NCBI RefSeq assembly: GCF_042100115.1
Contig: NC_091277.1
Location: forward strand, 2,480,001 to 2,544,000
Origin: Alternaria dauci
Lineage: Eukaryota; Ascomycota; Dothideomycetes; Pleosporales; Pleosporaceae
Direction: 5' to 3'
Length of the DNA: 64,000 bases
Part shown: one piece after another, positions 1 through 64,000 of the stretch
Position numbering within the stretch: position 1 is the stretch's first letter
Layout: each line of letters starts with the position of its first letter
Program-made: the position numbers and the translations under genes
The notes under the pieces: generated by a model
Databases searched by the model: none
What the model saw: the letters and a program-made list of their open reading frames with translations, nothing else
Told to the model about the DNA's origin: nothing

Positions 1-2834
1 GTATCGAGGAGGGTTCGGTTGTCCAAGACCGCGAGACTGCTCTCGACTTCATCGCTAAGCGTGGTGCCAACTCTGGTACAAAGGACAGACGTCTCAAGTT
101 CGCAAGGGACATTATGCAGCGAGAGTTCTTGCCGCACATCTCCCAGAAGGAGGGCCAGGACACACGCAAGGCCTACTTCTTCGGTTACATGATCCACCGC
201 CTCTTGCAGTGTGTGCTGGGTCGCCGCGACGAGGACGATCGTGATCACTTCGGAAAGAAGCGTTTGGATTTGGCTGGACCCTTGGTTGCCAACTTGTTCC
301 GTATCCTCTTCCTGAAGCTCACCAAGGACGTATACAAGTACCTCCAGCGATGTGTGGAGAACAACCAGGATTTCAACGTTCAGATGGCTGTCAAGGCCAG
401 CATCATCACAAACGGCCTGAAATACTCTCTGGCAACAGGAAACTGGGGTGACCAGAAGAAGGCCGCTTCCGCGAAAGCCGGTGTCTCCCAGGTGTTGAAC
501 CGATACACTTATGCCTCCACACTGTCCCATTTGCGTCGAACAAACACCCCCGTCGGTCGTGATGGAAAGCTGGCCAAGCCGCGACAACTTCACAACTCTC
601 ATTGGGGTCTCGTCTGCCCTGCCGAGACTCCTGAAGGACAGGCTTGTGGTCTCGTCAAGAATTTGTCTTTGATGTGCTACGTTAGTGTCGGTAGTGACGC
701 TTCTCCCATCATCGACTTCATGACACAGCGAAACATGCAACTTCTGGAAGAGTACGACCAGAACCAGAACCCCGATGCCACCAAAGTCTTCGTCAACGGT
801 GTCTGGGTTGGTGTCCATTCCAACGCTCAACAACTTGTCACCGTTGTGCAGGAGCTGCGACGTAACGGAACTCTATCCTACGAGATGAGTCTGATTCGTG
901 ACATTCGTGACCGAGAGTTCAAGATCTTTACAGATGCTGGCCGTGTCATGAGGCCACTGTTCGTTGTTGAAAACGACATCCGGAAGCCAAACCGCAACCA
1001 CCTCATCTTCACCAAGGAGATCAGTAACAAGCTCAAGCAGGAACAACAAGAGACCAGCACACGACAGGGGTGGAGTCAGGATGAGATTGATTCAGCTACT
1101 TATGGCTGGAGAGGTCTTATTCAAGATGGCGTTGTGGAGTACCTAGACGCCGAAGAGGAGGAGACCGCCATGATAACGTTCTCTCCTGAGGATCTGGAGG
1201 AGTGGCGGGAGATGAAGATGGGCTTGCCTGCGGCGGAGCGATCCACTGAGGGCGAGCACCGTCTCCGACGCCTCAAGCCACTACCAGACCCCCGCATCCA
1301 CGCCTACACTCATTGCGAGATTCATCCGGCCATGATTCTCGGTATCTGTGCCAGTATCATTCCCTTCCCCGATCACAACCAGTCGCCCCGTAACACCTAC
1401 CAATCTGCCATGGGTAAGCAAGCCATGGGTGTCGCCCTTACCAACTTTGCGCTACGCATGGAAACCATGATGAACGTCCTGTACTACCCCCAGAAGCCAC
1501 TGGCAACTACTCGGTCGATGGAGTATCTCAAGTTCCGTGAGCTACCCGCTGGTCAGAACGCCATTGTCGCCATTGCTACATACGGTGGTTACAACCAGGA
1601 AGATTCCGTCATTATGAACCAGAGCAGTATCGATCGTGGACTGTTCAGGAGTTTGTTCTACCGTGCATATACTGAGCAAGAGAAGCGTATTGGTGTCAAC
1701 GTTCTCGAGCAGTTTGAGAAGCCTACCCGTGCCGACACGCTCCGCCTCAAGGGTGGAACATACGACAAGCTTGATGACGATGGTGTTGTTGCGCCTGGTG
1801 TGCGTGTTTCTGGTGATGATATCATCATTGGAAAGACGGCGCCCATTGCGACCGATGCACAGGAGCTTGGCCAGAAGACTACTCTCCATACCAAGCGTGA
1901 TGTTTCAACGCCACTCCGAAGCACCGAAAACGGTATCGTCGACCAGGTACTCTTCACCACCAACACCGAAGGCCTCCGATTCGTCAAGGTTCGTACGCGA
2001 ACTACCAAGGTCCCACAGATTGGTGACAAGTTTGCTTCTCGCCACGGTCAAAAGGGAACCATTGGTATCACGTACCGTCAAGAAGATATGCCTTTCTCAA
2101 GGGAGGGACTGACGCCGGATCTGATCATCAACCCCCACGCCATTCCGTCTCGTATGACAATTGCCCATTTGATCGAGTGTCTGCTCTCCAAGGTCGGTGC
2201 CATCACGGGACAGGAAGGTGACGCCACGCCTTTCACCGACATCACCGTCGACCAAGTGTCTGGTCTGCTCGAGGATGCCGGCTACCAAAAGCGTGGTTTT
2301 GAGATCATGTACAACGGCCACACTGGAAAGAAGATGCGAACGCAAATCTTCTTGGGTCCTACCTACTACCAACGTCTGAGGCATATGGTCGACGACAAGA
2401 TTCACGCGCGTGCTCGTGGCCCTCTGCAGATTCTCACTCGCCAGCCTGTCGAGGGTCGTGCTAGGGACGGAGGTCTCCGTTTCGGAGAGATGGAACGTGA
2501 TTGTATGATTGCTCACGGTGCGGCGGCGTTTTTGAAGGAGCGTCTCTTCACGGTATCGGATGCGTACACGGTGCACGTGTGTGATATCTGTGGTCTGATG
2601 AGTCCTATCGCGTAAGTTCTTTGTACCCCTTGATTCTCTTAAGATGGCTTGCTAACTGGGTAATGCAGACAACTCAAGAAGGGCCTCTACGAATGCCGTC
2701 CTTGCCACAACAAAACGCGTATTTCGCAGATTCACATCCCCTACGCTGCCAAGCTCCTCTTCCAGGAACTCCTTGCTATGAACATTGCTACGCGCATGTT
2801 TACTGATCGCTCTGGATTGAGTGTGCGTGATTAG
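1..2834 (+). CDS. RPB2: DNA-directed RNA polymerase II subunit RPB2 (5' truncated by window edge)
   Basis: This is the second-largest catalytic subunit of RNA polymerase II, which transcribes mRNA in the nucleus. The gene enters the window already open: the first full codon is at base 3 and 924 residues are visible, about three quarters of a usual ~1,220-residue RPB2. Family hallmarks are the [16 protein letters not shown] stretch at the left edge, [18 protein letters not shown] (active-site acidic pair ED) and [12 protein letters not shown] (conserved lysines of the hybrid-binding region). The C-terminal zinc site is CDIC followed by CRPC. One intron lies at 2612-2668 (GTAAGT..GCTAAC..CAG, 57 nt). 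It falls inside the zinc-binding region, so the downstream exon 2669-2834 is needed to complete CxxC..CxxC. The protein ends [10 protein letters not shown]. It converges on the oxidoreductase gene, with 451 bp between the two stops. Confidence 0.98.
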
Positions 2835-3285
2835 TCATGTCGTAAGACGGGATACTCCAGGGCCTCGGTTTACGACCCTAGGGAAGTCAGTCAGCGCACA
2901 TGCTCATAGTTTGCTTGCATGGTTATGGCGTTTTGTCCCTTTTCATCGTTTGACTTTTTTTTTTTGATGGGGACAGAATGAACGAAGAGAGGGAATAAAG
3001 GCTGCCGCGGAGGTTGGCCAGGCGTTGAAACCTTTTCCGCTACTTTATCTACGACTATAATCGGCCTGCCTTGGCTTTTGAAAAATGCATATCATTGAAG
3101 CGAAAGGGGCCAGTGGTCCGTTTTGTATACCTACGTAGCTTCAGACTAGAGCTTTGAATAGCAGTAAAATTACATGTTGTAGGACTGCATGTGAGATTGA
3201 TCAAAGGATGGTGTGGCTGACTATATTAACAGCTTTGAGTCTAAGTATTTCATTCGCATTATCGTCTGGCAGAATGTCGAACAGA
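2835..3285. other. Convergent 3' intergenic spacer
   Basis: The spacer lies between the RPB2 stop and the stop of the minus-strand oxidoreductase. It holds a T11 run at 2955-2965 and short AT-rich stretches that would suit 3' ends for both genes. I see no coding potential beyond antisense shadows. Confidence 0.6.
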
Positions 3286-4427
3286 CTACAACTTGCTCGC
3301 TCCCTCTTGCGGCACCTTGACAACGACCTTGCCCCAGCTATCACGTCCACCCAGCGCCTTGAGCGCAGCAGGCACACTCTCCAGTCCCACATACTCGGTG
3401 TCGGTAAAAGCAGTGCCCCTGTACTTTCCTTCCTTGACCAGCTGGAACAGGCCGTCCCAGACCTTGTCCTGCATCTCCGGCTCATGCACCGCATACGCGC
3501 CCCAATGCAGTCCCACGACACTCACATTCTTGAGCAGAATACGATTCGTAGCCATCTTCTCAATATCGCCAGCCGCAAAGCCAATGACGAGCAGCCTGCC
3601 GTTCCAGGCAGTGCACTTCATAGACTGGGCAATGAGACCAACGGGGTCGTATACGATGTCGACGCCGCGGCCCTTGGGCGTGAGCTTCTTGACTTGCTCG
3701 GGCCAGTCCTTGTCGCGGTAGGATATAACGTAGTCTGCGCCAAAGGAGCGCGCGACGTCGAGTTTGTGTGCGGAGCCGGCGGTCGCGACGACGGTGGCGC
3801 CGAAGGCTTTTGCGATTTGGACGGCGGCGAGTCCGACGCCGCCGGCTGCGGCGTGGACGAGGACCCAGTCGCCTGTTTGGGGTGGTATATTAGGTTCATG
3901 TCTTTACAGACGGTGTAGAAGTGGTACAGGAGAAGCAATCGACATACCCTTCTTGATACCTGCTCTCACTACCAACCCAGCGTAGCTCGTCGGCGCGGTA
4001 ACAAAGACACCCGCCGCATCTTCATAGCTCCATCCTTCGGGCACGGGCTGGATCCTGTCCTCTGTGCACGCAATGTGTGTTGCGTAGCCGCCCTGTACCG
4101 CTCCAAAGACCTTGTCGCCCTCCTTGAACCGTGGCGTCTTGCCGGCTGCGAGTGAGGTCGGCGCTTTGAGGACGACGCCAGAGAACTCTGAGCCGGCGAC
4201 CCAGGGGAAGGCGGGCTGTTGCTGGTATTTGCCGCGGATCTGGAGCAGGTCGAAGAAATTGGTTGCCGAGGCGTGGATGGCGATGAGGTACTCGTTTGGT
4301 TTGGGTACGGGTGTGGGGAGGTCGGTGACTTTGAGGTCGTCTGGGCCCTGGTTTTGGTTAACGGGGGTGGGTGGTAGGTGAGAGATGGATGTACCTGGAC
4401 GTATTCTTTGATTTGTATGCCCCTCAT
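3286..4427 (-). CDS. Quinone oxidoreductase-like MDR dehydrogenase (NADPH-dependent, zinc-independent)
   Basis: Splicing three exons (4395-4427, 3948-4347, 3286-3872) gives 339 residues, the usual size for the quinone-oxidoreductase branch of the medium-chain dehydrogenase family. The protein starts MRGIQIKEYVQGPDDLKV and has a GroES-like N-terminal half (GSEFSGVV, DKVFG, GGYATH). The nucleotide-binding signature VHAAAGGVGLAAVQIAKAFG sits near residue 150. The catalytic zinc ligands of alcohol dehydrogenases are absent, which fits quinone or enone reduction rather than alcohol oxidation. Introns are 4348-4394 (47 nt) and 3873-3947 (75 nt), and both keep phase. The start is the only ATG that leads into the first exon. 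It is head-to-head with the ubiquilin gene. The exact substrate cannot be told from sequence. Confidence 0.92.
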
Positions 4428-4901
4428 GTTGGATTTGGATGTGGATGTGAATTGGCGATGGGAGAGATGGAACGGCGATTGCTCAGTCAGGAGCTCGAGA
4501 GATGGTTCTCCGGGTAAGCAGCATGGCTGTTGTAGCTCGCATAGGGCAGATAACTATTCTCCCCGACGATATACCTCGGCATGCTTCCCCAGGCGCTTTT
4601 CCCCACCCGGGAGCTTGGCTCTGGTGCCTTAGTCAGCGGGAGCAGTGCCATCTGCACGGGCGCGCGCTAGCGACGGCAGGGCAGGGTACCAGGAGCGGGT
4701 CCACCTGTGACGTTCTACTGCCTTCCAATCCCATCCAGAGCTAACCACAGCCTCTCTCCCAGTCAACACCACACGCCTCTGCCTCGACGACACGTATCAC
4801 TTCGCTGCCTGTAGTCGTAGAATTAACAGCTTTTACGTCGCCGAGTGCCCGCACAACTTCCCATCGCTGACATCGCTACCCCACATTCGTACACACCCAC
4901 C
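4428..4901. promoter_or_regulatory. Bidirectional promoter region, oxidoreductase / ubiquilin
   Basis: These 474 bp separate two divergent start codons. The right end carries a C-rich, TC-rich 5' leader ending in a good start context (CACCATGG) for the ubiquilin. GCGCGCTAG occurs at about 4662-4670; the 7-mer GCGCTAG recurs upstream of other genes in the window. No TATA box is obvious. Confidence 0.5.
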
Positions 4902-6404
4902 ATGGCCGACGACGCCGCCGCCGCCGCCACAGGCACAGAGGACACGCAGATCACCTTCAACGTCAAGGCTGCAAACGACCAGAAGCACGTCCTCACCCTG
5001 CCCAGCGCCACCACAGTCGCCGACCTCAAGGCCAAGCTCTCGACGTCGGAATACGCAGATGTGCCCGCCGAGCGCCAGCGCCTGATATACTCTGGTCGCG
5101 TACTGAAGGACCCGGATACGCTCGCTAGCGTCAAGATCAAGGACGGCCACACAATTCATCTTGTCAAGGGCGCCGCCAGCAACGCAAGACAGAACCCGGC
5201 CAACCAGGGCACAACAAGCACAGCTAGTGGAGGCAGCGCCCAGACGCCACAGGTGCCGACCAACATTGCGGCAGGAACAGGCAACAACCCGCTTGCTGGC
5301 CTGACGGGTGCGCGCTATGCTGGTTTCCATGGTCTGCCGGGAATGGACACTTTTGGGCCAGATGGTGGCGTAAGTATAGTTCTGCTCGCTTTTCAACAGG
5401 GACATGCTGATGTGTTGTAGATGGGCGGACCCCCCACCAACCCCGAGGCCATGCTGGAGCAGATGGAGAACCCCATGTTCTTGTCGCAACTCAACGAAGC
5501 TATGAACAACCCGGCGGTGGTGGACATGATGCTGCAAAGCCCCATGGTGAGTTGCACCCTCACTCCATTTTCCCTGCTCTAACTCGACTAGATTCGCGAC
5601 AACCCGATGCTCCAGCAAGTCCTCCGAAACCCCGAGATGCGCCGCATGATGTTCAGCCCAGAGATGATGCGCATGCAACTGCAGATGCAGCGGAATATGG
5701 GCAACAGCGGCCCCAGCTTCCCAGCCCCAGGAGCTACAGACAACACAACACAACCAGGTTCGACCGCAACCGGTCAAGGCACAACCGCGACACCAAATCA
5801 GCCCAACACAACTGGAGCCCCGGACCCCTTTACTGCATTTGGTGGAGCCGGAGCTGGAGGAGCCGGCGCAAACCCATTCGCCAGTCTGTTTGCGGGAGGC
5901 CAGAACCCTTTCGCTCCTCAGCAGGGTGCCAACACCGGTGCGGCACCAAACACACAGGATGCGTCAGGCACTTTTCCCAACCTGTTCGGCGGAGCTGGTG
6001 CACAAGGCGGACAGGCGAACCCTTTTGCCGAAGCAGCCCAACGGATGATGCAAGACCCGGAGGCTATGCGCAACATGATGCAGATGATGGGCGGAGGCGC
6101 AGGAGCAAACCCATTCGCTGCTTTTGGCCAAGGCGCAGGAGCTACAGGCGACTCAGCGCAACCAGGCGGCGCCGGCGCCAACCCTTTTGCTGCCCTCTTT
6201 GGCCCCGGCGGTGGATTTGGAGGAGGTTTTGGTGCGCCCGCGGCACCGGCTGATAACCGGCCGCCAGAAGAAATCTACGAGACGCAACTCAGGCAGCTGA
6301 ACGAGATGGGCTTTTATGAGTTTGACAGGAATGTCGCGGCGCTGCGACGGAGTGGTGGAAATGTCCAGGGCGCGATTGAACATTTGCTCAATGGTGGATC
6401 ATAG
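4902..6404 (+). CDS. DSK2: Ubiquilin / Dsk2-type ubiquitin shuttle protein
   Basis: It carries ubiquitinated clients to the proteasome: the N-terminal UBL binds the proteasome and the C-terminal UBA binds ubiquitin. Exons 4902-5369, 5421-5546 and 5592-6404 encode 468 residues. The UBL spans about 15-90 (ITFNVKAANDQK, RLIYSGRVLKD, DGHTIHLVKG). STI1-type helices follow (MLEQMENPMFLSQLNEAMNN, NPMLQQVLRNPEMRRMM). The UBA is at about 424-468 (QLRQLNEMGFYEFDRNVAALRRSGGNVQGAIEHLL). Between them lies a Gly/Ala/Asn/Pro-rich segment in which GANPFA-type units recur at least four times. Introns are 51 and 45 nt. ATG 4902 has the best start context; the frame is open to a GTG further 5' but has no earlier ATG. 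The stop is TAG, and the same frame stays open for 83 further codons (separate entry). Confidence 0.96.
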
Positions 6405-6656
6405 CGTGCTTTTCCTAGGATTTTTTTGCTGCCGAGAGTGGAGGAGGTGGAGGAGGAACTGGAGCAGGGCTTATGTGGCTTGACGTGGAGTGAGAGAGAA
6501 GCGATTGAGCGGTATGAAGAGGACGAGCGGATTCGTATGGCTGGCGAAGATGTCGGATGGGGTTTGGATGGGATTGAAGATGCGTATGATAGTGATGAGG
6601 ATTGGAGTTTTGCGTGGGAGGATGATGAGACGCTGGTTGGGGATGGGTCGGTGTGA
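6405..6656 (+). other. Open in-frame extension after the ubiquilin TAG stop
   Basis: Directly after the TAG at 6402-6404 the ubiquilin frame continues for 83 sense codons to a TGA at 6654-6656. The hypothetical extension is acidic, Trp-containing and helix-prone (for example LTWSEREAIERYEEDERIRM, then DSDEDWSFAWEDDE). It could be a translational read-through product, 3'UTR that is open by chance because it is G/A-rich, or the tail of a once longer protein. The UBA domain is complete before the TAG, so the normal product does not need it. Confidence 0.3.
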
Positions 6657-6866
6657 GGTTTTTTTAGATGATGATGATGGGAATAAGAGGGGGTGGTAAT
6701 TGTTTCGGTTAGAAGATGGATGGATGGATGGACGACGCATGGATGAATGCGTTTTTGTGTTAGGATACCAGACAGGCAATGTAGAAAATAATGCCCATTT
6801 ATAGACTGACGACGCTTGGTTCTGGCAATGCAAGTTGTGAAATAAGAAGATATGACTATTCTACAC
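6657..6866. other. Convergent spacer, ubiquilin / LPREIR protein
   Basis: A short 3' spacer with a GGAT-type tetranucleotide run near 6717-6731. No gene is seen in it. Confidence 0.4.
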
Positions 6867-8270
6867 CTACGCCCTCTTCCTCACGTACCGCATAACCCTC
6901 ACCTCAAACTCATTACACCGATCCGCCCAACTCGCATCTTTATGCAATCGCAATCCCCTCAGTCCTCTCGTCCACCGTTTCTCCACCACCTCTCCATCCC
7001 AAACCAACGACGTCCACTTCTCTTTCCCTTCTGCTCCTACTTCACAACAAGCACAAAACTCCCACGTCTTCGCACACTGCACCACACTTTCCAACTGCTC
7101 CTCTTTCACCTTCCACGTCTCGAGCACAAACGTCAACGTCTCGAGACGCGGAAGTAAAGAAGCGATATGCGCGCCCCAAGACTCTGGGTGCAGCGGATGC
7201 GGATACCGGTGTGCGAGACGACGCTCAGAAGCGCGGCGCTGCATGGCCGAGTGGGAAGCGTGGCCGGACGCGTAGAGGCCAAAGGTTGGGTCGAGGTGCA
7301 GGTTCCGCGTGGGTGTTTTGTTGTGCGGTTTGCTCCATGTGCGCCAGTCGGTGTGGGTGAGGCGGAGGGTGAGGTGGTGGATGGGTTGGAGGCGGGGGAT
7401 GAGGAGGGTGTGAGTGCAGAGGTAGGGGGAAGCGTAGGGGGGAGAGGTACTGGTTAGAATGTTGATGAGGGGGGTGGGACGTTTTTTGTTTGGTGAGTCG
7501 TGCGCTGCGGGTATGAAGATGTTGGTGTTGTCGTTGGAATACTCTAGCATCTCGTGCCGTGTTTTGTCGGATGGGCATATAGCTCTTCGCGGTACGATAT
7601 AACGACCCTGGTTTCTCGACTCCGCATTCCAGCATTCAACCAGGTAATTCCTCAAAGCGCCATTCTCCAACCCGTCCTGCGGAAGCGTGATATCCAAGCT
7701 GCGTATCTCTGTCATCTGCCAAGCCAGCAGCTCATGTTTCCTCTTTTTCTGTGTCGACAGCTCCCCCGTGATGTACGGATTGATTCTCAGGGGAGTAGCG
7801 TACGTCTCCAAGTAAACGGCCTTGCATGTATACAGCAGCGCGAAAGCAATATCCGACGGATACAAATCATTACCAGCACGGTTCCGAGAGTACCCAGCGA
7901 CGCGGTCGAATCGCGCAAAAGGATTCGGGTCTTCAGGACGGTCGCGATCCACGGGATACGATGTTGTATCTGTGAGCGCGTAGTCGTAAATCATCCCTCT
8001 GATTTCGCGAGGGAGAAGCGTAAATAGTGGGCTGTTGCTCTGGTCCAGGATATCTGTGGGCGCGAGGGACCACGCAAGCGGCTCGTGATCTAATTTGTTG
8101 AACGAACATTCCGGATGGATAGATTCGGCCGTGCACAGATGGGAAGCGTCTCCGGTGTTGATTTGATGAGATTTGCGTGTGGCTTCCTGGGCGGCTTTCA
8201 GTCGTGCTTGCTCTTCTGCTAGAGTGCAATCGGAGCAGTTTCCGCATCCGTTGACGCCTGCTGGTAGCAT
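6867..8270 (-). CDS. Uncharacterised fungal protein with LPREIRxxIY motif (DUF7730/F-box-like)
   Basis: This is a single-exon gene of 467 residues starting MLPAGVNGCGNCSDC. A Cys cluster (CGNCSDC) opens the protein. Residues around 82-100 read LFTLLPREIRGMIYDYALT, the short helical motif at the head of a very large family of fungal proteins (DUF7730-type, F-box-like). The rest fits that family: ALLYTCKAVYLET, then long loops and LPRLETLTFVLETW near the C-terminus. No enzymatic motif is visible. The ATG at 8270 is the first in frame; an upstream TTG was discounted. It lies on the same strand as two HET genes and forms an accessory block with them. Coding-strand composition switches from C-rich to G-rich in the last ~300 nt. 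Confidence 0.75.
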   Translation of the reverse strand: MLPAGVNGCGNCSDCTLAEEQARLKAAQEATRKSHQINTGDASHLCTAESIHPECSFNKLDHEPLAWSLAPTDILDQSNSPLFTLLPREIRGMIYDYALTDTTSYPVDRDRPEDPNPFARFDRVAGYSRNRAGNDLYPSDIAFALLYTCKAVYLETYATPLRINPYITGELSTQKKRKHELLAWQMTEIRSLDITLPQDGLENGALRNYLVECWNAESRNQGRYIVPRRAICPSDKTRHEMLEYSNDNTNIFIPAAHDSPNKKRPTPLINILTSTSPPYASPYLCTHTLLIPRLQPIHHLTLRLTHTDWRTWSKPHNKTPTRNLHLDPTFGLYASGHASHSAMQRRASERRLAHRYPHPLHPESWGAHIASLLPRLETLTFVLETWKVKEEQLESVVQCAKTWEFCACCEVGAEGKEKWTSLVWDGEVVEKRWTRGLRGLRLHKDASWADRCNEFEVRVMRYVRKRA

Positions 8271-8505
8271 TGTGGTCACGACAAGTCCTTGCGTATTAAT
8301 TTCAGAGCTTGAAAGAACGAAGATGTCATGGAGAACCAAGGAGATGGTTGCGCATTTTGTAGCATCGTGAGGCTAGCCACATGGGTGCTGTTGCCTGAAG
8401 CTAAGCCTGATTCATTCGTGTACTGCGCTACAATTGTATACTAGCCGTTCATATTCAATGACGAATAAAAAGTTACAGATCTGATGGGACATACTCAGAG
8501 ACGCT

Positions 8506-10053
8506 CTACTCTATTAGCAGCCTTATTACCGCCTCGTGACGTTTAGCTGAAGCCGCTTGGGATACAATATCGTGCATTCTCTCTTCCACGTCGACGTTTG
8601 TGTGTGCATCCGAAAACAGCATTCCTACCGCCTTGCAAAGTATACCTAGAGACGCATCGCATACAATATTATTTACTCCCAGGTCCACGTAGCCGAACAT
8701 GCGGTTCTTGTGGAAAAGCTCTCGTACTCCCTCGTAACCCTCGTTATAAGCTTTCCACAGCTCTTCGATGACTATGTGCCTGATGGGATTCTCGTGTTCC
8801 CGAACAAGCAGGGCCATCATGTCCGTTCTACTTGTCGTGTTTCCTACAACAGCTTCGATTACTCCCCTTGTAACCCTGAACTCATTGCCGCGTTTCTGAA
8901 GAAGAAAATTTATGATTTCCAGTCCGCTTCTCTCGTTTCCTGCGGCGGCTTTAATAAGATCCTCTGATAGTGGCACCTCGGGTCCCAGCCGTTTTAGAAA
9001 GCGGTCTGCTTTGCTTGCGTGTGATGTCTTTGCAAGTTCTACAAAGGATGCAGCACTTCGAGAAGCAAGGTCATCTACAAGCTCTGACATTGTCTCGTAG
9101 GAAACGTCTGATGGTTCAAACAAGAATGCAGACGTGTCGTATATCACCTTCTGGAGGTCTTTCGTATAGTCTGGACGTAGGCGGTCGGTATCCTGAGCGT
9201 CTGACGATATTCCCAGTAAGGCGTAGACCTTATCTCGTGGATCACTTGCTTCGCTTTCGCTGAACTTCAGCAAGAGGTTGTACAGATCTCTGTTCTCGCT
9301 CCACCAGGTCTCCTCCCGCAGGTGGCCGGGCATAATGTCTAAGACTGCTGGACAATGGTAGTCTGGCTTAATGTGTATGAACGACGGAGCCAGAGCAAAG
9401 ATCTGTGCCCGGACAGACTTGGTGCCGCACAAGATGCTTGCTTTCTTTGCATTGGCAATCTCCTGCAAGACCCAGACTCTTTTGAACCACGGTCTTCTTA
9501 GGAGTTGATCTAAGCCTGAACGTAGCGCATAATCTGGACCTTTAGGAACCAGTAGCCATAAGTTGGTCCATTGTGCCAGATCCCAGTGACTGCGTTTACA
9601 CCCATGCTTTGAGCTGTGTTCTTCCAATTCTCGTAGTGACGCCATGAGGACGTCGGTCTCTTGCGTCGCTTGACCTAGCCAAACCACCACCTCCTCTGCT
9701 TGCGAATAGATCTTACGCATCTGTTGAACTTGATGTCCCCGCTCTCTCATGTTGTTTTGATCGATGCAAATAGCATCAACCCAGATTACCCTATCTACGT
9801 CTTCTGAGCGAAGATGCTGAAGGGCCAAGTGCAGGTTCTCCGTAACATCGAGGGGTTTTCCGTTGACAGTTACAGTGGAAGTCTTATCCGTGCCGCCCCA
9901 GGTATATGACAACGCATCGTACGGGATAGTATCGGCACCATCGAGGTAGGCCTGATACAATACACACTTGATGGGCGACCATTTGCCTCTTAGTAGTTGT
10001 AGAAGTCGAAATGCGGGGCGATCGAGATCGATCGGTTCGTAGACAAAGTCCAT
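8506..10053 (-). CDS. HET-domain (heterokaryon incompatibility) protein with C-terminal AAAGN-type helical repeats
   Basis: A single-exon gene of 515 residues starting MDFVYEPIDL. The HET domain is unmistakable: IPYDALSYTWGG at about 45-53, VIWVDAICIDQNN at about 89-101, RRPWFKRVWVLQEIANAKKASILCG near 190-215, and SDPRDKVYALLGIS. In known cases HET domains trigger cell death on non-self recognition; here the role is inferred from family only. After the HET region two degenerate copies of a ~40-residue unit follow (LIKAAAGNERSGLEIINFLLQKRGNEF, then VIEAVVGNTTSRTDMMALLVREHE). They resemble the EEVVxAAAGN..G.EVMxLLL repeats seen at the C-termini of some fungal NLR-like proteins. ATG 10053 was preferred over an in-frame TTG at 10104. 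It shares a promoter repeat with the next HET gene. Confidence 0.92.
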   Translation of the reverse strand: MDFVYEPIDLDRPAFRLLQLLRGKWSPIKCVLYQAYLDGADTIPYDALSYTWGGTDKTSTVTVNGKPLDVTENLHLALQHLRSEDVDRVIWVDAICIDQNNMRERGHQVQQMRKIYSQAEEVVVWLGQATQETDVLMASLRELEEHSSKHGCKRSHWDLAQWTNLWLLVPKGPDYALRSGLDQLLRRPWFKRVWVLQEIANAKKASILCGTKSVRAQIFALAPSFIHIKPDYHCPAVLDIMPGHLREETWWSENRDLYNLLLKFSESEASDPRDKVYALLGISSDAQDTDRLRPDYTKDLQKVIYDTSAFLFEPSDVSYETMSELVDDLASRSAASFVELAKTSHASKADRFLKRLGPEVPLSEDLIKAAAGNERSGLEIINFLLQKRGNEFRVTRGVIEAVVGNTTSRTDMMALLVREHENPIRHIVIEELWKAYNEGYEGVRELFHKNRMFGYVDLGVNNIVCDASLGILCKAVGMLFSDAHTNVDVEERMHDIVSQAASAKRHEAVIRLLIE

Positions 10054-10781
10054 CTGTACCCTATGTTGGACTACTTCTTCATTAGCTAGAGGACCCAGAG
10101 ACAAGAGGATTGAGACCAGCCTGCCTGAATCTGATAGTATCGAGCTGCAGAGTTTGACGAGGACAGTAAGAAGAGTATATGCGCAAAGTCCTCAACTGGT
10201 GAAGACAAGCGTTACTCGTGCATTTTTGGTGATTGCGATGGGAGTTGGAAAGCAGAAGGCAGAAGCAAAGTGGGGAAGCAGAGCTGGAGATATGAGAAAT
10301 ATAGTGTGGCAGTGCAAGGCTGAAACTCTGGCATGCCCAAGCCTGCTGCGCCCGCTGTGTGTGACCTATGCACACTCTGTTAGAGGTGTCTTCGATAGCC
10401 CAAGAACATGGTGGGTCAGACGAGGGCCAACGGCGGGTATGCAGAGCTACCGGTAGAAGGCGGCGCGACAGTTTGTCTTCACATCATGCAAGCTGTCGCG
10501 CTAACGAAAGGCATCGCAGCGGAGAAGGCGCGCCATCACAGGGAGGGCTAGGTCCATACACAGCGTTTACTGCGCCTATCTCCTTCGCATTCTTATTCGT
10601 GGATGCATCGCGCTGCAATACAGTCGACATCAGCATTCCATCATACAAGATTCACCAATGTGTCCTTGATACCAGCCAGTATAGTAAACTGCTTACTACA
10701 TTAAGGAGTGGTTTCAACCCGTTTGGTAGTGAAAAGACGAAATGGTGGATTGGCCGTCGGCCGCTTTGAAGCCTGAAAATT
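10054..10781. promoter_or_regulatory. Upstream region of HET gene 1, downstream of HET gene 2
   Basis: A 728 bp spacer between tandem minus-strand HET genes. It contains one copy of a ~45 bp repeat (10511-10557) whose other copy lies upstream of the second HET gene. No open frame in it looks real. Confidence 0.45.
10511..10557. repeat. Promoter-proximal repeat, copy A
   Basis: It pairs with copy B at 13437-13479. Both contain the identical 16-mer GCGGAGAAGGCGCGCn (first 15 bases fixed), followed after a short variable gap by a GCTAGGnCCAT element. Copy A lies about 460 bp upstream of HET gene 1. Confidence 0.6.
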
Positions 10782-13109
10782 TCACGCCAAATTGACCAAC
10801 TCCCATCTCGGATTCGCCTTCCTCCAGTCCAAGATACTAACACTTTGTACCAACTGCACTCTCCTCTTCACTTCACCCCATCCCGGCACGCTCTCAATCA
10901 AGAGGAGGTGCAGCCGCTCCGGAAGATGGTCGTTTCGCTCTACATATATGCTGTAGTCCGAGCAGTGTCTCGATACGTAGACAAGGCTGTGTGTCTTACC
11001 GATACCAGACCAGTGTGGGTTTAAGGCTATTGTAGCGATCATGATGTCGGTACCAGGGACAAGGAGGTGATGATAAGATACATCCGGGCAATATGTGAAC
11101 CCTTCCGAATCAACGAGCAATGTAGCAACGCTCGTATAGAATCGGAGGATGTGCGATAACCGAGGCATGTCTGGCCCAGACGGAAGGGGTGGCATTAATT
11201 CGTGAATAGGTTTCGTGCTTCCTGGGTGGCTAGGCAAACCCCATTCGTGCAAACGTTTGTGCTTCCTCTTGGCTCTTCTCGAAAGTTCAGGATCAGGACG
11301 CGATACTGCTGTGATCGCAGGCGGAGAAATATGCGGCTCCCCGTTGCTACTTGGACGTTCAAGCTGCACTGATTTTAGTCGCATCTGATGGCTGTGTTCG
11401 TCCTCCGTGTAGTGGTACCAGGTGAGATCCCACACAGAACGTCCGTTGTACTTGTTCCGAGCAACACGGTATCGGCCATCCATGACTCCGATATCGTTGT
11501 CCTTCCTCTTACAGTTCGCAAAGCACAGGTCATTACGGCCGGTGTGCCATCCCACCCAGCTCCAGCTAGGAAACCCCTTTCGGCGTAAGCCCATCTGAGG
11601 GCCGCTGTGAAACCATGATAGGCCTCGTAAGAAATGGTATTGAGGAATACCCCATACAGCACGACCATGCTGTGCTTCTACCGATCGTAGGATTCCCCCA
11701 AAGGCGCGTATCACATCGTCCTCGTAAGACAGTTCCCGTTTGCTGTAGTTTTGGACAAGCGACCAGAAGCTTTCGTCTTTCAACGCAGTATGTTGGGTAT
11801 CGTACGCTGTGTACTTGAGAAAATCAACCAACCCGCGGTTTGAGGTTTGATACTTTCTGTCCTTCCTTTGGGTCATGGTGTCCTCTCGCATACGTACGAT
11901 TGCATGGTTGCTGTTCGTAATTTCCATAATCGTGTCCTCGAACCACGTTGCGGCGCGACAGTGATAGAAGACTTGAGCGTCAGTGAAAACAAGGAGTCTG
12001 GTTGAAAAGAGTTTTTCCTGTAGGCACCAGGCGCGTTTCTCCCACGGAGAATTATGCATGGCAGCACCAAACGTCGGTTTAGAACTCAAATAGCGGACTC
12101 CTTTGTATTGGAACACCGCCTGCGGAGGCCCACGAGGAAGGCTGATACCCGGAAGACCCGAGTCGGCATTTTCAGCAGTGGCCACTATGGTGAGAACCGC
12201 AGATTCGTAGATTTTGTCCATTGCGTTCATGTGATGATCTACCTGTTCGGAGTCGGTTTGGTCGATGCACAATGCGTCTACCCACAGGTTCGCAATCCCT
12301 AGGGCTGTAGCGACTTCCAATGCATCCCTGAAGGTTTGGGGGACGTTGTCTTCGGCTTGCGACAACGCTCCGGGTGTAGTGAGCCAAGCTTCGTTGTCTT
12401 TGGATAGCACAAGACGCTTCGCATTTCCCCAGACATAACTGAGTGCCGCGTAGTCGAATTTGCCGCTCGTCCGTACAACGCAACGTTGCTGGACATCAAT
12501 GACTCGGAAGTCTCGTACAGGCTCGTGTGCGTTTGGACGGCAACCATGGCCATTTGCTAAATCTTCATGTCTTGACGTACAGATCTTGTGCCAGCTTGCG
12601 ATGAGCGACAGGTCGACCATGGCGTTCACGGGCCTGCCACAGAATATCTGTGGTTCGCGTTCATCTGAAGTAGCATCGTGAACTTGTGGAACCGGAAGTA
12701 TAAAGGAATACTGTGTACCCCTGATCCTTTGGCCTCCAAACAGCAGTGGTCTGTAGTATGTCTTGAACGCCCATCGATCGGAACTTTGTGCTATGTGCTG
12801 AGAGCCCATGTTGCAGATCTGAATACCGACCCATTTCTCTCGCTCCATTTGGATCCATGGGCTTGCTTCCAGGGCCTGGAGTAGAAATCGACAGCAATGA
12901 CACGTTGAGGACCTCCGCCTAAGTGTTTCAATGCTCCACGTCCAACAGTCGGATGGAGAAGAATAAAGTCCCCTAGACAAGGCAGGCCGTTTATGCGGGT
13001 CGCACCATCGTGGGAGTATGTCAGCGCATCGCTTACACAGAGGCTGGTAGCGAAGCTTGACGATTAATGATGATTTGTGCGCCGTGGCCAGAGGAGTATC
13101 AGGCTCCAT
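10782..13109 (-). CDS. HET-domain protein with N-terminal cysteine motifs
   Basis: A single-exon gene of 775 residues starting MEPDTPLATAHKSS. Cys-rich N-terminal motifs (CKRCADILPRWC, then STCHCCRFLL) are of the kind that often precede the HET domain and may bind zinc. The HET core follows: FDYAALSYVWGNAKRL near residue 235, IANLWVDALCIDQTDSEQ near 290, MDKIYESAVLTIVATA, and SPWEKRAWCLQEKLFSTRLLVF. The C-terminal half has the usual GFPSWSWVGWHTG motif of this long-HET class. No NACHT, WD40 or ankyrin region is present. The start is an ATG at 13107-13109. Function in incompatibility or programmed death is inferred from the family alone. It is head-to-head with CTNNBL1. Confidence 0.93.
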   Translation of the reverse strand: MEPDTPLATAHKSSLIVKLRYQPLCKRCADILPRWCDPHKRPALSRGLYSSPSDCWTWSIETLRRRSSTCHCCRFLLQALEASPWIQMEREKWVGIQICNMGSQHIAQSSDRWAFKTYYRPLLFGGQRIRGTQYSFILPVPQVHDATSDEREPQIFCGRPVNAMVDLSLIASWHKICTSRHEDLANGHGCRPNAHEPVRDFRVIDVQQRCVVRTSGKFDYAALSYVWGNAKRLVLSKDNEAWLTTPGALSQAEDNVPQTFRDALEVATALGIANLWVDALCIDQTDSEQVDHHMNAMDKIYESAVLTIVATAENADSGLPGISLPRGPPQAVFQYKGVRYLSSKPTFGAAMHNSPWEKRAWCLQEKLFSTRLLVFTDAQVFYHCRAATWFEDTIMEITNSNHAIVRMREDTMTQRKDRKYQTSNRGLVDFLKYTAYDTQHTALKDESFWSLVQNYSKRELSYEDDVIRAFGGILRSVEAQHGRAVWGIPQYHFLRGLSWFHSGPQMGLRRKGFPSWSWVGWHTGRNDLCFANCKRKDNDIGVMDGRYRVARNKYNGRSVWDLTWYHYTEDEHSHQMRLKSVQLERPSSNGEPHISPPAITAVSRPDPELSRRAKRKHKRLHEWGLPSHPGSTKPIHELMPPLPSGPDMPRLSHILRFYTSVATLLVDSEGFTYCPDVSYHHLLVPGTDIMIATIALNPHWSGIGKTHSLVYVSRHCSDYSIYVERNDHLPERLHLLLIESVPGWGEVKRRVQLVQSVSILDWRKANPRWELVNLA

Positions 13110-13597
13110 GATGATGATGACGACAATGATGCGGATTCAGCAGCAGGGAGCGCCATGTTTTTAAGTCCACAACAACTGTGAGGGGTTGTGGTTTGGGGGC
13201 GGGAAGCTGGGGTCTGATATTCAGCTGCATGGTTGTGGACGAATAACGTGTGCAGGTGAAGAAGAATGGATGCGCAAGATGTAACCCAATTGGCCATGGT
13301 CGTGCCAAGATTTCGCACATTAAGACATCCGCATAAATTAATTTTTACTCTGTTGTCTTAGCTCGCATAACATAAGCATGCTAACTTGAAGAATTACCTT
13401 GCTTAGTCTGTCGACGTGTATGCATACGGATGCGAGGTGTCGCGGCGGAGAAGGCGCGCTAGTGCAGAGCTAGGACCATTTCGTCAACGGGCTCCTCACT
13501 GTCTACCAGTCTCACAAGAAGACGCGACGACTCCACAAACTCCGCTTCGCTGTATCCAATTTTTTTTCACTGTTTCTCTTTGCGCACACCGCGCATC
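13110..13597. promoter_or_regulatory. Divergent promoter, HET gene 2 / CTNNBL1
   Basis: 488 bp between divergent start codons. It contains repeat copy B (13437-13479) and a T8 tract at 13560-13567, about 30 bp before the CTNNBL1 ATG. The left part beside the HET gene is rich in GATGAT/ATGATG on the plus strand. Confidence 0.5.
13437..13479. repeat. Promoter-proximal repeat, copy B
   Basis: This matches copy A (10511-10557). It includes GCGCTAGTGCAGAG (13456-13469), a 14-mer that recurs exactly at 18107-18120 in the DUS3/BAP31 divergent promoter. Confidence 0.6.
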
Positions 13598-15442
13598 ATG
13601 ACGAGTATTGACGATCTCTTCAAAAGCGCAAACGGGTCAGCAAAGCGCAAGTTTGAGAACCCAAACGAAGCCGATCCGACGCAATCCTACAAATCCGCAA
13701 AACTCGACGCAAATGGCGACGTCAAAGGCGCAGTGCAAGCCTCGGTAGCCGATGAAGACGACGAAGACGAGGCGGGCCCCTCACTGCCACCCGATTTCGA
13801 AGACGGGCCTGGCGACGACGACGAGGGACGGTTCTTTGGCGATGGCCTGGATGAGAATGCGCGGGATGCCATGGAGTACATTGATGCGCAAGACGGCGAC
13901 GAGGCGATAGGCGAGGAAAAGTACGACGTGCCGTGGGTGCGCAAGTTGGCGCTCAACTTTGAGAAGAAGGTCAACAAGAATGCATCGCTGCGCGCAAAGT
14001 ACGAGGACGACCCAACGAAGTTCATGGAGTCGGAAGGCGATCTGGACGAAGGCATAAGGGCGCTGAGCATACTGTCTGAGCATCCGGAGCTGTACGATGA
14101 GTTTGCGAAAAGCACCGCGGCGTCCAAGCTGGTGGAACTATTGGCGCACGACAACACCGACATTGCAATCGCAGCGATTGAGATGATATCCGAGCTCACA
14201 GACGAAGACGTCGGGGGAGAGCAAGAGCAGTGGGATGTGCTCGTCACCGCGTTCATGGACGCCGATCTACTCAGTCTGCTCATATCCAACTTCTCTCGCT
14301 TCGACGAGAGCGATGAGGCCGACGCATCGGGCGTCTACAACTCGCTCAGCGTCATTGAGAACCTACTTTCACAACCCACATACACCGACACAATAGGGCG
14401 GGAAACTGCTCTGCTAAAATGGCTGCTAGACAGGATACAAAAGCCCGAGAAGCCAACCACGCAGAACAAACAATACGCCTCCGAAATCCTCTCCATCCTC
14501 ACCCAGTCCTCGCGACCGAACCGAAACCATGTAGCCGACGCAAATGGCGTCGAAATCTTCCTCACAAACCTTGCGCCGTACCGGAGAGACGACCCGGAAA
14601 AGGACAGCAATGAGGAGGAATACATGGAGAACCTGTTCAACTGCCTATCCTCAGTCACCGAGGAGCCATTAGGAAAAGCCAAGTTTCTCGAAGCAGAGGG
14701 TGTAGAACTCTGTCTGCTCTTCGTCCGAGACGGCAAAACGAGCAAGAGCCGTGCCCTGAAAGTACTAGACCACGCCTGTGGCTACGCAGAAGAAAGCGCC
14801 TTACCACAAACAAACGGCAGTACAAAAGGCAAGGAACCAGCACCACAAGAAACCACTCTCAACAGCGCAACAGCCGTGTGCACCAAGCTCATCGACTCGC
14901 GCGGCCTAAAACCACTCTTTAGCACCTTTTCCAAAACAACGACCAAAAAATCCCACAACGACCCCCAACAAACAGAACACATACTCGGCATCTTTGCCTC
15001 GCTCCTACGCTCTTTACCCGGAAACTCGGATCCGCGTTTCCGTCTGCTCGCCAAATTCCTCGAAAAAGATTACGAAAAGATTACGAAATTGGTGGCCTTG
15101 CGGAGAGACTATGTCGCGCGTCTCGACGCGTTCGACGAGCGTCTGGCCGAGAAACGGAATGCGTTGGGGCTACGCGATAAGGAGGATTTGGAGGCGTTTG
15201 AACTGGAAAATATACCGGAGAGGCTGAGCGAGGGTCTGTATTGTTTGGAGAGAATCGATGCGGTGCTGGCGTGGTTGGTGGCTGAGGATAGGGGGGCGAA
15301 GGTGGCGATTGAGAAGGCGTTGGGTGAGACGGATGAGGGGTTGCGGGATGTGAAGAGGACGTTGCAGGCGCAGCTTGATGGGGTGTTGGCGGTGGAACCT
15401 GCGGAGAGGGAGATGTTGGAGACGCTGGTGGGGTTTTTGTGA
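13598..15442 (+). CDS. CTNNBL1: Beta-catenin-like protein 1 (CTNNBL1), armadillo-type splicing-associated protein
   Basis: A single exon of 614 residues starting [20 protein letters not shown], close to the size of CTNNBL1 in other eukaryotes (~560). An acidic N-terminal segment with a basic patch (KRKFE, possible nuclear signal) precedes an all-helical armadillo-like array: [82 protein letters not shown]. The C-terminal helix bundle [19 protein letters not shown] is also typical. In animals the protein contacts the Prp19/CDC5L splicing complex; a nuclear splicing role here is inferred. ATG 13598 is chosen; a TTG six codons earlier is not needed. Base composition of the coding strand flips from C-rich to G-rich near 15,090. 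It converges on DUS3, with 232 bp between the stops. Confidence 0.93.
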
Positions 15443-15674
15443 GGGGTGTGTTGATGGATATTGGTGGAAAGTATATGGAGGATGTATGCTGATGGTATTG
15501 ATATATGACTTTTTGGGAGTAGCAGCACTTGGCTGTATGCAGATGCTGGAAGACGCCGTTGAAGCAATATATAAATGTATCGACCCCACCGTGCTGTCCA
15601 CCTCAGCATGCAATCCATACACCCATTTATTCGGGCATTTCCAATACAACCCACTATCCTCATGCCTAACCCCT

Positions 15675-17979
15675 CTAGCCCTCGGCTTCAATCTCATACG
15701 CATTCGACTTGTGCTTGGGCTCAAACTTGAAGTTGGGATGCGCCGGACCCAAGAACATCTCACTACACCCCCCGTTAGCCAACCCACTTTCAACTCAAGT
15801 AACCACAAAACATACCTGATCTTAATCCAATCCTTGTAATGCTCACTCGCCATCAAAGTCTCCAACTCATTCCTGCCCCTGAACCTCGGCGGGCGATCCT
15901 GGATATTAGGCGGTAAATGCTCGAGCAAACCGACCGGCACATAGCGATGCGCAAAGCTCAGCCACTCGAGCAAGAACCTGCGCGTCGTACCAATACCCAT
16001 CTCATCCGAGCCCCAAGTCTGCAATCCGTATTTCGTAAACTTTTCGATATACGACAGGCGCTCCGAGGCGGACTTGTCGAGGTACTGCCCCTTTTCAATC
16101 TCCTCGAAGAGCCAGGGCTTGATGAGCGCGCCGCGGCCGACCATGACGGTGTCGACGCCCGCGTTGTCGAGATGGTTGTAGTAGTCCTCGTGCGAGTAGC
16201 AGTCGCCGTTGCCGACAAAGTAGACGTGGCCGCCATTCGCAAGGTCGCGCGGATCCGCCTCGGCGACGGTGTCAGTCCGGTCTGCTTGTTCCTTGCGCAG
16301 GCGATTGATAAGCGCAGAGCATTCGGCAATGTAGGACCAGTCTGCGCTGCGCGAGTAGCGCTGTTGCTTGCTGCGGCCGTGCAGCGTAATGGCTGCGATG
16401 CCCGAGGTGCCCTTTCCGGATTCGACGGCCTCGTGGCCGCCGAGGACGAGGCGCTTGATGAGTTTCTGGGCGGTTGGGTGGTTGTCCTTGGTGCCCATGC
16501 GGATCTTGACTGTGATGGGGACTTCCTTTGAGACGTACGTCATGCCGCGGAGTATGTGCTCTAGCTTTGCTTCGCTGTCGAGGAGGGCGGAGCCACTTCC
16601 CTTTTCGCAGACGAGGTTGATGGGACAGCCGCAGTTGAGGTCGATGGCGCGCAGCTTCGGGCAGTATTCGGTCAGGACTTCGACTGTCTTGGTGGCGAGC
16701 CAGGGCTTGTTTGCGGCAATCTGTGCGCCAAACTTCATGTCCGTGGAGTTGTCGTAGCCCTTGACGACAGTGTTCTTGCCCAGGAATTTTGGAGGTGTTA
16801 TCTCGGATTCGTGGGCCTTGAGAAGTGGCCATTCGCCCTTGTCACCTTGGATGAGTGGCATGCCCATGGCCATCTCGCTCCAGGTCACCTGGCAGCCAAA
16901 GTCCACGCAGAGTCGACGGTACGGCATGTTGCCTTGGGTGGTGAGAGGGGCGAGCATAGGCGTCTCGGGTCCATAGTAGAGCCTGCGCTTCTCGGATGGC
17001 CTGAAAGGTGCTTCGACGTACTCGGCCCTACGCGCTTCCTTCTCTTCCTTGAGAATCTCCATGTTCATCTGGGCTGCATCAAACATCTCCCTCTCGTTGC
17101 GGTGGTTCTTCTCAATCCACTCAATGTACTGATCAGCCCGCGGAGTGCCAATCTTCCGCCTTGACAAGCCAATCTTGACATCCTTTGGCACAATGTTGAC
17201 CACTTCCGCCTCTGCTTCCTCGTCGAAGCTGGAGAACTTGGCTTTGCGCTCGGGATCCTCTTTCAGAACCAGCTCCTGCCTGCCATCTTCGATAGTGCGC
17301 TCCTCGGAATGACTGCCGACGAATCGACACTTCCAGCCAAAGTGACAGAATCCCTTGACGGCAAAGACTGGACATTGGCCGTCGAAAGTGGTGAGGTCTT
17401 CGCGTCGGCCTTCCTTGAGGTACTTGCGGATATCGTGTTCAAATTTGCACTTTTCGCCGAATGGACATTCCTTTGGCGAGAATTCGTTGTACACGGCACG
17501 AGTACCGCAGAGTGGTAGCTTGTCGCGTGAGCTGCCGAATGTGCGACTGGTGTTTTGGCCTTTTTGCTTCTTGTCTTTCTTGTTCTTGCCGTTTCTGGGA
17601 CCATCGCGGGCATCAGTCTTGGGCAGGCCTTCAGATTTGTGCTCAGCGTCAGCGCCCTCGGCTGCGTCGTCGTCGATGACCTTGCCTCTTGTATCGGCCT
17701 TGTTGTTGTCGAGGCGTATCAGGAACCTGGTGTTCTTAGCACGTGAGTGACTCTGGTTGGTGGTGTAGTGTACTCTGCCTTGATGGGCGCAACACCCTTG
17801 ACTCGCTTGACCGAAGTATCAGCATCCTCAATGTCTTGGCTATTAGTCCTGTTCCTTTTCTTTGGGCTCGCAGGTGGTTCGGTTTCCACGCCATTGCCAT
17901 CGTTCACGCCGTTAGTGGCGGCACCGTCCGGAACAGCATGGGCGGGCGCCACCTTCCAGGTCTCTTCACCTGTCGTCAT
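15675..17979 (-). CDS. DUS3: tRNA-dihydrouridine(47) synthase [NAD(P)+], Dus3 type
   Basis: A flavoenzyme that reduces uridine 47 of tRNA to dihydrouridine. Exons 17774-17979, 15816-17726 and 15675-15762 give 734 residues, starting [16 protein letters not shown] and ending NAYEIEAEG. Two CCCH zinc fingers characteristic of Dus3 lie near 142-167 ([13 protein letters not shown]) and 185-207 ([22 protein letters not shown]). The FMN TIM barrel follows ([21 protein letters not shown]). The catalytic Cys lies in [20 protein letters not shown] near residue 430. [18 protein letters not shown] and [14 protein letters not shown] complete the pattern. Introns are 17727-17773 (47 nt; donor GTACAC, branch TGCTAAG) and 15763-15815 (53 nt). 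The first intron was placed because it alone joins KAE to [11 protein letters not shown] in frame. It is divergent from the BAP31-like gene. Confidence 0.95.
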
Positions 17980-18350
17980 TCTATGCACGCTTCAAGACCA
18001 GGCGTGCAGCACGCGTGTGTTGTTGGCGGTGCTGCTCAAAAGAGAAAAGCACTCGCTCAAATTGTGAAGGCGAATGCAGCTAGAAGAGGCTAGACCGGCG
18101 GCCCATGCGCTAGTGCAGAGTGAGCAAGTTGGGAAAGCTGCCCTCATACGTCACAGCTAGGCGGCTCCCCTACATCACATCGCGTTTCCGTTCCCACTTC
18201 CACAACACCACTCCTGCAATCCCCTCAGACCTTCCGCACCCTTCTCCTCTCCCTGCTGGCTGTTGCACGCATCCGCACACCAGCTCTTCACATCCATTGT
18301 TGACAGCTGAACCCCCGCCCACACAAACACAATAATACCACGTAGCCAGC
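17980..18350. promoter_or_regulatory. Divergent promoter, DUS3 / BAP31-like
   Basis: 371 bp between divergent ATGs. It contains GCGCTAGTGCAGAG (18107-18120), identical to part of repeat B in front of CTNNBL1, and a C/T-rich leader before the BAP31-like start. Confidence 0.5.
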
Positions 18351-19054
18351 ATGACGCTCTACTACAGCCTGGTACGCTTCCACGCATTCATTCCCACTGC
18401 TCGCGTGCTGACTCAATCAGGTCTTCCTCCTTCTGGTGACGGAGATGCTCATCTTCTGCGCCCTCATTGTCCCGCTGCCCTTCACATGGCGCCGCAAGCT
18501 CTTCACCTTCATCTCGGAGAGCCCCATAATAGCAAAGCTGCAATATGGCATGAAGATTACCTTCATCTTCATTCTGATTCTGTTCATTGACAGCGTCAAC
18601 CGCGTATACCGCGTGCAAATTGAGCTTTCCGGCTCAGACGACCAGGGCCGTGGCGGGTAAGTCGCTATACCCCACATGCAAGACATTGTGCTGACTCTGC
18701 AGAAGCGTCGCTGCTGGAGGCATCGAGCGCATGGAGGTGCAGGCCCGCAAGTTCTACTCGCAGCGCAACATGTACCTCTGCGGCTTCACGCTCTTCCTGT
18801 CGCTCATCCTCAACCGCACCTACGTCATGATCCTCGATGTTCTCCGTCTCGAGGAGGAGGTCAAGAGCCTCAAGGGCGACCCAGCCACCAAGAAGGGATC
18901 TTCGCTGAAGAATGCTGGCGGCGCTGGCGAGATCGGAGCCCTCAAGAACGAGCTTGCTGCCAAGGACCGCGACATGGAGAACCTCAAGAAGCAGGTTGAG
19001 AACATGCAGAAGGAGTACAACCGCATGGGCGACCAGGTCTCTGGCAAGCAGTAG
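18351..19054 (+). CDS. BAP31/Yet-family endoplasmic reticulum transmembrane protein
   Basis: Exons 18351-18371, 18421-18656 and 18703-19054 give 202 residues. The very short first exon encodes MTLYYSL and is followed by VFLLLVTEMLIFCALIVPLPFTWRRK, a textbook start for the BAP31/Yet family. Three hydrophobic segments (about 5-25, 45-63 and 100-122) precede a cytosolic coiled coil (LRLEEEVKSLKG, IGALKNELAAKDRDMENLKKQVENMQKEYNRM). Family members sit in the ER membrane and help sort or quality-control membrane proteins. The C-terminus GDQVSGKQ lacks the KKxx retrieval signal seen in mammalian BAP31. Introns are 49 and 46 nt. Confidence 0.94.
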
Positions 19055-19590
19055 ACGCACATGATGGCTTCGAACGGACGCGGATGCAGCCGGCGCTGGC
19101 TTCCCGCAGTCCAGGAGAGGTTTTCAGCACAATTACATCTTCAATTTTGAAGTTCCAAGGGCTCTGTGCCGGTGGATGCCAGCCATGCACACGATTATAT
19201 CGTCTTGTTTCCAGGTGTGAGGGGTTAGAAGGAGAGTTGAAGCTTTCATAGAGCTTTCGCATTTGGCTCTGTAGCAGCAATGAACAGTAACATATTTTGA
19301 ATACATGCGGTCTTCTGTTTCGGGTCTGCTTCAAAAAGCTTCTTTTCTGGTCGCGTGCGATGGGGCTGACTGATGTCTGGGAGCTGTGGCCGGGACTCCC
19401 GCAATGACGAGACACGGCGACCAGCACATGTGAAAGCTAGCGCCGTGCTTCAGCTATCTGTCCCGAGGTAGACCAACTGTCGGAATCAAGATAGCGAACA
19501 AGTATACAAGCACGGCGCATTCTGACAAGCGGTCCAATTGCACATCCTTTCAATTCTCCTTGCTATCGGTTCCGTGAAGTCACAGCCAAG
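19055..19590. other. Intergenic region upstream of the amidase
   Basis: 536 bp between tandem plus-strand genes. It holds the BAP31-like 3'UTR and the amidase promoter. CTAGCGC, the complement of the GCGCTAG word seen in other promoters here, occurs near 19438. No other feature is seen. Confidence 0.4.
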
Positions 19591-21461
19591 ATGTCGGGAA
19601 GCGATCAGACGTCCCCACGCTTCTTCAACTATCCCACACCCAAAGCCCACGACGCGCCGTACAAGGCACCACCCCCAGGAAAGAACCCTATAGTCAAGGG
19701 AGCTCTACTGCACTATCTCTCCAATCTGTGAGCCGTTTGAACCTCTGCAATTCCACACAGCGCTAACCAACTCAGCGTCGCAGCTGTACCGGTGATCCCT
19801 GGCATCCTCTGGAGCAATGCCGGCTTCAGCTCCTTGCGCGAATGCAGACAGCTCGATGGAGTCGACCCGCGCTACGATCCCACCGTGATACCGCTGTCCG
19901 AATCGGATGAAGTGCCTGCCAGCTACACAGACAGATCGAGCTTGCGCGAACCGATCAACCACGCCTCGTCGAACCGATTCTACTCCATCAAAGACTTCCA
20001 CGACGCATACTCGAGCGGCGCACTTACTCCCACCGATGTCATTGAGCGCCTCCTCCCTCTGATTCGCAGAGATGTGGCGCAACGCTCACCCTACTCGACA
20101 GCCTTCATGGACAGCAAGGTGGACATGATCAGACAGGCCGCCGAAGCCTCCACGCAACGATACAAGCAAGGGAAGCCACTGGGCGTACTAGATGGCGTCC
20201 CTTTTGGTGTCAAGGATGACCTCAGGGTCAAGGGGTACAAGCACTACATTGGCACCACGCACGACTACAGCAACGGCGGGAACAAGGACACGAGCTGGTG
20301 CGTACAGATGGTAGAGAAAGAAGGTGCCATTCTCGTCGGGACGCTGACCATGCACGAGCTGGGCATGGGTGAGTTCAAGTGTCTACACCCTTTGATATAG
20401 TACTGACTATGAAAGACACCACAAACAACAACCCCAACTGGGGCACGCCAATCAACCCATACAACAGCTCCTACTACCCAGGCGGCTCCTCAGGCGGCGC
20501 TGCGTCTGCGGTCGGCCACGGCCTCATTCCCTTTGCTATTGGATCCGACGGCGGCGGCTCAGTCCGCATACCCAGCAACTACTGCGGTCTCTACGGCCTC
20601 AAGCCCTCGCACTCGCGCGTCTCAATCGCCCCAATGCCTGACGCCGGCAAATCCGTGACCGTCCGCGGGCCCCTCGCAAGCAACATGTCCGACCTCGAAA
20701 TCGCATACCGCGTGCTCGCCCAACCCGACCCATCAACGTACCCTTCGTCGCTCTTCAGTCCACCCAGAAAACACACGGGGCCGCGAAACAAAGTCCTAGG
20801 TGTATACAAAGCATGGACCGACCGCGCGGATCCTCCCGTCCAAGAAGCGTTCTACGCCGCTCTCTACTACTTTGAATCAGAACTCGGGTATCAGATCGTC
20901 GATATCACCATCCCGCTGCTCACAGAGGGCCAGCTCGCACACGCCATGACCATCATGGCCGAAGGCGCAACGGGACACACGACATCGATATACGATCTCA
21001 CGCCTCCAAACCGCATCCTCATGAGCGTTGCGCGGCAAACGCCCGCGACGGATTTCTTACTCGCGCAGCGTCTGCGTCACATTCTTATGCAGCATCTTGC
21101 TTCTTTGTTTAGGAAACACCCCGGTCTGATCATACTTACGCCTACGACGCCGAATCCGGGTTGGCCGATTGATAAAGCAGAATTGCCGCATGGCGTTACG
21201 AATGGGAATATGCAGATTAGGAATATGGAGTATGTTTGGTTGGCGAATTTTACGGGCGTCCCGTGTATTCAGGTCCCCGTGGGGTATGTGGAGGGCGTAA
21301 AGGGGGAGGGGAGGGTGCCGGTGGGGGTTAGTGGGCATGGGGAGTGGGGGAGTGAGGATGGGTTGGTGGAGTTTGGGTTTGATGCGGAGAGGTTTTTGGT
21401 GGAGGGGGTGGAGGGGGGCAGGGTTATGCCCGGGGGGTGGGTGGATGTTTTGAGGAAGTAG
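19591..21461 (+). CDS. Amidase-signature family hydrolase
   Basis: Exons 19591-19727, 19776-20368 and 20416-21461 encode 591 residues. The amidase-signature Ser-cisSer-Lys triad is visible: Lys in GVPFGVKDDLRV (about 192), the Gly/Ser-rich loop YPGGSSGGAASAVG (about 266) and GSDGGGSVRIPSNYCGLYGLKP (about 287-300). Such enzymes hydrolyse amides by acyl-enzyme chemistry. The N-terminal ~90 residues (FNYPTPKAHDAP..) are of the type found on fungal fatty-amide or indoleacetamide-like amidases rather than GatA, so a cytosolic catabolic role is more likely than a mitochondrial tRNA role; this is inference. Both introns (48 and 47 nt) keep frame, and intron 2 falls within HELGM|DTTNNNPNWGTP. The last ~250 nt of coding strand are extremely G-rich (39 G, 3 C in 21301-21360). 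Confidence 0.92.
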
Positions 21462-24400
21462 GTGATTGAGGTGGGTTGTGATGGGGTATTGCGCTGCGTT
21501 GATGGTGACTGTTGTTGTATGATTACATTTTGTTTATCTTGACACATGGCCGTGTATAATCGTATACATGGTGGGTGAGCAGGCGAAACAAAGGGGAAGA
21601 ACATGACAACATAGGTTGGACACAGATCCCGAACCACAACTTCATTAGATACGAGTAGTTTATATTCTCACAAGTACAATTATATCTCATTGCAAGACTG
21701 GTAAACACGCTCCAAACCCCAAACATAGGTATGTAAGCACATCATCAGTTGCAACGTCCCAGGTAGGAAATCGCAGGGAACAGTCACTCATAGCCCAACG
21801 CCAGCGCCTTCACAGTATCTGTGAACGTTACCAGGTGCAGCTCAGGGAAACTTCGGTCACATGTTGATAGTGGAATACAGCTGTCCATCCCCCTTCCGTG
21901 AGGCGTACCCCATAGAAGCTGCCCACTCTGCGAAAAAGTGCAGCTAGGCAATTAGAGAAGACAGTCTGTGACTACTAGAGCAACAATTGTCCGAATATCC
22001 TGCAGCTGCTGCGCGCTGGACCTGCATGCAGCGGAGCAGTAATCGGGTCATGACCGCTAAATGGTGAGGGACGAACGTGTGATGCCAGTCAACAGTAGAG
22101 CAGTTGACGCACTTACTCACACTGTTCGTCCATGGTGGCTATAGTGTGAATAATGGTGGCGATGGTGACGATAGTGAAGGTCATGCCGATTTGCGCTTGT
22201 CTGCACGCAGAATATCTCCTGGGCAAGAAACGCTAAGCGGAAAGGAAGAGGCGTCTCAATCGAGTTCGAGTTCGACCTGCTAGCCGGGACGTCGCAGAGG
22301 TGAGTGCTGCGTTGCTGTGTGATCGTTGAACCGCGTTACATGCCATTGAAGACAAACAGTAAGCTTTCAGACCACGATCTGGTAAGTAACCATTGCCAAC
22401 CGTGCTAACTGTGCTTGCTGTCTGAAGACCGCCAGCCTGTCCCTCCTTTATAGCGTGCTAATGAGGATCGGTGATCAGTGCTGACCAACAGGAAAAATTC
22501 TGCTGCACTTTGTCTCAGGACCCTGCGCGTCGACGCCTGAGTTGCCTTGTTGGTCGCCGCTGTTCCGGGACACGTGTGACACGTTTGGCCACGGAGACCG
22601 CTACCGATGATAAGCAAAAACGTATACCAGAGATGGTTATGGCCGTAAGAGGATCTGGGGAACCCCAACACAATGGTTTCACTAGGCCGGGTTGCGTTGT
22701 CCATCATTTGTGGTGGGAGTGCCGCATCCGGAGATGGGGTGGGGTTACGTGACTGTCAATCGATAGCGACTATGCTGCCGATGGGATACTGTACACCGGG
22801 CTGAGCTTGAACATCTGACAATAGATCGTGGAGATTTGATCGATAGACACGTGTGTATATTTCAGGATGGTTGTCACTCTGTAATGTGGCAGTCTTGGCG
22901 GTAGAATTCTCGCGTCCTATACACCGTCGGGTTGCGGGCGTCTCCGATACAAACCAAACTCGATTGCTAAATCCGAAATAAAGAGTGATCTCTGTTCAGT
23001 AGAAACTATCGTTTCAGCTCTCAACGTGCCATAAACCACGTCATTAGCTATAAGTCGTACGTTATAGGGACGCGTGGTGGTCGGCGATGCCGTCGTCGGC
23101 GATTCTATCGGTGCCTCACCCCAACTCCTCAAGTCTCGTGATAGGATGCCATGCGATTTCGCAGACTTACATCATCATATGCCAGCACCGGGACACTGCA
23201 ACAAAAAACGCCGCACTGTCTCCGGATGCAGCCCTACCGGACATATAAACCGTAGGTCCACAGGTGCTTGCACGCCGGCGCAACAGCGGCACGTTGTGAC
23301 TTGGTTCGGCAGCGTTTAATTACTGGTTCGGCAGCGCCTCGAGATCGCAGTGTCATGATTGATGTCGCCCTGTTGCGAAATCACAGCAGGAGACGTCGGG
23401 CCGATATAGTGTATTGGTTGCGTGTTCCAGGTGGATCCCTGACAGCGAGATCATGACTCAGGTACCATCTGCTGGAGAACCACCGAAGAACGAAAAGTGG
23501 GAACCACACAGACGAATGCCGCACCAGCGGTGATGCAGAGACAACGGGAAGAGTGCTAGCAGCATGCAAACCACTTGACCAAGTGCGTTAAGCGAGCTGC
23601 GAGGAGCCTGTTTTGTCGACTTGGAGTGTTGGAGACTTGGGGAATCGACGTTTGGAGTCGAAGGTGTGCTGACACATGTCGGGTGACTTGGGCATAAGTT
23701 ACCCAAGTCCCAGTCAACCTAGTCAAAGGTTCCGAAGTACAAACGCGGTACAGTTACATCCCTTGTGCATCATTTGAGTTGTTAATTGTCATAGTCTTGT
23801 AGCAACATCCGATGGTCGCTCTCATGTCGCAGGCCATGTGCGTCGCCTTGAAACCCCGTGCTGATCGTGGCCGGCTGAAAATGGCAATGGTACGCTGGCG
23901 ATGTTTGTAGACGCGTAGTAGAGACATGGTAGGGACGCCGGACCGAATAAAGCAACCATAGCACAGCTGCAAGGCCGGCTGGTGCCGGTCCTACTCGAAT
24001 ACCCGCGGGAAAATGACAATCGTTCCTCTGTCTTTCCCCAACCAGCCATGTTCCCGAAGGATCGTCACGAAGCAGAACAGCGGTGACATTTTCTGACGCT
24101 TCACAATGGTTACTTGAGCACAAGTTGCAACCAAGCGAGATGCGGATCGTACCGGCGAGGTGGAGCTACGAGTGCTGGAACGACTTGCTGACAATGGGGA
24201 AGCGGTACGCCAGTCAGACGAGTGTCTTCTCTCACGTTGGCACGCTGGACGTCATGATGCTGGAGATCGCCGTTGTCGAGCACAGGAGGACTGGGGATTG
24301 GCCAAGGTGCGACAGAGCTGCGGCGGAGGCGGGAATTGTTCCATCCATTCATGAGCAAACCAGCGCTGTCAGGTTGCACGAAAAGAAGCTCTTGGCCCGG

Positions 24401-25964
24401 GGAGCAAAGGTCGAATAGAAGCACCGCGAGCGGTTGCGTAGTGTCCAGGGTGACGTGCTGATCAAACCAGAATTTCGTCATTGGCCATGGCACGGTGCGG
24501 AGTCAAGCGCGCACGAGATCTCAGGGTCCCCGGTGCTGACATGATTGAATGTGAGCGACTGGAGCCCTGCACACAAGGCGTCGAGGCCGCCCTCGCGATA
24601 TTTTGGAGGGTGCCGCAAGTTTGGCGCAGTGCATGCTGGTGGTGCCAACGGGCGAGGATTGGTTCCCAACGGCAATCTACGAATGCCATGGGAGCGAAAG
24701 TGGCAGGCCAGCGCCGCCGCAGGGTCCTCTTAGCCGATCTTATATATTTCTGGCTCGCATGCTGGACGAAACGGAATGCAGACAAAGAGCGATCAGCGAC
24801 CAGGCCCAACAGGAGCGGCTGGTGATGTGCGCATGGACAGCGTGACCCGCAATCAGTCGGTCTGTAACGCGTTGACTTGTGCGCTATTGCCCGCTGCTGC
24901 TGTGCTGGACGGCGAGGGGCGGTGGGTACTGTGCTCGGGGCGGATATTAGCAGTGTTGTTGTGGTTGTAGGGTTGTTGGCGAGGGGGAGGGGAGGGGGAA
25001 ATTGAGGCTGCGCGCTCACAAGGCGACGCCGTTGGGGGATGCAGGCACCATCATCGCAGCTTGCTTCTCACGTCCTCGGGGCCGACGACAGCACGCCATT
25101 GGCCGCTGACGGAACCCACGGCAGTGTTCAGTGATGTCAGCCATCCGCCTTTAGGAGCCGTGCTCGTTGTGCGGTGGGACGTGGCAGAATGGGGCAATTG
25201 ATCAGCTCTCCCATGTCTCACACACCTGCTGGCGACGTCATGCACCGCTTTCAGCCTTCCCACGCCTGTCTGCCTCCTGCGAGGGGGGAAGTGCTCTGCG
25301 ATCGCACGCAACGGCTCGCTCACCTTCACAATTCACGCACTTGACTGATTCACGGCACACACACGGTCCAGCGTGCCCTTGCACGTTAACGGAACACTGT
25401 ACACTCGCCAACACGCCCCAGTTTCCTTGGGCGAATTCCTGGCAATAGCTGTTCGGCCATCGCAGCGCTAATTGACCGCTCCTAATCATTCGCGCGCCTC
25501 TGGTGGGTGCTCTGCCCTTGCCGATCAACACACACTCACACACAGCCAAAGCTTGGTGCGCTCGCTCGACTGCACTGGGTGTGTGTGTGTGTGTGTGTGT
25601 GAAGCAGGCCCGTCAGCAAAAAAAAGGCTTCACCCACGCGTGCTCTGGTTGAGAGCGAAGTGATACGAGGGCGCCATCCCACTACTTCGCCGCCGCCACC
25701 CCGAGTATTTCTACTCGGCGTCACATTTCCAAGCTTGGTTTGCGCTTTGGACGCTACACGGGCAGGGATCCTCGTCTCGGGAGACCCTGAAGCATTATCT
25801 GGCTTAGCGCAGACAGGGGCCCACCCACTCTAACATCCTTCCACATCAACCGTGTGGCTTTATCTTGGCCTGAACCCACCTACGGCATACTCTTGCCGAC
25901 GCTCGCCCACCTGGCTCCATCCCTAAACCTACACTCTGAGAGCCGCACTATACTGTCTCGTGCC
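21462..25964. other. 4.5 kb gene-poor region
   Basis: I can support no gene here. Open frames on either strand are short, overlap each other and lack protein-like composition or splice-consistent neighbours. GC content looks ordinary, so it is not an obvious AT-rich RIP relic. It includes a G-rich run near 24973-25000, a GT microsatellite (25579-25601) and, at the right end, the leader of the SCOC-like gene. A long non-coding transcript, a long 5'UTR, or decayed genes or repeats remain possible. Confidence 0.5.
25579..25601. repeat. (GT)n microsatellite
   Basis: About eleven GT units upstream of the SCOC-like gene. Confidence 0.9.
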
Positions 25965-26728
25965 ATGAACCCGCAGATTCTTATCACCCCCCATCCCTCT
26001 ACTTCAACGCAAGACGACCGCCGACCGTCGTACCCCGACGACATGTCGACTTCCTCATCAAACTCTTCCATCAGCGAGACGGACATGAAAAACGACCCCA
26101 CACTGCAGACCAGGCCCCGTCTCGGGAGCAGGAAATCCAGCGGCACCATCATAATACCCCGCGACAGCCCAAACGTCGAGATGAAGGAGGAGGAGGAGGA
26201 GTACGATGACGGCGATGCGCGGACCATGAGCCCTCGCCGGAGTAGCGAAGAGATTGAAAAGATGGGCCAGGATGCTCGGCAAGCTCTGATAGAGTAAGTG
26301 ACTCAACCCTGCATCACCACGCTCGTGTCGACGCCGCAACAACATCGGCCAATCTCGCTGTTGTCGTTGTTGTCGTTGTCGTCGCTCGATGCGCCATGGC
26401 TTCCTAGTTACTCCTCTGTCTTTTGCGTTTCGCGTTTTGACTTGTCATCCCAGTCCTTATCAAGCTAACCGTTTCGCTAGACAAGCCAAAGCTCTGCAAG
26501 CCAGTCTGATGCAGATTGTGGATCGCGTCGAGGTTGTCAAGAACGAGCACGAAAAACTCGAAGGCGGCAACAAGTTCTTGCAATCGTAGGTACCTCGAGC
26601 CTTTACTCTGCAACGTGTGACTAACCGCCGGCAGATATATCGGCGAGCTCATGCAAACGAGCAAGCTCACCTCGGCGGGCGCTGGAAAAGCGTCCAAAGT
26701 CAAGGGCAAGGGCAGAATCATCAAATAA
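25965..26728 (+). CDS. Short coiled-coil (SCOC / Slo1-like, DUF2205) protein
   Basis: Exons 25965-26293, 26481-26585 and 26635-26728 give 175 residues. The N-terminal 100 residues are low-complexity and Ser/acidic (STSSSNSSISETD, EEEEEYDDGDA). The C-terminal half is the short coiled-coil domain: ARQALIEQAKALQASLMQIVDRVEVVKNEHEKLEGGNKFLQSYIGELMQTS, with heptad spacing. It ends in a basic tail (KASKVKGKGRIIK). SCOC and yeast Slo1 interact with Arl-family GTPases at the Golgi, so a membrane-trafficking role is inferred. The first intron is unusually long for this window (187 nt); the second is 49 nt. ATG 25965 is the first in frame. It stands isolated between two long gene-poor stretches. Confidence 0.88.
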
Positions 26729-27531
26729 CAATCAGTGCTCGTGCTCATCCCCACCGGCGTAGTGAGCCTACACCAAGTCGGTCTTGCACCCAGGCCCCGA
26801 CTCATCATGGACGCCACTCGTCTCTCGAACCCTCACTACCACGCAATCATGATGGTCTTCTGTCTCACACACTGACCATGATCGCATTCTTCCAACCCAC
26901 GAACACGCACACGCACGTTGAAACCGCGTTTATGAGCATCTGCATAGCGGCACAGGAATGGGACCCGGCGTTCGTCATTACACTTCGATTCAGCAATCAG
27001 CTTCTGTCTTACCACCCTTTGGACAACCATACGAGCTCAGCGCCGCTCAGCTCAGTGTTGTCGCAGCTCCATTTTGCGATTATACCACGCCATATTGCGC
27101 CCTCGACCATTGGTTTTTTTCAACATCTTTTGCGCTTTACCCGAGTAGTTTACGGGAGGTCATGGCGACTACGGTGTTATGGGAGTTTACTTCAATTCGA
27201 TTCATGCCGCGGCAGGATTCTGCTCGGTACCCAACCTCGTTCATTTTTTTTGTCCTCGTTACAAATGGAAGATTTGATGGAAGCTTTGACTTATTGTCTT
27301 CAGCCTATAGCTGAGGTATCGGGGCGTCTGTCGATACTCGGCGCTATGTAAGGCTTTATTTTATTTGGCGGAGAAAACTAGAAGCAGCATTGGCTTGCAT
27401 GAGCGGATGAAAAAAATGTTTTCGCATCCTGCACAGAAAGAGCACAAGAATGAACGCACAAAGTGGTCATTGTCATGTTTTCACCCTTGCTCCTTTGCTT
27501 GTTCCCCCCCGCCGCCCAACATGTCCCACGG

Positions 27532-27552
27532 GTGTGTGTGTGTGTGTGTGTG
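27532..27552. repeat. (GT)n microsatellite
   Basis: About ten GT units downstream of the SCOC-like gene. Confidence 0.9.
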
Positions 27553-27680
27553 ATGCTGCCAGTTCACGATACAGATTACAGCTCAATGACTGCATGAGCG
27601 TCAGTGCATGTCTGCCCAATCTAGCATGGAAACAGGCAGGACCCTGCATGCCCATGCCAGATGCGGCGACCAAATGACCG

Positions 27681-27693
27681 CCCCCCCCCCCCC
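27681..27693. repeat. C13 homopolymer tract
   Basis: A run of thirteen C bases. Its length should be treated with care, because such runs are error-prone in assembly. Confidence 0.85.
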
Positions 27694-27980
27694 GTCCAAC
27701 AGGCTTCCCACGCGCAAGGCTGCCCGTGTGCATGCAAGAAAAACTGTTTTGTTAAAGGACCCGCACCGAGAGTAGGCGGGCGTGCGTGCGTGCCCCTCAT
27801 CGGAACGTACCTTGCCTTGCGTGCTCAGCTGTGACAGTGACAAGTGACAGCCAGCCCGTCGCACTAGGTAGGTAGGTAGGAAAACCACGCAAACCAGTTG
27901 ACACGACGCATGCACGCATGCACGCACGCGCGCTCGCCCGCCCCTTTGGGATCTCGGACGTGCTGTCTTGTCTCCGCTGC

Positions 27981-28012
27981 TCCTCCTCCTCCTCCTCCTC
28001 CTCCCTCCTCCC
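27981..28012. repeat. (TCC)n microsatellite
   Basis: An imperfect TCC repeat followed by TCCC variants, in the gene-poor stretch. Confidence 0.85.
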
Positions 28013-29709
28013 TCTCTGTGTTAAGCGAGGCGAGGCGGGCGATTACACAAGTGCCGATAATCAACCCTTTGATCCCATGACCTCTGTTTGTAGGGACTTG
28101 TGAGCAAGACGTATTTTGTTTTTTTTGCGACTTGGCGACTTGGGCTGCGTTAGTGCATTACAGACGACATTATAGACAGTAACAGTACTGTATACACGCA
28201 AAGAAGAAGAGAAAAAAAATAAGCTCCTAGTGTGTGTGCATGTTGCAAAGACTCCGACAACGTGTCAAAGTCAAGCATCTCATGTGGTGTCCACTGTGTG
28301 CCAAGACCACTCACTAACAACAACGGCAACACCATCGGCTCATAGTCTGACAGCCCGGCGGCTTCGGCAATGCAGGTTCACGATGCCACTTGTAATGTAC
28401 ATACATACACATGTACATGCCACATGCGCCCATCTCCACTTTCCCTTCTCCCGCTCCGAGTCCATGACCATGTGTACGTGTGGTACCTAGTGTCACAACT
28501 TTTGCCGACTTGCTACCGGTCGGTCGGTCGGAAGGAAGCTAGGTGCGTGGAGAAAGAGAGACAGAGAAGGAGAGAGAGGTACCTGGAAATAAGGATTCTC
28601 TGTGCTCGTGTAATACAACTTTGCTTAACTGGGGTCTTGGTCCGCTCACATTCGAGCTTGTGATTGGAGCGGAGGACACTCGAGTGGAGGGAGGGCAAGG
28701 GTGGGCGCATGGGTTCAAAAATGGGAAGATGGAAGAGATATTGGGAACTATGATTCGTGGGGGGGTTAAAGGGCGAAATTGGCCGCGCTTTAGAAAAGGG
28801 TATGGAAGGGAGGGGGTGTGGTTCCGCGAGATTGAGTTTTGGGTTATTGTGATTGACAAAAGCGCGTTGGAGGAAGCTGGAGCCAAATATAGGCCAGCGC
28901 GCTTAATGGATAGTTAGTTACACGGTAACAGTGCGCGGCTGTTCGGCTGCTTGGATCGGTGCGGTGAGCGGGAGATAGGGGATGGACTTTTGTTACCCCA
29001 CTTGGGTGACTTTCTTCGTGTCTGCTTGATGTCCTTACTGACGTTTAGATATTAGGATGGGAGGAACACGTATACACCGACTCGTGTGTACGTACGCTTT
29101 ATAAATTCATCGTATAGCCTGGGAGTCCTGGTACGGGGAGCACGGAGAATACAGTACCTTGACATTGATGGCGTTGGGCTTCACTCTCATCTAGCATCTG
29201 CGGTTCACTTTAGAGACTCAAGTCTGTCGGTACCTGAACCATGTAATCGCATCCAAGCAAGTATCCGGATATAACTACCTGTAGTCGTCGCAAACTTTAT
29301 CTCCGCAGCGGGCGTATGGCGCGTGTGGACGTCTGCGTCATTACTCCGCCTACTCAGACCATGGTGGTTTCAACCGTACCTGGTACGCGTGCAGCATAGT
29401 CAACCCAACCCGAGTGTATACTCTTGCTCACTGAGCATTGTAATGACGCGGAACGTGAGACACTCATGTAGACGGCACAGTCAAGGATACCGTGTTGGAC
29501 AGCCCTCGGCATTGCGTCACTGCCAACTCCAACGCCTGGCCCAAGCTCAAGCTGTTTTCCTAACAAACTCAACGCGACGAACCCGTGCAGCGACAGACGA
29601 CGCGTAGTGAGGCTGTGACTTTGTCTTGCAGGAAGCCAATCGTTCTTGGTTGTTTTATTTAGATCGGCATCGCGTCGCTGAGTAGGAGCTCGTACCTAGC
29701 TACCCCACC

Positions 29710-31542
29710 ATGCACGGCATTCTCGAGCTCTCGCTGCAGCTCCTCAACTCGTTTAGTCCGGCCAATCTTGGTACGCGCCTTGTTCATCAGCCACATTGCT
29801 TCGTTGCAGCTTGAGCAACGTTTACTAATTGCGAAAAGGTCGGTCTGGAGCTCAGGTGCCACTTCAAGGCGAGCAACATGTGAAGCGTAAGCTTTCCACC
29901 CTTGAACTTCTGGACAAGAGCAAATACACTAATATCAGCACAGCCACACCAACAAAGTCGTCTAGGGTTCCAGACTATTTTGTAACAGATGATGGACACT
30001 TCCAAGGCCCTACACAAACTGGCGCTGCGCCGTTCCTTGCGCAGACAAATCTAGCACCTTTTGCTGGTGTGTCGTACATACCCAATACGCCTCTGGAAAC
30101 CCAGATCCCCATTGCTGGCAATGCGGACAACAAGAACATCTTCCAGAGCCTCGCAAACATCAGCCCGTACTTCCCTAATCCAAGAGGTTTCGGCGTCAAC
30201 GAGTACTCCATACCGCCTGGCACCAACGTGACATGGCTGAACATGGTTCATCGCCACGGGAGTCGGTATCCTGAGGTCAGCGGTGAAGCGGCAGAGAGGA
30301 CGCTAGGGAAGAAGCTGTCTGATGCTGCTGGCAAGTTCACTGGCCATGGACCACTGTCTTTTCTCAACGATTGGGAGTTCCTGCTCGGCGCCGAGATCCT
30401 GGTTCCCAATGGAAAGCAGGAGCTGTTTACCTCTGGTACCCTGCACTACTACCAGTACGGTCACTTGTATCCCAACAATGGAAGCAAGATCGTTGTTCGC
30501 AGTACAACACAACGACGCATGACCGAGTCGGCAGAGTACTTCCTTGCGGGCTTCTTCGGTTTGGGCTGGGCGCAGAATGCGACGCTTGAGTTGGCGATTG
30601 AGGCGCCTGGTTACAACAACACGCTTGCGGGATACAAGCAATGTAACCACTCAAGCTGGCAAACTGCTCGGGAGGGTCTTATGGAGTGGATTGGCGTGTA
30701 TCTTCACGACGCTCACCAGAGGTTCAGGAGCAACCTTACTGGTGATCTTGACTGGACAATCAGTGATACATATAACGCTCAAGCCCTGTGTTCGTATGAG
30801 ACCGTCTCGCTCGGTTTCTCCCACTGGTGCGGTCTCTTTACCTATGAAGAGTGGGAAGGCTACGAGTATGCTCTGGACCTTGCATTCCAGACCGGCACAG
30901 GCTTTGGCTCTTCTGTTGGCCGAGCCATCGGCGTTGGTATGTTTCGACGACCTCCATCGTATCTCGCCTTGCTAACAAAATCCAGGCTACGTTGAAGAAG
31001 TCCTCGCCCGCATGCAACACCACGTCATCACCTCCCCATCCGCGCAAATCAACATCACCCTCGACAACAACACCGTCACCTTCCCCATTGACCAAAACCT
31101 CAATCTAGACTTTAGCCACGACGCCGGCATCATCAGCATCCTCGTCGCCTTCGGCATCACACAGTTTGCCGAAGTCCTCCCAACAAGCCACATCAAAACG
31201 CCTCGCGAATTCATCCTCTCGCACCTGCAACCCTTTGCCGGCCGTCTCGATATCGAAGTCATCAAAGCGCCTGCGCCTGTGAATCCCAATCGATCGGACG
31301 AGAAGATTTACCTCGATGGGCCGCCGACGAGCTATGTGCATTTTATACTTAATCAGAGGACTATTCCGCTGGGGAGGAGTCATGCGGAGTGTGGGGATAG
31401 GGATGATGGGTGGTGTGAGATGGAGACGTTTCTTGAGGTTATGAAGGAGCAGATTGAGCGCGCGGATTATGAGTTTGCTTGTTTTGGGGAGTATGAGACG
31501 CCGGGGTATGGAGAGGTTACGGATGGACGGCCAGTTAGGTAG
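29710..31542 (+). CDS. Histidine acid phosphatase (phytase-like), 5' end tentative
   Basis: The catalytic core is certain. NMVHRHGSRYP carries the phosphate-binding RHGxRxP motif (near residue 158 in this model), and NLDFSHDAGII carries the HD proton donor (near 429). These enzymes release phosphate from phosphomonoesters, usually outside the cell, and several NxS/T glycosylation sites are present. The last intron (30937-30985, 49 nt, branch CTAAC) is clear. The 5' end is not. The frame is open back to about 29829 without an ATG, so I propose a first exon 29710-29770 (MHGILELSLQLLNSF..). It would join over an intron 29771-29838 with a TACTAAT branch site, giving 571 residues. The proposed N-terminus is only weakly hydrophobic and is not a convincing signal peptide. 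A truncated or rearranged 5' end is possible. Confidence 0.8.
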
Positions 31543-31829
31543 GTGTTGGGATGGAAGGATTTTGGGGATGCGTTGGATGACGGCGAGGAGCAATAAAATG
31601 TTCTTCTTTCCTGTACCCCATTCAGATGATAAACGTGCTGGTAAAAAACGCAAGCACAACGCTGTTCAATAACACTGTATTAAATCGTAGTAAAGGTGTG
31701 TTTCCCAACTACCTTGCTTCACTGTATGCAACTGTATATATTCGAAAATGTATTGGGGAAAGCCAAAGCCATGAACTTCATGCGGTTCTTTCCTGTATCC
31801 ATGCCCGAAGCCCCTTCCAATCATGGAGC
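31543..31829. other. Convergent spacer
   Basis: 287 bp between the stops of the phosphatase and the acidic duplicated-domain gene. AT-rich stretches suit 3' ends for both. Confidence 0.4.
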
Positions 31830-33698
31830 TTAATAATTGTCAAAATACTGATCCATGTAATCCGAACGAGTGTAGTAGCCACTGTGTGTATCACCGGTCT
31901 TCACCCCAACATAAGACACCTCCTCAGGCGCCCAACACGCCTCCAGCGCTCCTCCATCAAGCACAACCTCAATAACGTCCTTGCCCAAAAACGTAATCCT
32001 AGCGTCATAGGTCGTGTCACTCATAACCATCGCACCAATCGGCTGCCGATCCGCATACTTTGGAATCCAATTCAACCTCATCGTCATCCCTTCCTCCGGC
32101 TGATCCATAAGATCACACTCCACGCCCACAGCCTCATTCGGATCTTCTGGGTATAGTTTCAGTGCGCCGGGGAATATATCGATAGTGCCTACGTTCCAGC
32201 CGTCCATCCTGTCCATGGCTTCCTCGCGGTCCGTGTTTTCGACGTAGGCGTCGAGGTAATCGGTCGAGTACATGGCGTAGGTGCCGGTGATGTCGTAGAG
32301 GCAGATTTTTTTGCCGCGCTGCAGGCGCCGGTGAAGGGCGCGGGCGTAGCGGAAGTGGCGCGCGTTTTCGCGTGGGTAGTATTTGACGTTTGCGCGGTAG
32401 TTTTTTTCGTCTTCGTCTTCGTCATCGTCGTCGTCGTCGTCTTCGTCTTCGTCTTCGTCTTCGTCATCGTCCTCCTCCTCCTCTGAGTCTGATATGTCTT
32501 CGGGGTTGATGACGTCGTTGTCGTTGTCGTTCTCTGATTCTTCTTCTGAATCATCTTCTTCTTGCGACTCATCCTCCTCTTCCGACCCATCCTCACTCCC
32601 GCTATCATCCTCCTCGCTCACGCTAGTATCACTCTCGTTAAACTCTCCAGAGTCAGAAGTCGGAACGCCATGAGACTCATGAAATCCCCCACCGCCATCG
32701 TAATACTCAATATCACCATACACCCCGCAAGCTTCCAGGTACGACCTCATTCCCCGGCCATAGCCCGGGTGTAGATGCCCAGTATACTTGCAATCCTGCC
32801 ATTCCATACTCTCTTTCTCAGCTTCACGCTTCACAGCTTGCCCGTCCTTGACATGTATACCAGCAAACCAGACGTCGTACATCCAAAGCTCCAGGAAGCC
32901 GTTGCTGAGAAAGCTGATCTTGATAGAGAAGTCACTTTCGTCCCCATCGTCATACATACGCAGTGTTTCCGGCGTCGTTGACGCATACTTTGGTTTGTTG
33001 AAGTGGTGTGGTGAGCCGTCGCTGACTGCTTCTTCAATCCTTAGCTCCATGCCCATGTCGCCGGCATATGGAGCGTCAGTCTCTTCGATAAGGTGCTTGC
33101 CGAACTGAATGGTTCCAACACCCGAGCTCCAGTCGCTTTCCTCAGGGTCTCGGCCCCCTTCGTTCACACATTTCCTCAGCCATTCTCCAGAGTACAGATT
33201 CCATGTTCCGCGTATGTCGCCTATTCGGAACTTTTTCCAGGGGTTGCGTTCGAGTTCCTCAGCAGCGGCGAGGACTTTCTGTTCTTCCTTGTCCTGCACT
33301 TCACATGCTTTGTCGAGGAGATCTTCGACGTCTTCTTCTTCGGTTGTTCCTACACCTGAGCTCTCAGCTTCAGTTTCCGTGTCCCATTCCTCTTCGTTAG
33401 CCTCCCAGTTCTTTTGTACGATAAGCTCAGTCTCGCTCTTCTTGGTGTCCTGCTCCTGTTTCTGCTTCTTGCTCCGCAGCCCTTTCCGCTCGTCTCGCTC
33501 TCGTTGCAGCTGCTATGAAAGTTCGAGGTTTCCTTCATCCCACAGATCACCCATACACTCCTGGAACTCTTCGGACGAGTCACGACGACGACGAGGCGTG
33601 TTTGAAATATTTTGATTTAGTATAATAGTACTTTCAACAGCGTCTCTGATAGTGCAAATGTAAGTTTCACATTTCACGAAGCGGGAGGCGTAAGACAT
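31830..33698 (-). CDS. Uncharacterised acidic protein with two related domains; in-frame TAG near the 5' end
   Basis: I do not recognise the family. From 33512 down to 31830 the frame is open (560 codons) but has no early ATG. Upstream the same frame runs to an ATG at 33698, interrupted once by TAG at 33513-33515 between NLELS and QLQRERDERKG. Protein-like sequence continues across this TAG, so either a nonsense change (CAG or TGG to TAG) or an unrecognised intron must be assumed. An intron GTGAAA (33677) to CATAG (33513) would keep phase but is long. Two copies of one ~140-residue domain are visible: GDIRGTWNLYS...SSGVGTIQF and YDITGTYAMYS...GWNVGTIDI, each ending in a beta-rich F(S/L)xx(I/V)E segment. 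A ~100-residue Asp/Glu linker, encoded by a GAC/GAA-type microsatellite (32402-32490), separates them. Confidence 0.6.
32402..32490. repeat. Coding trinucleotide microsatellite (Asp/Glu tract)
   Basis: On the plus strand this reads as TCG/TCT/TCC-type triplets. On the coding minus strand it gives runs such as EEEDDDEDEDEDEDDDDDDDEDED inside the linker of the duplicated-domain protein. It is likely to vary in length between strains. Confidence 0.85.
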
Positions 33699-34277
33699 AA
33701 CGTGTACGTGTTGCTGGTGGAAGACAGGGCGACGCAGCGGCCGGGATGATGCTGAGGGTGTGGTAGAAACGCGAGGAATCGCGTTGACCTACCCCGCTTT
33801 TAGCCAATAGAGCGGTATTATGCTTACTCGTCGTCTATGCTTCACAAAAAATAAACTCATAATATGGGTCAGCGATTCGTCCGCGATATGCTTCGACAGC
33901 TCAGGTACGCAATATCGGAATCACACTCAGGCGCGATGTGACGTCGCTCATATTTCTTGCCAAGGCGCTAACAACCTGAAACACGGCAGCTCGAGACACA
34001 GCGCCGATGCTATTCATTTCTCAGACATGTGCACGAGAGTGTAGAGTTCGCTTTTCGGTCTCGATGGAGGCCTACTGTATTGCGATAATCATTAGGTACA
34101 TACATTTGAACGACTGGCCAGAACGCTGATCTCGAGCTCTGTAGTAACCAAACGCGAACTTGCCATTATGCAATACATCAAGTCGTTATTTCCATAGCAA
34201 GTACCCATCCTTTGTGCTTTGCAAATTTTCGCACATCAAAAGCAATCACAGCGTCCCCCCACTTCCATCCCTTCACT
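33699..34277. other. Intergenic spacer
   Basis: About 580 bp between two minus-strand genes. No coding signal or structured repeat is seen. Confidence 0.4.
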
Positions 34278-35468
34278 TCATGTCGTCATCTCCATCTTCA
34301 ACTTCTCCAGATTCAAGTTTGGCGCCATATTCTTCGCCCACCAAAGCGCAACCCAGCCTCTACTAGCCTCCTTCAGCTTGGCCGCCAGCTCCTGCTCTTG
34401 CTCCTGTTCTTCAGACTCCTGCTTGTATATCTTCTCCATCTCTACGCGCGTCTTACCGCGAAAGCTCGTATCGACAATCTCACTCGTAGTGCCCGAAGAC
34501 CATACACCGGGTACATAGACTTGGGTTTTGCGATGAAACTCAGGCCGCCGGCGGTGGTGCTTAGCAAACGTGTGAGTAGCGTGTGGTAGCACAATTGCGG
34601 TGCGAGAGAGCGGCCGGAAAGGCGATGGGTTGGTGACGTAGAGGTGCTCTGGCGACACAGTCACGGTATTTGATAGGCGAACCCGTTTGCGTGGGGGTGA
34701 TGGCGAGGCGGATGGGCTGTCTGCCATATTGTTGTCGCGAGGTCGCTTCAGGGCCGGTTTGAGCATCGCGGCATTTTGCTGGGGACTCGGCGATGATGTG
34801 GTGAGCGACTGCGCGAGTGCTAGAAGTGGACACTCGGACGGACGTATATTGGGACGCTGTTGCGGTACAGCATACTGAGACCGGCTGGTGGTAGGGATGT
34901 GCGACGATACTGGGAGTGAAGTGACTACTGGCTGATTTGTTCGAGGTGACGCGAGCTCTTCTGGTGTCATCTCCTTCTCGACAACCATCTTGAGCCACAT
35001 CATCAGTAACTGCGCCTCTTTCTTGTCGTCATCGGTCGGCTCTCCTTCTCCAGCACCCTCGACGTATCTCAGACCCGGTACTCTGGTCAGTACAATCTTC
35101 TTCTTGTCCCACACGTCCAACGCCTCTCTCAGCTTCGCCAGATCCTGGACTGGTGTGCTCTTGTCTTCAAGCAAGTCTTGGAACTTCTGTATTGTGTTTG
35201 CCAATGCGATCTTCGCGGTACGCCAGGCTCTTCGCATAGCCTTGTGAGCTGGTGTCGTGTGGCGATCTTCTCCCTTTTGCTGGGACTTGAGCACTCCACC
35301 GCACGCGTCAAACTTTCCTTGTATGGTCTGAACAGCGGCGATTTGTGAAGTTATTGTGCACGTCGGGCACAACAACGGAGATGGTAGCTTTGGTGAAAGG
35401 GTAGTAGCTTTAGCGTGGGTGCAGATCTTCGCGACGTAGAGGGGCGTAGCGCCATCGACTCGTGCCAT
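34278..35468 (-). CDS. Uncharacterised protein with N-terminal CPTC motif
   Basis: A single-exon gene of 396 residues starting MARVDGATPLYVAKICTHAK; the ATG at 35466-35468 is clear. I do not recognise a domain. The N-terminal ~190 residues are helical (KAMRRAWRTAKIALANTIQKFQDLLED, DLAKLREALDVWDKKKIVLTRVPGLRYVE), with a CPTC pair near residue 35 and a Cys near 55 that could bind metal. The middle is low-complexity Ser/Pro with a basic patch (KRPRDNN, PPRKRVRLS) resembling a nuclear localisation signal. The C-terminus has PGVWSSGTTSEIVDTSFRGKTRVEMEKIYKQE followed by a Glu/Gln coiled coil. A lineage-restricted, possibly nuclear protein is the most one can infer. Confidence 0.7.
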   Translation of the reverse strand: MARVDGATPLYVAKICTHAKATTLSPKLPSPLLCPTCTITSQIAAVQTIQGKFDACGGVLKSQQKGEDRHTTPAHKAMRRAWRTAKIALANTIQKFQDLLEDKSTPVQDLAKLREALDVWDKKKIVLTRVPGLRYVEGAGEGEPTDDDKKEAQLLMMWLKMVVEKEMTPEELASPRTNQPVVTSLPVSSHIPTTSRSQYAVPQQRPNIRPSECPLLALAQSLTTSSPSPQQNAAMLKPALKRPRDNNMADSPSASPSPPRKRVRLSNTVTVSPEHLYVTNPSPFRPLSRTAIVLPHATHTFAKHHRRRPEFHRKTQVYVPGVWSSGTTSEIVDTSFRGKTRVEMEKIYKQESEEQEQEQELAAKLKEASRGWVALWWAKNMAPNLNLEKLKMEMTT

Positions 35469-36979
35469 TTTGCGTGGTGTGAGTGGTGAGCGGCAGCGTT
35501 AAGCGGAAGTGTTGCTGCCGTGAGATATTGGTACAACGTTGTGTAGGTTACCGGGGACCGTGCGTAACTGAACTATTGTTCTATCTTGAAGTGGAGACAG
35601 CAAAGTGAAAGAGCGCATGCTGCTGCCTTGTGACGTCGAAATAGAAGCCGAAGCAAACGAAAATTCTGGAGACGCTATCGCAGCCTTCATGGCTTGAAGG
35701 GAGACGTGTCTGCGCTGCAGCATATCTCGGACAATATCTCAAGAGCCTTTGGGAGTGGAATAGGGAGGTACTAGAGGAGGCGACCCTGCTGATAAGCTCC
35801 ATCTTAAACACCGTTCCATTTGCACGCCTCAACTCCATGAAACAGCCGGGAGAAGACCATATGCCGTAGAGGGGTGGTGATCAGTGGCGAAAGAAAAGAA
35901 GCAGAGAGTCACCTAAGAATGATGTCATCAATACAGGAGAGCGCTCTGTTCTATTGACATATGGAGAGGCTTGTCTAGCGAGTCGAATGATGGAAAGTGA
36001 GAAAAAGCGCACGGCCTTTGGTGAAGTTGAGGTACCGAGACGCAGGAAGTCCACCTAGCTTCGGAGCATAGCTGAGTTTCTTCTGTCGATAGGAGAGGTA
36101 CCCGCGATGACCGCCATGTGCTGAAAAGATCAAGAAGTCAACTGACGACGTTCTTGTCGGATCAAGACCTTGCCAGACCTCCCCATGAAGGCTTCGGTAT
36201 GCTGCAGGTGTCTGTCGCTTTCATAGCATTGCACTGCTGAGCATTGGTCGCAGCAGAGAAGTCTGTTACCCCGCTTTGAACCACAACGCGCAGCCTCGAT
36301 TTGCGTATTCGCCAGATGTGATGGATAGGACGTACAGTCAGGTCCGACCCATCTCATAACATAGTTACGCGTCGCTTATTACCGCCCACTCAGATGGGTA
36401 CCTCCAGGCACGCGTAGCGAGCACGTCTCTCACTGATCTCAACAGATGGTATGGCTGCACAGGCCTGTGTCTTCTCTTGCATCACCAAATCTCTGCGAAC
36501 AAGCCAAGTGCTCAGCCGTTGTTCAGGCGATGCAGTCGCTTACCGAAGTCTGTTAACATGATCGACGAGGTGACGCGGACCTGTAGGGCATCCTGAATTT
36601 GGTTGATAATTGCTTTCTTCCGGAAAAATAAAGGTCAGCTTGCGATCGTTTTTCCGGACAATGGAAAATGGGGGATAGGGTTCTTGAGAGTTTTACATGT
36701 AGGAAAGGGGTATCTGGAAGTGATTTTTGTGAGTGTGTTATGACATTGGCCAAGGCCGTGCCCCACGGAGTCCGTGGGCGCGTCACCAGGACAGAGAGCA
36801 CCATCTAGAGTTAACACCAGCATCAACAGTCAACATTTCGCATTGCGTTTCCCCTCACTGCCGTTCGTTTCTTTTTCGCCTTGGAGAGATGTGTTGTAAA
36901 AAGGGCCCGAAGACAAGACAAGACAAGTTGGTGCTTTAGAGCCGGCGCGCACGTATCGTAGCGCCGTCTTAGGGCAATA
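35469..36979. promoter_or_regulatory. 1.5 kb divergent intergenic region upstream of an MFS gene
   Basis: It separates the divergent starts of the CPTC protein and a DHA1-type transporter. The only structured element I see is an inverted repeat with 10-nt arms TCCGGAAAAA (36619-36628) and TTTTTCCGGA (36649-36658), about 320 bp before the transporter ATG. Its CCGG cores would suit a Zn2Cys6 regulator. No gene is supported in the rest. Confidence 0.45.
36619..36658. promoter_or_regulatory. Inverted repeat with CCGG arms, candidate Zn2Cys6 site
   Basis: Two perfect 10-nt arms separated by 20 nt, upstream of the transporter at 36980. Zn2Cys6 regulators bind paired CGG triplets; that this is such a site is inference. 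Confidence 0.35.
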
Positions 36980-38642
36980 ATGGCAGATCATGCCACCGAA
37001 GAGCCACATAAAGACCATGGTACTGTTCCAAGTCTTCATTGTGATGCGGGGACGACATGCGTACAAAAGGATAGTCAGCGGCCTCTGACAACAACAAGGC
37101 CAGACATGGCGAAATTTTCGTGGCTGTCGTTTTTGAGGAATCATGGATCCAAGCCGCCGTTCATGCTCAAGGTCAGAAGTTCAAATGCATTCATCATCGG
37201 GACCGTTTCCTTGGCTGTGTTTACAGTGAGTAGCCGTCCTTACGATAGCTATCGCTCGAAGCTGACAAAAGAAGGACATGTTCCTGTATGGCGTCATCGT
37301 GCCTGTCATACCCTTCGCAATAGGTACGCGTAGCAACGTTGAAGATGCTCGAGTCCAATACTGGGTCTCGGTACTCGTTGCCGTATACGGCGCTGCGCTT
37401 CTTGCATTCTCACCCATTTGCGGGTGGCTTGCGGACCGCGGCTCGTCACGTCGCTCTCCGCTTCTCCTAGGCTTGATTGTCCTCCTAGGAGCTACGATCA
37501 TGCTCAACTTCGGCAACTCGATTGGCCTTTTGATCGTTGGACGGATACTGCAAGGGGCTTCAGCAGCTGTGGTGTGGGTCGTTGGCCTCGCCTTGTTGGC
37601 TGACACAGTACCTCAGGAGCGACTCGCAACAGCTACTGGATGGCTGACCATAGGCGTGTCTCTTGGCATGCTCATATCCCCTATCCTGGGTGGCGTGGTC
37701 TATGACAAGGCCGGCTATGATGCTGTCTTTGGCATGTGCTATGCATTGGTTGGCTTGGACGTGGTCCTCCGGCTGCTGCTGATTGAGAAGAAGGTGGCCG
37801 CGAGATGGGGTACAGGGGCTATCGGCCGCCAGCCTGCCAACGAAAACGCTTACACAGACAAGACTGTAACGCCGGTCATCGCTTCCGCAGCTCATGACCT
37901 TAGCCCAGATGCTAGCAAGACCTCGTTGCAGCGAGAAGTGTCGTTCGTTGAATCACAGCAGAACAGTCCGCCTCCTCGACGTCTACGCGACCGTCTACCA
38001 CCCGTCTTATCGCTCCTGTACTCCCGACGCCTACTCGCCTCACTATTCTGTGCTCTCATTCAGGCCATGCTGCTGACAGCCTTCGACTCGGTTCTTACCA
38101 TCCATGCCGCAAACACATTCAACTGGAACTCAACGGGCGCCGCGCTCTTGTTCCTTCCGATTGTCATTCCAAGCCTCCTCTCGCCGCTATGGGGTTGGCT
38201 GAGCGATACATACGGTGGCCGCTACCTGGTTGTCGTGGGCTTCCTGTGCGGCTGTCCTCCCCTGGTCTGCCTCCGCTTCGTAGATGAGAACACAATGAAA
38301 GACAAGGTGTTGATCTGCGCGTTGCTTGCCGTTACTGGACTGTTTGTAGGCATGACCTTTGCACCAGTCATGGCAGAGATATCGGCTATTGCCGAGGCAA
38401 AAGAACAGAAGATGCTCGCAAGTGGGCGGCCAGGATTCGGCAAGGGTGGTGCATTCGCGCAGGCCTACGCACTATACAACTGCGCATTCGCTGGAGGCTG
38501 CATGGTGGGTCCCTTGCTGGCCGGATTTCTCGTGGAGGACAGTGGATGGGGCACAATGGCCGCGGTGCTGGGGGCGCTGTCTGCCATTACCGCGGTACCA
38601 GGCTTTCTCTGGCTGGGCGGATGGGTGCTAGGCAAGAAATGA
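36980..38642 (+). CDS. MFS transporter, DHA1/VMAT-like drug:H+ antiporter type
   Basis: Exons 36980-37225 and 37275-38642 give 537 residues. A ~55-residue hydrophilic N-terminus (MADHATEEPHKDHG) precedes about twelve hydrophobic segments. MFS signatures visible are motif A in loop 2-3 (GWLADRGSSRRSPLLLG), the related loop 8-9 motif (GWLSDTYGGRYLVVVG) and a TM4-5 motif (GRILQGASAAVVWVVGLALLADT). The central loop of ~80 residues is charged and Ser-rich (SLQREVSFVESQQNSPPPRRLRDRLPP). The pattern matches vesicular-amine-transporter-like DHA1 exporters. Substrate cannot be inferred. The 49-nt intron lies between AVFT and DMFLYGVIVPVIPF, within the first membrane segment. A CCGG inverted repeat lies ~320 bp upstream. 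Confidence 0.92.
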
Positions 38643-40149
38643 TCGCAGTCAATAGAAGAGTCTGTTGGAATATTGACGTCCGTTGGTTGTACTCTGCGTG
38701 TCGTGTGCGCCGTGGTACCACCTGCCTCTGATTCGTCCGCACGTGTCGGCGTTACCCCAGTGTCCCGTAAGCCATCGCCACACCTTGATCGCACCTTCAC
38801 GCCTCGACATCGCATTGCATCACCCCATCGTACTTCCGTCCCATTTCAATAACGCCTCCAATACTGCACAAACTCACCTGAGGATTTGTCACGTCAGACC
38901 CGTTGGCATTCCTGGCAGCAGCTTCTTGCTCATCCCCATTGCTCCTCCCCATGCGATTTACCTCCTAAGCCTGCCGCCCATCTCAACACAACTCCTGTCA
39001 CTTTACCCTGCCGATCTTTGCTACGGGCAATCAAACCCCTTTTGATGTTTATTTCCAGATCCTGCCCCAGCTATGTGGTTGCACCAAAGGGTCCCATTGG
39101 CGTCGGAAATTTGCTGAGAGTCTCTTTTAGCTACGCTACGCCTCTGCTACGTCATGCAACCAGATAAAAACATAGGAGAAACGCGCAGGCCGAACACCGA
39201 CAACGCGCTTGGCGACAGCCTCCCTCCGTCGGCGTCGAATGATGCATGGAAAACTGCAACAGCACTGCCGTCTCCTCCACCATACTACAGGTTGTTGCTA
39301 AATTAGTTTGTGGATCTTCGATCACCTGGTCTATACTACTCATTCTAGCTCCGGTGTTCGTCATAAGCTGCTTGTACGCGGTGTGTAAAACTTTGGTACA
39401 GACTTCGCTCCGGTCGCTCTAAGCTCGTGGCTGATCAATCACGTTGCGCGACCGGACCGGTCTAATCCCATAACGTGTTTCAGAGCCTAGGCGCATATAC
39501 AAGTTCGATTACTGTGCAGATATCCCGTCCTCTCAAGACTTATACGGGAATTCAGAAGGTCACACTTCTGGAGAAAACACCGACGACAAGAACTTTAGGG
39601 CCGCGATGCTCGTTTACGCCGGAATCGGTGCGGGGCGAACACCAGGTCTAAGGCAATATACGTTCGTGTGAACGCGTCACATGCGCCACGACTACATACG
39701 GTGTGCTTAGCAAACGAATCTCCTGACCGGAACGTCATCTACGTAGCATTCTGTCTGTACTTTCAAGGTAAGGTCGGCTTGAGCGGTATCCAATTCGCCT
39801 TCCTGGTTGGGTCGTAGGTCACACACCAGTATACTCCCAAGAAAAGTTGCCAATTTTACCATCACCTCCAAGAAAAATTGCCAATCTCACCGTGCGTATA
39901 TCGCTCAGACCGACCAGGTATATTTGCCAGTCATCCCTTGCTATGGAAGTTGCAACTCACCAGGTTCTGCACTTGCAAGGGGCGCACGCGAACTTCACCC
40001 TTGTTCACCGCGGTTCCTATTCCAGCAGCAATCTGTCTTAAGCGTGGACACACTCTCCATTCGCACCCCTCAACACGTACTTGGTTTCACTGCCTCCACA
40101 TTTTCAAGTTTTACACTCCTACTCTTAGCTTGGTATACTACCCGGCATC
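38643..40149. other. 1.5 kb intergenic region upstream of the GH5 glucanase
   Basis: Open frames here are short and unconvincing. The segment includes the transporter 3'UTR and the glucanase promoter, whose last 250 bp are rich in pyrimidines (CACTCTCC, TCAACACG). Near 39839-39887 a 15-20 bp stretch repeats imperfectly (CCAAGAAAAgTTGCCAAT / TCCAAGAAAAATTGCCAAT). Confidence 0.45.
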
Positions 40150-41756
<1,607 letters not shown>

Positions 41757-42549
41757 AAGCAAAATGGGACGGGGACTTATCTGCCTCCGGGCAACTTGAC
41801 AAAAACGTACATGGGTACGATCCTGAGGAGGCGAGGGGCACATTTATGAGTAACGACTATGCACATTGTTCAATTGGTTGATTAGTTATATGATAAAATA
41901 CTACATCTGCGCATACATGGCGTCAATTTTAAGAACTGAAGTACTGTCGAAAAAGCAAGTAGGGCGAACCACCGGTGAACATGCCATCGTATGATCTCCG
42001 CCAAACGTTGCACTGCTTCCGAACAGTACGACCAGCGACATTCCAGCTGAAAGACTTACCGCCAACGGCCAACGTACCACATTATGCGAATGCGCACCAC
42101 GTAACCGCACCAATCAAGTCAATTTCTCCACCAAAAAACAACGTTGTCGGCCTCAGCTCTTCCCCAGGTTCCCAGCCAAAAGGCACCCCGTGCGACCCAC
42201 AACCAGGAAACCACACACATTCTCCATACCGGCGTCAAAACTACTACCGGAAAGTCTTGGAAGGCATGCAAACGAACTGTTTATTGTGATAAGATCTGCA
42301 AGCCAAGCTTCGTGGCTGAATAGATTGGAGTGCGCAAGGGAGCTCCATTACAGCACAGTGCGGGGAAAAGTCTTGGACGCATCCCATGCCAATACCGCGC
42401 CAAGCGTGTAGTTAGAACAAGGTGTGGTAACACACTACGCCGCCAGCTATGCATTCAAAAGGAAGCGCGCATCCGCTGCTTGCTTGCTTGCACTTTTACG
42501 TCTTGTCACCTATCCCTGCGAGAAGCGCTTGCAAAGAACTTCGCCAAAG
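41757..42549. other. Intergenic region
   Basis: 793 bp between tandem plus-strand genes, containing the glucanase 3'UTR and the promoter of the second transporter. No further feature is recognised. Confidence 0.4.
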
Positions 42550-44229
42550 ATGGATACAAAACAACAGCCTATTGTTGAGCCGACGGACGAGAAGCCTGTG
42601 GCTGTGGCGCACTTGGAAGACAAGAGTGAGCTTGGCCCTGATAAGCATGCTGGCGCGGCGGATTATACCGGCGCGGAGGCCAAGACAGATCCCGAAGAGA
42701 TTGCGCTTGTGCGGAAGATTGACTGGAGACTGATGGTAAGTATTGAGAAGATTAATTGAGACGTGGTAGCTAATGTGAGGGTAGCCGACGCTGTGCGTCA
42801 TGTACTTTTTGAATTACGTCGACCGCAATGCTATCGCGCAAGCTCGTCTGAATGATCTGGAGGAGGACTTGGGCATGACTGGAGTTCAGTTCAACACTTG
42901 CGTTAGCATTCTCTTCGTCGGCTACGTCTTGATGCAAATCCCATCGAGTGAGTAGTTTTGCACCCCACCCCGCTCGAAATTGATAGAAAGCTGACATGTA
43001 CAGATATGCTCATCACCAGGATAAGACCCGGTATCTACATGAGTTCCTGGATGTTCGTCTGGGCCATTGTTTCAGCTTGCACAGCGCTGGTACAGAACTT
43101 TGGTGGACTAGTCGCATGCCGGTTCTTCCTGGGTATCACCGAGGCGCCCTTCTATCCAGGAGCTACGTACATGCTCTCAATCTTCTACACGCGGAAGGAA
43201 GTCGCTACACGTATTGCACTGCTGTACTGCGCGCAGATTCTGGCTACTGGTTTTAGTGGCTTAATTGCTGCAGGCGTATTCCAGCTAGATGGCGCAAGGG
43301 GCCTTGCGGGATGGCGTTGGCTCTTCATCATGTTAGTGCGCCGTTAACAGCTCATTGATGCTTTCAAACTGACTAGTCGATAGTGAAGGAGCGGCGACTG
43401 CGTTAGTGGCGATCTGGGGCTTCTTCATGCTGCCCAACACCCCATTGACTACCAGCTGGTTGAACCCCAGAGAACGCGAACTCGCTCATGCGCGTATGGA
43501 GCGCGACCGAGTGGGCGACTCGACCGAGCCCGTTAGTATGATGGAGGGACTGAGGCAGGCGTGCCGTGACAAGAGGACGTGGCTGTTCTGCCTCATGCAG
43601 AACTTCCATCTCAGTGCTTGCTCGTTCAACTCCTTCTTCCCAACGTAAGTGCACTTCAAACCATACTCCTCCTAGGAATGCTTACTGACGGTGACAACAG
43701 CGTGGTCAAGACCCTCGGCTTCAGCACCACTATTACTCTGGTACTGACATGCCCTCCCTTCCTGCTTGCTGGCGCAGCGGGTATCGCCACAGGCTGGAGT
43801 TCAGGACGCATGCATGAACGTACCTGGCACATCACCGGCGGATTGCTAGTCGCCATTGTCGGATTCGTCATTGCTGCCAGTACATTGAACACTGCCGGCC
43901 GCTATGTCGCGTGCTTCATCTTCCCAATGGGCGCCTACTCCGTCAACTCCGTCATCATCGGTTGGGCATCTTCGACACTCAGCCAAACAAAAGAGAAAAA
44001 GGCTGTAGTCTTGGCAATGACAAACGTCGGAGGTCAAATCGGATACATATACGGGGCATACCTCTGGCCGGAGACCGACAAACCTCGCTACGGAATTGGA
44101 TTTGGCGCTTCTGCTGCATTTGCGCTGTGCTCGATCGCGTGTGCATGGGCGATCCGCATAATGCTCATCAAGGAGAACCAAAGGCTCAAGGCGTCGACGA
44201 ATGAGCGCGTGAACTTGTACGGATACTGA
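42550..44229 (+). CDS. MFS transporter, anion:cation symporter family (allantoate/nicotinate permease type)
   Basis: Five exons (42550-42735, 42785-42947, 43004-43331, 43384-43644, 43701-44229) give 488 residues. A ~60-residue cytosolic N-terminus ends in EEIALVRKIDWRLM. The family signature CVMYFLNYVDRNAIAQARLNDLEEDLGM follows, as in Dal5/Tna1/Tho-type organic-anion and vitamin symporters. FLGITEAPFYPGATYMLSIFYTRKEVATRIALLY and GLAGWRWLFIIEGAATALVA are equally diagnostic. Introns of 49, 56, 52 and 56 nt all restore conserved junctions, for example FII|EGAA. Substrate is not inferable; organic acids, allantoate, nicotinate and thiamine precursors are all known in the family. Confidence 0.94.
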
Positions 44230-44727
44230 TGAGGTGGCTGGTCCACGGGCTGTCGTATGCGTTGGGAGTCGCCTCGTTGGAGCTGTAGAGATAGGCTGTC
44301 GGGGTTCGTGATAGATGGGAGGCCCATGTGCGTTCGACACGAGTAGTCTAGATACACTATCTGATGGGTATCGTATTAGTTAGCAGTACTTGAACTTATC
44401 AGAATAAAAATCTGACCTCTCAAGGATTCCTACCACATCTGATTTAGGCTGCGAATGTGATCGTCTCTGACAACACAGTTCAAAGTACTTTAGATCTGTT
44501 GCGCCTGATGTCTCGTGGATCGGCAATGGTGCATACCATGTGTGACCAGTCTACGTGACGAGACTTGGAAGCCGACGCTATAACGGGAGATTAGAACAGC
44601 AGGTAATATCCGGCAATTAACGATGCCAAGTAACAACAAGATAACGATTAGCTTGTGAGAACTACGACAAGTCGTGTGCCAGCCGTTTACGTTTCCCAAC
44701 CTATACTCGTGATATGGCTCTCAAGTC
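44230..44727. other. Convergent spacer
   Basis: 498 bp between the stops of the symporter and a conserved fungal protein. No gene or repeat is recognised. Confidence 0.4.
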
Positions 44728-46211
44728 TTAATACGTGCACTTCCCACAGTATCCACAATCGTCAGCGGAACAAGCAGTGTAGTCTGGCTCCGATCCAGAA
44801 TCATCGAAGCCAGTCTCGAAATCGTACCTATCGTCAAGATCGATACCCCCTTCCTCATATTCGAACTCGTCGGATGCATCGTCTTGGGTAGAAGCGGCAC
44901 CCACACAATTCTCCTCCCAGCGGTCTGCCAGGTCCGCAGGCAAGGCGTGCACGCCGTTCCCGTACTGGACTCTGACCTCCAAGCGGTCGGCTCCAGGGCA
45001 ATACACTTCGAGCAACTTGTCCGCGTTATATCTGGCGATGTCGACGATGTCATCGAGAAGTGTGGCAAAGCGACGGATGCCTTCCTTGTTGTCTTTGACC
45101 CAGGCTCGAACATCGTTCTTGACATTTTGCACTCTGATGTCTTCGAAGAGTCCAGCACCGTTGTGGTAGGCGACGATGAAGTTAGAGATTTGTTTGACCC
45201 AGAGCGCTGGGTAGATGTCGCTCATGTCAATGTCTTTCTTATACTTGCCCGACCGCGTCTTCAGGTCGAAAATGACATTTTGCGGTACTGCGGTCCCGCC
45301 GTGTTTGACCTTCAACGCGTCAAGTGTACTTGTCACGGGATTTGATGGCCTGTTGATTGATGCATCTTGAAGTGCTGCCAGGAGATCATCGGGGTCCTCG
45401 GCGTTCTCTGAAGGCGTAGCATCATCGGCTGCCCCGGCCGCTTTGATGTAGCCGTCGCTCTCGAATCGTACAAGACACTTCAAGCCGCCGAACTCATACC
45501 GTATGATGCGTTGGTGGGTTTCGGAGCCTTTAACGCTCTGCTCCCATGTGGTGTATGCCTCTGGAAAGGTGTGACCATAACCTCTAACGTCCTTGATGAC
45601 TTCTTTAGGGTCATTTTCTTTTCGAACGAAGAAGACAGTCTCACCGACAACCTCGATGTTGAACCGGAAAGCTTTGTCGATACCACGAGCGAAGCGGAGG
45701 AGGTTGCCAAGGGTACTGCCACATGCGAAGAGATCGGCGCTGGCAGAGTCGAATTCGGGATTGGTATGCATAATAGCACGTACGACGGGTGCCATTGGGT
45801 ATTCGGGATACATGGCGGCGTTGGGGTCCCGAAAGTATTGCCCGTTGTCCTCCCGCAAAGGCGATGGTGTCTGAAGTGGTGTCCACTGAGGAGGTTTACC
45901 TGGAATTGTTAGTTCAGCCAGTGGATTGCAAAGGGGAACTCACCTGGAACGACAATCGTCGGTACTTTACCGTTGAGCCAATTGTACGATGCTACATATC
46001 GGCAATCGGATATCTCTGCTAGATCAGCGGGTTTCAAGCTCAGATCTGAGCTGCGGAACTCCTTGACAAGATCTCCAAGTGGGTGTCTCTCAAGATCAGG
46101 CTTCACCTGTTCCCTAGGCTTAGTAAAGAACGGGGCTCGTCCACCACGGCCTCGCCCTCTCCGTGGAGCAAAGCCACCTCTGCTGCTGCTGCTGCCTGTG
46201 TATGAAGCCAT
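44728..46211 (-). CDS. Conserved fungal protein of unknown function (RGG N-terminus, Cys-rich C-terminus)
   Basis: Exons 45944-46211 and 44728-45899 (44-nt intron) give 479 residues starting MASYTGSSSSRGGFAPRRGRGRGG. The body has VASYNWLNGKVPTIVVPGKPPQWTP, RDPNAAMYPEYPMAPVVRAIMHTNPEF, LFACGSTLGNLLRFARG and RGYGHTFPEAYTTWE. I recall this pattern from a widespread ascomycete family that databases often label geranylgeranyl pyrophosphate synthetase. No prenyl-transferase Asp-rich motif is visible, so I would not carry that name over. The RGG-rich start suggests RNA binding. The C-terminus ends in a Cys cluster (CSADDCGYCGKC) that could hold zinc. It is head-to-head with the giant helicase/AAA+ gene. 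Confidence 0.85.
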
Positions 46212-46651
46212 GGAAGATGTTGCGATACTAGGTTGAATAAAGTCAGAAATGGGGGGTTCAAGGCGGAGTATTGCGCTGAGTGGAAAGCGATACGCCGACT
46301 TCAAGTAGGTGTTGATGCCTGAGACAAGGCTGAGTTCGTGTGGCGTGGTTTGCTTGACCTGCAGGTCGCACAATGCATGCCTTGTAGGTTTCGATTCGTC
46401 CAGAACTCACCACACTATGCAGGCAGAGAAAGCCTGATGCTTTGCCGCATAACAACTGCAACTGTCTTCCAATCATTCGCACAGCCCGCAATCAGAGAAA
46501 CGTCACGCATGAGCTGGGGTTTGGTGTCACCTTCCTTTTGCCCATCTCGAAAGCTCAAAAGGGCCAAACATTTCCTCTGTAGAATGCCAGAGTATCGGCA
46601 GATCTCAGCCTTTCTTAACAACTGATACTTTACACGATACCAACCTCACAC
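46212..46651. promoter_or_regulatory. Divergent promoter, RGG protein / helicase-AAA+ fusion
   Basis: 440 bp between divergent ATGs, so the two genes may share regulation. No TATA box or repeated element stands out. Confidence 0.5.
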
Positions 46652-49600
46652 ATGGCGGACCAGGAGGCGGCAGCCAAGCGAGCCGCGGGGCTGACGAAGC
46701 TCTTTAACGCTGTCATTCACGGCCATCGCGAAATCAAGACGGTGGGCGATGGCAATCGGTTTTTGGAGGCATTGTGTTCACAGGAGGATGCATCGAAGTG
46801 CGTGGAGTGTCTGATCGCATCTTCGGCAGGGTTGGCGGCGGTCTCTGTCGCCTTCCGATTGACACGTGAGAGCACGTTCCTCAACGGCTTGGCAACATCC
46901 GTCATCCTCCGACTCGCCGAGCCATCGGTCAAGCAACTCTACGGCGGCCAATTTCTGCAACGCGTCCTCGAACAGATTGTGCAACCACCTACGTTCTGGA
47001 ACACGCTCGTTGAGGCACACAATGCTCACGTGCTTTCCAGCGATGCCACGCGTGCCTTTGCGTGGCTATTACTGGAGCTGCTGTACAGTCGCTCGGAGGA
47101 CATCCCTGACGTGCGCGACACGGCAGAGCGCCTCACTAACAACGGATCATTCATCAACTCAAACTCCCTGGACATTCGCAATATCGGTCAGAAGATCAAA
47201 CACGTCCTAGACAGCACGTCAGATGAATCCGCCGATGGCCCGGGTGGGCGACACGACAATGACTTTGCCCAGATCCACAAGATCAAGCTCCTACCAACGC
47301 CAGACGAGTTCGCATGTGCCGAACATCCATTCTACAGACGCGCGGATTCGATCGCGTCTGTTCCCGTAGAGAGCCGCGGTATGACCCATGTTGATAACCA
47401 GTTTCGCCTGCTCCGTGAAGATCTCCTGGGTGAACTGCGTAACGATTTTCAGATCGCCAGTGGCCAGAAAAAAGGACGGCGGAAGATAATCCTCGAGCAC
47501 CTGAAGTATGCTGGTATCGACTGCGGACCGGAAACGAGGCGCAAGCCTTGCTCTCTGAAGCTCTCCTGCCCAGACGACATTCCACAGCTACGCAATGTCA
47601 AGGGCGCTGCTCGCAAGAAGTACCTTGCCGATAACAGAAATGTCCTAAAGCATCAGTCACTCGGCTGCCTTATTAGCAATGGCAACATCATCGCATTCGC
47701 AACCGTGGATCGCGATGAAGACCTTCTTGCCCAGCAACCTGCTATCGTCGTGTTGCGTGTAGCCGACGCTAGCTCGTTTGGCAAAGTGTTGATGGCGTGT
47801 AAGCTCGCAGCCGACCTCTGCTTTGTGCAAGTAGATACTGCGGTGTTTGCGTATGAACCTATCCTCAAGTGTCTCCAGTCCTTGACCGAGCTGCCATTAG
47901 AAGATCAGCTCCTCGGCCTCACTCCAAGTTCCGCCGAAACAGTCTCTGGTATTCAGCCGACCAAGATTATCAACGCCGTCTTTACCCATCGGGAAGAAGA
48001 TCTCCAACACATCATCGGAAGTAGTCACTCGATCAAACTCGATCAAGCCCAGGCAGATTCTCTACTGACTGGTCTACTCAAGAAGGTTAGCCTTATCCAA
48101 GGCCCACCAGGAACTGGCAAAAGCTTCATTGGCGCTCTTATCGCAAAGATACTACACGACCATACCAAGGAGACGATGCTCATACTCACCTATACGAATC
48201 ATGCTCTAGACCAATTCCTAGAAGACATCCAAAAGGCTGGCATCCCTGCGAGCTCGATCGTGCGGCTAGGATCAAAATCGAATGCTAACACTCGTGCACT
48301 CAGCATCAGAGATCAGCCCAACAACTACAGAATGACTGCGGAAACATGGAATTTGATTCAATCTCAAAAGCTGGCAGCTGAATCTTATCACGACGCTCTG
48401 GTCGCAAGGATAGCATCCTTTGCTTCTATGCGGCTCAGCGAACAGATGCTTCTCGATTTCTTGGAGTTCTCTGATGATTCAGAATACTTCGATGCATTTG
48501 CTGTGCCTGACAACGAAAACGACATGACCATCATGGGGAGAAACAACAAACGCATCGACAAGTACTATCTAGTCAAGAGATGGCTTCGCGGTGAAGACGC
48601 GGGTGTTTTCTCCAGTTATGCGATGCAGACCTATCCTCACATTTGGAATGTTCCGCTGCAGATCCGTCGCAAACTTCAGGCGCAGTGGAACAAGACGGTC
48701 CTCGAAGAACGAGTCACTGAAATTAGTGCGCTTGCCGACAAGTACAACAAGTGTCGTGCCCAGATCGATCGATTGTTTCGCGAGAAGGACTTCCATGTGC
48801 TTGGCCAGAAACGCATCATAGGGTGCACTACAACGGCGGCCGCCATGTACACCGACGAGATCCGTAAGGCGTCACCTGGCATCGTCTTGGTGGAAGAGGC
48901 TGGAGAGATTCTGGAGAGCCATATACTTACAGCTTTGACTCCCACCACGAAGCAACTCATCCTGATCGGTGATCACAAGCAGCTACGGCCTAAAGTCAAC
49001 AATTATGCTTTGACTGTGGAGAAAGGGGATGGATACGATCTTAACGTCTCCTTGTTCGAACGTCTTGTGCTTGATGGAGTCCCTCATACCACCCTCAGCA
49101 AGCAGCATCGTATGCGCCCTGAGATCTCATCTCTCGTCAGGTCACTCACCTACCCGGAGTTGGAAGATGCGGAGAAGACTCAGGGTCGACCGAATCTACG
49201 CGGCTTCCAAAGCAACGTCATATTCGTGTCGCATTCACGTCCTGAGCTCAACGCAACCAAGATTTCTGACCGCCGTGATGGCGGCGCAAACTCCAGCAAG
49301 GAGAACTTGTACGAAGCTGAGATGGTGCTGAAATGCGTACGATACTTGGGCCAGCAGGGTTACGGGACGGAGGATATTGTGATACTGACACCTTACCTTG
49401 GCCAGCTTTACCTGCTAGTGAACACGTTGTCTAAGGAGAACGATCCCATCCTGAACGACTTGGATTCCCACGAGCTGATTCGAGCGGGTCTGGTCACACC
49501 AGCTGGCGCTAACATATCCAAGCGCAAGCTCCGCATATCAACCATTGACAACTACCAAGGTGAAGAGAGCGATATCGTCATCGCATGTCTCACGCGAAGT

Positions 49601-52600
49601 AACGAGGCCGGGGATATCGGTTTCATGTCTTCTCCTCAGCGCGTCAATGTGTTACTTTCACGAGCGCGAAACGCTTTGATCATGATAGGTAACGCCGACA
49701 CTTTCATGAACAGCCGCAAAGGCAAGGAAGTGTGGGTACCGCTCATGGACCAGTTGAAGAGAGATGGCCGCGTTTACGATGGTTTTCCTGTCAAATGTGA
49801 GCAGCATCCAGAAAAAACTGCGCTCTTGACTGAGAAAGAACACTTCGATACGGTATGCCCAGATGGCGGCTGCTCTGAGCCATGTGGCAAAATGCTCAAC
49901 TGCGGCCTTCATGCATGCCCTCACCGATGCCATCAACTACAGGACCACTCGCGTATGGATTGCAAAGTGATCATCTCTTCGACTTGTCCTAGCAACCACA
50001 AGACCACAAGGAAATGTCACGAGAAAGCCGCGGCGCATTGCCGGAAGTGTGAAGCCGAAGTGCGAGCGCAAGAAAAGAGGCGTCAACGAGAACATGAGCT
50101 AGATCAGGAGCGAGAGGCAAAGCAACGTGCGTACCATGCACGACTACAAGAGATCGACGAAGAGATCCAGCACCAGAAGCGCATTCTGAAAGAGCAGGCC
50201 GAAGAAAGAGACCGCCAGCAAGCGCTCAAACAGAAAAAGGAAGACCTTCGCAATATCCAGGAGAAAGTCAAGGGTACTAGAAAGTCATCAGCTTCAACAT
50301 CTTCATCATCCAACACAACAGCTTCGCCGTCGACCGACAATTCCGATCTGCGGAGCGAGTCCGCAGCATCTGATGCGGCTTCTACTGGGCGCAGCGAGAC
50401 TTCAGCTCATGCCAAATCTGCCTCGTCAGATCAGGACCAGGAGCAGCCCGATTGGGACAAGAGCGAAGCCAGGGATGATTGGGAATGGCAGAAGAAATAC
50501 GAAGGTGCGGAAAATGAAGCTCTGGATTCCCTGGTACCCATGATAGGGCTAGAGTCTGTCAAGCAGAAATTCCTCGCGATCAAGGCCCAAGTGGATACGG
50601 CGGTGCGACAAGGGGTATCACTCAAGGGAGAGCGCTTCGGTGCTGCTCTACTAGGCAATCCTGGAACAGGGAAAACGACCGTGGCTAGATACTACTCCAA
50701 GTTTCTCGTCAAGGTAGGAGCTTTGCCTGGTGATCATTTCATTGAGAGCTCCGGATCAGCTCTCGCAAACAATGGCGTGTCCGCTTGCAAAGCCTCCATC
50801 GATAAGATACTCGAAGAAGGCGGCGGTGTGTTCTTCATCGACGAAGCATACCAACTGGTATCTGGAAACAGTCCTGGCGGCAAGGCAGTGTTGGACTACT
50901 TGCTTGCCGAGATTGAGAACTTGACCGGCAAAGTTGTCTTTGTGTTGGCGGGCTACCATAAGCAAATGGAAGCTTTCTTCGCTCACAACCCAGGCATCCC
51001 GAGCCGTATACCAATCCGAATGGAGTTCCAAGACTACGAAGACCACGAGTTGCAACAAATCTTCTGCCAGTACATCAGCAAAAAGTATTGCGGACAAATG
51101 AGGATTGAAGGCGGGATGAACGGTCTTTACGTGCGTATCACTGCTAGACGCATCGGCCAGGGTCGGGGACGAGATGGCTTTGGCAATGCCCGCGAAGTCC
51201 AGAACAAGATTGCACAGATTGCTGAGCGCCAGGCCAATCGACTGCGGAAAGAGAGACGAGCCGGCAAGATGCCGAATGACCATTTACTCACCAAGGAAGA
51301 TTTGATTGGACCAGAGCCTTCGTCGGTGCTCAAGAACAACGCTTCATGGATAAAGCTGCAGAAGCTTACCGGCTTGGCCTCAGTCAAGGATTCGGTAAAA
51401 GTTCTTCTTGACGGGATGCAGACCAACTATCAGCTCGAACTGCAAGAGAAGCCTATCATTCAATACTCGCTCAACCGCTGCTTCATCGGCTCCCCAGGAA
51501 CGGGCAAAACTACCGTGGCGAAACTGTACGGGCGCATCCTGGCTGACATTGGCCTTCTTTCCAACGGCGAAGTCGTTGTGAAAAGCCCAGCGGACTTTGT
51601 TGGGAGTGTTCTCGGAGGCTCGGAAGCTAATACGAAAGCCATTCTGGCGTCCACGATCGGTAAAGTTCTCATTATCGATGAGGCTTACATGTTGGCTAGT
51701 GGTGCTGCTGGTGATCCGTACAAAGCCGCAGTTATCGACACCATCGTTGCTGAAGTCCAGAGCACTGCAGGAGAAGACCGATGCGTACTTTTGTTGGGAT
51801 ACAAGGACCAGATGGAAGAGATGTTCCGAGACGTCAATCCTGGCCTTGCGAGGCGATTCCCGCTGGAGTCTGCGTTCGTCTTTGAAGATTTCAATGACAC
51901 TGAGATTCGTCAAATCTTTGACTTCAAACTCAAGGAGATCAGGTTTGATGCGACAGATCAGGCCAAGAAGGTAAGGCCCAAGATCGAGCAGTATCTCGAC
52001 TCATGCTAACATGCTTCTGCAGGTCGCCATGGAAGTCATACAACGCGCGCGCAATCGCCCAAACTTTGGCAACGCGGGCGAAGTCGACATCATCCTAGAT
52101 CGTGCAAAGGCGTTGCACCAGAAACACAAATCTTCTGGCAAAGTAAAGAAATTTGGCACGTTCGAAGCCATTGACTTTGACCCGGAGTTTGACCGGGGTG
52201 AACGGGCAGCCACTGAAATCTCTGCTCTATTCCAGGACGTAGTGGGATGCGAAGACCTGGTCGAACAGTTCCGGGGTTACCAAACCACCGCTGCAACTCT
52301 GAAAGCTCTTGGGATGGATGCTCGAGAACAGCTACCTTTCAGCTTCCTCTTCAAAGGACCGCCAGGGACTGGCAAGACTACTACGGCTGCAAAGATGGGC
52401 AAGATCTTTTACGATATGGGCTTTCTCAGCCAGGCCAGCGTCGAGGAATGTTCCGCTACTGATTTGATCGGACAGTATGTGGGCCAAACTGGGCCAAAGG
52501 TGCAGAAGCTTATGGAGAAGGCCTTGGGTAAGGTTCTCTTCATTGACGAGGCTTATCGCCTTGCAGAGGGTGGATTTGCCACTGAGGCGATGGATGAGCT

Positions 52601-53684
52601 GGTCGACTGCCTCACCAAGCCAAAGTTTGCGCAAAAGCTCGTGGTCATCCTTGCCGGCTACGATAAAGACATCGACCGACTAATGAGCATGAATCCTGGC
52701 TTGACCAGTCGCTTTCCCGAAACAGTTTTTTTCAAGCATCTCGACCCGGAGACATGCCTCAAGCTTCTTGTCAAGGATCTCGGGAAGAGGAAGAAGAAAG
52801 CGCCACTTGACCTGTCGGTTCTCGATCCGCCAACACCAGAACTACGGCAACAACTGCTGCAGTTATTTCACGAGCTATCGGTACTGGAATCGTGGGGTAA
52901 CGCTCGCGATGTCAAATCGCTGGCGAAGAACATGTTTCAAGCGCTCATCTCTAAGGCAGTACGTCCAGTCACTACTCTCGTACTTACAGAAACGATTGTC
53001 ATCAGCACCATGGGCAAAATGCTGGATGAACGTTCACGAAGAAACGCCGCTGTAGGCACGAGCCGGTTTGACAAGCCGATGCCTCTACGACCAATGCCGC
53101 AACCACAGACGCAAAACCCGGGCCCACCACCGGCGCGAAGTTCAAACATCGACACGGATACTGCCCCGCAGCCGACGGCGATTAACACGGACAAGCAAGA
53201 AGACGAGCCGAAACCATTTGAGAAGAAATCCCAAGCTGCAGCAGAACCCGAAGATCCTTTTGACTCAATCTTCAAAGCTAAGCGCGACCCAGGCGTGTCC
53301 GACGAAGTATGGGAGCAACTAGAACGCGACAAACATGCCATGGTCGCCAAAGAGCGCAAATTCCGTCAGATGCAAGAAGAGAAGCGAGAGTACCAAGAGC
53401 GCATCCGAGAGTTCATCCGTGCGGAGAAAGCCGCTGCCGATGAAGAGGAGCGGCGCATCCGGGAGCAAGCGCGCATTGCAGCTGAACTGGAGAGGCGGCG
53501 TCGCGACGAGGAATTGGCGGCTATTGAGAGGGAGCGACAGAAGGAGATGGAGAGGCAGAAGAATTTGAGGGTGTTGGGCCCGTGTCCGATGGGGTTCATG
53601 TGGATCAAGCAGACTGGTGGATTTAGGTGTGCGGGTGGGAGTCATTGGCTTCCTGATGATTATGTTGATTCGGCGTGTTGCTGA
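46652..53684 (+). CDS. ZNFX1/UPF1-like SF1 helicase fused to NF-X1 zinc finger and three CbxX/CfqX-type AAA+ ATPase modules
   Basis: Exons 46652-51970 and 52023-53684 (52-nt intron) give 2,326 residues. A helical N-terminal region leads to a superfamily-1 helicase: GPPGTGKS at about 484, VEEAGE near 747, GDHKQLRPKV, QHRMRPEI near 818, STIDNYQGEESDIV near 963 and QRVNVLLSRAR near 996. An NF-X1-type finger follows near 1070-1115 (CSEPCGKMLNCGLHACPHRC), then a charged coiled coil and a Ser-rich linker. Three AAA+ modules of the CbxX/SpoVK type come next: Walker A GNPGTGKT near 1335 with FFIDEAY; GSPGTGKT near 1612 with LIIDEAY; GPPGTGKT near 1886 with LFIDEAY. A final coiled coil ends in CPMGFMWIKQTGGFRC. 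All four Walker A/B pairs look intact, so an RNA/DNA-remodelling ATPase is likely. Its biological role is unknown. Confidence 0.95.
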
Positions 53685-54410
53685 GATGGTGGCATGGAAG
53701 CGGGCGATCGTTTGACTGTTCATTGGCCCCCTTGGTGACTGGATAGATTCTGTTGTCGAAGGTATACGTGCGCTGGCAGCGATAGGTGATCGCAGTACTG
53801 TTTCTGAAAGTTAGCGCAAAGCTCACAACACATGTCATGCCAATAGCTTTTAGGTGTGTTTTTAAGCATGAGAATTGATGTAAGAACAGAACATGCGTGA
53901 GAGTAACCCTAGTCCTCTCTCGTTCCTTTGTTGTATCAAAATCATGCTCGCTGTCCGGCCCTTGTGAAGATTGTGTCATTACATGCGTCCATTGCGACAC
54001 ATGCTTCCACTACTCTCTGAGTATATTAATTACATTGTGTTGGCTATGCGCCGATAACAATGCACCGCCCAGAGTAAGCAGCATCAAAGGACAAGCACAC
54101 AACGCTCCCAGCACAACGTGCGGCATGCATTGCGCTAACTCCAGTAGTGATGCCGATACGTACGGTAGCGTGATTACTAAACTCTTCCGAGGTTCCGAGG
54201 CGCGCATCGCCCCTGCTTGGAGGCTAATCACGGAACGCTAGCTTCACAACCCATGAACAACGTGGTCGTCAATATCTTGCTACCCATCTCCCGGATGGGA
54301 TGTGAGACCAGGGCAGATTCGACATTCATTAGACGCACTCATAGTACTAGAAGGCCGCAACTTGACCTTTGTATTTTGACATCTTAATCACAACACCAAC
54401 CTCGACCACC
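53685..54410. other. Intergenic region
   Basis: 726 bp between the helicase/AAA+ gene and the SDR, both on the plus strand. No feature is recognised apart from AC-rich leader sequence just before the SDR start. Confidence 0.4.
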
Positions 54411-55199
54411 ATGTCCAAGAACACCTCCACCAAACAGGTCATCGCCGTCGTCGGCGCAGGCCCAGGAATCGGCGAAGCAGTCGCCCACCGCTTCGCAGCC
54501 GAAGGCTTCGTCGTCGCACTCCTCGCGCGCACAGAAGAAGTCCTGAAAACCATGGCCAAGACCATCAACGACGACGTCGGTGCCGGCACAGCACACTACT
54601 ACATCACAGACCTGCGCGTCGAAGACACCATCATCTCCTCTTTCAAGCGCATCCGCGAAGAGCTTGGCCCTGTCAACGTACTCGTGTACAACGCGGGCGC
54701 GCGCCGCGTAAATGGAAAATCCATCATCGACACGACGACGGAGGAATTCGAAAACTTTACCAAGATCAACCTCTTCGGCGCCTTCTGGTGCAGCAAACTC
54801 GTTATCCCGGATATGCTGGCGGCTGGCAAAGGCACGATTCTCTTCACGAGCGCGACGGGTGCGCTGCGCGGTATGCCGGGCTTGGCCTCGTTCTCGCCTG
54901 GCAAGTTCGGATTGCGCTCGTTGTGCCAGATTATCACGCGCGAGTACCAGTCCAAGGGCATTCACGCTGCTAATATCATTGTGGATGGGCCCGTTGATGG
55001 CAAGTTGATTGGAGGAGTGACCAGGAGGCAGTGGGAGAGGACGGGGCAGACGGATAAGGCGGCGGAGGTGGAGGCGTATCTTGTGCAGCCGAGGGATCTG
55101 GCGCATACGTACTGGTTTTTGCATACGCAGCCGAGGAGCACGTGGACGCAGGAGTTGGATGTTAGGGCGATGAAGGAGACGTTGTTTACCAAGTTGTAG
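54411..55199 (+). CDS. Short-chain dehydrogenase/reductase with atypical FxxxK active site
   Basis: A single exon of 262 residues starting MSKNTSTKQVIAVVGAGPGIG. The Rossmann nucleotide-binding motif GAGPGIGEAVA is close to TGxxxGIG, and the structural NAG motif (VYNAGARR) and catalytic-region Ser (LFTSATGALRG) are present. In place of the canonical YxxxK it reads FSPGK (LASFSPGKFGLRSL), so the catalytic Tyr is Phe while Lys is kept. This occurs in a distinct SDR branch with AxFxxxKFALR-type sequences; whether it reduces a ketone in the classical way is uncertain. ATG 54411 follows a good leader; a TTG upstream was discounted. The C-terminus is TKL, near the PTS1 pattern but not a standard one. 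It converges on an acyl-CoA ligase gene ending ARL. Confidence 0.9.
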   Translation: MSKNTSTKQVIAVVGAGPGIGEAVAHRFAAEGFVVALLARTEEVLKTMAKTINDDVGAGTAHYYITDLRVEDTIISSFKRIREELGPVNVLVYNAGARRVNGKSIIDTTTEEFENFTKINLFGAFWCSKLVIPDMLAAGKGTILFTSATGALRGMPGLASFSPGKFGLRSLCQIITREYQSKGIHAANIIVDGPVDGKLIGGVTRRQWERTGQTDKAAEVEAYLVQPRDLAHTYWFLHTQPRSTWTQELDVRAMKETLFTKL

Positions 55200-55492
55200 A
55201 TCTAGATCAATGCGAGATTAATTGAGTGCTTTCAATCATGTGCGGCGTATGGGTACGAAACTATGGTCTGGACGCCATCTGCTTGATCTCAAAGGACTAG
55301 ATTGAACCTTGGATGACGAGCTACTTGCAACTGTCGTATCGCACAACATACCAATACTCACCTTGTTACTAAGGTAGATCAAGAAATGAAGCCATAACAG
55401 AGGCACACACGTCAGTCAAGGATGAATGATATGATCGGTCTGAACTCTTTGTTGAACTCTCTCCTATAGAAGTTGAAACTGGATACACTATA
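55200..55492. other. Convergent spacer, SDR / CoA ligase
   Basis: 293 bp between stops, with AT-rich stretches. No gene is seen. Confidence 0.4.
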
Positions 55493-57229
55493 CTACAAAC
55501 GAGCTTTGGCAGTCTTCTCCGCCTCCTCCGCCTTCGCTTGGTCAACGAGTACCCTCCTCAAGATCTTACCCGCATTGCTCTTCGGCACCGCTTCCACAAA
55601 TCGTATTCCACCTCTGAGCTTCTTATGCGGTGCCACGCGCTTGTTGAACCATTCGTGAATCTCGTCCTCTAGCTTCTTATCAGCCTTGTACCCAGGCGCC
55701 GCAACGATGTACGCCCTTGGTAACTCCGTCACTCGTGATGCATCATACACGCCGATGACAGCAACATCAGCGACGGCCGGATGACCGAGCAGGAGTGCTT
55801 CAAGCTCCGCAGGTGCGACCTGGAAGCCATTGTACTTGATGAGTTCTTTGAGGCGATCGGTAACGAACAGATTCCCATGTTCATCGAACCTGCCAACGTC
55901 GCCGGTGTGATACCATCCCTCCGCGTCGAAAGCTCCCGCCGTAGCTTCAGGATTGTTGTGGTATCCCTTGAAGATGTTTGGGCCCTTGAGACACACTTCG
56001 CCTTCTCCGGTACCTGGTTCTACTTCCTTTCCATCTTTCATCAGTCTCGCTGACATGTTGGGCAACAAGCGTCCAGATGTACCCATAGGTTTGTCCCACT
56101 CTTCGATGAGTTGCGACGTCACGGCTGGTGCGGTTTCGGAGAGACCGTAGGCTTGCCGGATAGGGGCGCCGATGCGCTTGTGCACTGCAGTGAGGATCTC
56201 CAAGGGTGCTGGAGCTGCGGAGGAGTGCAGGTCGCGTAGTGAGCTGAGATCGTACTGGTCTACTATCGGCGCCTTCGCCAATGCCAATGCGACGGGTGGA
56301 ACAATCCATCCTATGGTTATCTTCGCATTCTGCACCGTCTCGCAGAACTTTGGGAGGTCGAAGCCTTGCATGATATACGCAGTCGAACCGTGATAAATAG
56401 GGGCCGATATCAGGGCAGCGATGCCTGCATTCGTCCGTCAGCGAGCATTTGACAGTGAGGGCATCAGACTTACCGTAGATGTGATACATGGGTATAAAAC
56501 CAATACTCTTATCCGTCTTCCAGTCCGGACCACCACCATCTCCTACAACTTTTTGGACAATGTTTGCGATGATGTTCCTGTGAGTCAACATAACACCCTT
56601 TGGAACGCCTGTGGTTCCGGACGAGTACACCAAATACGCCAGATCTTCTTCGGGATCAATCTTGACTCGCTGCGGACTTGAAGCGCCCGCCAAAGTCGAA
56701 AAGTGCCGAACGGCTGTCGTCGTGGGCTTGTTATCACTAACGAGAAGGATATGGTCAAGAGGAAGGCCGACTTTCGATGCCGCTTCGCGCGCGACATCAA
56801 GGCATACAGCGTTCGTCACCAGTCCCTTGGCTTTCGAAGAAGTCAATTGAGACACTAGCTCATCGACCGTGTACATAAAGTTCAGAGGACACACAATGCC
56901 TCCTACGAGTTGTGTTCCGAGGATAACGGGCGCGATGTCAATGTCATTCGGCGTCATTATGACCAGAACATCGCCTTTGCGCCAGCCCCATTGTTGCTGA
57001 AGGCCGCCCCCGAACCGCTCAGCACTCGACCGGAGTTGGGAGTATGTGTACTTTCGGTTGGTGGCGACGTCTACGAACAGCACTGCGATCGTGTTAGTCG
57101 CCGCTTGAAGAACGTACGCGAATACGAACCATGGTCATCGGGGTATGGGCGATCCGATCGTTCGAGAAAGTATGACCATATATCGGCATTCGGGACCGTG
57201 ACTTTAGGGTAAGGCGATTCGAGTGGCAT
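55493..57229 (-). CDS. 4-coumarate-CoA ligase-like acyl-CoA synthetase with PTS1-type C-terminus
   Basis: An adenylate-forming enzyme that activates a carboxylic acid to its CoA thioester. Exons 57130-57229, 56474-57082 and 55493-56424 give 546 residues starting MPLESPYPKVTVPNADIWSYF. Motifs are YSSGTTGVPKGVMLTHRN near 190 (AMP-binding P-loop), QAYGLSETAP, GWYHTGDVGRFDEHGNLFVTDRLKELIKYNGFQVAPAELEALL, and the C-terminal catalytic Lys in PKSNAGKILRR. The protein ends AKARL, a variant peroxisomal targeting signal type 1, so peroxisomal action on fatty or aromatic acids is likely. Introns are 47 nt (57083-57129, donor GTTCGT) and 49 nt (56425-56473). The second joins MYHIYG to IAALISAPIYHGST in frame. 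Confidence 0.94.
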
Positions 57230-58898
57230 CGTGAAAGAAACAAGTGGAATGGATGACTATACTGCAACACTCAGCTCGCGATAGCTTAGTTGTAAACAAT
57301 CAATAACATGCTTATGTAGAACCCCACAGTAGCGCGTTTTTATGGCGCATCGGTCCGGCGTAGATAGTCGCTACATACGTGCGTATCAGGGACGGGAGCG
57401 ACAGTGATGAAGCGTGATTAGTCGTGGCCGAGAGACCTCGGAAGTGATCGACATGCAGCGCAGTGCGCTCAATGCACCCCACACTTACAGCTATGCGCGT
57501 TTAGTGAACTCGGCCTCTACGAACCCTTGGCTATCTGAAACTCGCTGACATGTCAACAACTCGTTGAAAATGTTGAATTACAAGCCACATCAACTACGGC
57601 GAGTTTGAATGATCGTTGCAGTTTGCAAACCCCTCGGATAAGTCGCGGCCGTGACGAGTCAGCATGATTTGTTCCGCAAGACCACGCAGTGCTGTTTGCA
57701 CGATGCTGCATGATATTGCAGGTAAAACATATGTCAATAACATGTGCCTCGGCCTGACTCCTGATGCGTACAAGAGAGGTGGGGGACCAGCGTAATAAGG
57801 CCGGCTCATGTTCATGGGTGAGAAGCTTGACTATTGCGACGCGCAACACAGGTTTTGTAGAGGCATAGTGATGTATGCCCGAAGTTAAAAAGACCAGGCT
57901 GATGTTAGTTGACTGTTCGAGTGTACAGCAGTCGTTGGTACGAGATCGTTGGTGGAAGATTGAAGCTGCCACGATCTGAAAGCCAGGATGCAACTCATCT
58001 GACCAAGGTCGCGCCTAGACATGGCATAGTCTAACCCAAATAGGCAATTTCTCTTATATAGCATGCTAAGACCATACTATATTATTTTAAAAATTAAAAT
58101 TAAAATCAAAGAAGAATTAATTTAGAATTAATTTACCCTAGCACCTTGGCATGCCATCTCTGGGCGCGACCTTGGTCAGATGACGTGTATGCACAGTTCA
58201 ACACGACGCGCAACGTACGCGATGAAGCCTCACCTCTTTCTCAACAATTGGATTCGTCGCATACACTAGAAGAATGATTATGATCGATTGAGTTTTCATT
58301 CGAAACCTGCATGTCGCAGCAGCAATCTATAGTATGCTCCGGACATCTCCGGAGAGAAATGACGCGTCAAGCCCCTGCGCTCAGCCAGTCAACCCATCAC
58401 CTTGTCGCCAGAACAATAGCGCGAATAGCTCCTCTCGTTCAGCGATCAATTTACTAGCCACGGCTACCAGCACTAGCTCTACCAGGCGCGAATCTTTGCG
58501 GATGTACTCTCCCCGCGTTCCGCATCCATGGCGCCCCTCATCTTCCTATCCTTGCGACCAGCCAGTATTCCTGCCCCATGCTCTGCCATAGAGGCATTGT
58601 TTTCTTCTGTGGTATCACTCAGGACCTCATCGGCATCCTCAGGCCGGGCGTATCGCTTACTTGGTTCGTGGGACTGGTGCTCCGTGATATCGGGTTAAGC
58701 AACGATGCTTGAACGAGTTGAGAGTGCATGATTTGGGGGTAGATCGACACTGCGCTAAAAGCCGCTCTCGGCAGCGTAACAGAGACGAGGATCAGTTGCA
58801 GTGACCTCAACAGTTCCGCTACGCACTGTCAAGTCACTAAAGTGAAGGCGGGGGCGAATTTTAGCCAGTCCTGCTATCGCTGCGTCTCAAAACTGTCG
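57230..58898. other. 1.7 kb intergenic region carrying a MITE
   Basis: It lies upstream of the CoA ligase and downstream of the APH-kinase gene. It includes the inverted-repeat element at 57995-58183. I see no gene; frames at 58334-58591 and 58619-58810 lack support. Confidence 0.5.
57995..58183. mobile_element. MITE-like element with 33-bp terminal inverted repeats and AT-rich core
   Basis: The left arm 57995-58027 and the complement of the right arm 58151-58183 agree at 31 of 33 positions (both begin TCATCTGACCAAGGTCGCGC). Between them lies a core that is very AT-rich at 58076-58139. At 189 bp, with no coding capacity, it fits a non-autonomous DNA element (MITE). I see no clear target-site duplication at the ends, so family and exact borders remain open. 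Transcribed RNA would fold into a long hairpin. Confidence 0.75.
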
Positions 58899-60713
58899 TC
58901 AATCGTACGAACAGCAAGGCTTCGCGGCTTTCCGTATAGCCTGCTTGACAGTATCTTCTACCTCCTCCCAGTTCTCGCCCATCCACGTTAGGAACATCTC
59001 AAGATCCGTGTGGCGCACGCCAGGAACCTGACGCAACATCTTTCGGACAAAGTCACTGACATTGCCACCGCGCTGGCCACCAAACAATGCTGCGTACGCG
59101 GCCTGGTACATTGCCGACTTGGATGTGTATACGCCATCGCCATCTGCTCCAGTCGCCTTGATCATCGCATCAGCATAGATCTCGCGATACATTTGTAGCG
59201 ACAGAGGCGAGTGCATTTGATCGTATACATCGTAATCTGGCAGCCAGTCATATGTTAGCCAGAGTGGGAGGGTAGAGTATCCAAGACAGCGAGGCGCGGT
59301 GGAAGCGCGCTCCCAATCGATGATAGCGGTCACCTCGCCAGTGTCGGGATCGCAGAAGATGTTCTGGAGGTTGAGGTCGTCGTGGCGGAGAACGAACGTC
59401 TCCTTGCTGCACTCGGGCTTGGCTGGCTTCGAGAAGGCGTCGCTGCGGAAGAATGTGTCGAGAATACCGTGCATGGCCAAGAGCCGGCCTTCCTTTCCCT
59501 CGCGCGGCCAGGCTTTCTCCAGCCCATCCATGAGGAGTTCTAGACTTGAGTCGTACACAGGCTTTTCTGCAAGAGCCTTTTCAGTAAACATGTCTGAAAT
59601 GGAATCTAGCTCGACATTCCACAGCCACACTGGACCAATGGTAGGCATCCCATCCATATCAACCTCATCAAAGTTCAGAGCGCCAATCTTGTCGAATTCA
59701 AGGTTTCGAAGCTCAGCCATGGCCTGAGCTAGCGAACGAAGCATGCGCGAACGCTTGGAGGCCAACGCCGCAGAAGGACGGTCGCTTTTCTCGAGATCAA
59801 ATCTACCGTCTGAATCCACTCCATACCAGACATCCAGGGCGCAGCGACCTTGGCACGCCTTCATCAAGATGTAAGGTGCGCCTAGGTCGTTATCCAGGGT
59901 ATCAGAATAGGCGATAACCTCTGGAACAGGACACTTGGTACGCTCGCGGATGAGCTTGATGGTACCAAACTCGGAGCGAAGCATGTAAGCATCTTGCTTC
60001 TGCCACCCGAGAGAAGTACCAACAGAGGGGACTTTGATAACGTATGTGCCGGCATTGGGGCCTGTGAGCAGATTGTATATCCGGACGTAGTTGAAGCCAC
60101 CCTCGATCTCCTTGCAAAACTGATAGTCTTCGTCCTCGGTCAGCAACGAGCCACCGACGTGTTGCGCGAGGATCTTGTGGAAGTCCCAGTGAGGAATGGC
60201 ACGCAGAGGCGCCCAGTCTGAGCGATCGCAGCCGGATGAATTGGTTTCCCACGTGGTTGACCTTGAACAGTGCGAATCGGTTGTTGATGATTTACCGTCG
60301 TCAGCCTCTTCTTCGGAGAGTCCGCTGCTAGATGAGGTGGACTTGTCAGTCCCTTTCACGGCTTCGTTTGAGTTGGGAGTGACGGCCGGCGAGCCATCCT
60401 TGTCAATGAAGTCTGCCATTACAACATCGCTAGTAGCACATATTTGCTCGTCCAATTCGGTTGCGCTATGTAGAAGATCGGATGCGTACTTCTCTTGACG
60501 CATGAACCAAACCTTCAAATTCTCGTAGGAGTTTGTGAGTACTGTAGAAATGTTGGTGTCTCGCCTAATTAGGTGATCGCGGACCTTGGGGTCATCCAGG
60601 ATACCAGGTGCTGGCGGCGTCTTCTGCAGCTTGTGCTGAACGTTCTGTGAAGGTCCGTTCCAAATGGAGCTGAGCTCCAAGAGTAAATCCGTAAGACTAA
60701 AGCCGAAAGGCAT
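58899..60713 (-). CDS. Aminoglycoside-phosphotransferase (APH)-fold kinase-like protein
   Basis: A single exon of 604 residues starting MPFGFSLTDLLLELSS; an in-frame TTG upstream was discounted in favour of the ATG at 60713. The APH/choline-kinase fold is supported by FNYVRIYNLLTGPNAGTYVIKVPS (nucleotide-binding strand pair with Lys), APYILMKACQGRCALDVWYG (hinge), the catalytic loop LRHDDLNLQNIF near 443 (HDxxxxN), and VTAIIDWERAS (metal-binding Asp). A Ser/Thr/acidic insert near 110-170 is probably disordered. Large APH families in fungi have mostly unknown substrates; antibiotic resistance should not be assumed. The C-terminus has a Cys pair (KPCCSYD). Confidence 0.88.
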   Translation of the reverse strand: MPFGFSLTDLLLELSSIWNGPSQNVQHKLQKTPPAPGILDDPKVRDHLIRRDTNISTVLTNSYENLKVWFMRQEKYASDLLHSATELDEQICATSDVVMADFIDKDGSPAVTPNSNEAVKGTDKSTSSSSGLSEEEADDGKSSTTDSHCSRSTTWETNSSGCDRSDWAPLRAIPHWDFHKILAQHVGGSLLTEDEDYQFCKEIEGGFNYVRIYNLLTGPNAGTYVIKVPSVGTSLGWQKQDAYMLRSEFGTIKLIRERTKCPVPEVIAYSDTLDNDLGAPYILMKACQGRCALDVWYGVDSDGRFDLEKSDRPSAALASKRSRMLRSLAQAMAELRNLEFDKIGALNFDEVDMDGMPTIGPVWLWNVELDSISDMFTEKALAEKPVYDSSLELLMDGLEKAWPREGKEGRLLAMHGILDTFFRSDAFSKPAKPECSKETFVLRHDDLNLQNIFCDPDTGEVTAIIDWERASTAPRCLGYSTLPLWLTYDWLPDYDVYDQMHSPLSLQMYREIYADAMIKATGADGDGVYTSKSAMYQAAYAALFGGQRGGNVSDFVRKMLRQVPGVRHTDLEMFLTWMGENWEEVEDTVKQAIRKAAKPCCSYD

Positions 60714-61452
60714 GATGGGTGGGGCGGTGGATAGGTATTGTCGCCGGATGGCGGTTTGACAACAACTAGCAAGTCGACCGGCAATCAAGTTGGCTATATC
60801 CAGGCAAAGTCCAACTGGGGAGAATATATAGGGGGAGTTGCTGTATAAACAAAACTCAGATCTTGTGTGAAAGACTTGCCTTGATGAACAATGTACCTAC
60901 TGACGGTGAGGAATCTTATTTTACACAATGACGATGTAAGTGTATGAATACACAAATAATTGCTTATAAGCGGCGCAAGCGTGGTCTCACTTTATATTTT
61001 GGGCTTCTTCTTTGAGTTCATGCACCATGGTCGCTATCTGATTCACCCACTTCATCCCATGGTACTGCGATGATGACCCATATTCGCTTGAGCCAACCAC
61101 AACTTCCTTGATTCTTAACAATGTGAACGAACAGACTCTCGAATAAGAGAATTCGCGAGCAAAAAGATGCTCGACCTCATGCACTTACAATGTACTTGCC
61201 ACGGTAAAAGAGTGAAACAAAACCGTCGTGTCGAAAATGGGCATCGCTTCGCTTGGGAGTAAAACTAAGTCTAGACCGAATCAACAAGTACATATACGAA
61301 GAAACTATACAGCTCATCCGCCGGCATGTATCACTGTTACGGGATGATACTTTCACACATGCCGCTTCGGTTTTATATACAATGGTTCCCTTTCAGACTA
61401 CTCTTCTACATATACGAACCAACTTAACTACACCAAGCGAACATCAACAAAC
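60714..61452. promoter_or_regulatory. Divergent promoter, APH protein / zinc-ribbon protein
   Basis: 739 bp between divergent starts. A TATA-like TTTTATATAC lies at 61371-61380, about 73 bp before the right-hand ATG. Short open frames here are not supported. Confidence 0.5.
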
Positions 61453-62414
61453 ATGGTAAAACTCATCGGAGGCTGGATCGATCTAAACGAAAAATATGGA
61501 GACATGTTCAAAGGAGACTTTAACCCTAACATCTCCAACAAGAACACTCTCAAAGTCTTGAGCTTAACACATCACTGTCCTGATTGTAAAGCACCTCCGC
61601 AGAAGAAATGCTTTCTGCAACTACACTTTGGTAAGTATATCCAAAGTCCCCGTCAATAAGCATACTAAGCCACCCATCAGCCTACTGCGACGAATGCGGA
61701 GAAAGATTCGGAGTCTGGGCCCGAAAAGGATGTGCAAGACATCCTTACAGCCTGGGCTACAACGTCATCTTCAAAGCCGTACGCGACCACTGGCCAGACG
61801 CGGCGATCGAGAAACTGCTTGCAGAAGGTGGCAGTATCCCGGAAGAGTGCTTCTCGGAAGACGGGACGGACTTTGTTCCGCCGTTTATGCTGAACAGTCC
61901 GATGGAGGAGAATGATCGATATGGATTTCTTCGCTGCATCAACACTGAGCAGGCTCAGCTTGAGAATAAGGCGGCCGTTTCGTTACTGGACTTTACTCAC
62001 GGTATCCAGGGACCGCAGAGAGTCAAGAGTGTCGAAGAGACTGTCTCTGTCGACACGGGAGTTGTAAGCCCGACCAAGAATGGCCTTTTGGAAGACGGTC
62101 TTGCTCCTATTGCTGATGCCAAAGTCCAAGCCCAACCATCTTCCACGACTCCACGTGTCACTCGCACTGGTCAGCCTTCCAGACGTACAGAGTGGCTCCC
62201 CTCTGGTATGAAGAAAAGAGATGCGAAGATACTGAGGCAGATGCGTGCGACGATTAAGCAGGTCGAGAAGATTGCAGCGGCGACATCCGAGCAAGCGGAA
62301 AAGGACACTGACGTGGTTATGAAGGAGCTACAGAAAGCGAAGAGAGCAATAGAAAAGACCAAGAGAGAGGAAGAAGATGCTCGGAAAGGAAAGACGCGTC
62401 ACAGGTGGAAGTGA
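61453..62414 (+). CDS. Uncharacterised protein: CxxC zinc-ribbon N-terminus and C-terminal coiled coil
   Basis: Exons 61453-61630 and 61681-62414 (50-nt intron) give 303 residues starting MVKLIGGWIDLNEKYG. Two Cys groups, CPDCKAPPQKKC near 42-53 and YCDECGERFGVWARKGC near 61-77, look like paired zinc-ribbon ligands. The intron falls between them, so correct splicing is needed to bring them together. The middle is low-complexity (SSTTPRVTRTGQPSRRTEW). The C-terminal ~85 residues form a basic/acidic coiled coil (KILRQMRATIKQVEKIAAATSEQAEKDT). I do not recognise the family; a nucleic-acid-associated role is conceivable but not shown. Confidence 0.72.
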
Positions 62415-62674
62415 TTGCTGCGTCGAAGCTCTTTCTCAAAGAGGAAGTCGACGTCGAGCAGTTGCGTTCTTGCACTGCTTTTTCGTAGATGAGATGGTTA
62501 TCGGTAGACCATAGATGACTGTGTGCGTCGGCTCTTGCGACTTGCGCAGGGGATATGTCCATAGCCTTGTAGTATAATGACCAAAGATGTATATCAACAT
62601 CAGCTCGAATTCGTCGTGCGTATCTCGTGCCACATGCATCAGTCGTAATAGCCGTAGATAGGTCTCTCCCACGC
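62415..62674. other. Convergent spacer
   Basis: 260 bp between the zinc-ribbon gene and the 3' end of the MYND gene. Nothing notable is seen. Confidence 0.4.
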
Positions 62675-63430
62675 TCAACGACGACCGCCCATCAGGTTGC
62701 TAACATCCATCATACTCATCACCTTTCTATCCCCAGGCCCACCCGACTCCATAGACCGCAACACCCTACGTATCCCCGTGCCATCCTGCCCCATCGACCC
62801 CGCCCCATACACCGCCTCAGCCACCATCCTCAACTGCATCGGCGCCTTATCATCCCCATAATGCGCAATTATCTGTGCCTTTGTAACATTTTTCCGCACA
62901 TTATTCTATTCCCCGCTCTCAGCAAACTTCTCGCATGCCGCCTAGTGCTCAGCGTCCTACCACGGCGGCAGTAAGCCCTTCCGTTGCTCCGCCTGGTCGA
63001 GAAACTTTTTGAAGGGCTCGATGCTTGATGGTTTGCTGGTGTAGATGCTGTTGGGCGTGGGCTTGTTCTCGAGCCTTATGTCGTCTTTGGAGCGCATGCG
63101 GAAGGCGTTGATGAGGAGCCTGTAAACGTCTTTCTCTGGACGGTCGTGCAGGTACTTGCCGTTATCTAGTCTTGTAAACGGATTTAGTACGTGTTTCTCG
63201 AGCGTCTTCGTGCGGGGCGCGGAGTAGTTAGTGCTGTGAGTTGTGTTTGGCGGGAAGCCGGAATTGGCATTGGCTTGTTGGGCGCAAATCTTCTTGTGTG
63301 TTTTCTAGTCTGCTTTCTGGCAGTCACGGCCACAGTATTCTGTGGTCTTGCATTTAGAGCATTGCTGGAGGTTTGCCAGGCCACAGTCCGCGGCTGTCTT
63401 CTTTCAGTTGGCACATGCCTTGGGCGTCAT
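62675..63430 (-). pseudogene. MYND zinc-finger protein gene with five in-frame stop codons
   Basis: From ATG 63430 (MTPKACAN) to the terminal TGA 62675-62677 one frame runs 251 codons with no frameshift. It carries stops at codons 9 (TGA, 63404-63406), 42 (TAG, 63305-63307), 158 (TAG, 62957-62959), 163 (TAG, 62942-62944) and 175 (TAG, 62906-62908). The MYND finger is plain: QQCSKCKTTEYCGRDCQKAD, stop, KTHKKICAQQ. The C-terminal part (APMQLRMVAEAVYGAG.MGQDGTGIRRVLRSME) matches a common fungal MYND-family tail. Codons 42, 158 and 175 stand where this family normally has Trp, so TGG to TAG is implied. Codon 9 stands near the second zinc Cys. It could be a decayed gene, RIP-type damage (CCA to CTA on the plus strand), or a gene restored by A-to-I mRNA editing. 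Confidence 0.85.
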
Positions 63431-64000
63431 GATGCGTATGGAGAAGAAGGATGCTATGAACTGGAAGATGTATGGGAGGGCGAAGAACAGAAGCACAAGT
63501 GCCGCGGAGATTTTATAAAAGCTAGCCATTGAATCATGGTAAATGTGGAGTTGGCGAGCAGGTGCCGTCTTATGTCGCGACGTGAAAGCGAGAAATCACA
63601 ATTGGCGTGATACGGTGGTGCTTTCTACAATGTACGCTAAAGGGAGGTGGGGACGAAGGTTCTAGCCGCTCACGTCCGCACCGCGAGGTCACGTGCTGTT
63701 GCAGCAGTCAACCCACCATCCGCGAAACTAGCAATATGCATATCAGAATACCGGATACTCTTCTCTCTGGGAAAGAGAACAGCCGAATCATGACAGCGTA
63801 ATCGCAGCTCTGCAATCAGCACCATTGCCATGGCAGCACGCCGTCTCGACTCGACGTGTCAGCCCCCACACATGATGATGACGTCATCTCTCTCACGCTG
63901 AACATTCCGAAACAAAAAGCATCGGAGTTGCAGTCCGCACCGAGTACACTCCTTACATGTCGCGGGATATGCGGGGGTGGGCAATGGAATCCAGGATGCG
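63431..64000. other. Region upstream of the MYND gene to the window end
   Basis: 570 bp with no supportable gene. A neighbouring gene may begin beyond the window. Confidence 0.4.

Follow-up and report, generated by a model that had tools for sequence, protein, structure and literature searches.

An interrupted MYND-finger gene of Alternaria dauci is probably a recent pseudogene with RIP-type mutations

Within a 64,000-nucleotide stretch of the Alternaria dauci genome (the window, i.e. the whole stretch that was analysed; it lies at C6:2480001-2544000, and the genome comprises 34.9 Mb on 10 contigs), a gene of the MYND-finger family keeps one reading frame through five stop codons, three of which are TAG at positions where tryptophan is expected. 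Such a locus could be restored by editing of its mRNA, could bear the marks of RIP or could simply decay, and the question is which of these accounts fits it best.

The original prediction described a single 251-codon frame interrupted by TGA (codon 9) and TAG (codons 42, 158, 163 and 175), and translation of the minus strand from 63430 to 62675 gave exactly this, 251 codons plus a terminal TGA; the four TAG adenosine coordinates were also right (codon starts 63307, 62959, 62944 and 62908). Upstream of 63430 the frame stayed open as far as an ATG at 63529, adding 33 codons (63431..63529, minus strand), and the whole interrupted frame covers 62675..63529 on the minus strand, i.e. 284 codons and the terminal TGA. 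The extension is hydrophobic (best 19-residue Kyte-Doolittle mean 2.23) and predicted to resemble a membrane anchor. Part of it aligned with the N-terminus of Alternaria ethzedia P0005, whose residue 10 falls at window position 63508, thus the gene proper comprises about 284 codons. The other two frames of the same strand contain 10 and 13 stops as compared with five in the MYND frame, the frame with X at the stops found a match in 279 out of 482 candidate proteins (E <= 0.001; lowest E 1.8e-134), and the PF01753 (zf-MYND) profile scored 38.5 bits against a cut-off of 22.7, with one TAG inside the match; together these results exclude a chance origin of the frame. An Rfam search of the 64-kb window returned 0 matches.

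To place the stops in the family, column counts were taken from 65 relatives (P0001-P0067 minus P0040 and P0044, which have under 228 residues); the protein searches comprised the best 120 of 270 and the best 120 of 279 matches, and the tests rest on the entries named. The MYND finger (63284..63415, minus strand, codons 6-49) is hit twice. Its TGA at codon 9 (63404..63406, minus strand; 42nd codon of the longer frame) had been described as near a zinc Cys, and it does lie in the finger; however, codon 9 is itself the second zinc Cys, with Cys in 63 and Tyr in two of the 65 relatives, and the interrupted gene therefore does not encode the full zinc-ligand set in an unbroken ORF. The finger Trp position is TAG at codon 42 (63305..63307, minus strand), and two further TAGs follow at codons 158 (62957..62959, minus strand) and 175 (62906..62908, minus strand). 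Trp occupies these three columns in 58, 63 and 61 of the 65 relatives, respectively, just as had been expected from family knowledge. The fourth TAG, at codon 163 (62942..62944, minus strand), was correctly set apart from them, its column holding Gln 31, Arg 8, Lys 7 and Trp 0 times among the 65. The loss of a zinc ligand at codon 9 and the column without Trp at codon 163 bear out the earlier view that these two codons argue for decay. Of the 61 columns kept in at least 90% of the relatives, the frame carries a stop in three and a missense residue in two, whereas the relatives depart at a median of 2. The same three stops and two missense residues were counted for the 49 columns kept in at least 95%, where the median is 1 and 92% of the relatives depart at no more than two.

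Downstream of the stops lies the conserved tail HYGD..APMQLR (62828..62863, minus strand). Profile matches in the PDB comprised 24 chains, all on the finger (profile positions 3-58) except ZMYND12, which covered 24-116. A predicted structure of the relative P0002 had a mean pLDDT of 84.2, and Foldseek with this structure gave 0 matches at E <= 0.001. Elsewhere in the window, a short dispersed repeat of about 150 bases (61021-61175) has partial counterparts at 20 further places in the genome (70-80% identity); it was not found to contain an inverted repeat.

Searches of the own genome found one other close copy, at C9:2484067-2484831, which is intact; the remaining nine matches were weak (35-52% over finger-sized stretches). 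The two genes share 72.6% DNA identity over 246 codons and 74% over 711 bases, with 75.5% in the best 400-base stretch. Their protein alignment ran without gaps from codon 6 onward (115/115 in a 115-residue piece), which upholds the claim of a frame without indels at the protein level, whereas the nucleotide alignment held two 2-base gaps that compensate each other around codons 148-150, so that 'no net indel' is the safe wording. With dN 0.18, dS 1.64 and a ratio of 0.11 (241 codons), the pair was constrained for most of its history. The C9 copy is 93% identical to an A. tenuissima protein among the matches listed. The genome has 17 PF01753 matches, two of them with a stop, namely the window gene and a locus at C7:214845 (TAA; frames look degenerate). 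The 200 kb near the end of contig C9 (C9:2404621-2602023) that surround the intact paralogue contain 19 of the 42 DDE_1 transposase matches of the genome. In P0122 (Pyrenophora teres PTT_06719) a C9-type MYND frame is cut near its end and continues into a DDE_1 transposase, as would be seen after a transposon insertion there, and P0003, C9-type like the MYND frame of P0122, is on 13 contigs.

In a tree of 26 sequences including fragments, the closest neighbours of the window gene were A. ethzedia P0005 and P0168, a fragment (support 0.89), and the enclosing clade (support 0.975) also contains A. alternata, A. burnsii and MG1 sequences. Unbroken frames within this clade are those of P0005 and P0004, but in the latter Tyr stands in place of two zinc ligands (positions 9 and 45). 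The other models are cut at different places: A. burnsii P0156 lacks the block with codon 42 and its match runs out near codon 155, the A. alternata model P0157 begins at residue 74 and is unlike the family beyond codon 188, the model P0172 of Alternaria sp. MG1 begins at residue 112, and P0160, P0168 and P0171 are also partial (the search for partial models covered proteins of about 63-201 residues). Judged from these proteins, gene lesions may lie behind the truncated models, some of which may instead reflect annotation choices. All clade relatives covering codons 42, 158 or 175 have Trp there, namely P0004 and P0005 at all three, P0157, P0172 and P0168 at 158 and 175, and P0171 at 42; the TAGs of the window gene are therefore not shared. 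Both the missing TAGs in relatives that cover the sites and the truncation of the clade-mates speak against a gene that depends on editing.

The changes on the window branch were classified by mutation context as inferred from the protein relatives. Residues unique to the window gene numbered 19: eight are explained by one CpA-type change, three by a CpG-type and none by a CpC- or CpT-type change, four by other single changes and four by several changes. Every C-to-T-type change was thus in CpA or CpG (11/11), and the lack of any in CpC or CpT is at odds with ordinary point mutation in a gene released from constraint. TAG at a Trp position and Met-to-Ile changes, however, have a CpA context by necessity, so five of the 11 context scores (three Trp stops, two Met-to-Ile) follow by construction, and the CpA/CpG share (11/19) did not differ significantly from that of the C9 control (2/7, p 0.38). 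No CpA change explains the TGA at codon 9, and three further single-step changes are likewise outside the CpA/CpG type. Trp codons were struck in three of four cases, more often than an even process would predict, since the remaining non-synonymous sites of CpA type were struck in five of 73 cases (one-sided p 0.003, in a test picked post hoc).

Missense change was hardly accelerated, with 16 window-derived versus 13 P0004-derived replacements; parsimony placed 20 changes, four of them stops, on the window branch and 13 on the P0004 branch. With P0003 as outgroup the window gene showed 63/246 and P0004 63/251 differences, and the share of the window gene was slightly above that of P0004 in nine of 10 outgroups and lower for P0001. 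Relative to the intact C9 copy, it had fewer differences in all seven comparisons outside the C9 group, and 72/245 versus 84/250 differences when compared with P0005. Given 16 to 26 missense changes, five stops were in excess under uniform mutation (p 0.006 to 0.03; 0.03 to 0.09 if four stops are counted). Over uniform or transition-biased mutation the range for five stops was 0.003 to 0.03, and under GC-to-AT bias 0.01 to 0.06; with only four stops counted, the excess was weaker (0.02 to 0.16). Under CpA-only mutation there was no stop excess (p 0.44 to 0.89 overall, 0.44 to 0.79 for five stops). Recent inactivation by few, clustered transitions is the simplest account of the divergence figures; comparable figures would be expected from a gene that is edited and remains under constraint, and editing thus keeps a marginal place in the discussion below.

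A RIP index over the locus had been suggested as a check, and it was not raised: TpA/ApT was 0.75 in the gene and 0.68 in the window, and the substrate index 1.32 and 1.21, respectively. The gene thus shows neither a raised product index nor a lowered substrate index, and RIP as judged by global indices was discarded. In the own genome, the sole close partner found is the intact C9 copy and not a mutated partner of about 80% identity or more, the level at which RIP is said to fade in the part of the source available (PMC8016269). RIP-type mutation nevertheless is present in this genome, as seen in one informative transposon pair of nine. Among the DDE_1 transposase matches, 35 of 42 hold stops (137 TAG, 66 TAA and 3 TGA). 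Pairs were formed from 12 of these 42 loci, on the plus strand and with, for each pair, the first match that reached 400 bases; three of the nine pairs were identical and five, at 65-80% identity, had transitions in all contexts and no clear CpA bias. The informative pair, L048/L051 (C9:2599488 and C9:2555589), is 96% identical over 621 bases and differs by 25 transitions and 0 transversions (18 CpA, five CpG, two not scored), TGG/TAG trinucleotide differences among them, which is a RIP-type signature. As a separate observation, a DNA cytosine methyltransferase gene on C7, which we take to be DIM-2-like, holds one in-frame TAG within its PF00145 domain with matching sequence on either side (L037:3693-3695 = C7:1027692-1027694, plus strand; best PDB match 9bap/9baq). 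In Zymoseptoria, another Dothideomycete, Dim2-dependent C-to-T change at CpA takes place in repeats during mitosis, and Dim2 was lost after amplification and RIP, as stated in the portion of the literature consulted (PMC8016269).

Altogether, we favour, at a probability of roughly two in three, a recently inactivated pseudogene, i.e. a second, dispensable and probably membrane-anchored member of the Pleosporales MYND-finger family beside the intact member on C9, with RIP-type mutations. The TAGs at Trp positions would have arisen by C-to-T transitions in CpA context on the opposite strand, and their source may be a RIP-type or cytosine-methylation-linked process such as marks transposon copies in the same genome; a Dim2-dependent mitotic process at CpA of the Zymoseptoria kind would need no meiosis. 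Mutation at the locus appears light, which would leave the global RIP indices unmoved. Since these indices are not raised and the C9 partner lies below the usual RIP threshold, we call the locus a recent pseudogene with RIP-type mutations and no proven RIP locus. The alternative originally offered to editing, RIP or decay, thus survives as decay with RIP-type mutations. The pseudogene is ordinary in kind, a known type of gene decay with stops mostly from CpA-type transitions, and from its sequence it most likely makes no functional protein. Counting against this reading are the over-hit Trp codons, the hardly accelerated missense change and the TGA that CpA-type change leaves unexplained.

A possible, though rather unlikely, alternative is plain decay, in which a dispensable paralogue lost its constraint and collected ordinary point mutations, with CpA at the Trp-position TAGs being merely obligatory and no special process at work. 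The unraised RIP indices, the intact C9 copy below the RIP identity range, the context without significant difference from the C9 control, the four single-step changes outside the CpA/CpG type and the five changes with built-in context all agree with this account, whereas the excess of stops over missense, the lack of C-to-T-type changes in CpC or CpT and the lack of a net indel do not.

Very improbable is that an intact gene merely looks broken because of a missed intron or an error of sequencing or assembly: the analysis rests on one assembly, and a block is missing here from the A. burnsii model P0156, but five separate substitutions without net indel are not the usual long-read error. As judged by reading, the stops lie in stretches contiguous in intact relatives, and an intron that spliced them out would remove conserved motifs; the intron reading was rejected.

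Sexual-stage A-to-I editing, which would turn the UAGs into UGG and restore a working protein, fits the three TAGs on near-invariant Trp positions, the hardly accelerated missense change and the excess of hits on Trp over other CpA sites. According to the parts of the literature drawn on, fungal editing favours U at -1 and hairpin loops and needs Tad2-Tad3 with Ame1, whose role is held to originate in Sordariomycetes, Pyronema being an independent origin (PMC11156358, PMC11087585, PMC7306014); lineages with Ame1 duplications are named there as worth checking (PMC11087585), and three DUF726 loci, predicted to be Ame1-type, were found in this genome with six matches (C9:1269152, C2:3723387-3724512 and C6:582549-583655). 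Not every premature stop is UAG, however, and the UGA at codon 9 would remain after any UAG editing, so such editing yields no finger; at codon 163 it would create a Trp found in 0 of 65 relatives. In folds of 31, 41, 61 and 121 bases the UAG adenosines fell in predicted hairpin loops in 2, 2, 0 and 0 of four cases, compared with 18, 15, 9 and 5 of 30 UA sites of the gene (the four are counted among the 30). The counts thus vary with fold length, and at none of these lengths was hairpin context enriched at the UAGs. In the accessible text of the sources, editing is reported in Sordariomycetes and a Pezizomycete, namely Pyronema (PMC11156358, PMC11087585), whereas A. nidulans and B. cinerea yielded none (PMC11156358), and the literature searched held no report from Dothideomycetes, a query on that class leading to a paper on Fusarium. 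Editing, once put forward as one reading of the TAGs, is thus the least probable of the explanations considered, and it is just as improbable that the amino-acid sequence is still selected despite the stops, with hardly accelerated missense and TAG-enriched Trp codons because UAG-to-UGG editing neutralised the changes. Were this true, it would give a first hint that Dothideomycetes edit mRNA A-to-I, the UGA perhaps being read through or the product lacking the finger, and the TAG in the DIM-2-like methyltransferase and the three DUF726 loci would be part of the same story.

If the pseudogene reading is right, TAG at conserved Trp positions is by itself no sign of RNA editing in fungi, as a CpA-to-TpA process writes the same pattern and transposon copies of the same genome are full of TAG; the window gene would illustrate fairly well how a decaying gene looks at an early stage, when indels have yet to arise.

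The gene resembles the premature-stop-correction (PSC) genes edited A-to-I in Fusarium graminearum, e.g. PUK1 and AMD1 (as given in the available part of PMC11156358), in its in-frame UAGs at Trp positions. Unlike them, it also has a UGA that editing cannot mend and one UAG where Trp is not expected, its stops are not common to relatives, and the fungus stands outside the classes for which the literature examined, as far as available, documents editing. With RIP-mutated ascomycete repeats it shares the TAG-rich interruption and C-to-T-type residue changes in CpA and CpG (five of the 11 so by construction), whereas its RIP indices are not raised and its partner is intact and 73-74% identical. 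Closest are the Pleosporales MYND-finger proteins themselves, with the zf-MYND domain (PF01753) and the HYGD..PMQLR tail: the X-masked frame has 69-75% residue identity to A. ethzedia J4E87_010762 (P0005), A. tenuissima AA0119_g12843 (P0002) and P. teres CFE70_010717 (P0003), equals them in length, finger and tail, and has the hydrophobic N-terminal stretch in common with P0005, but unlike these relatives it carries five stops and has lost the second zinc Cys.
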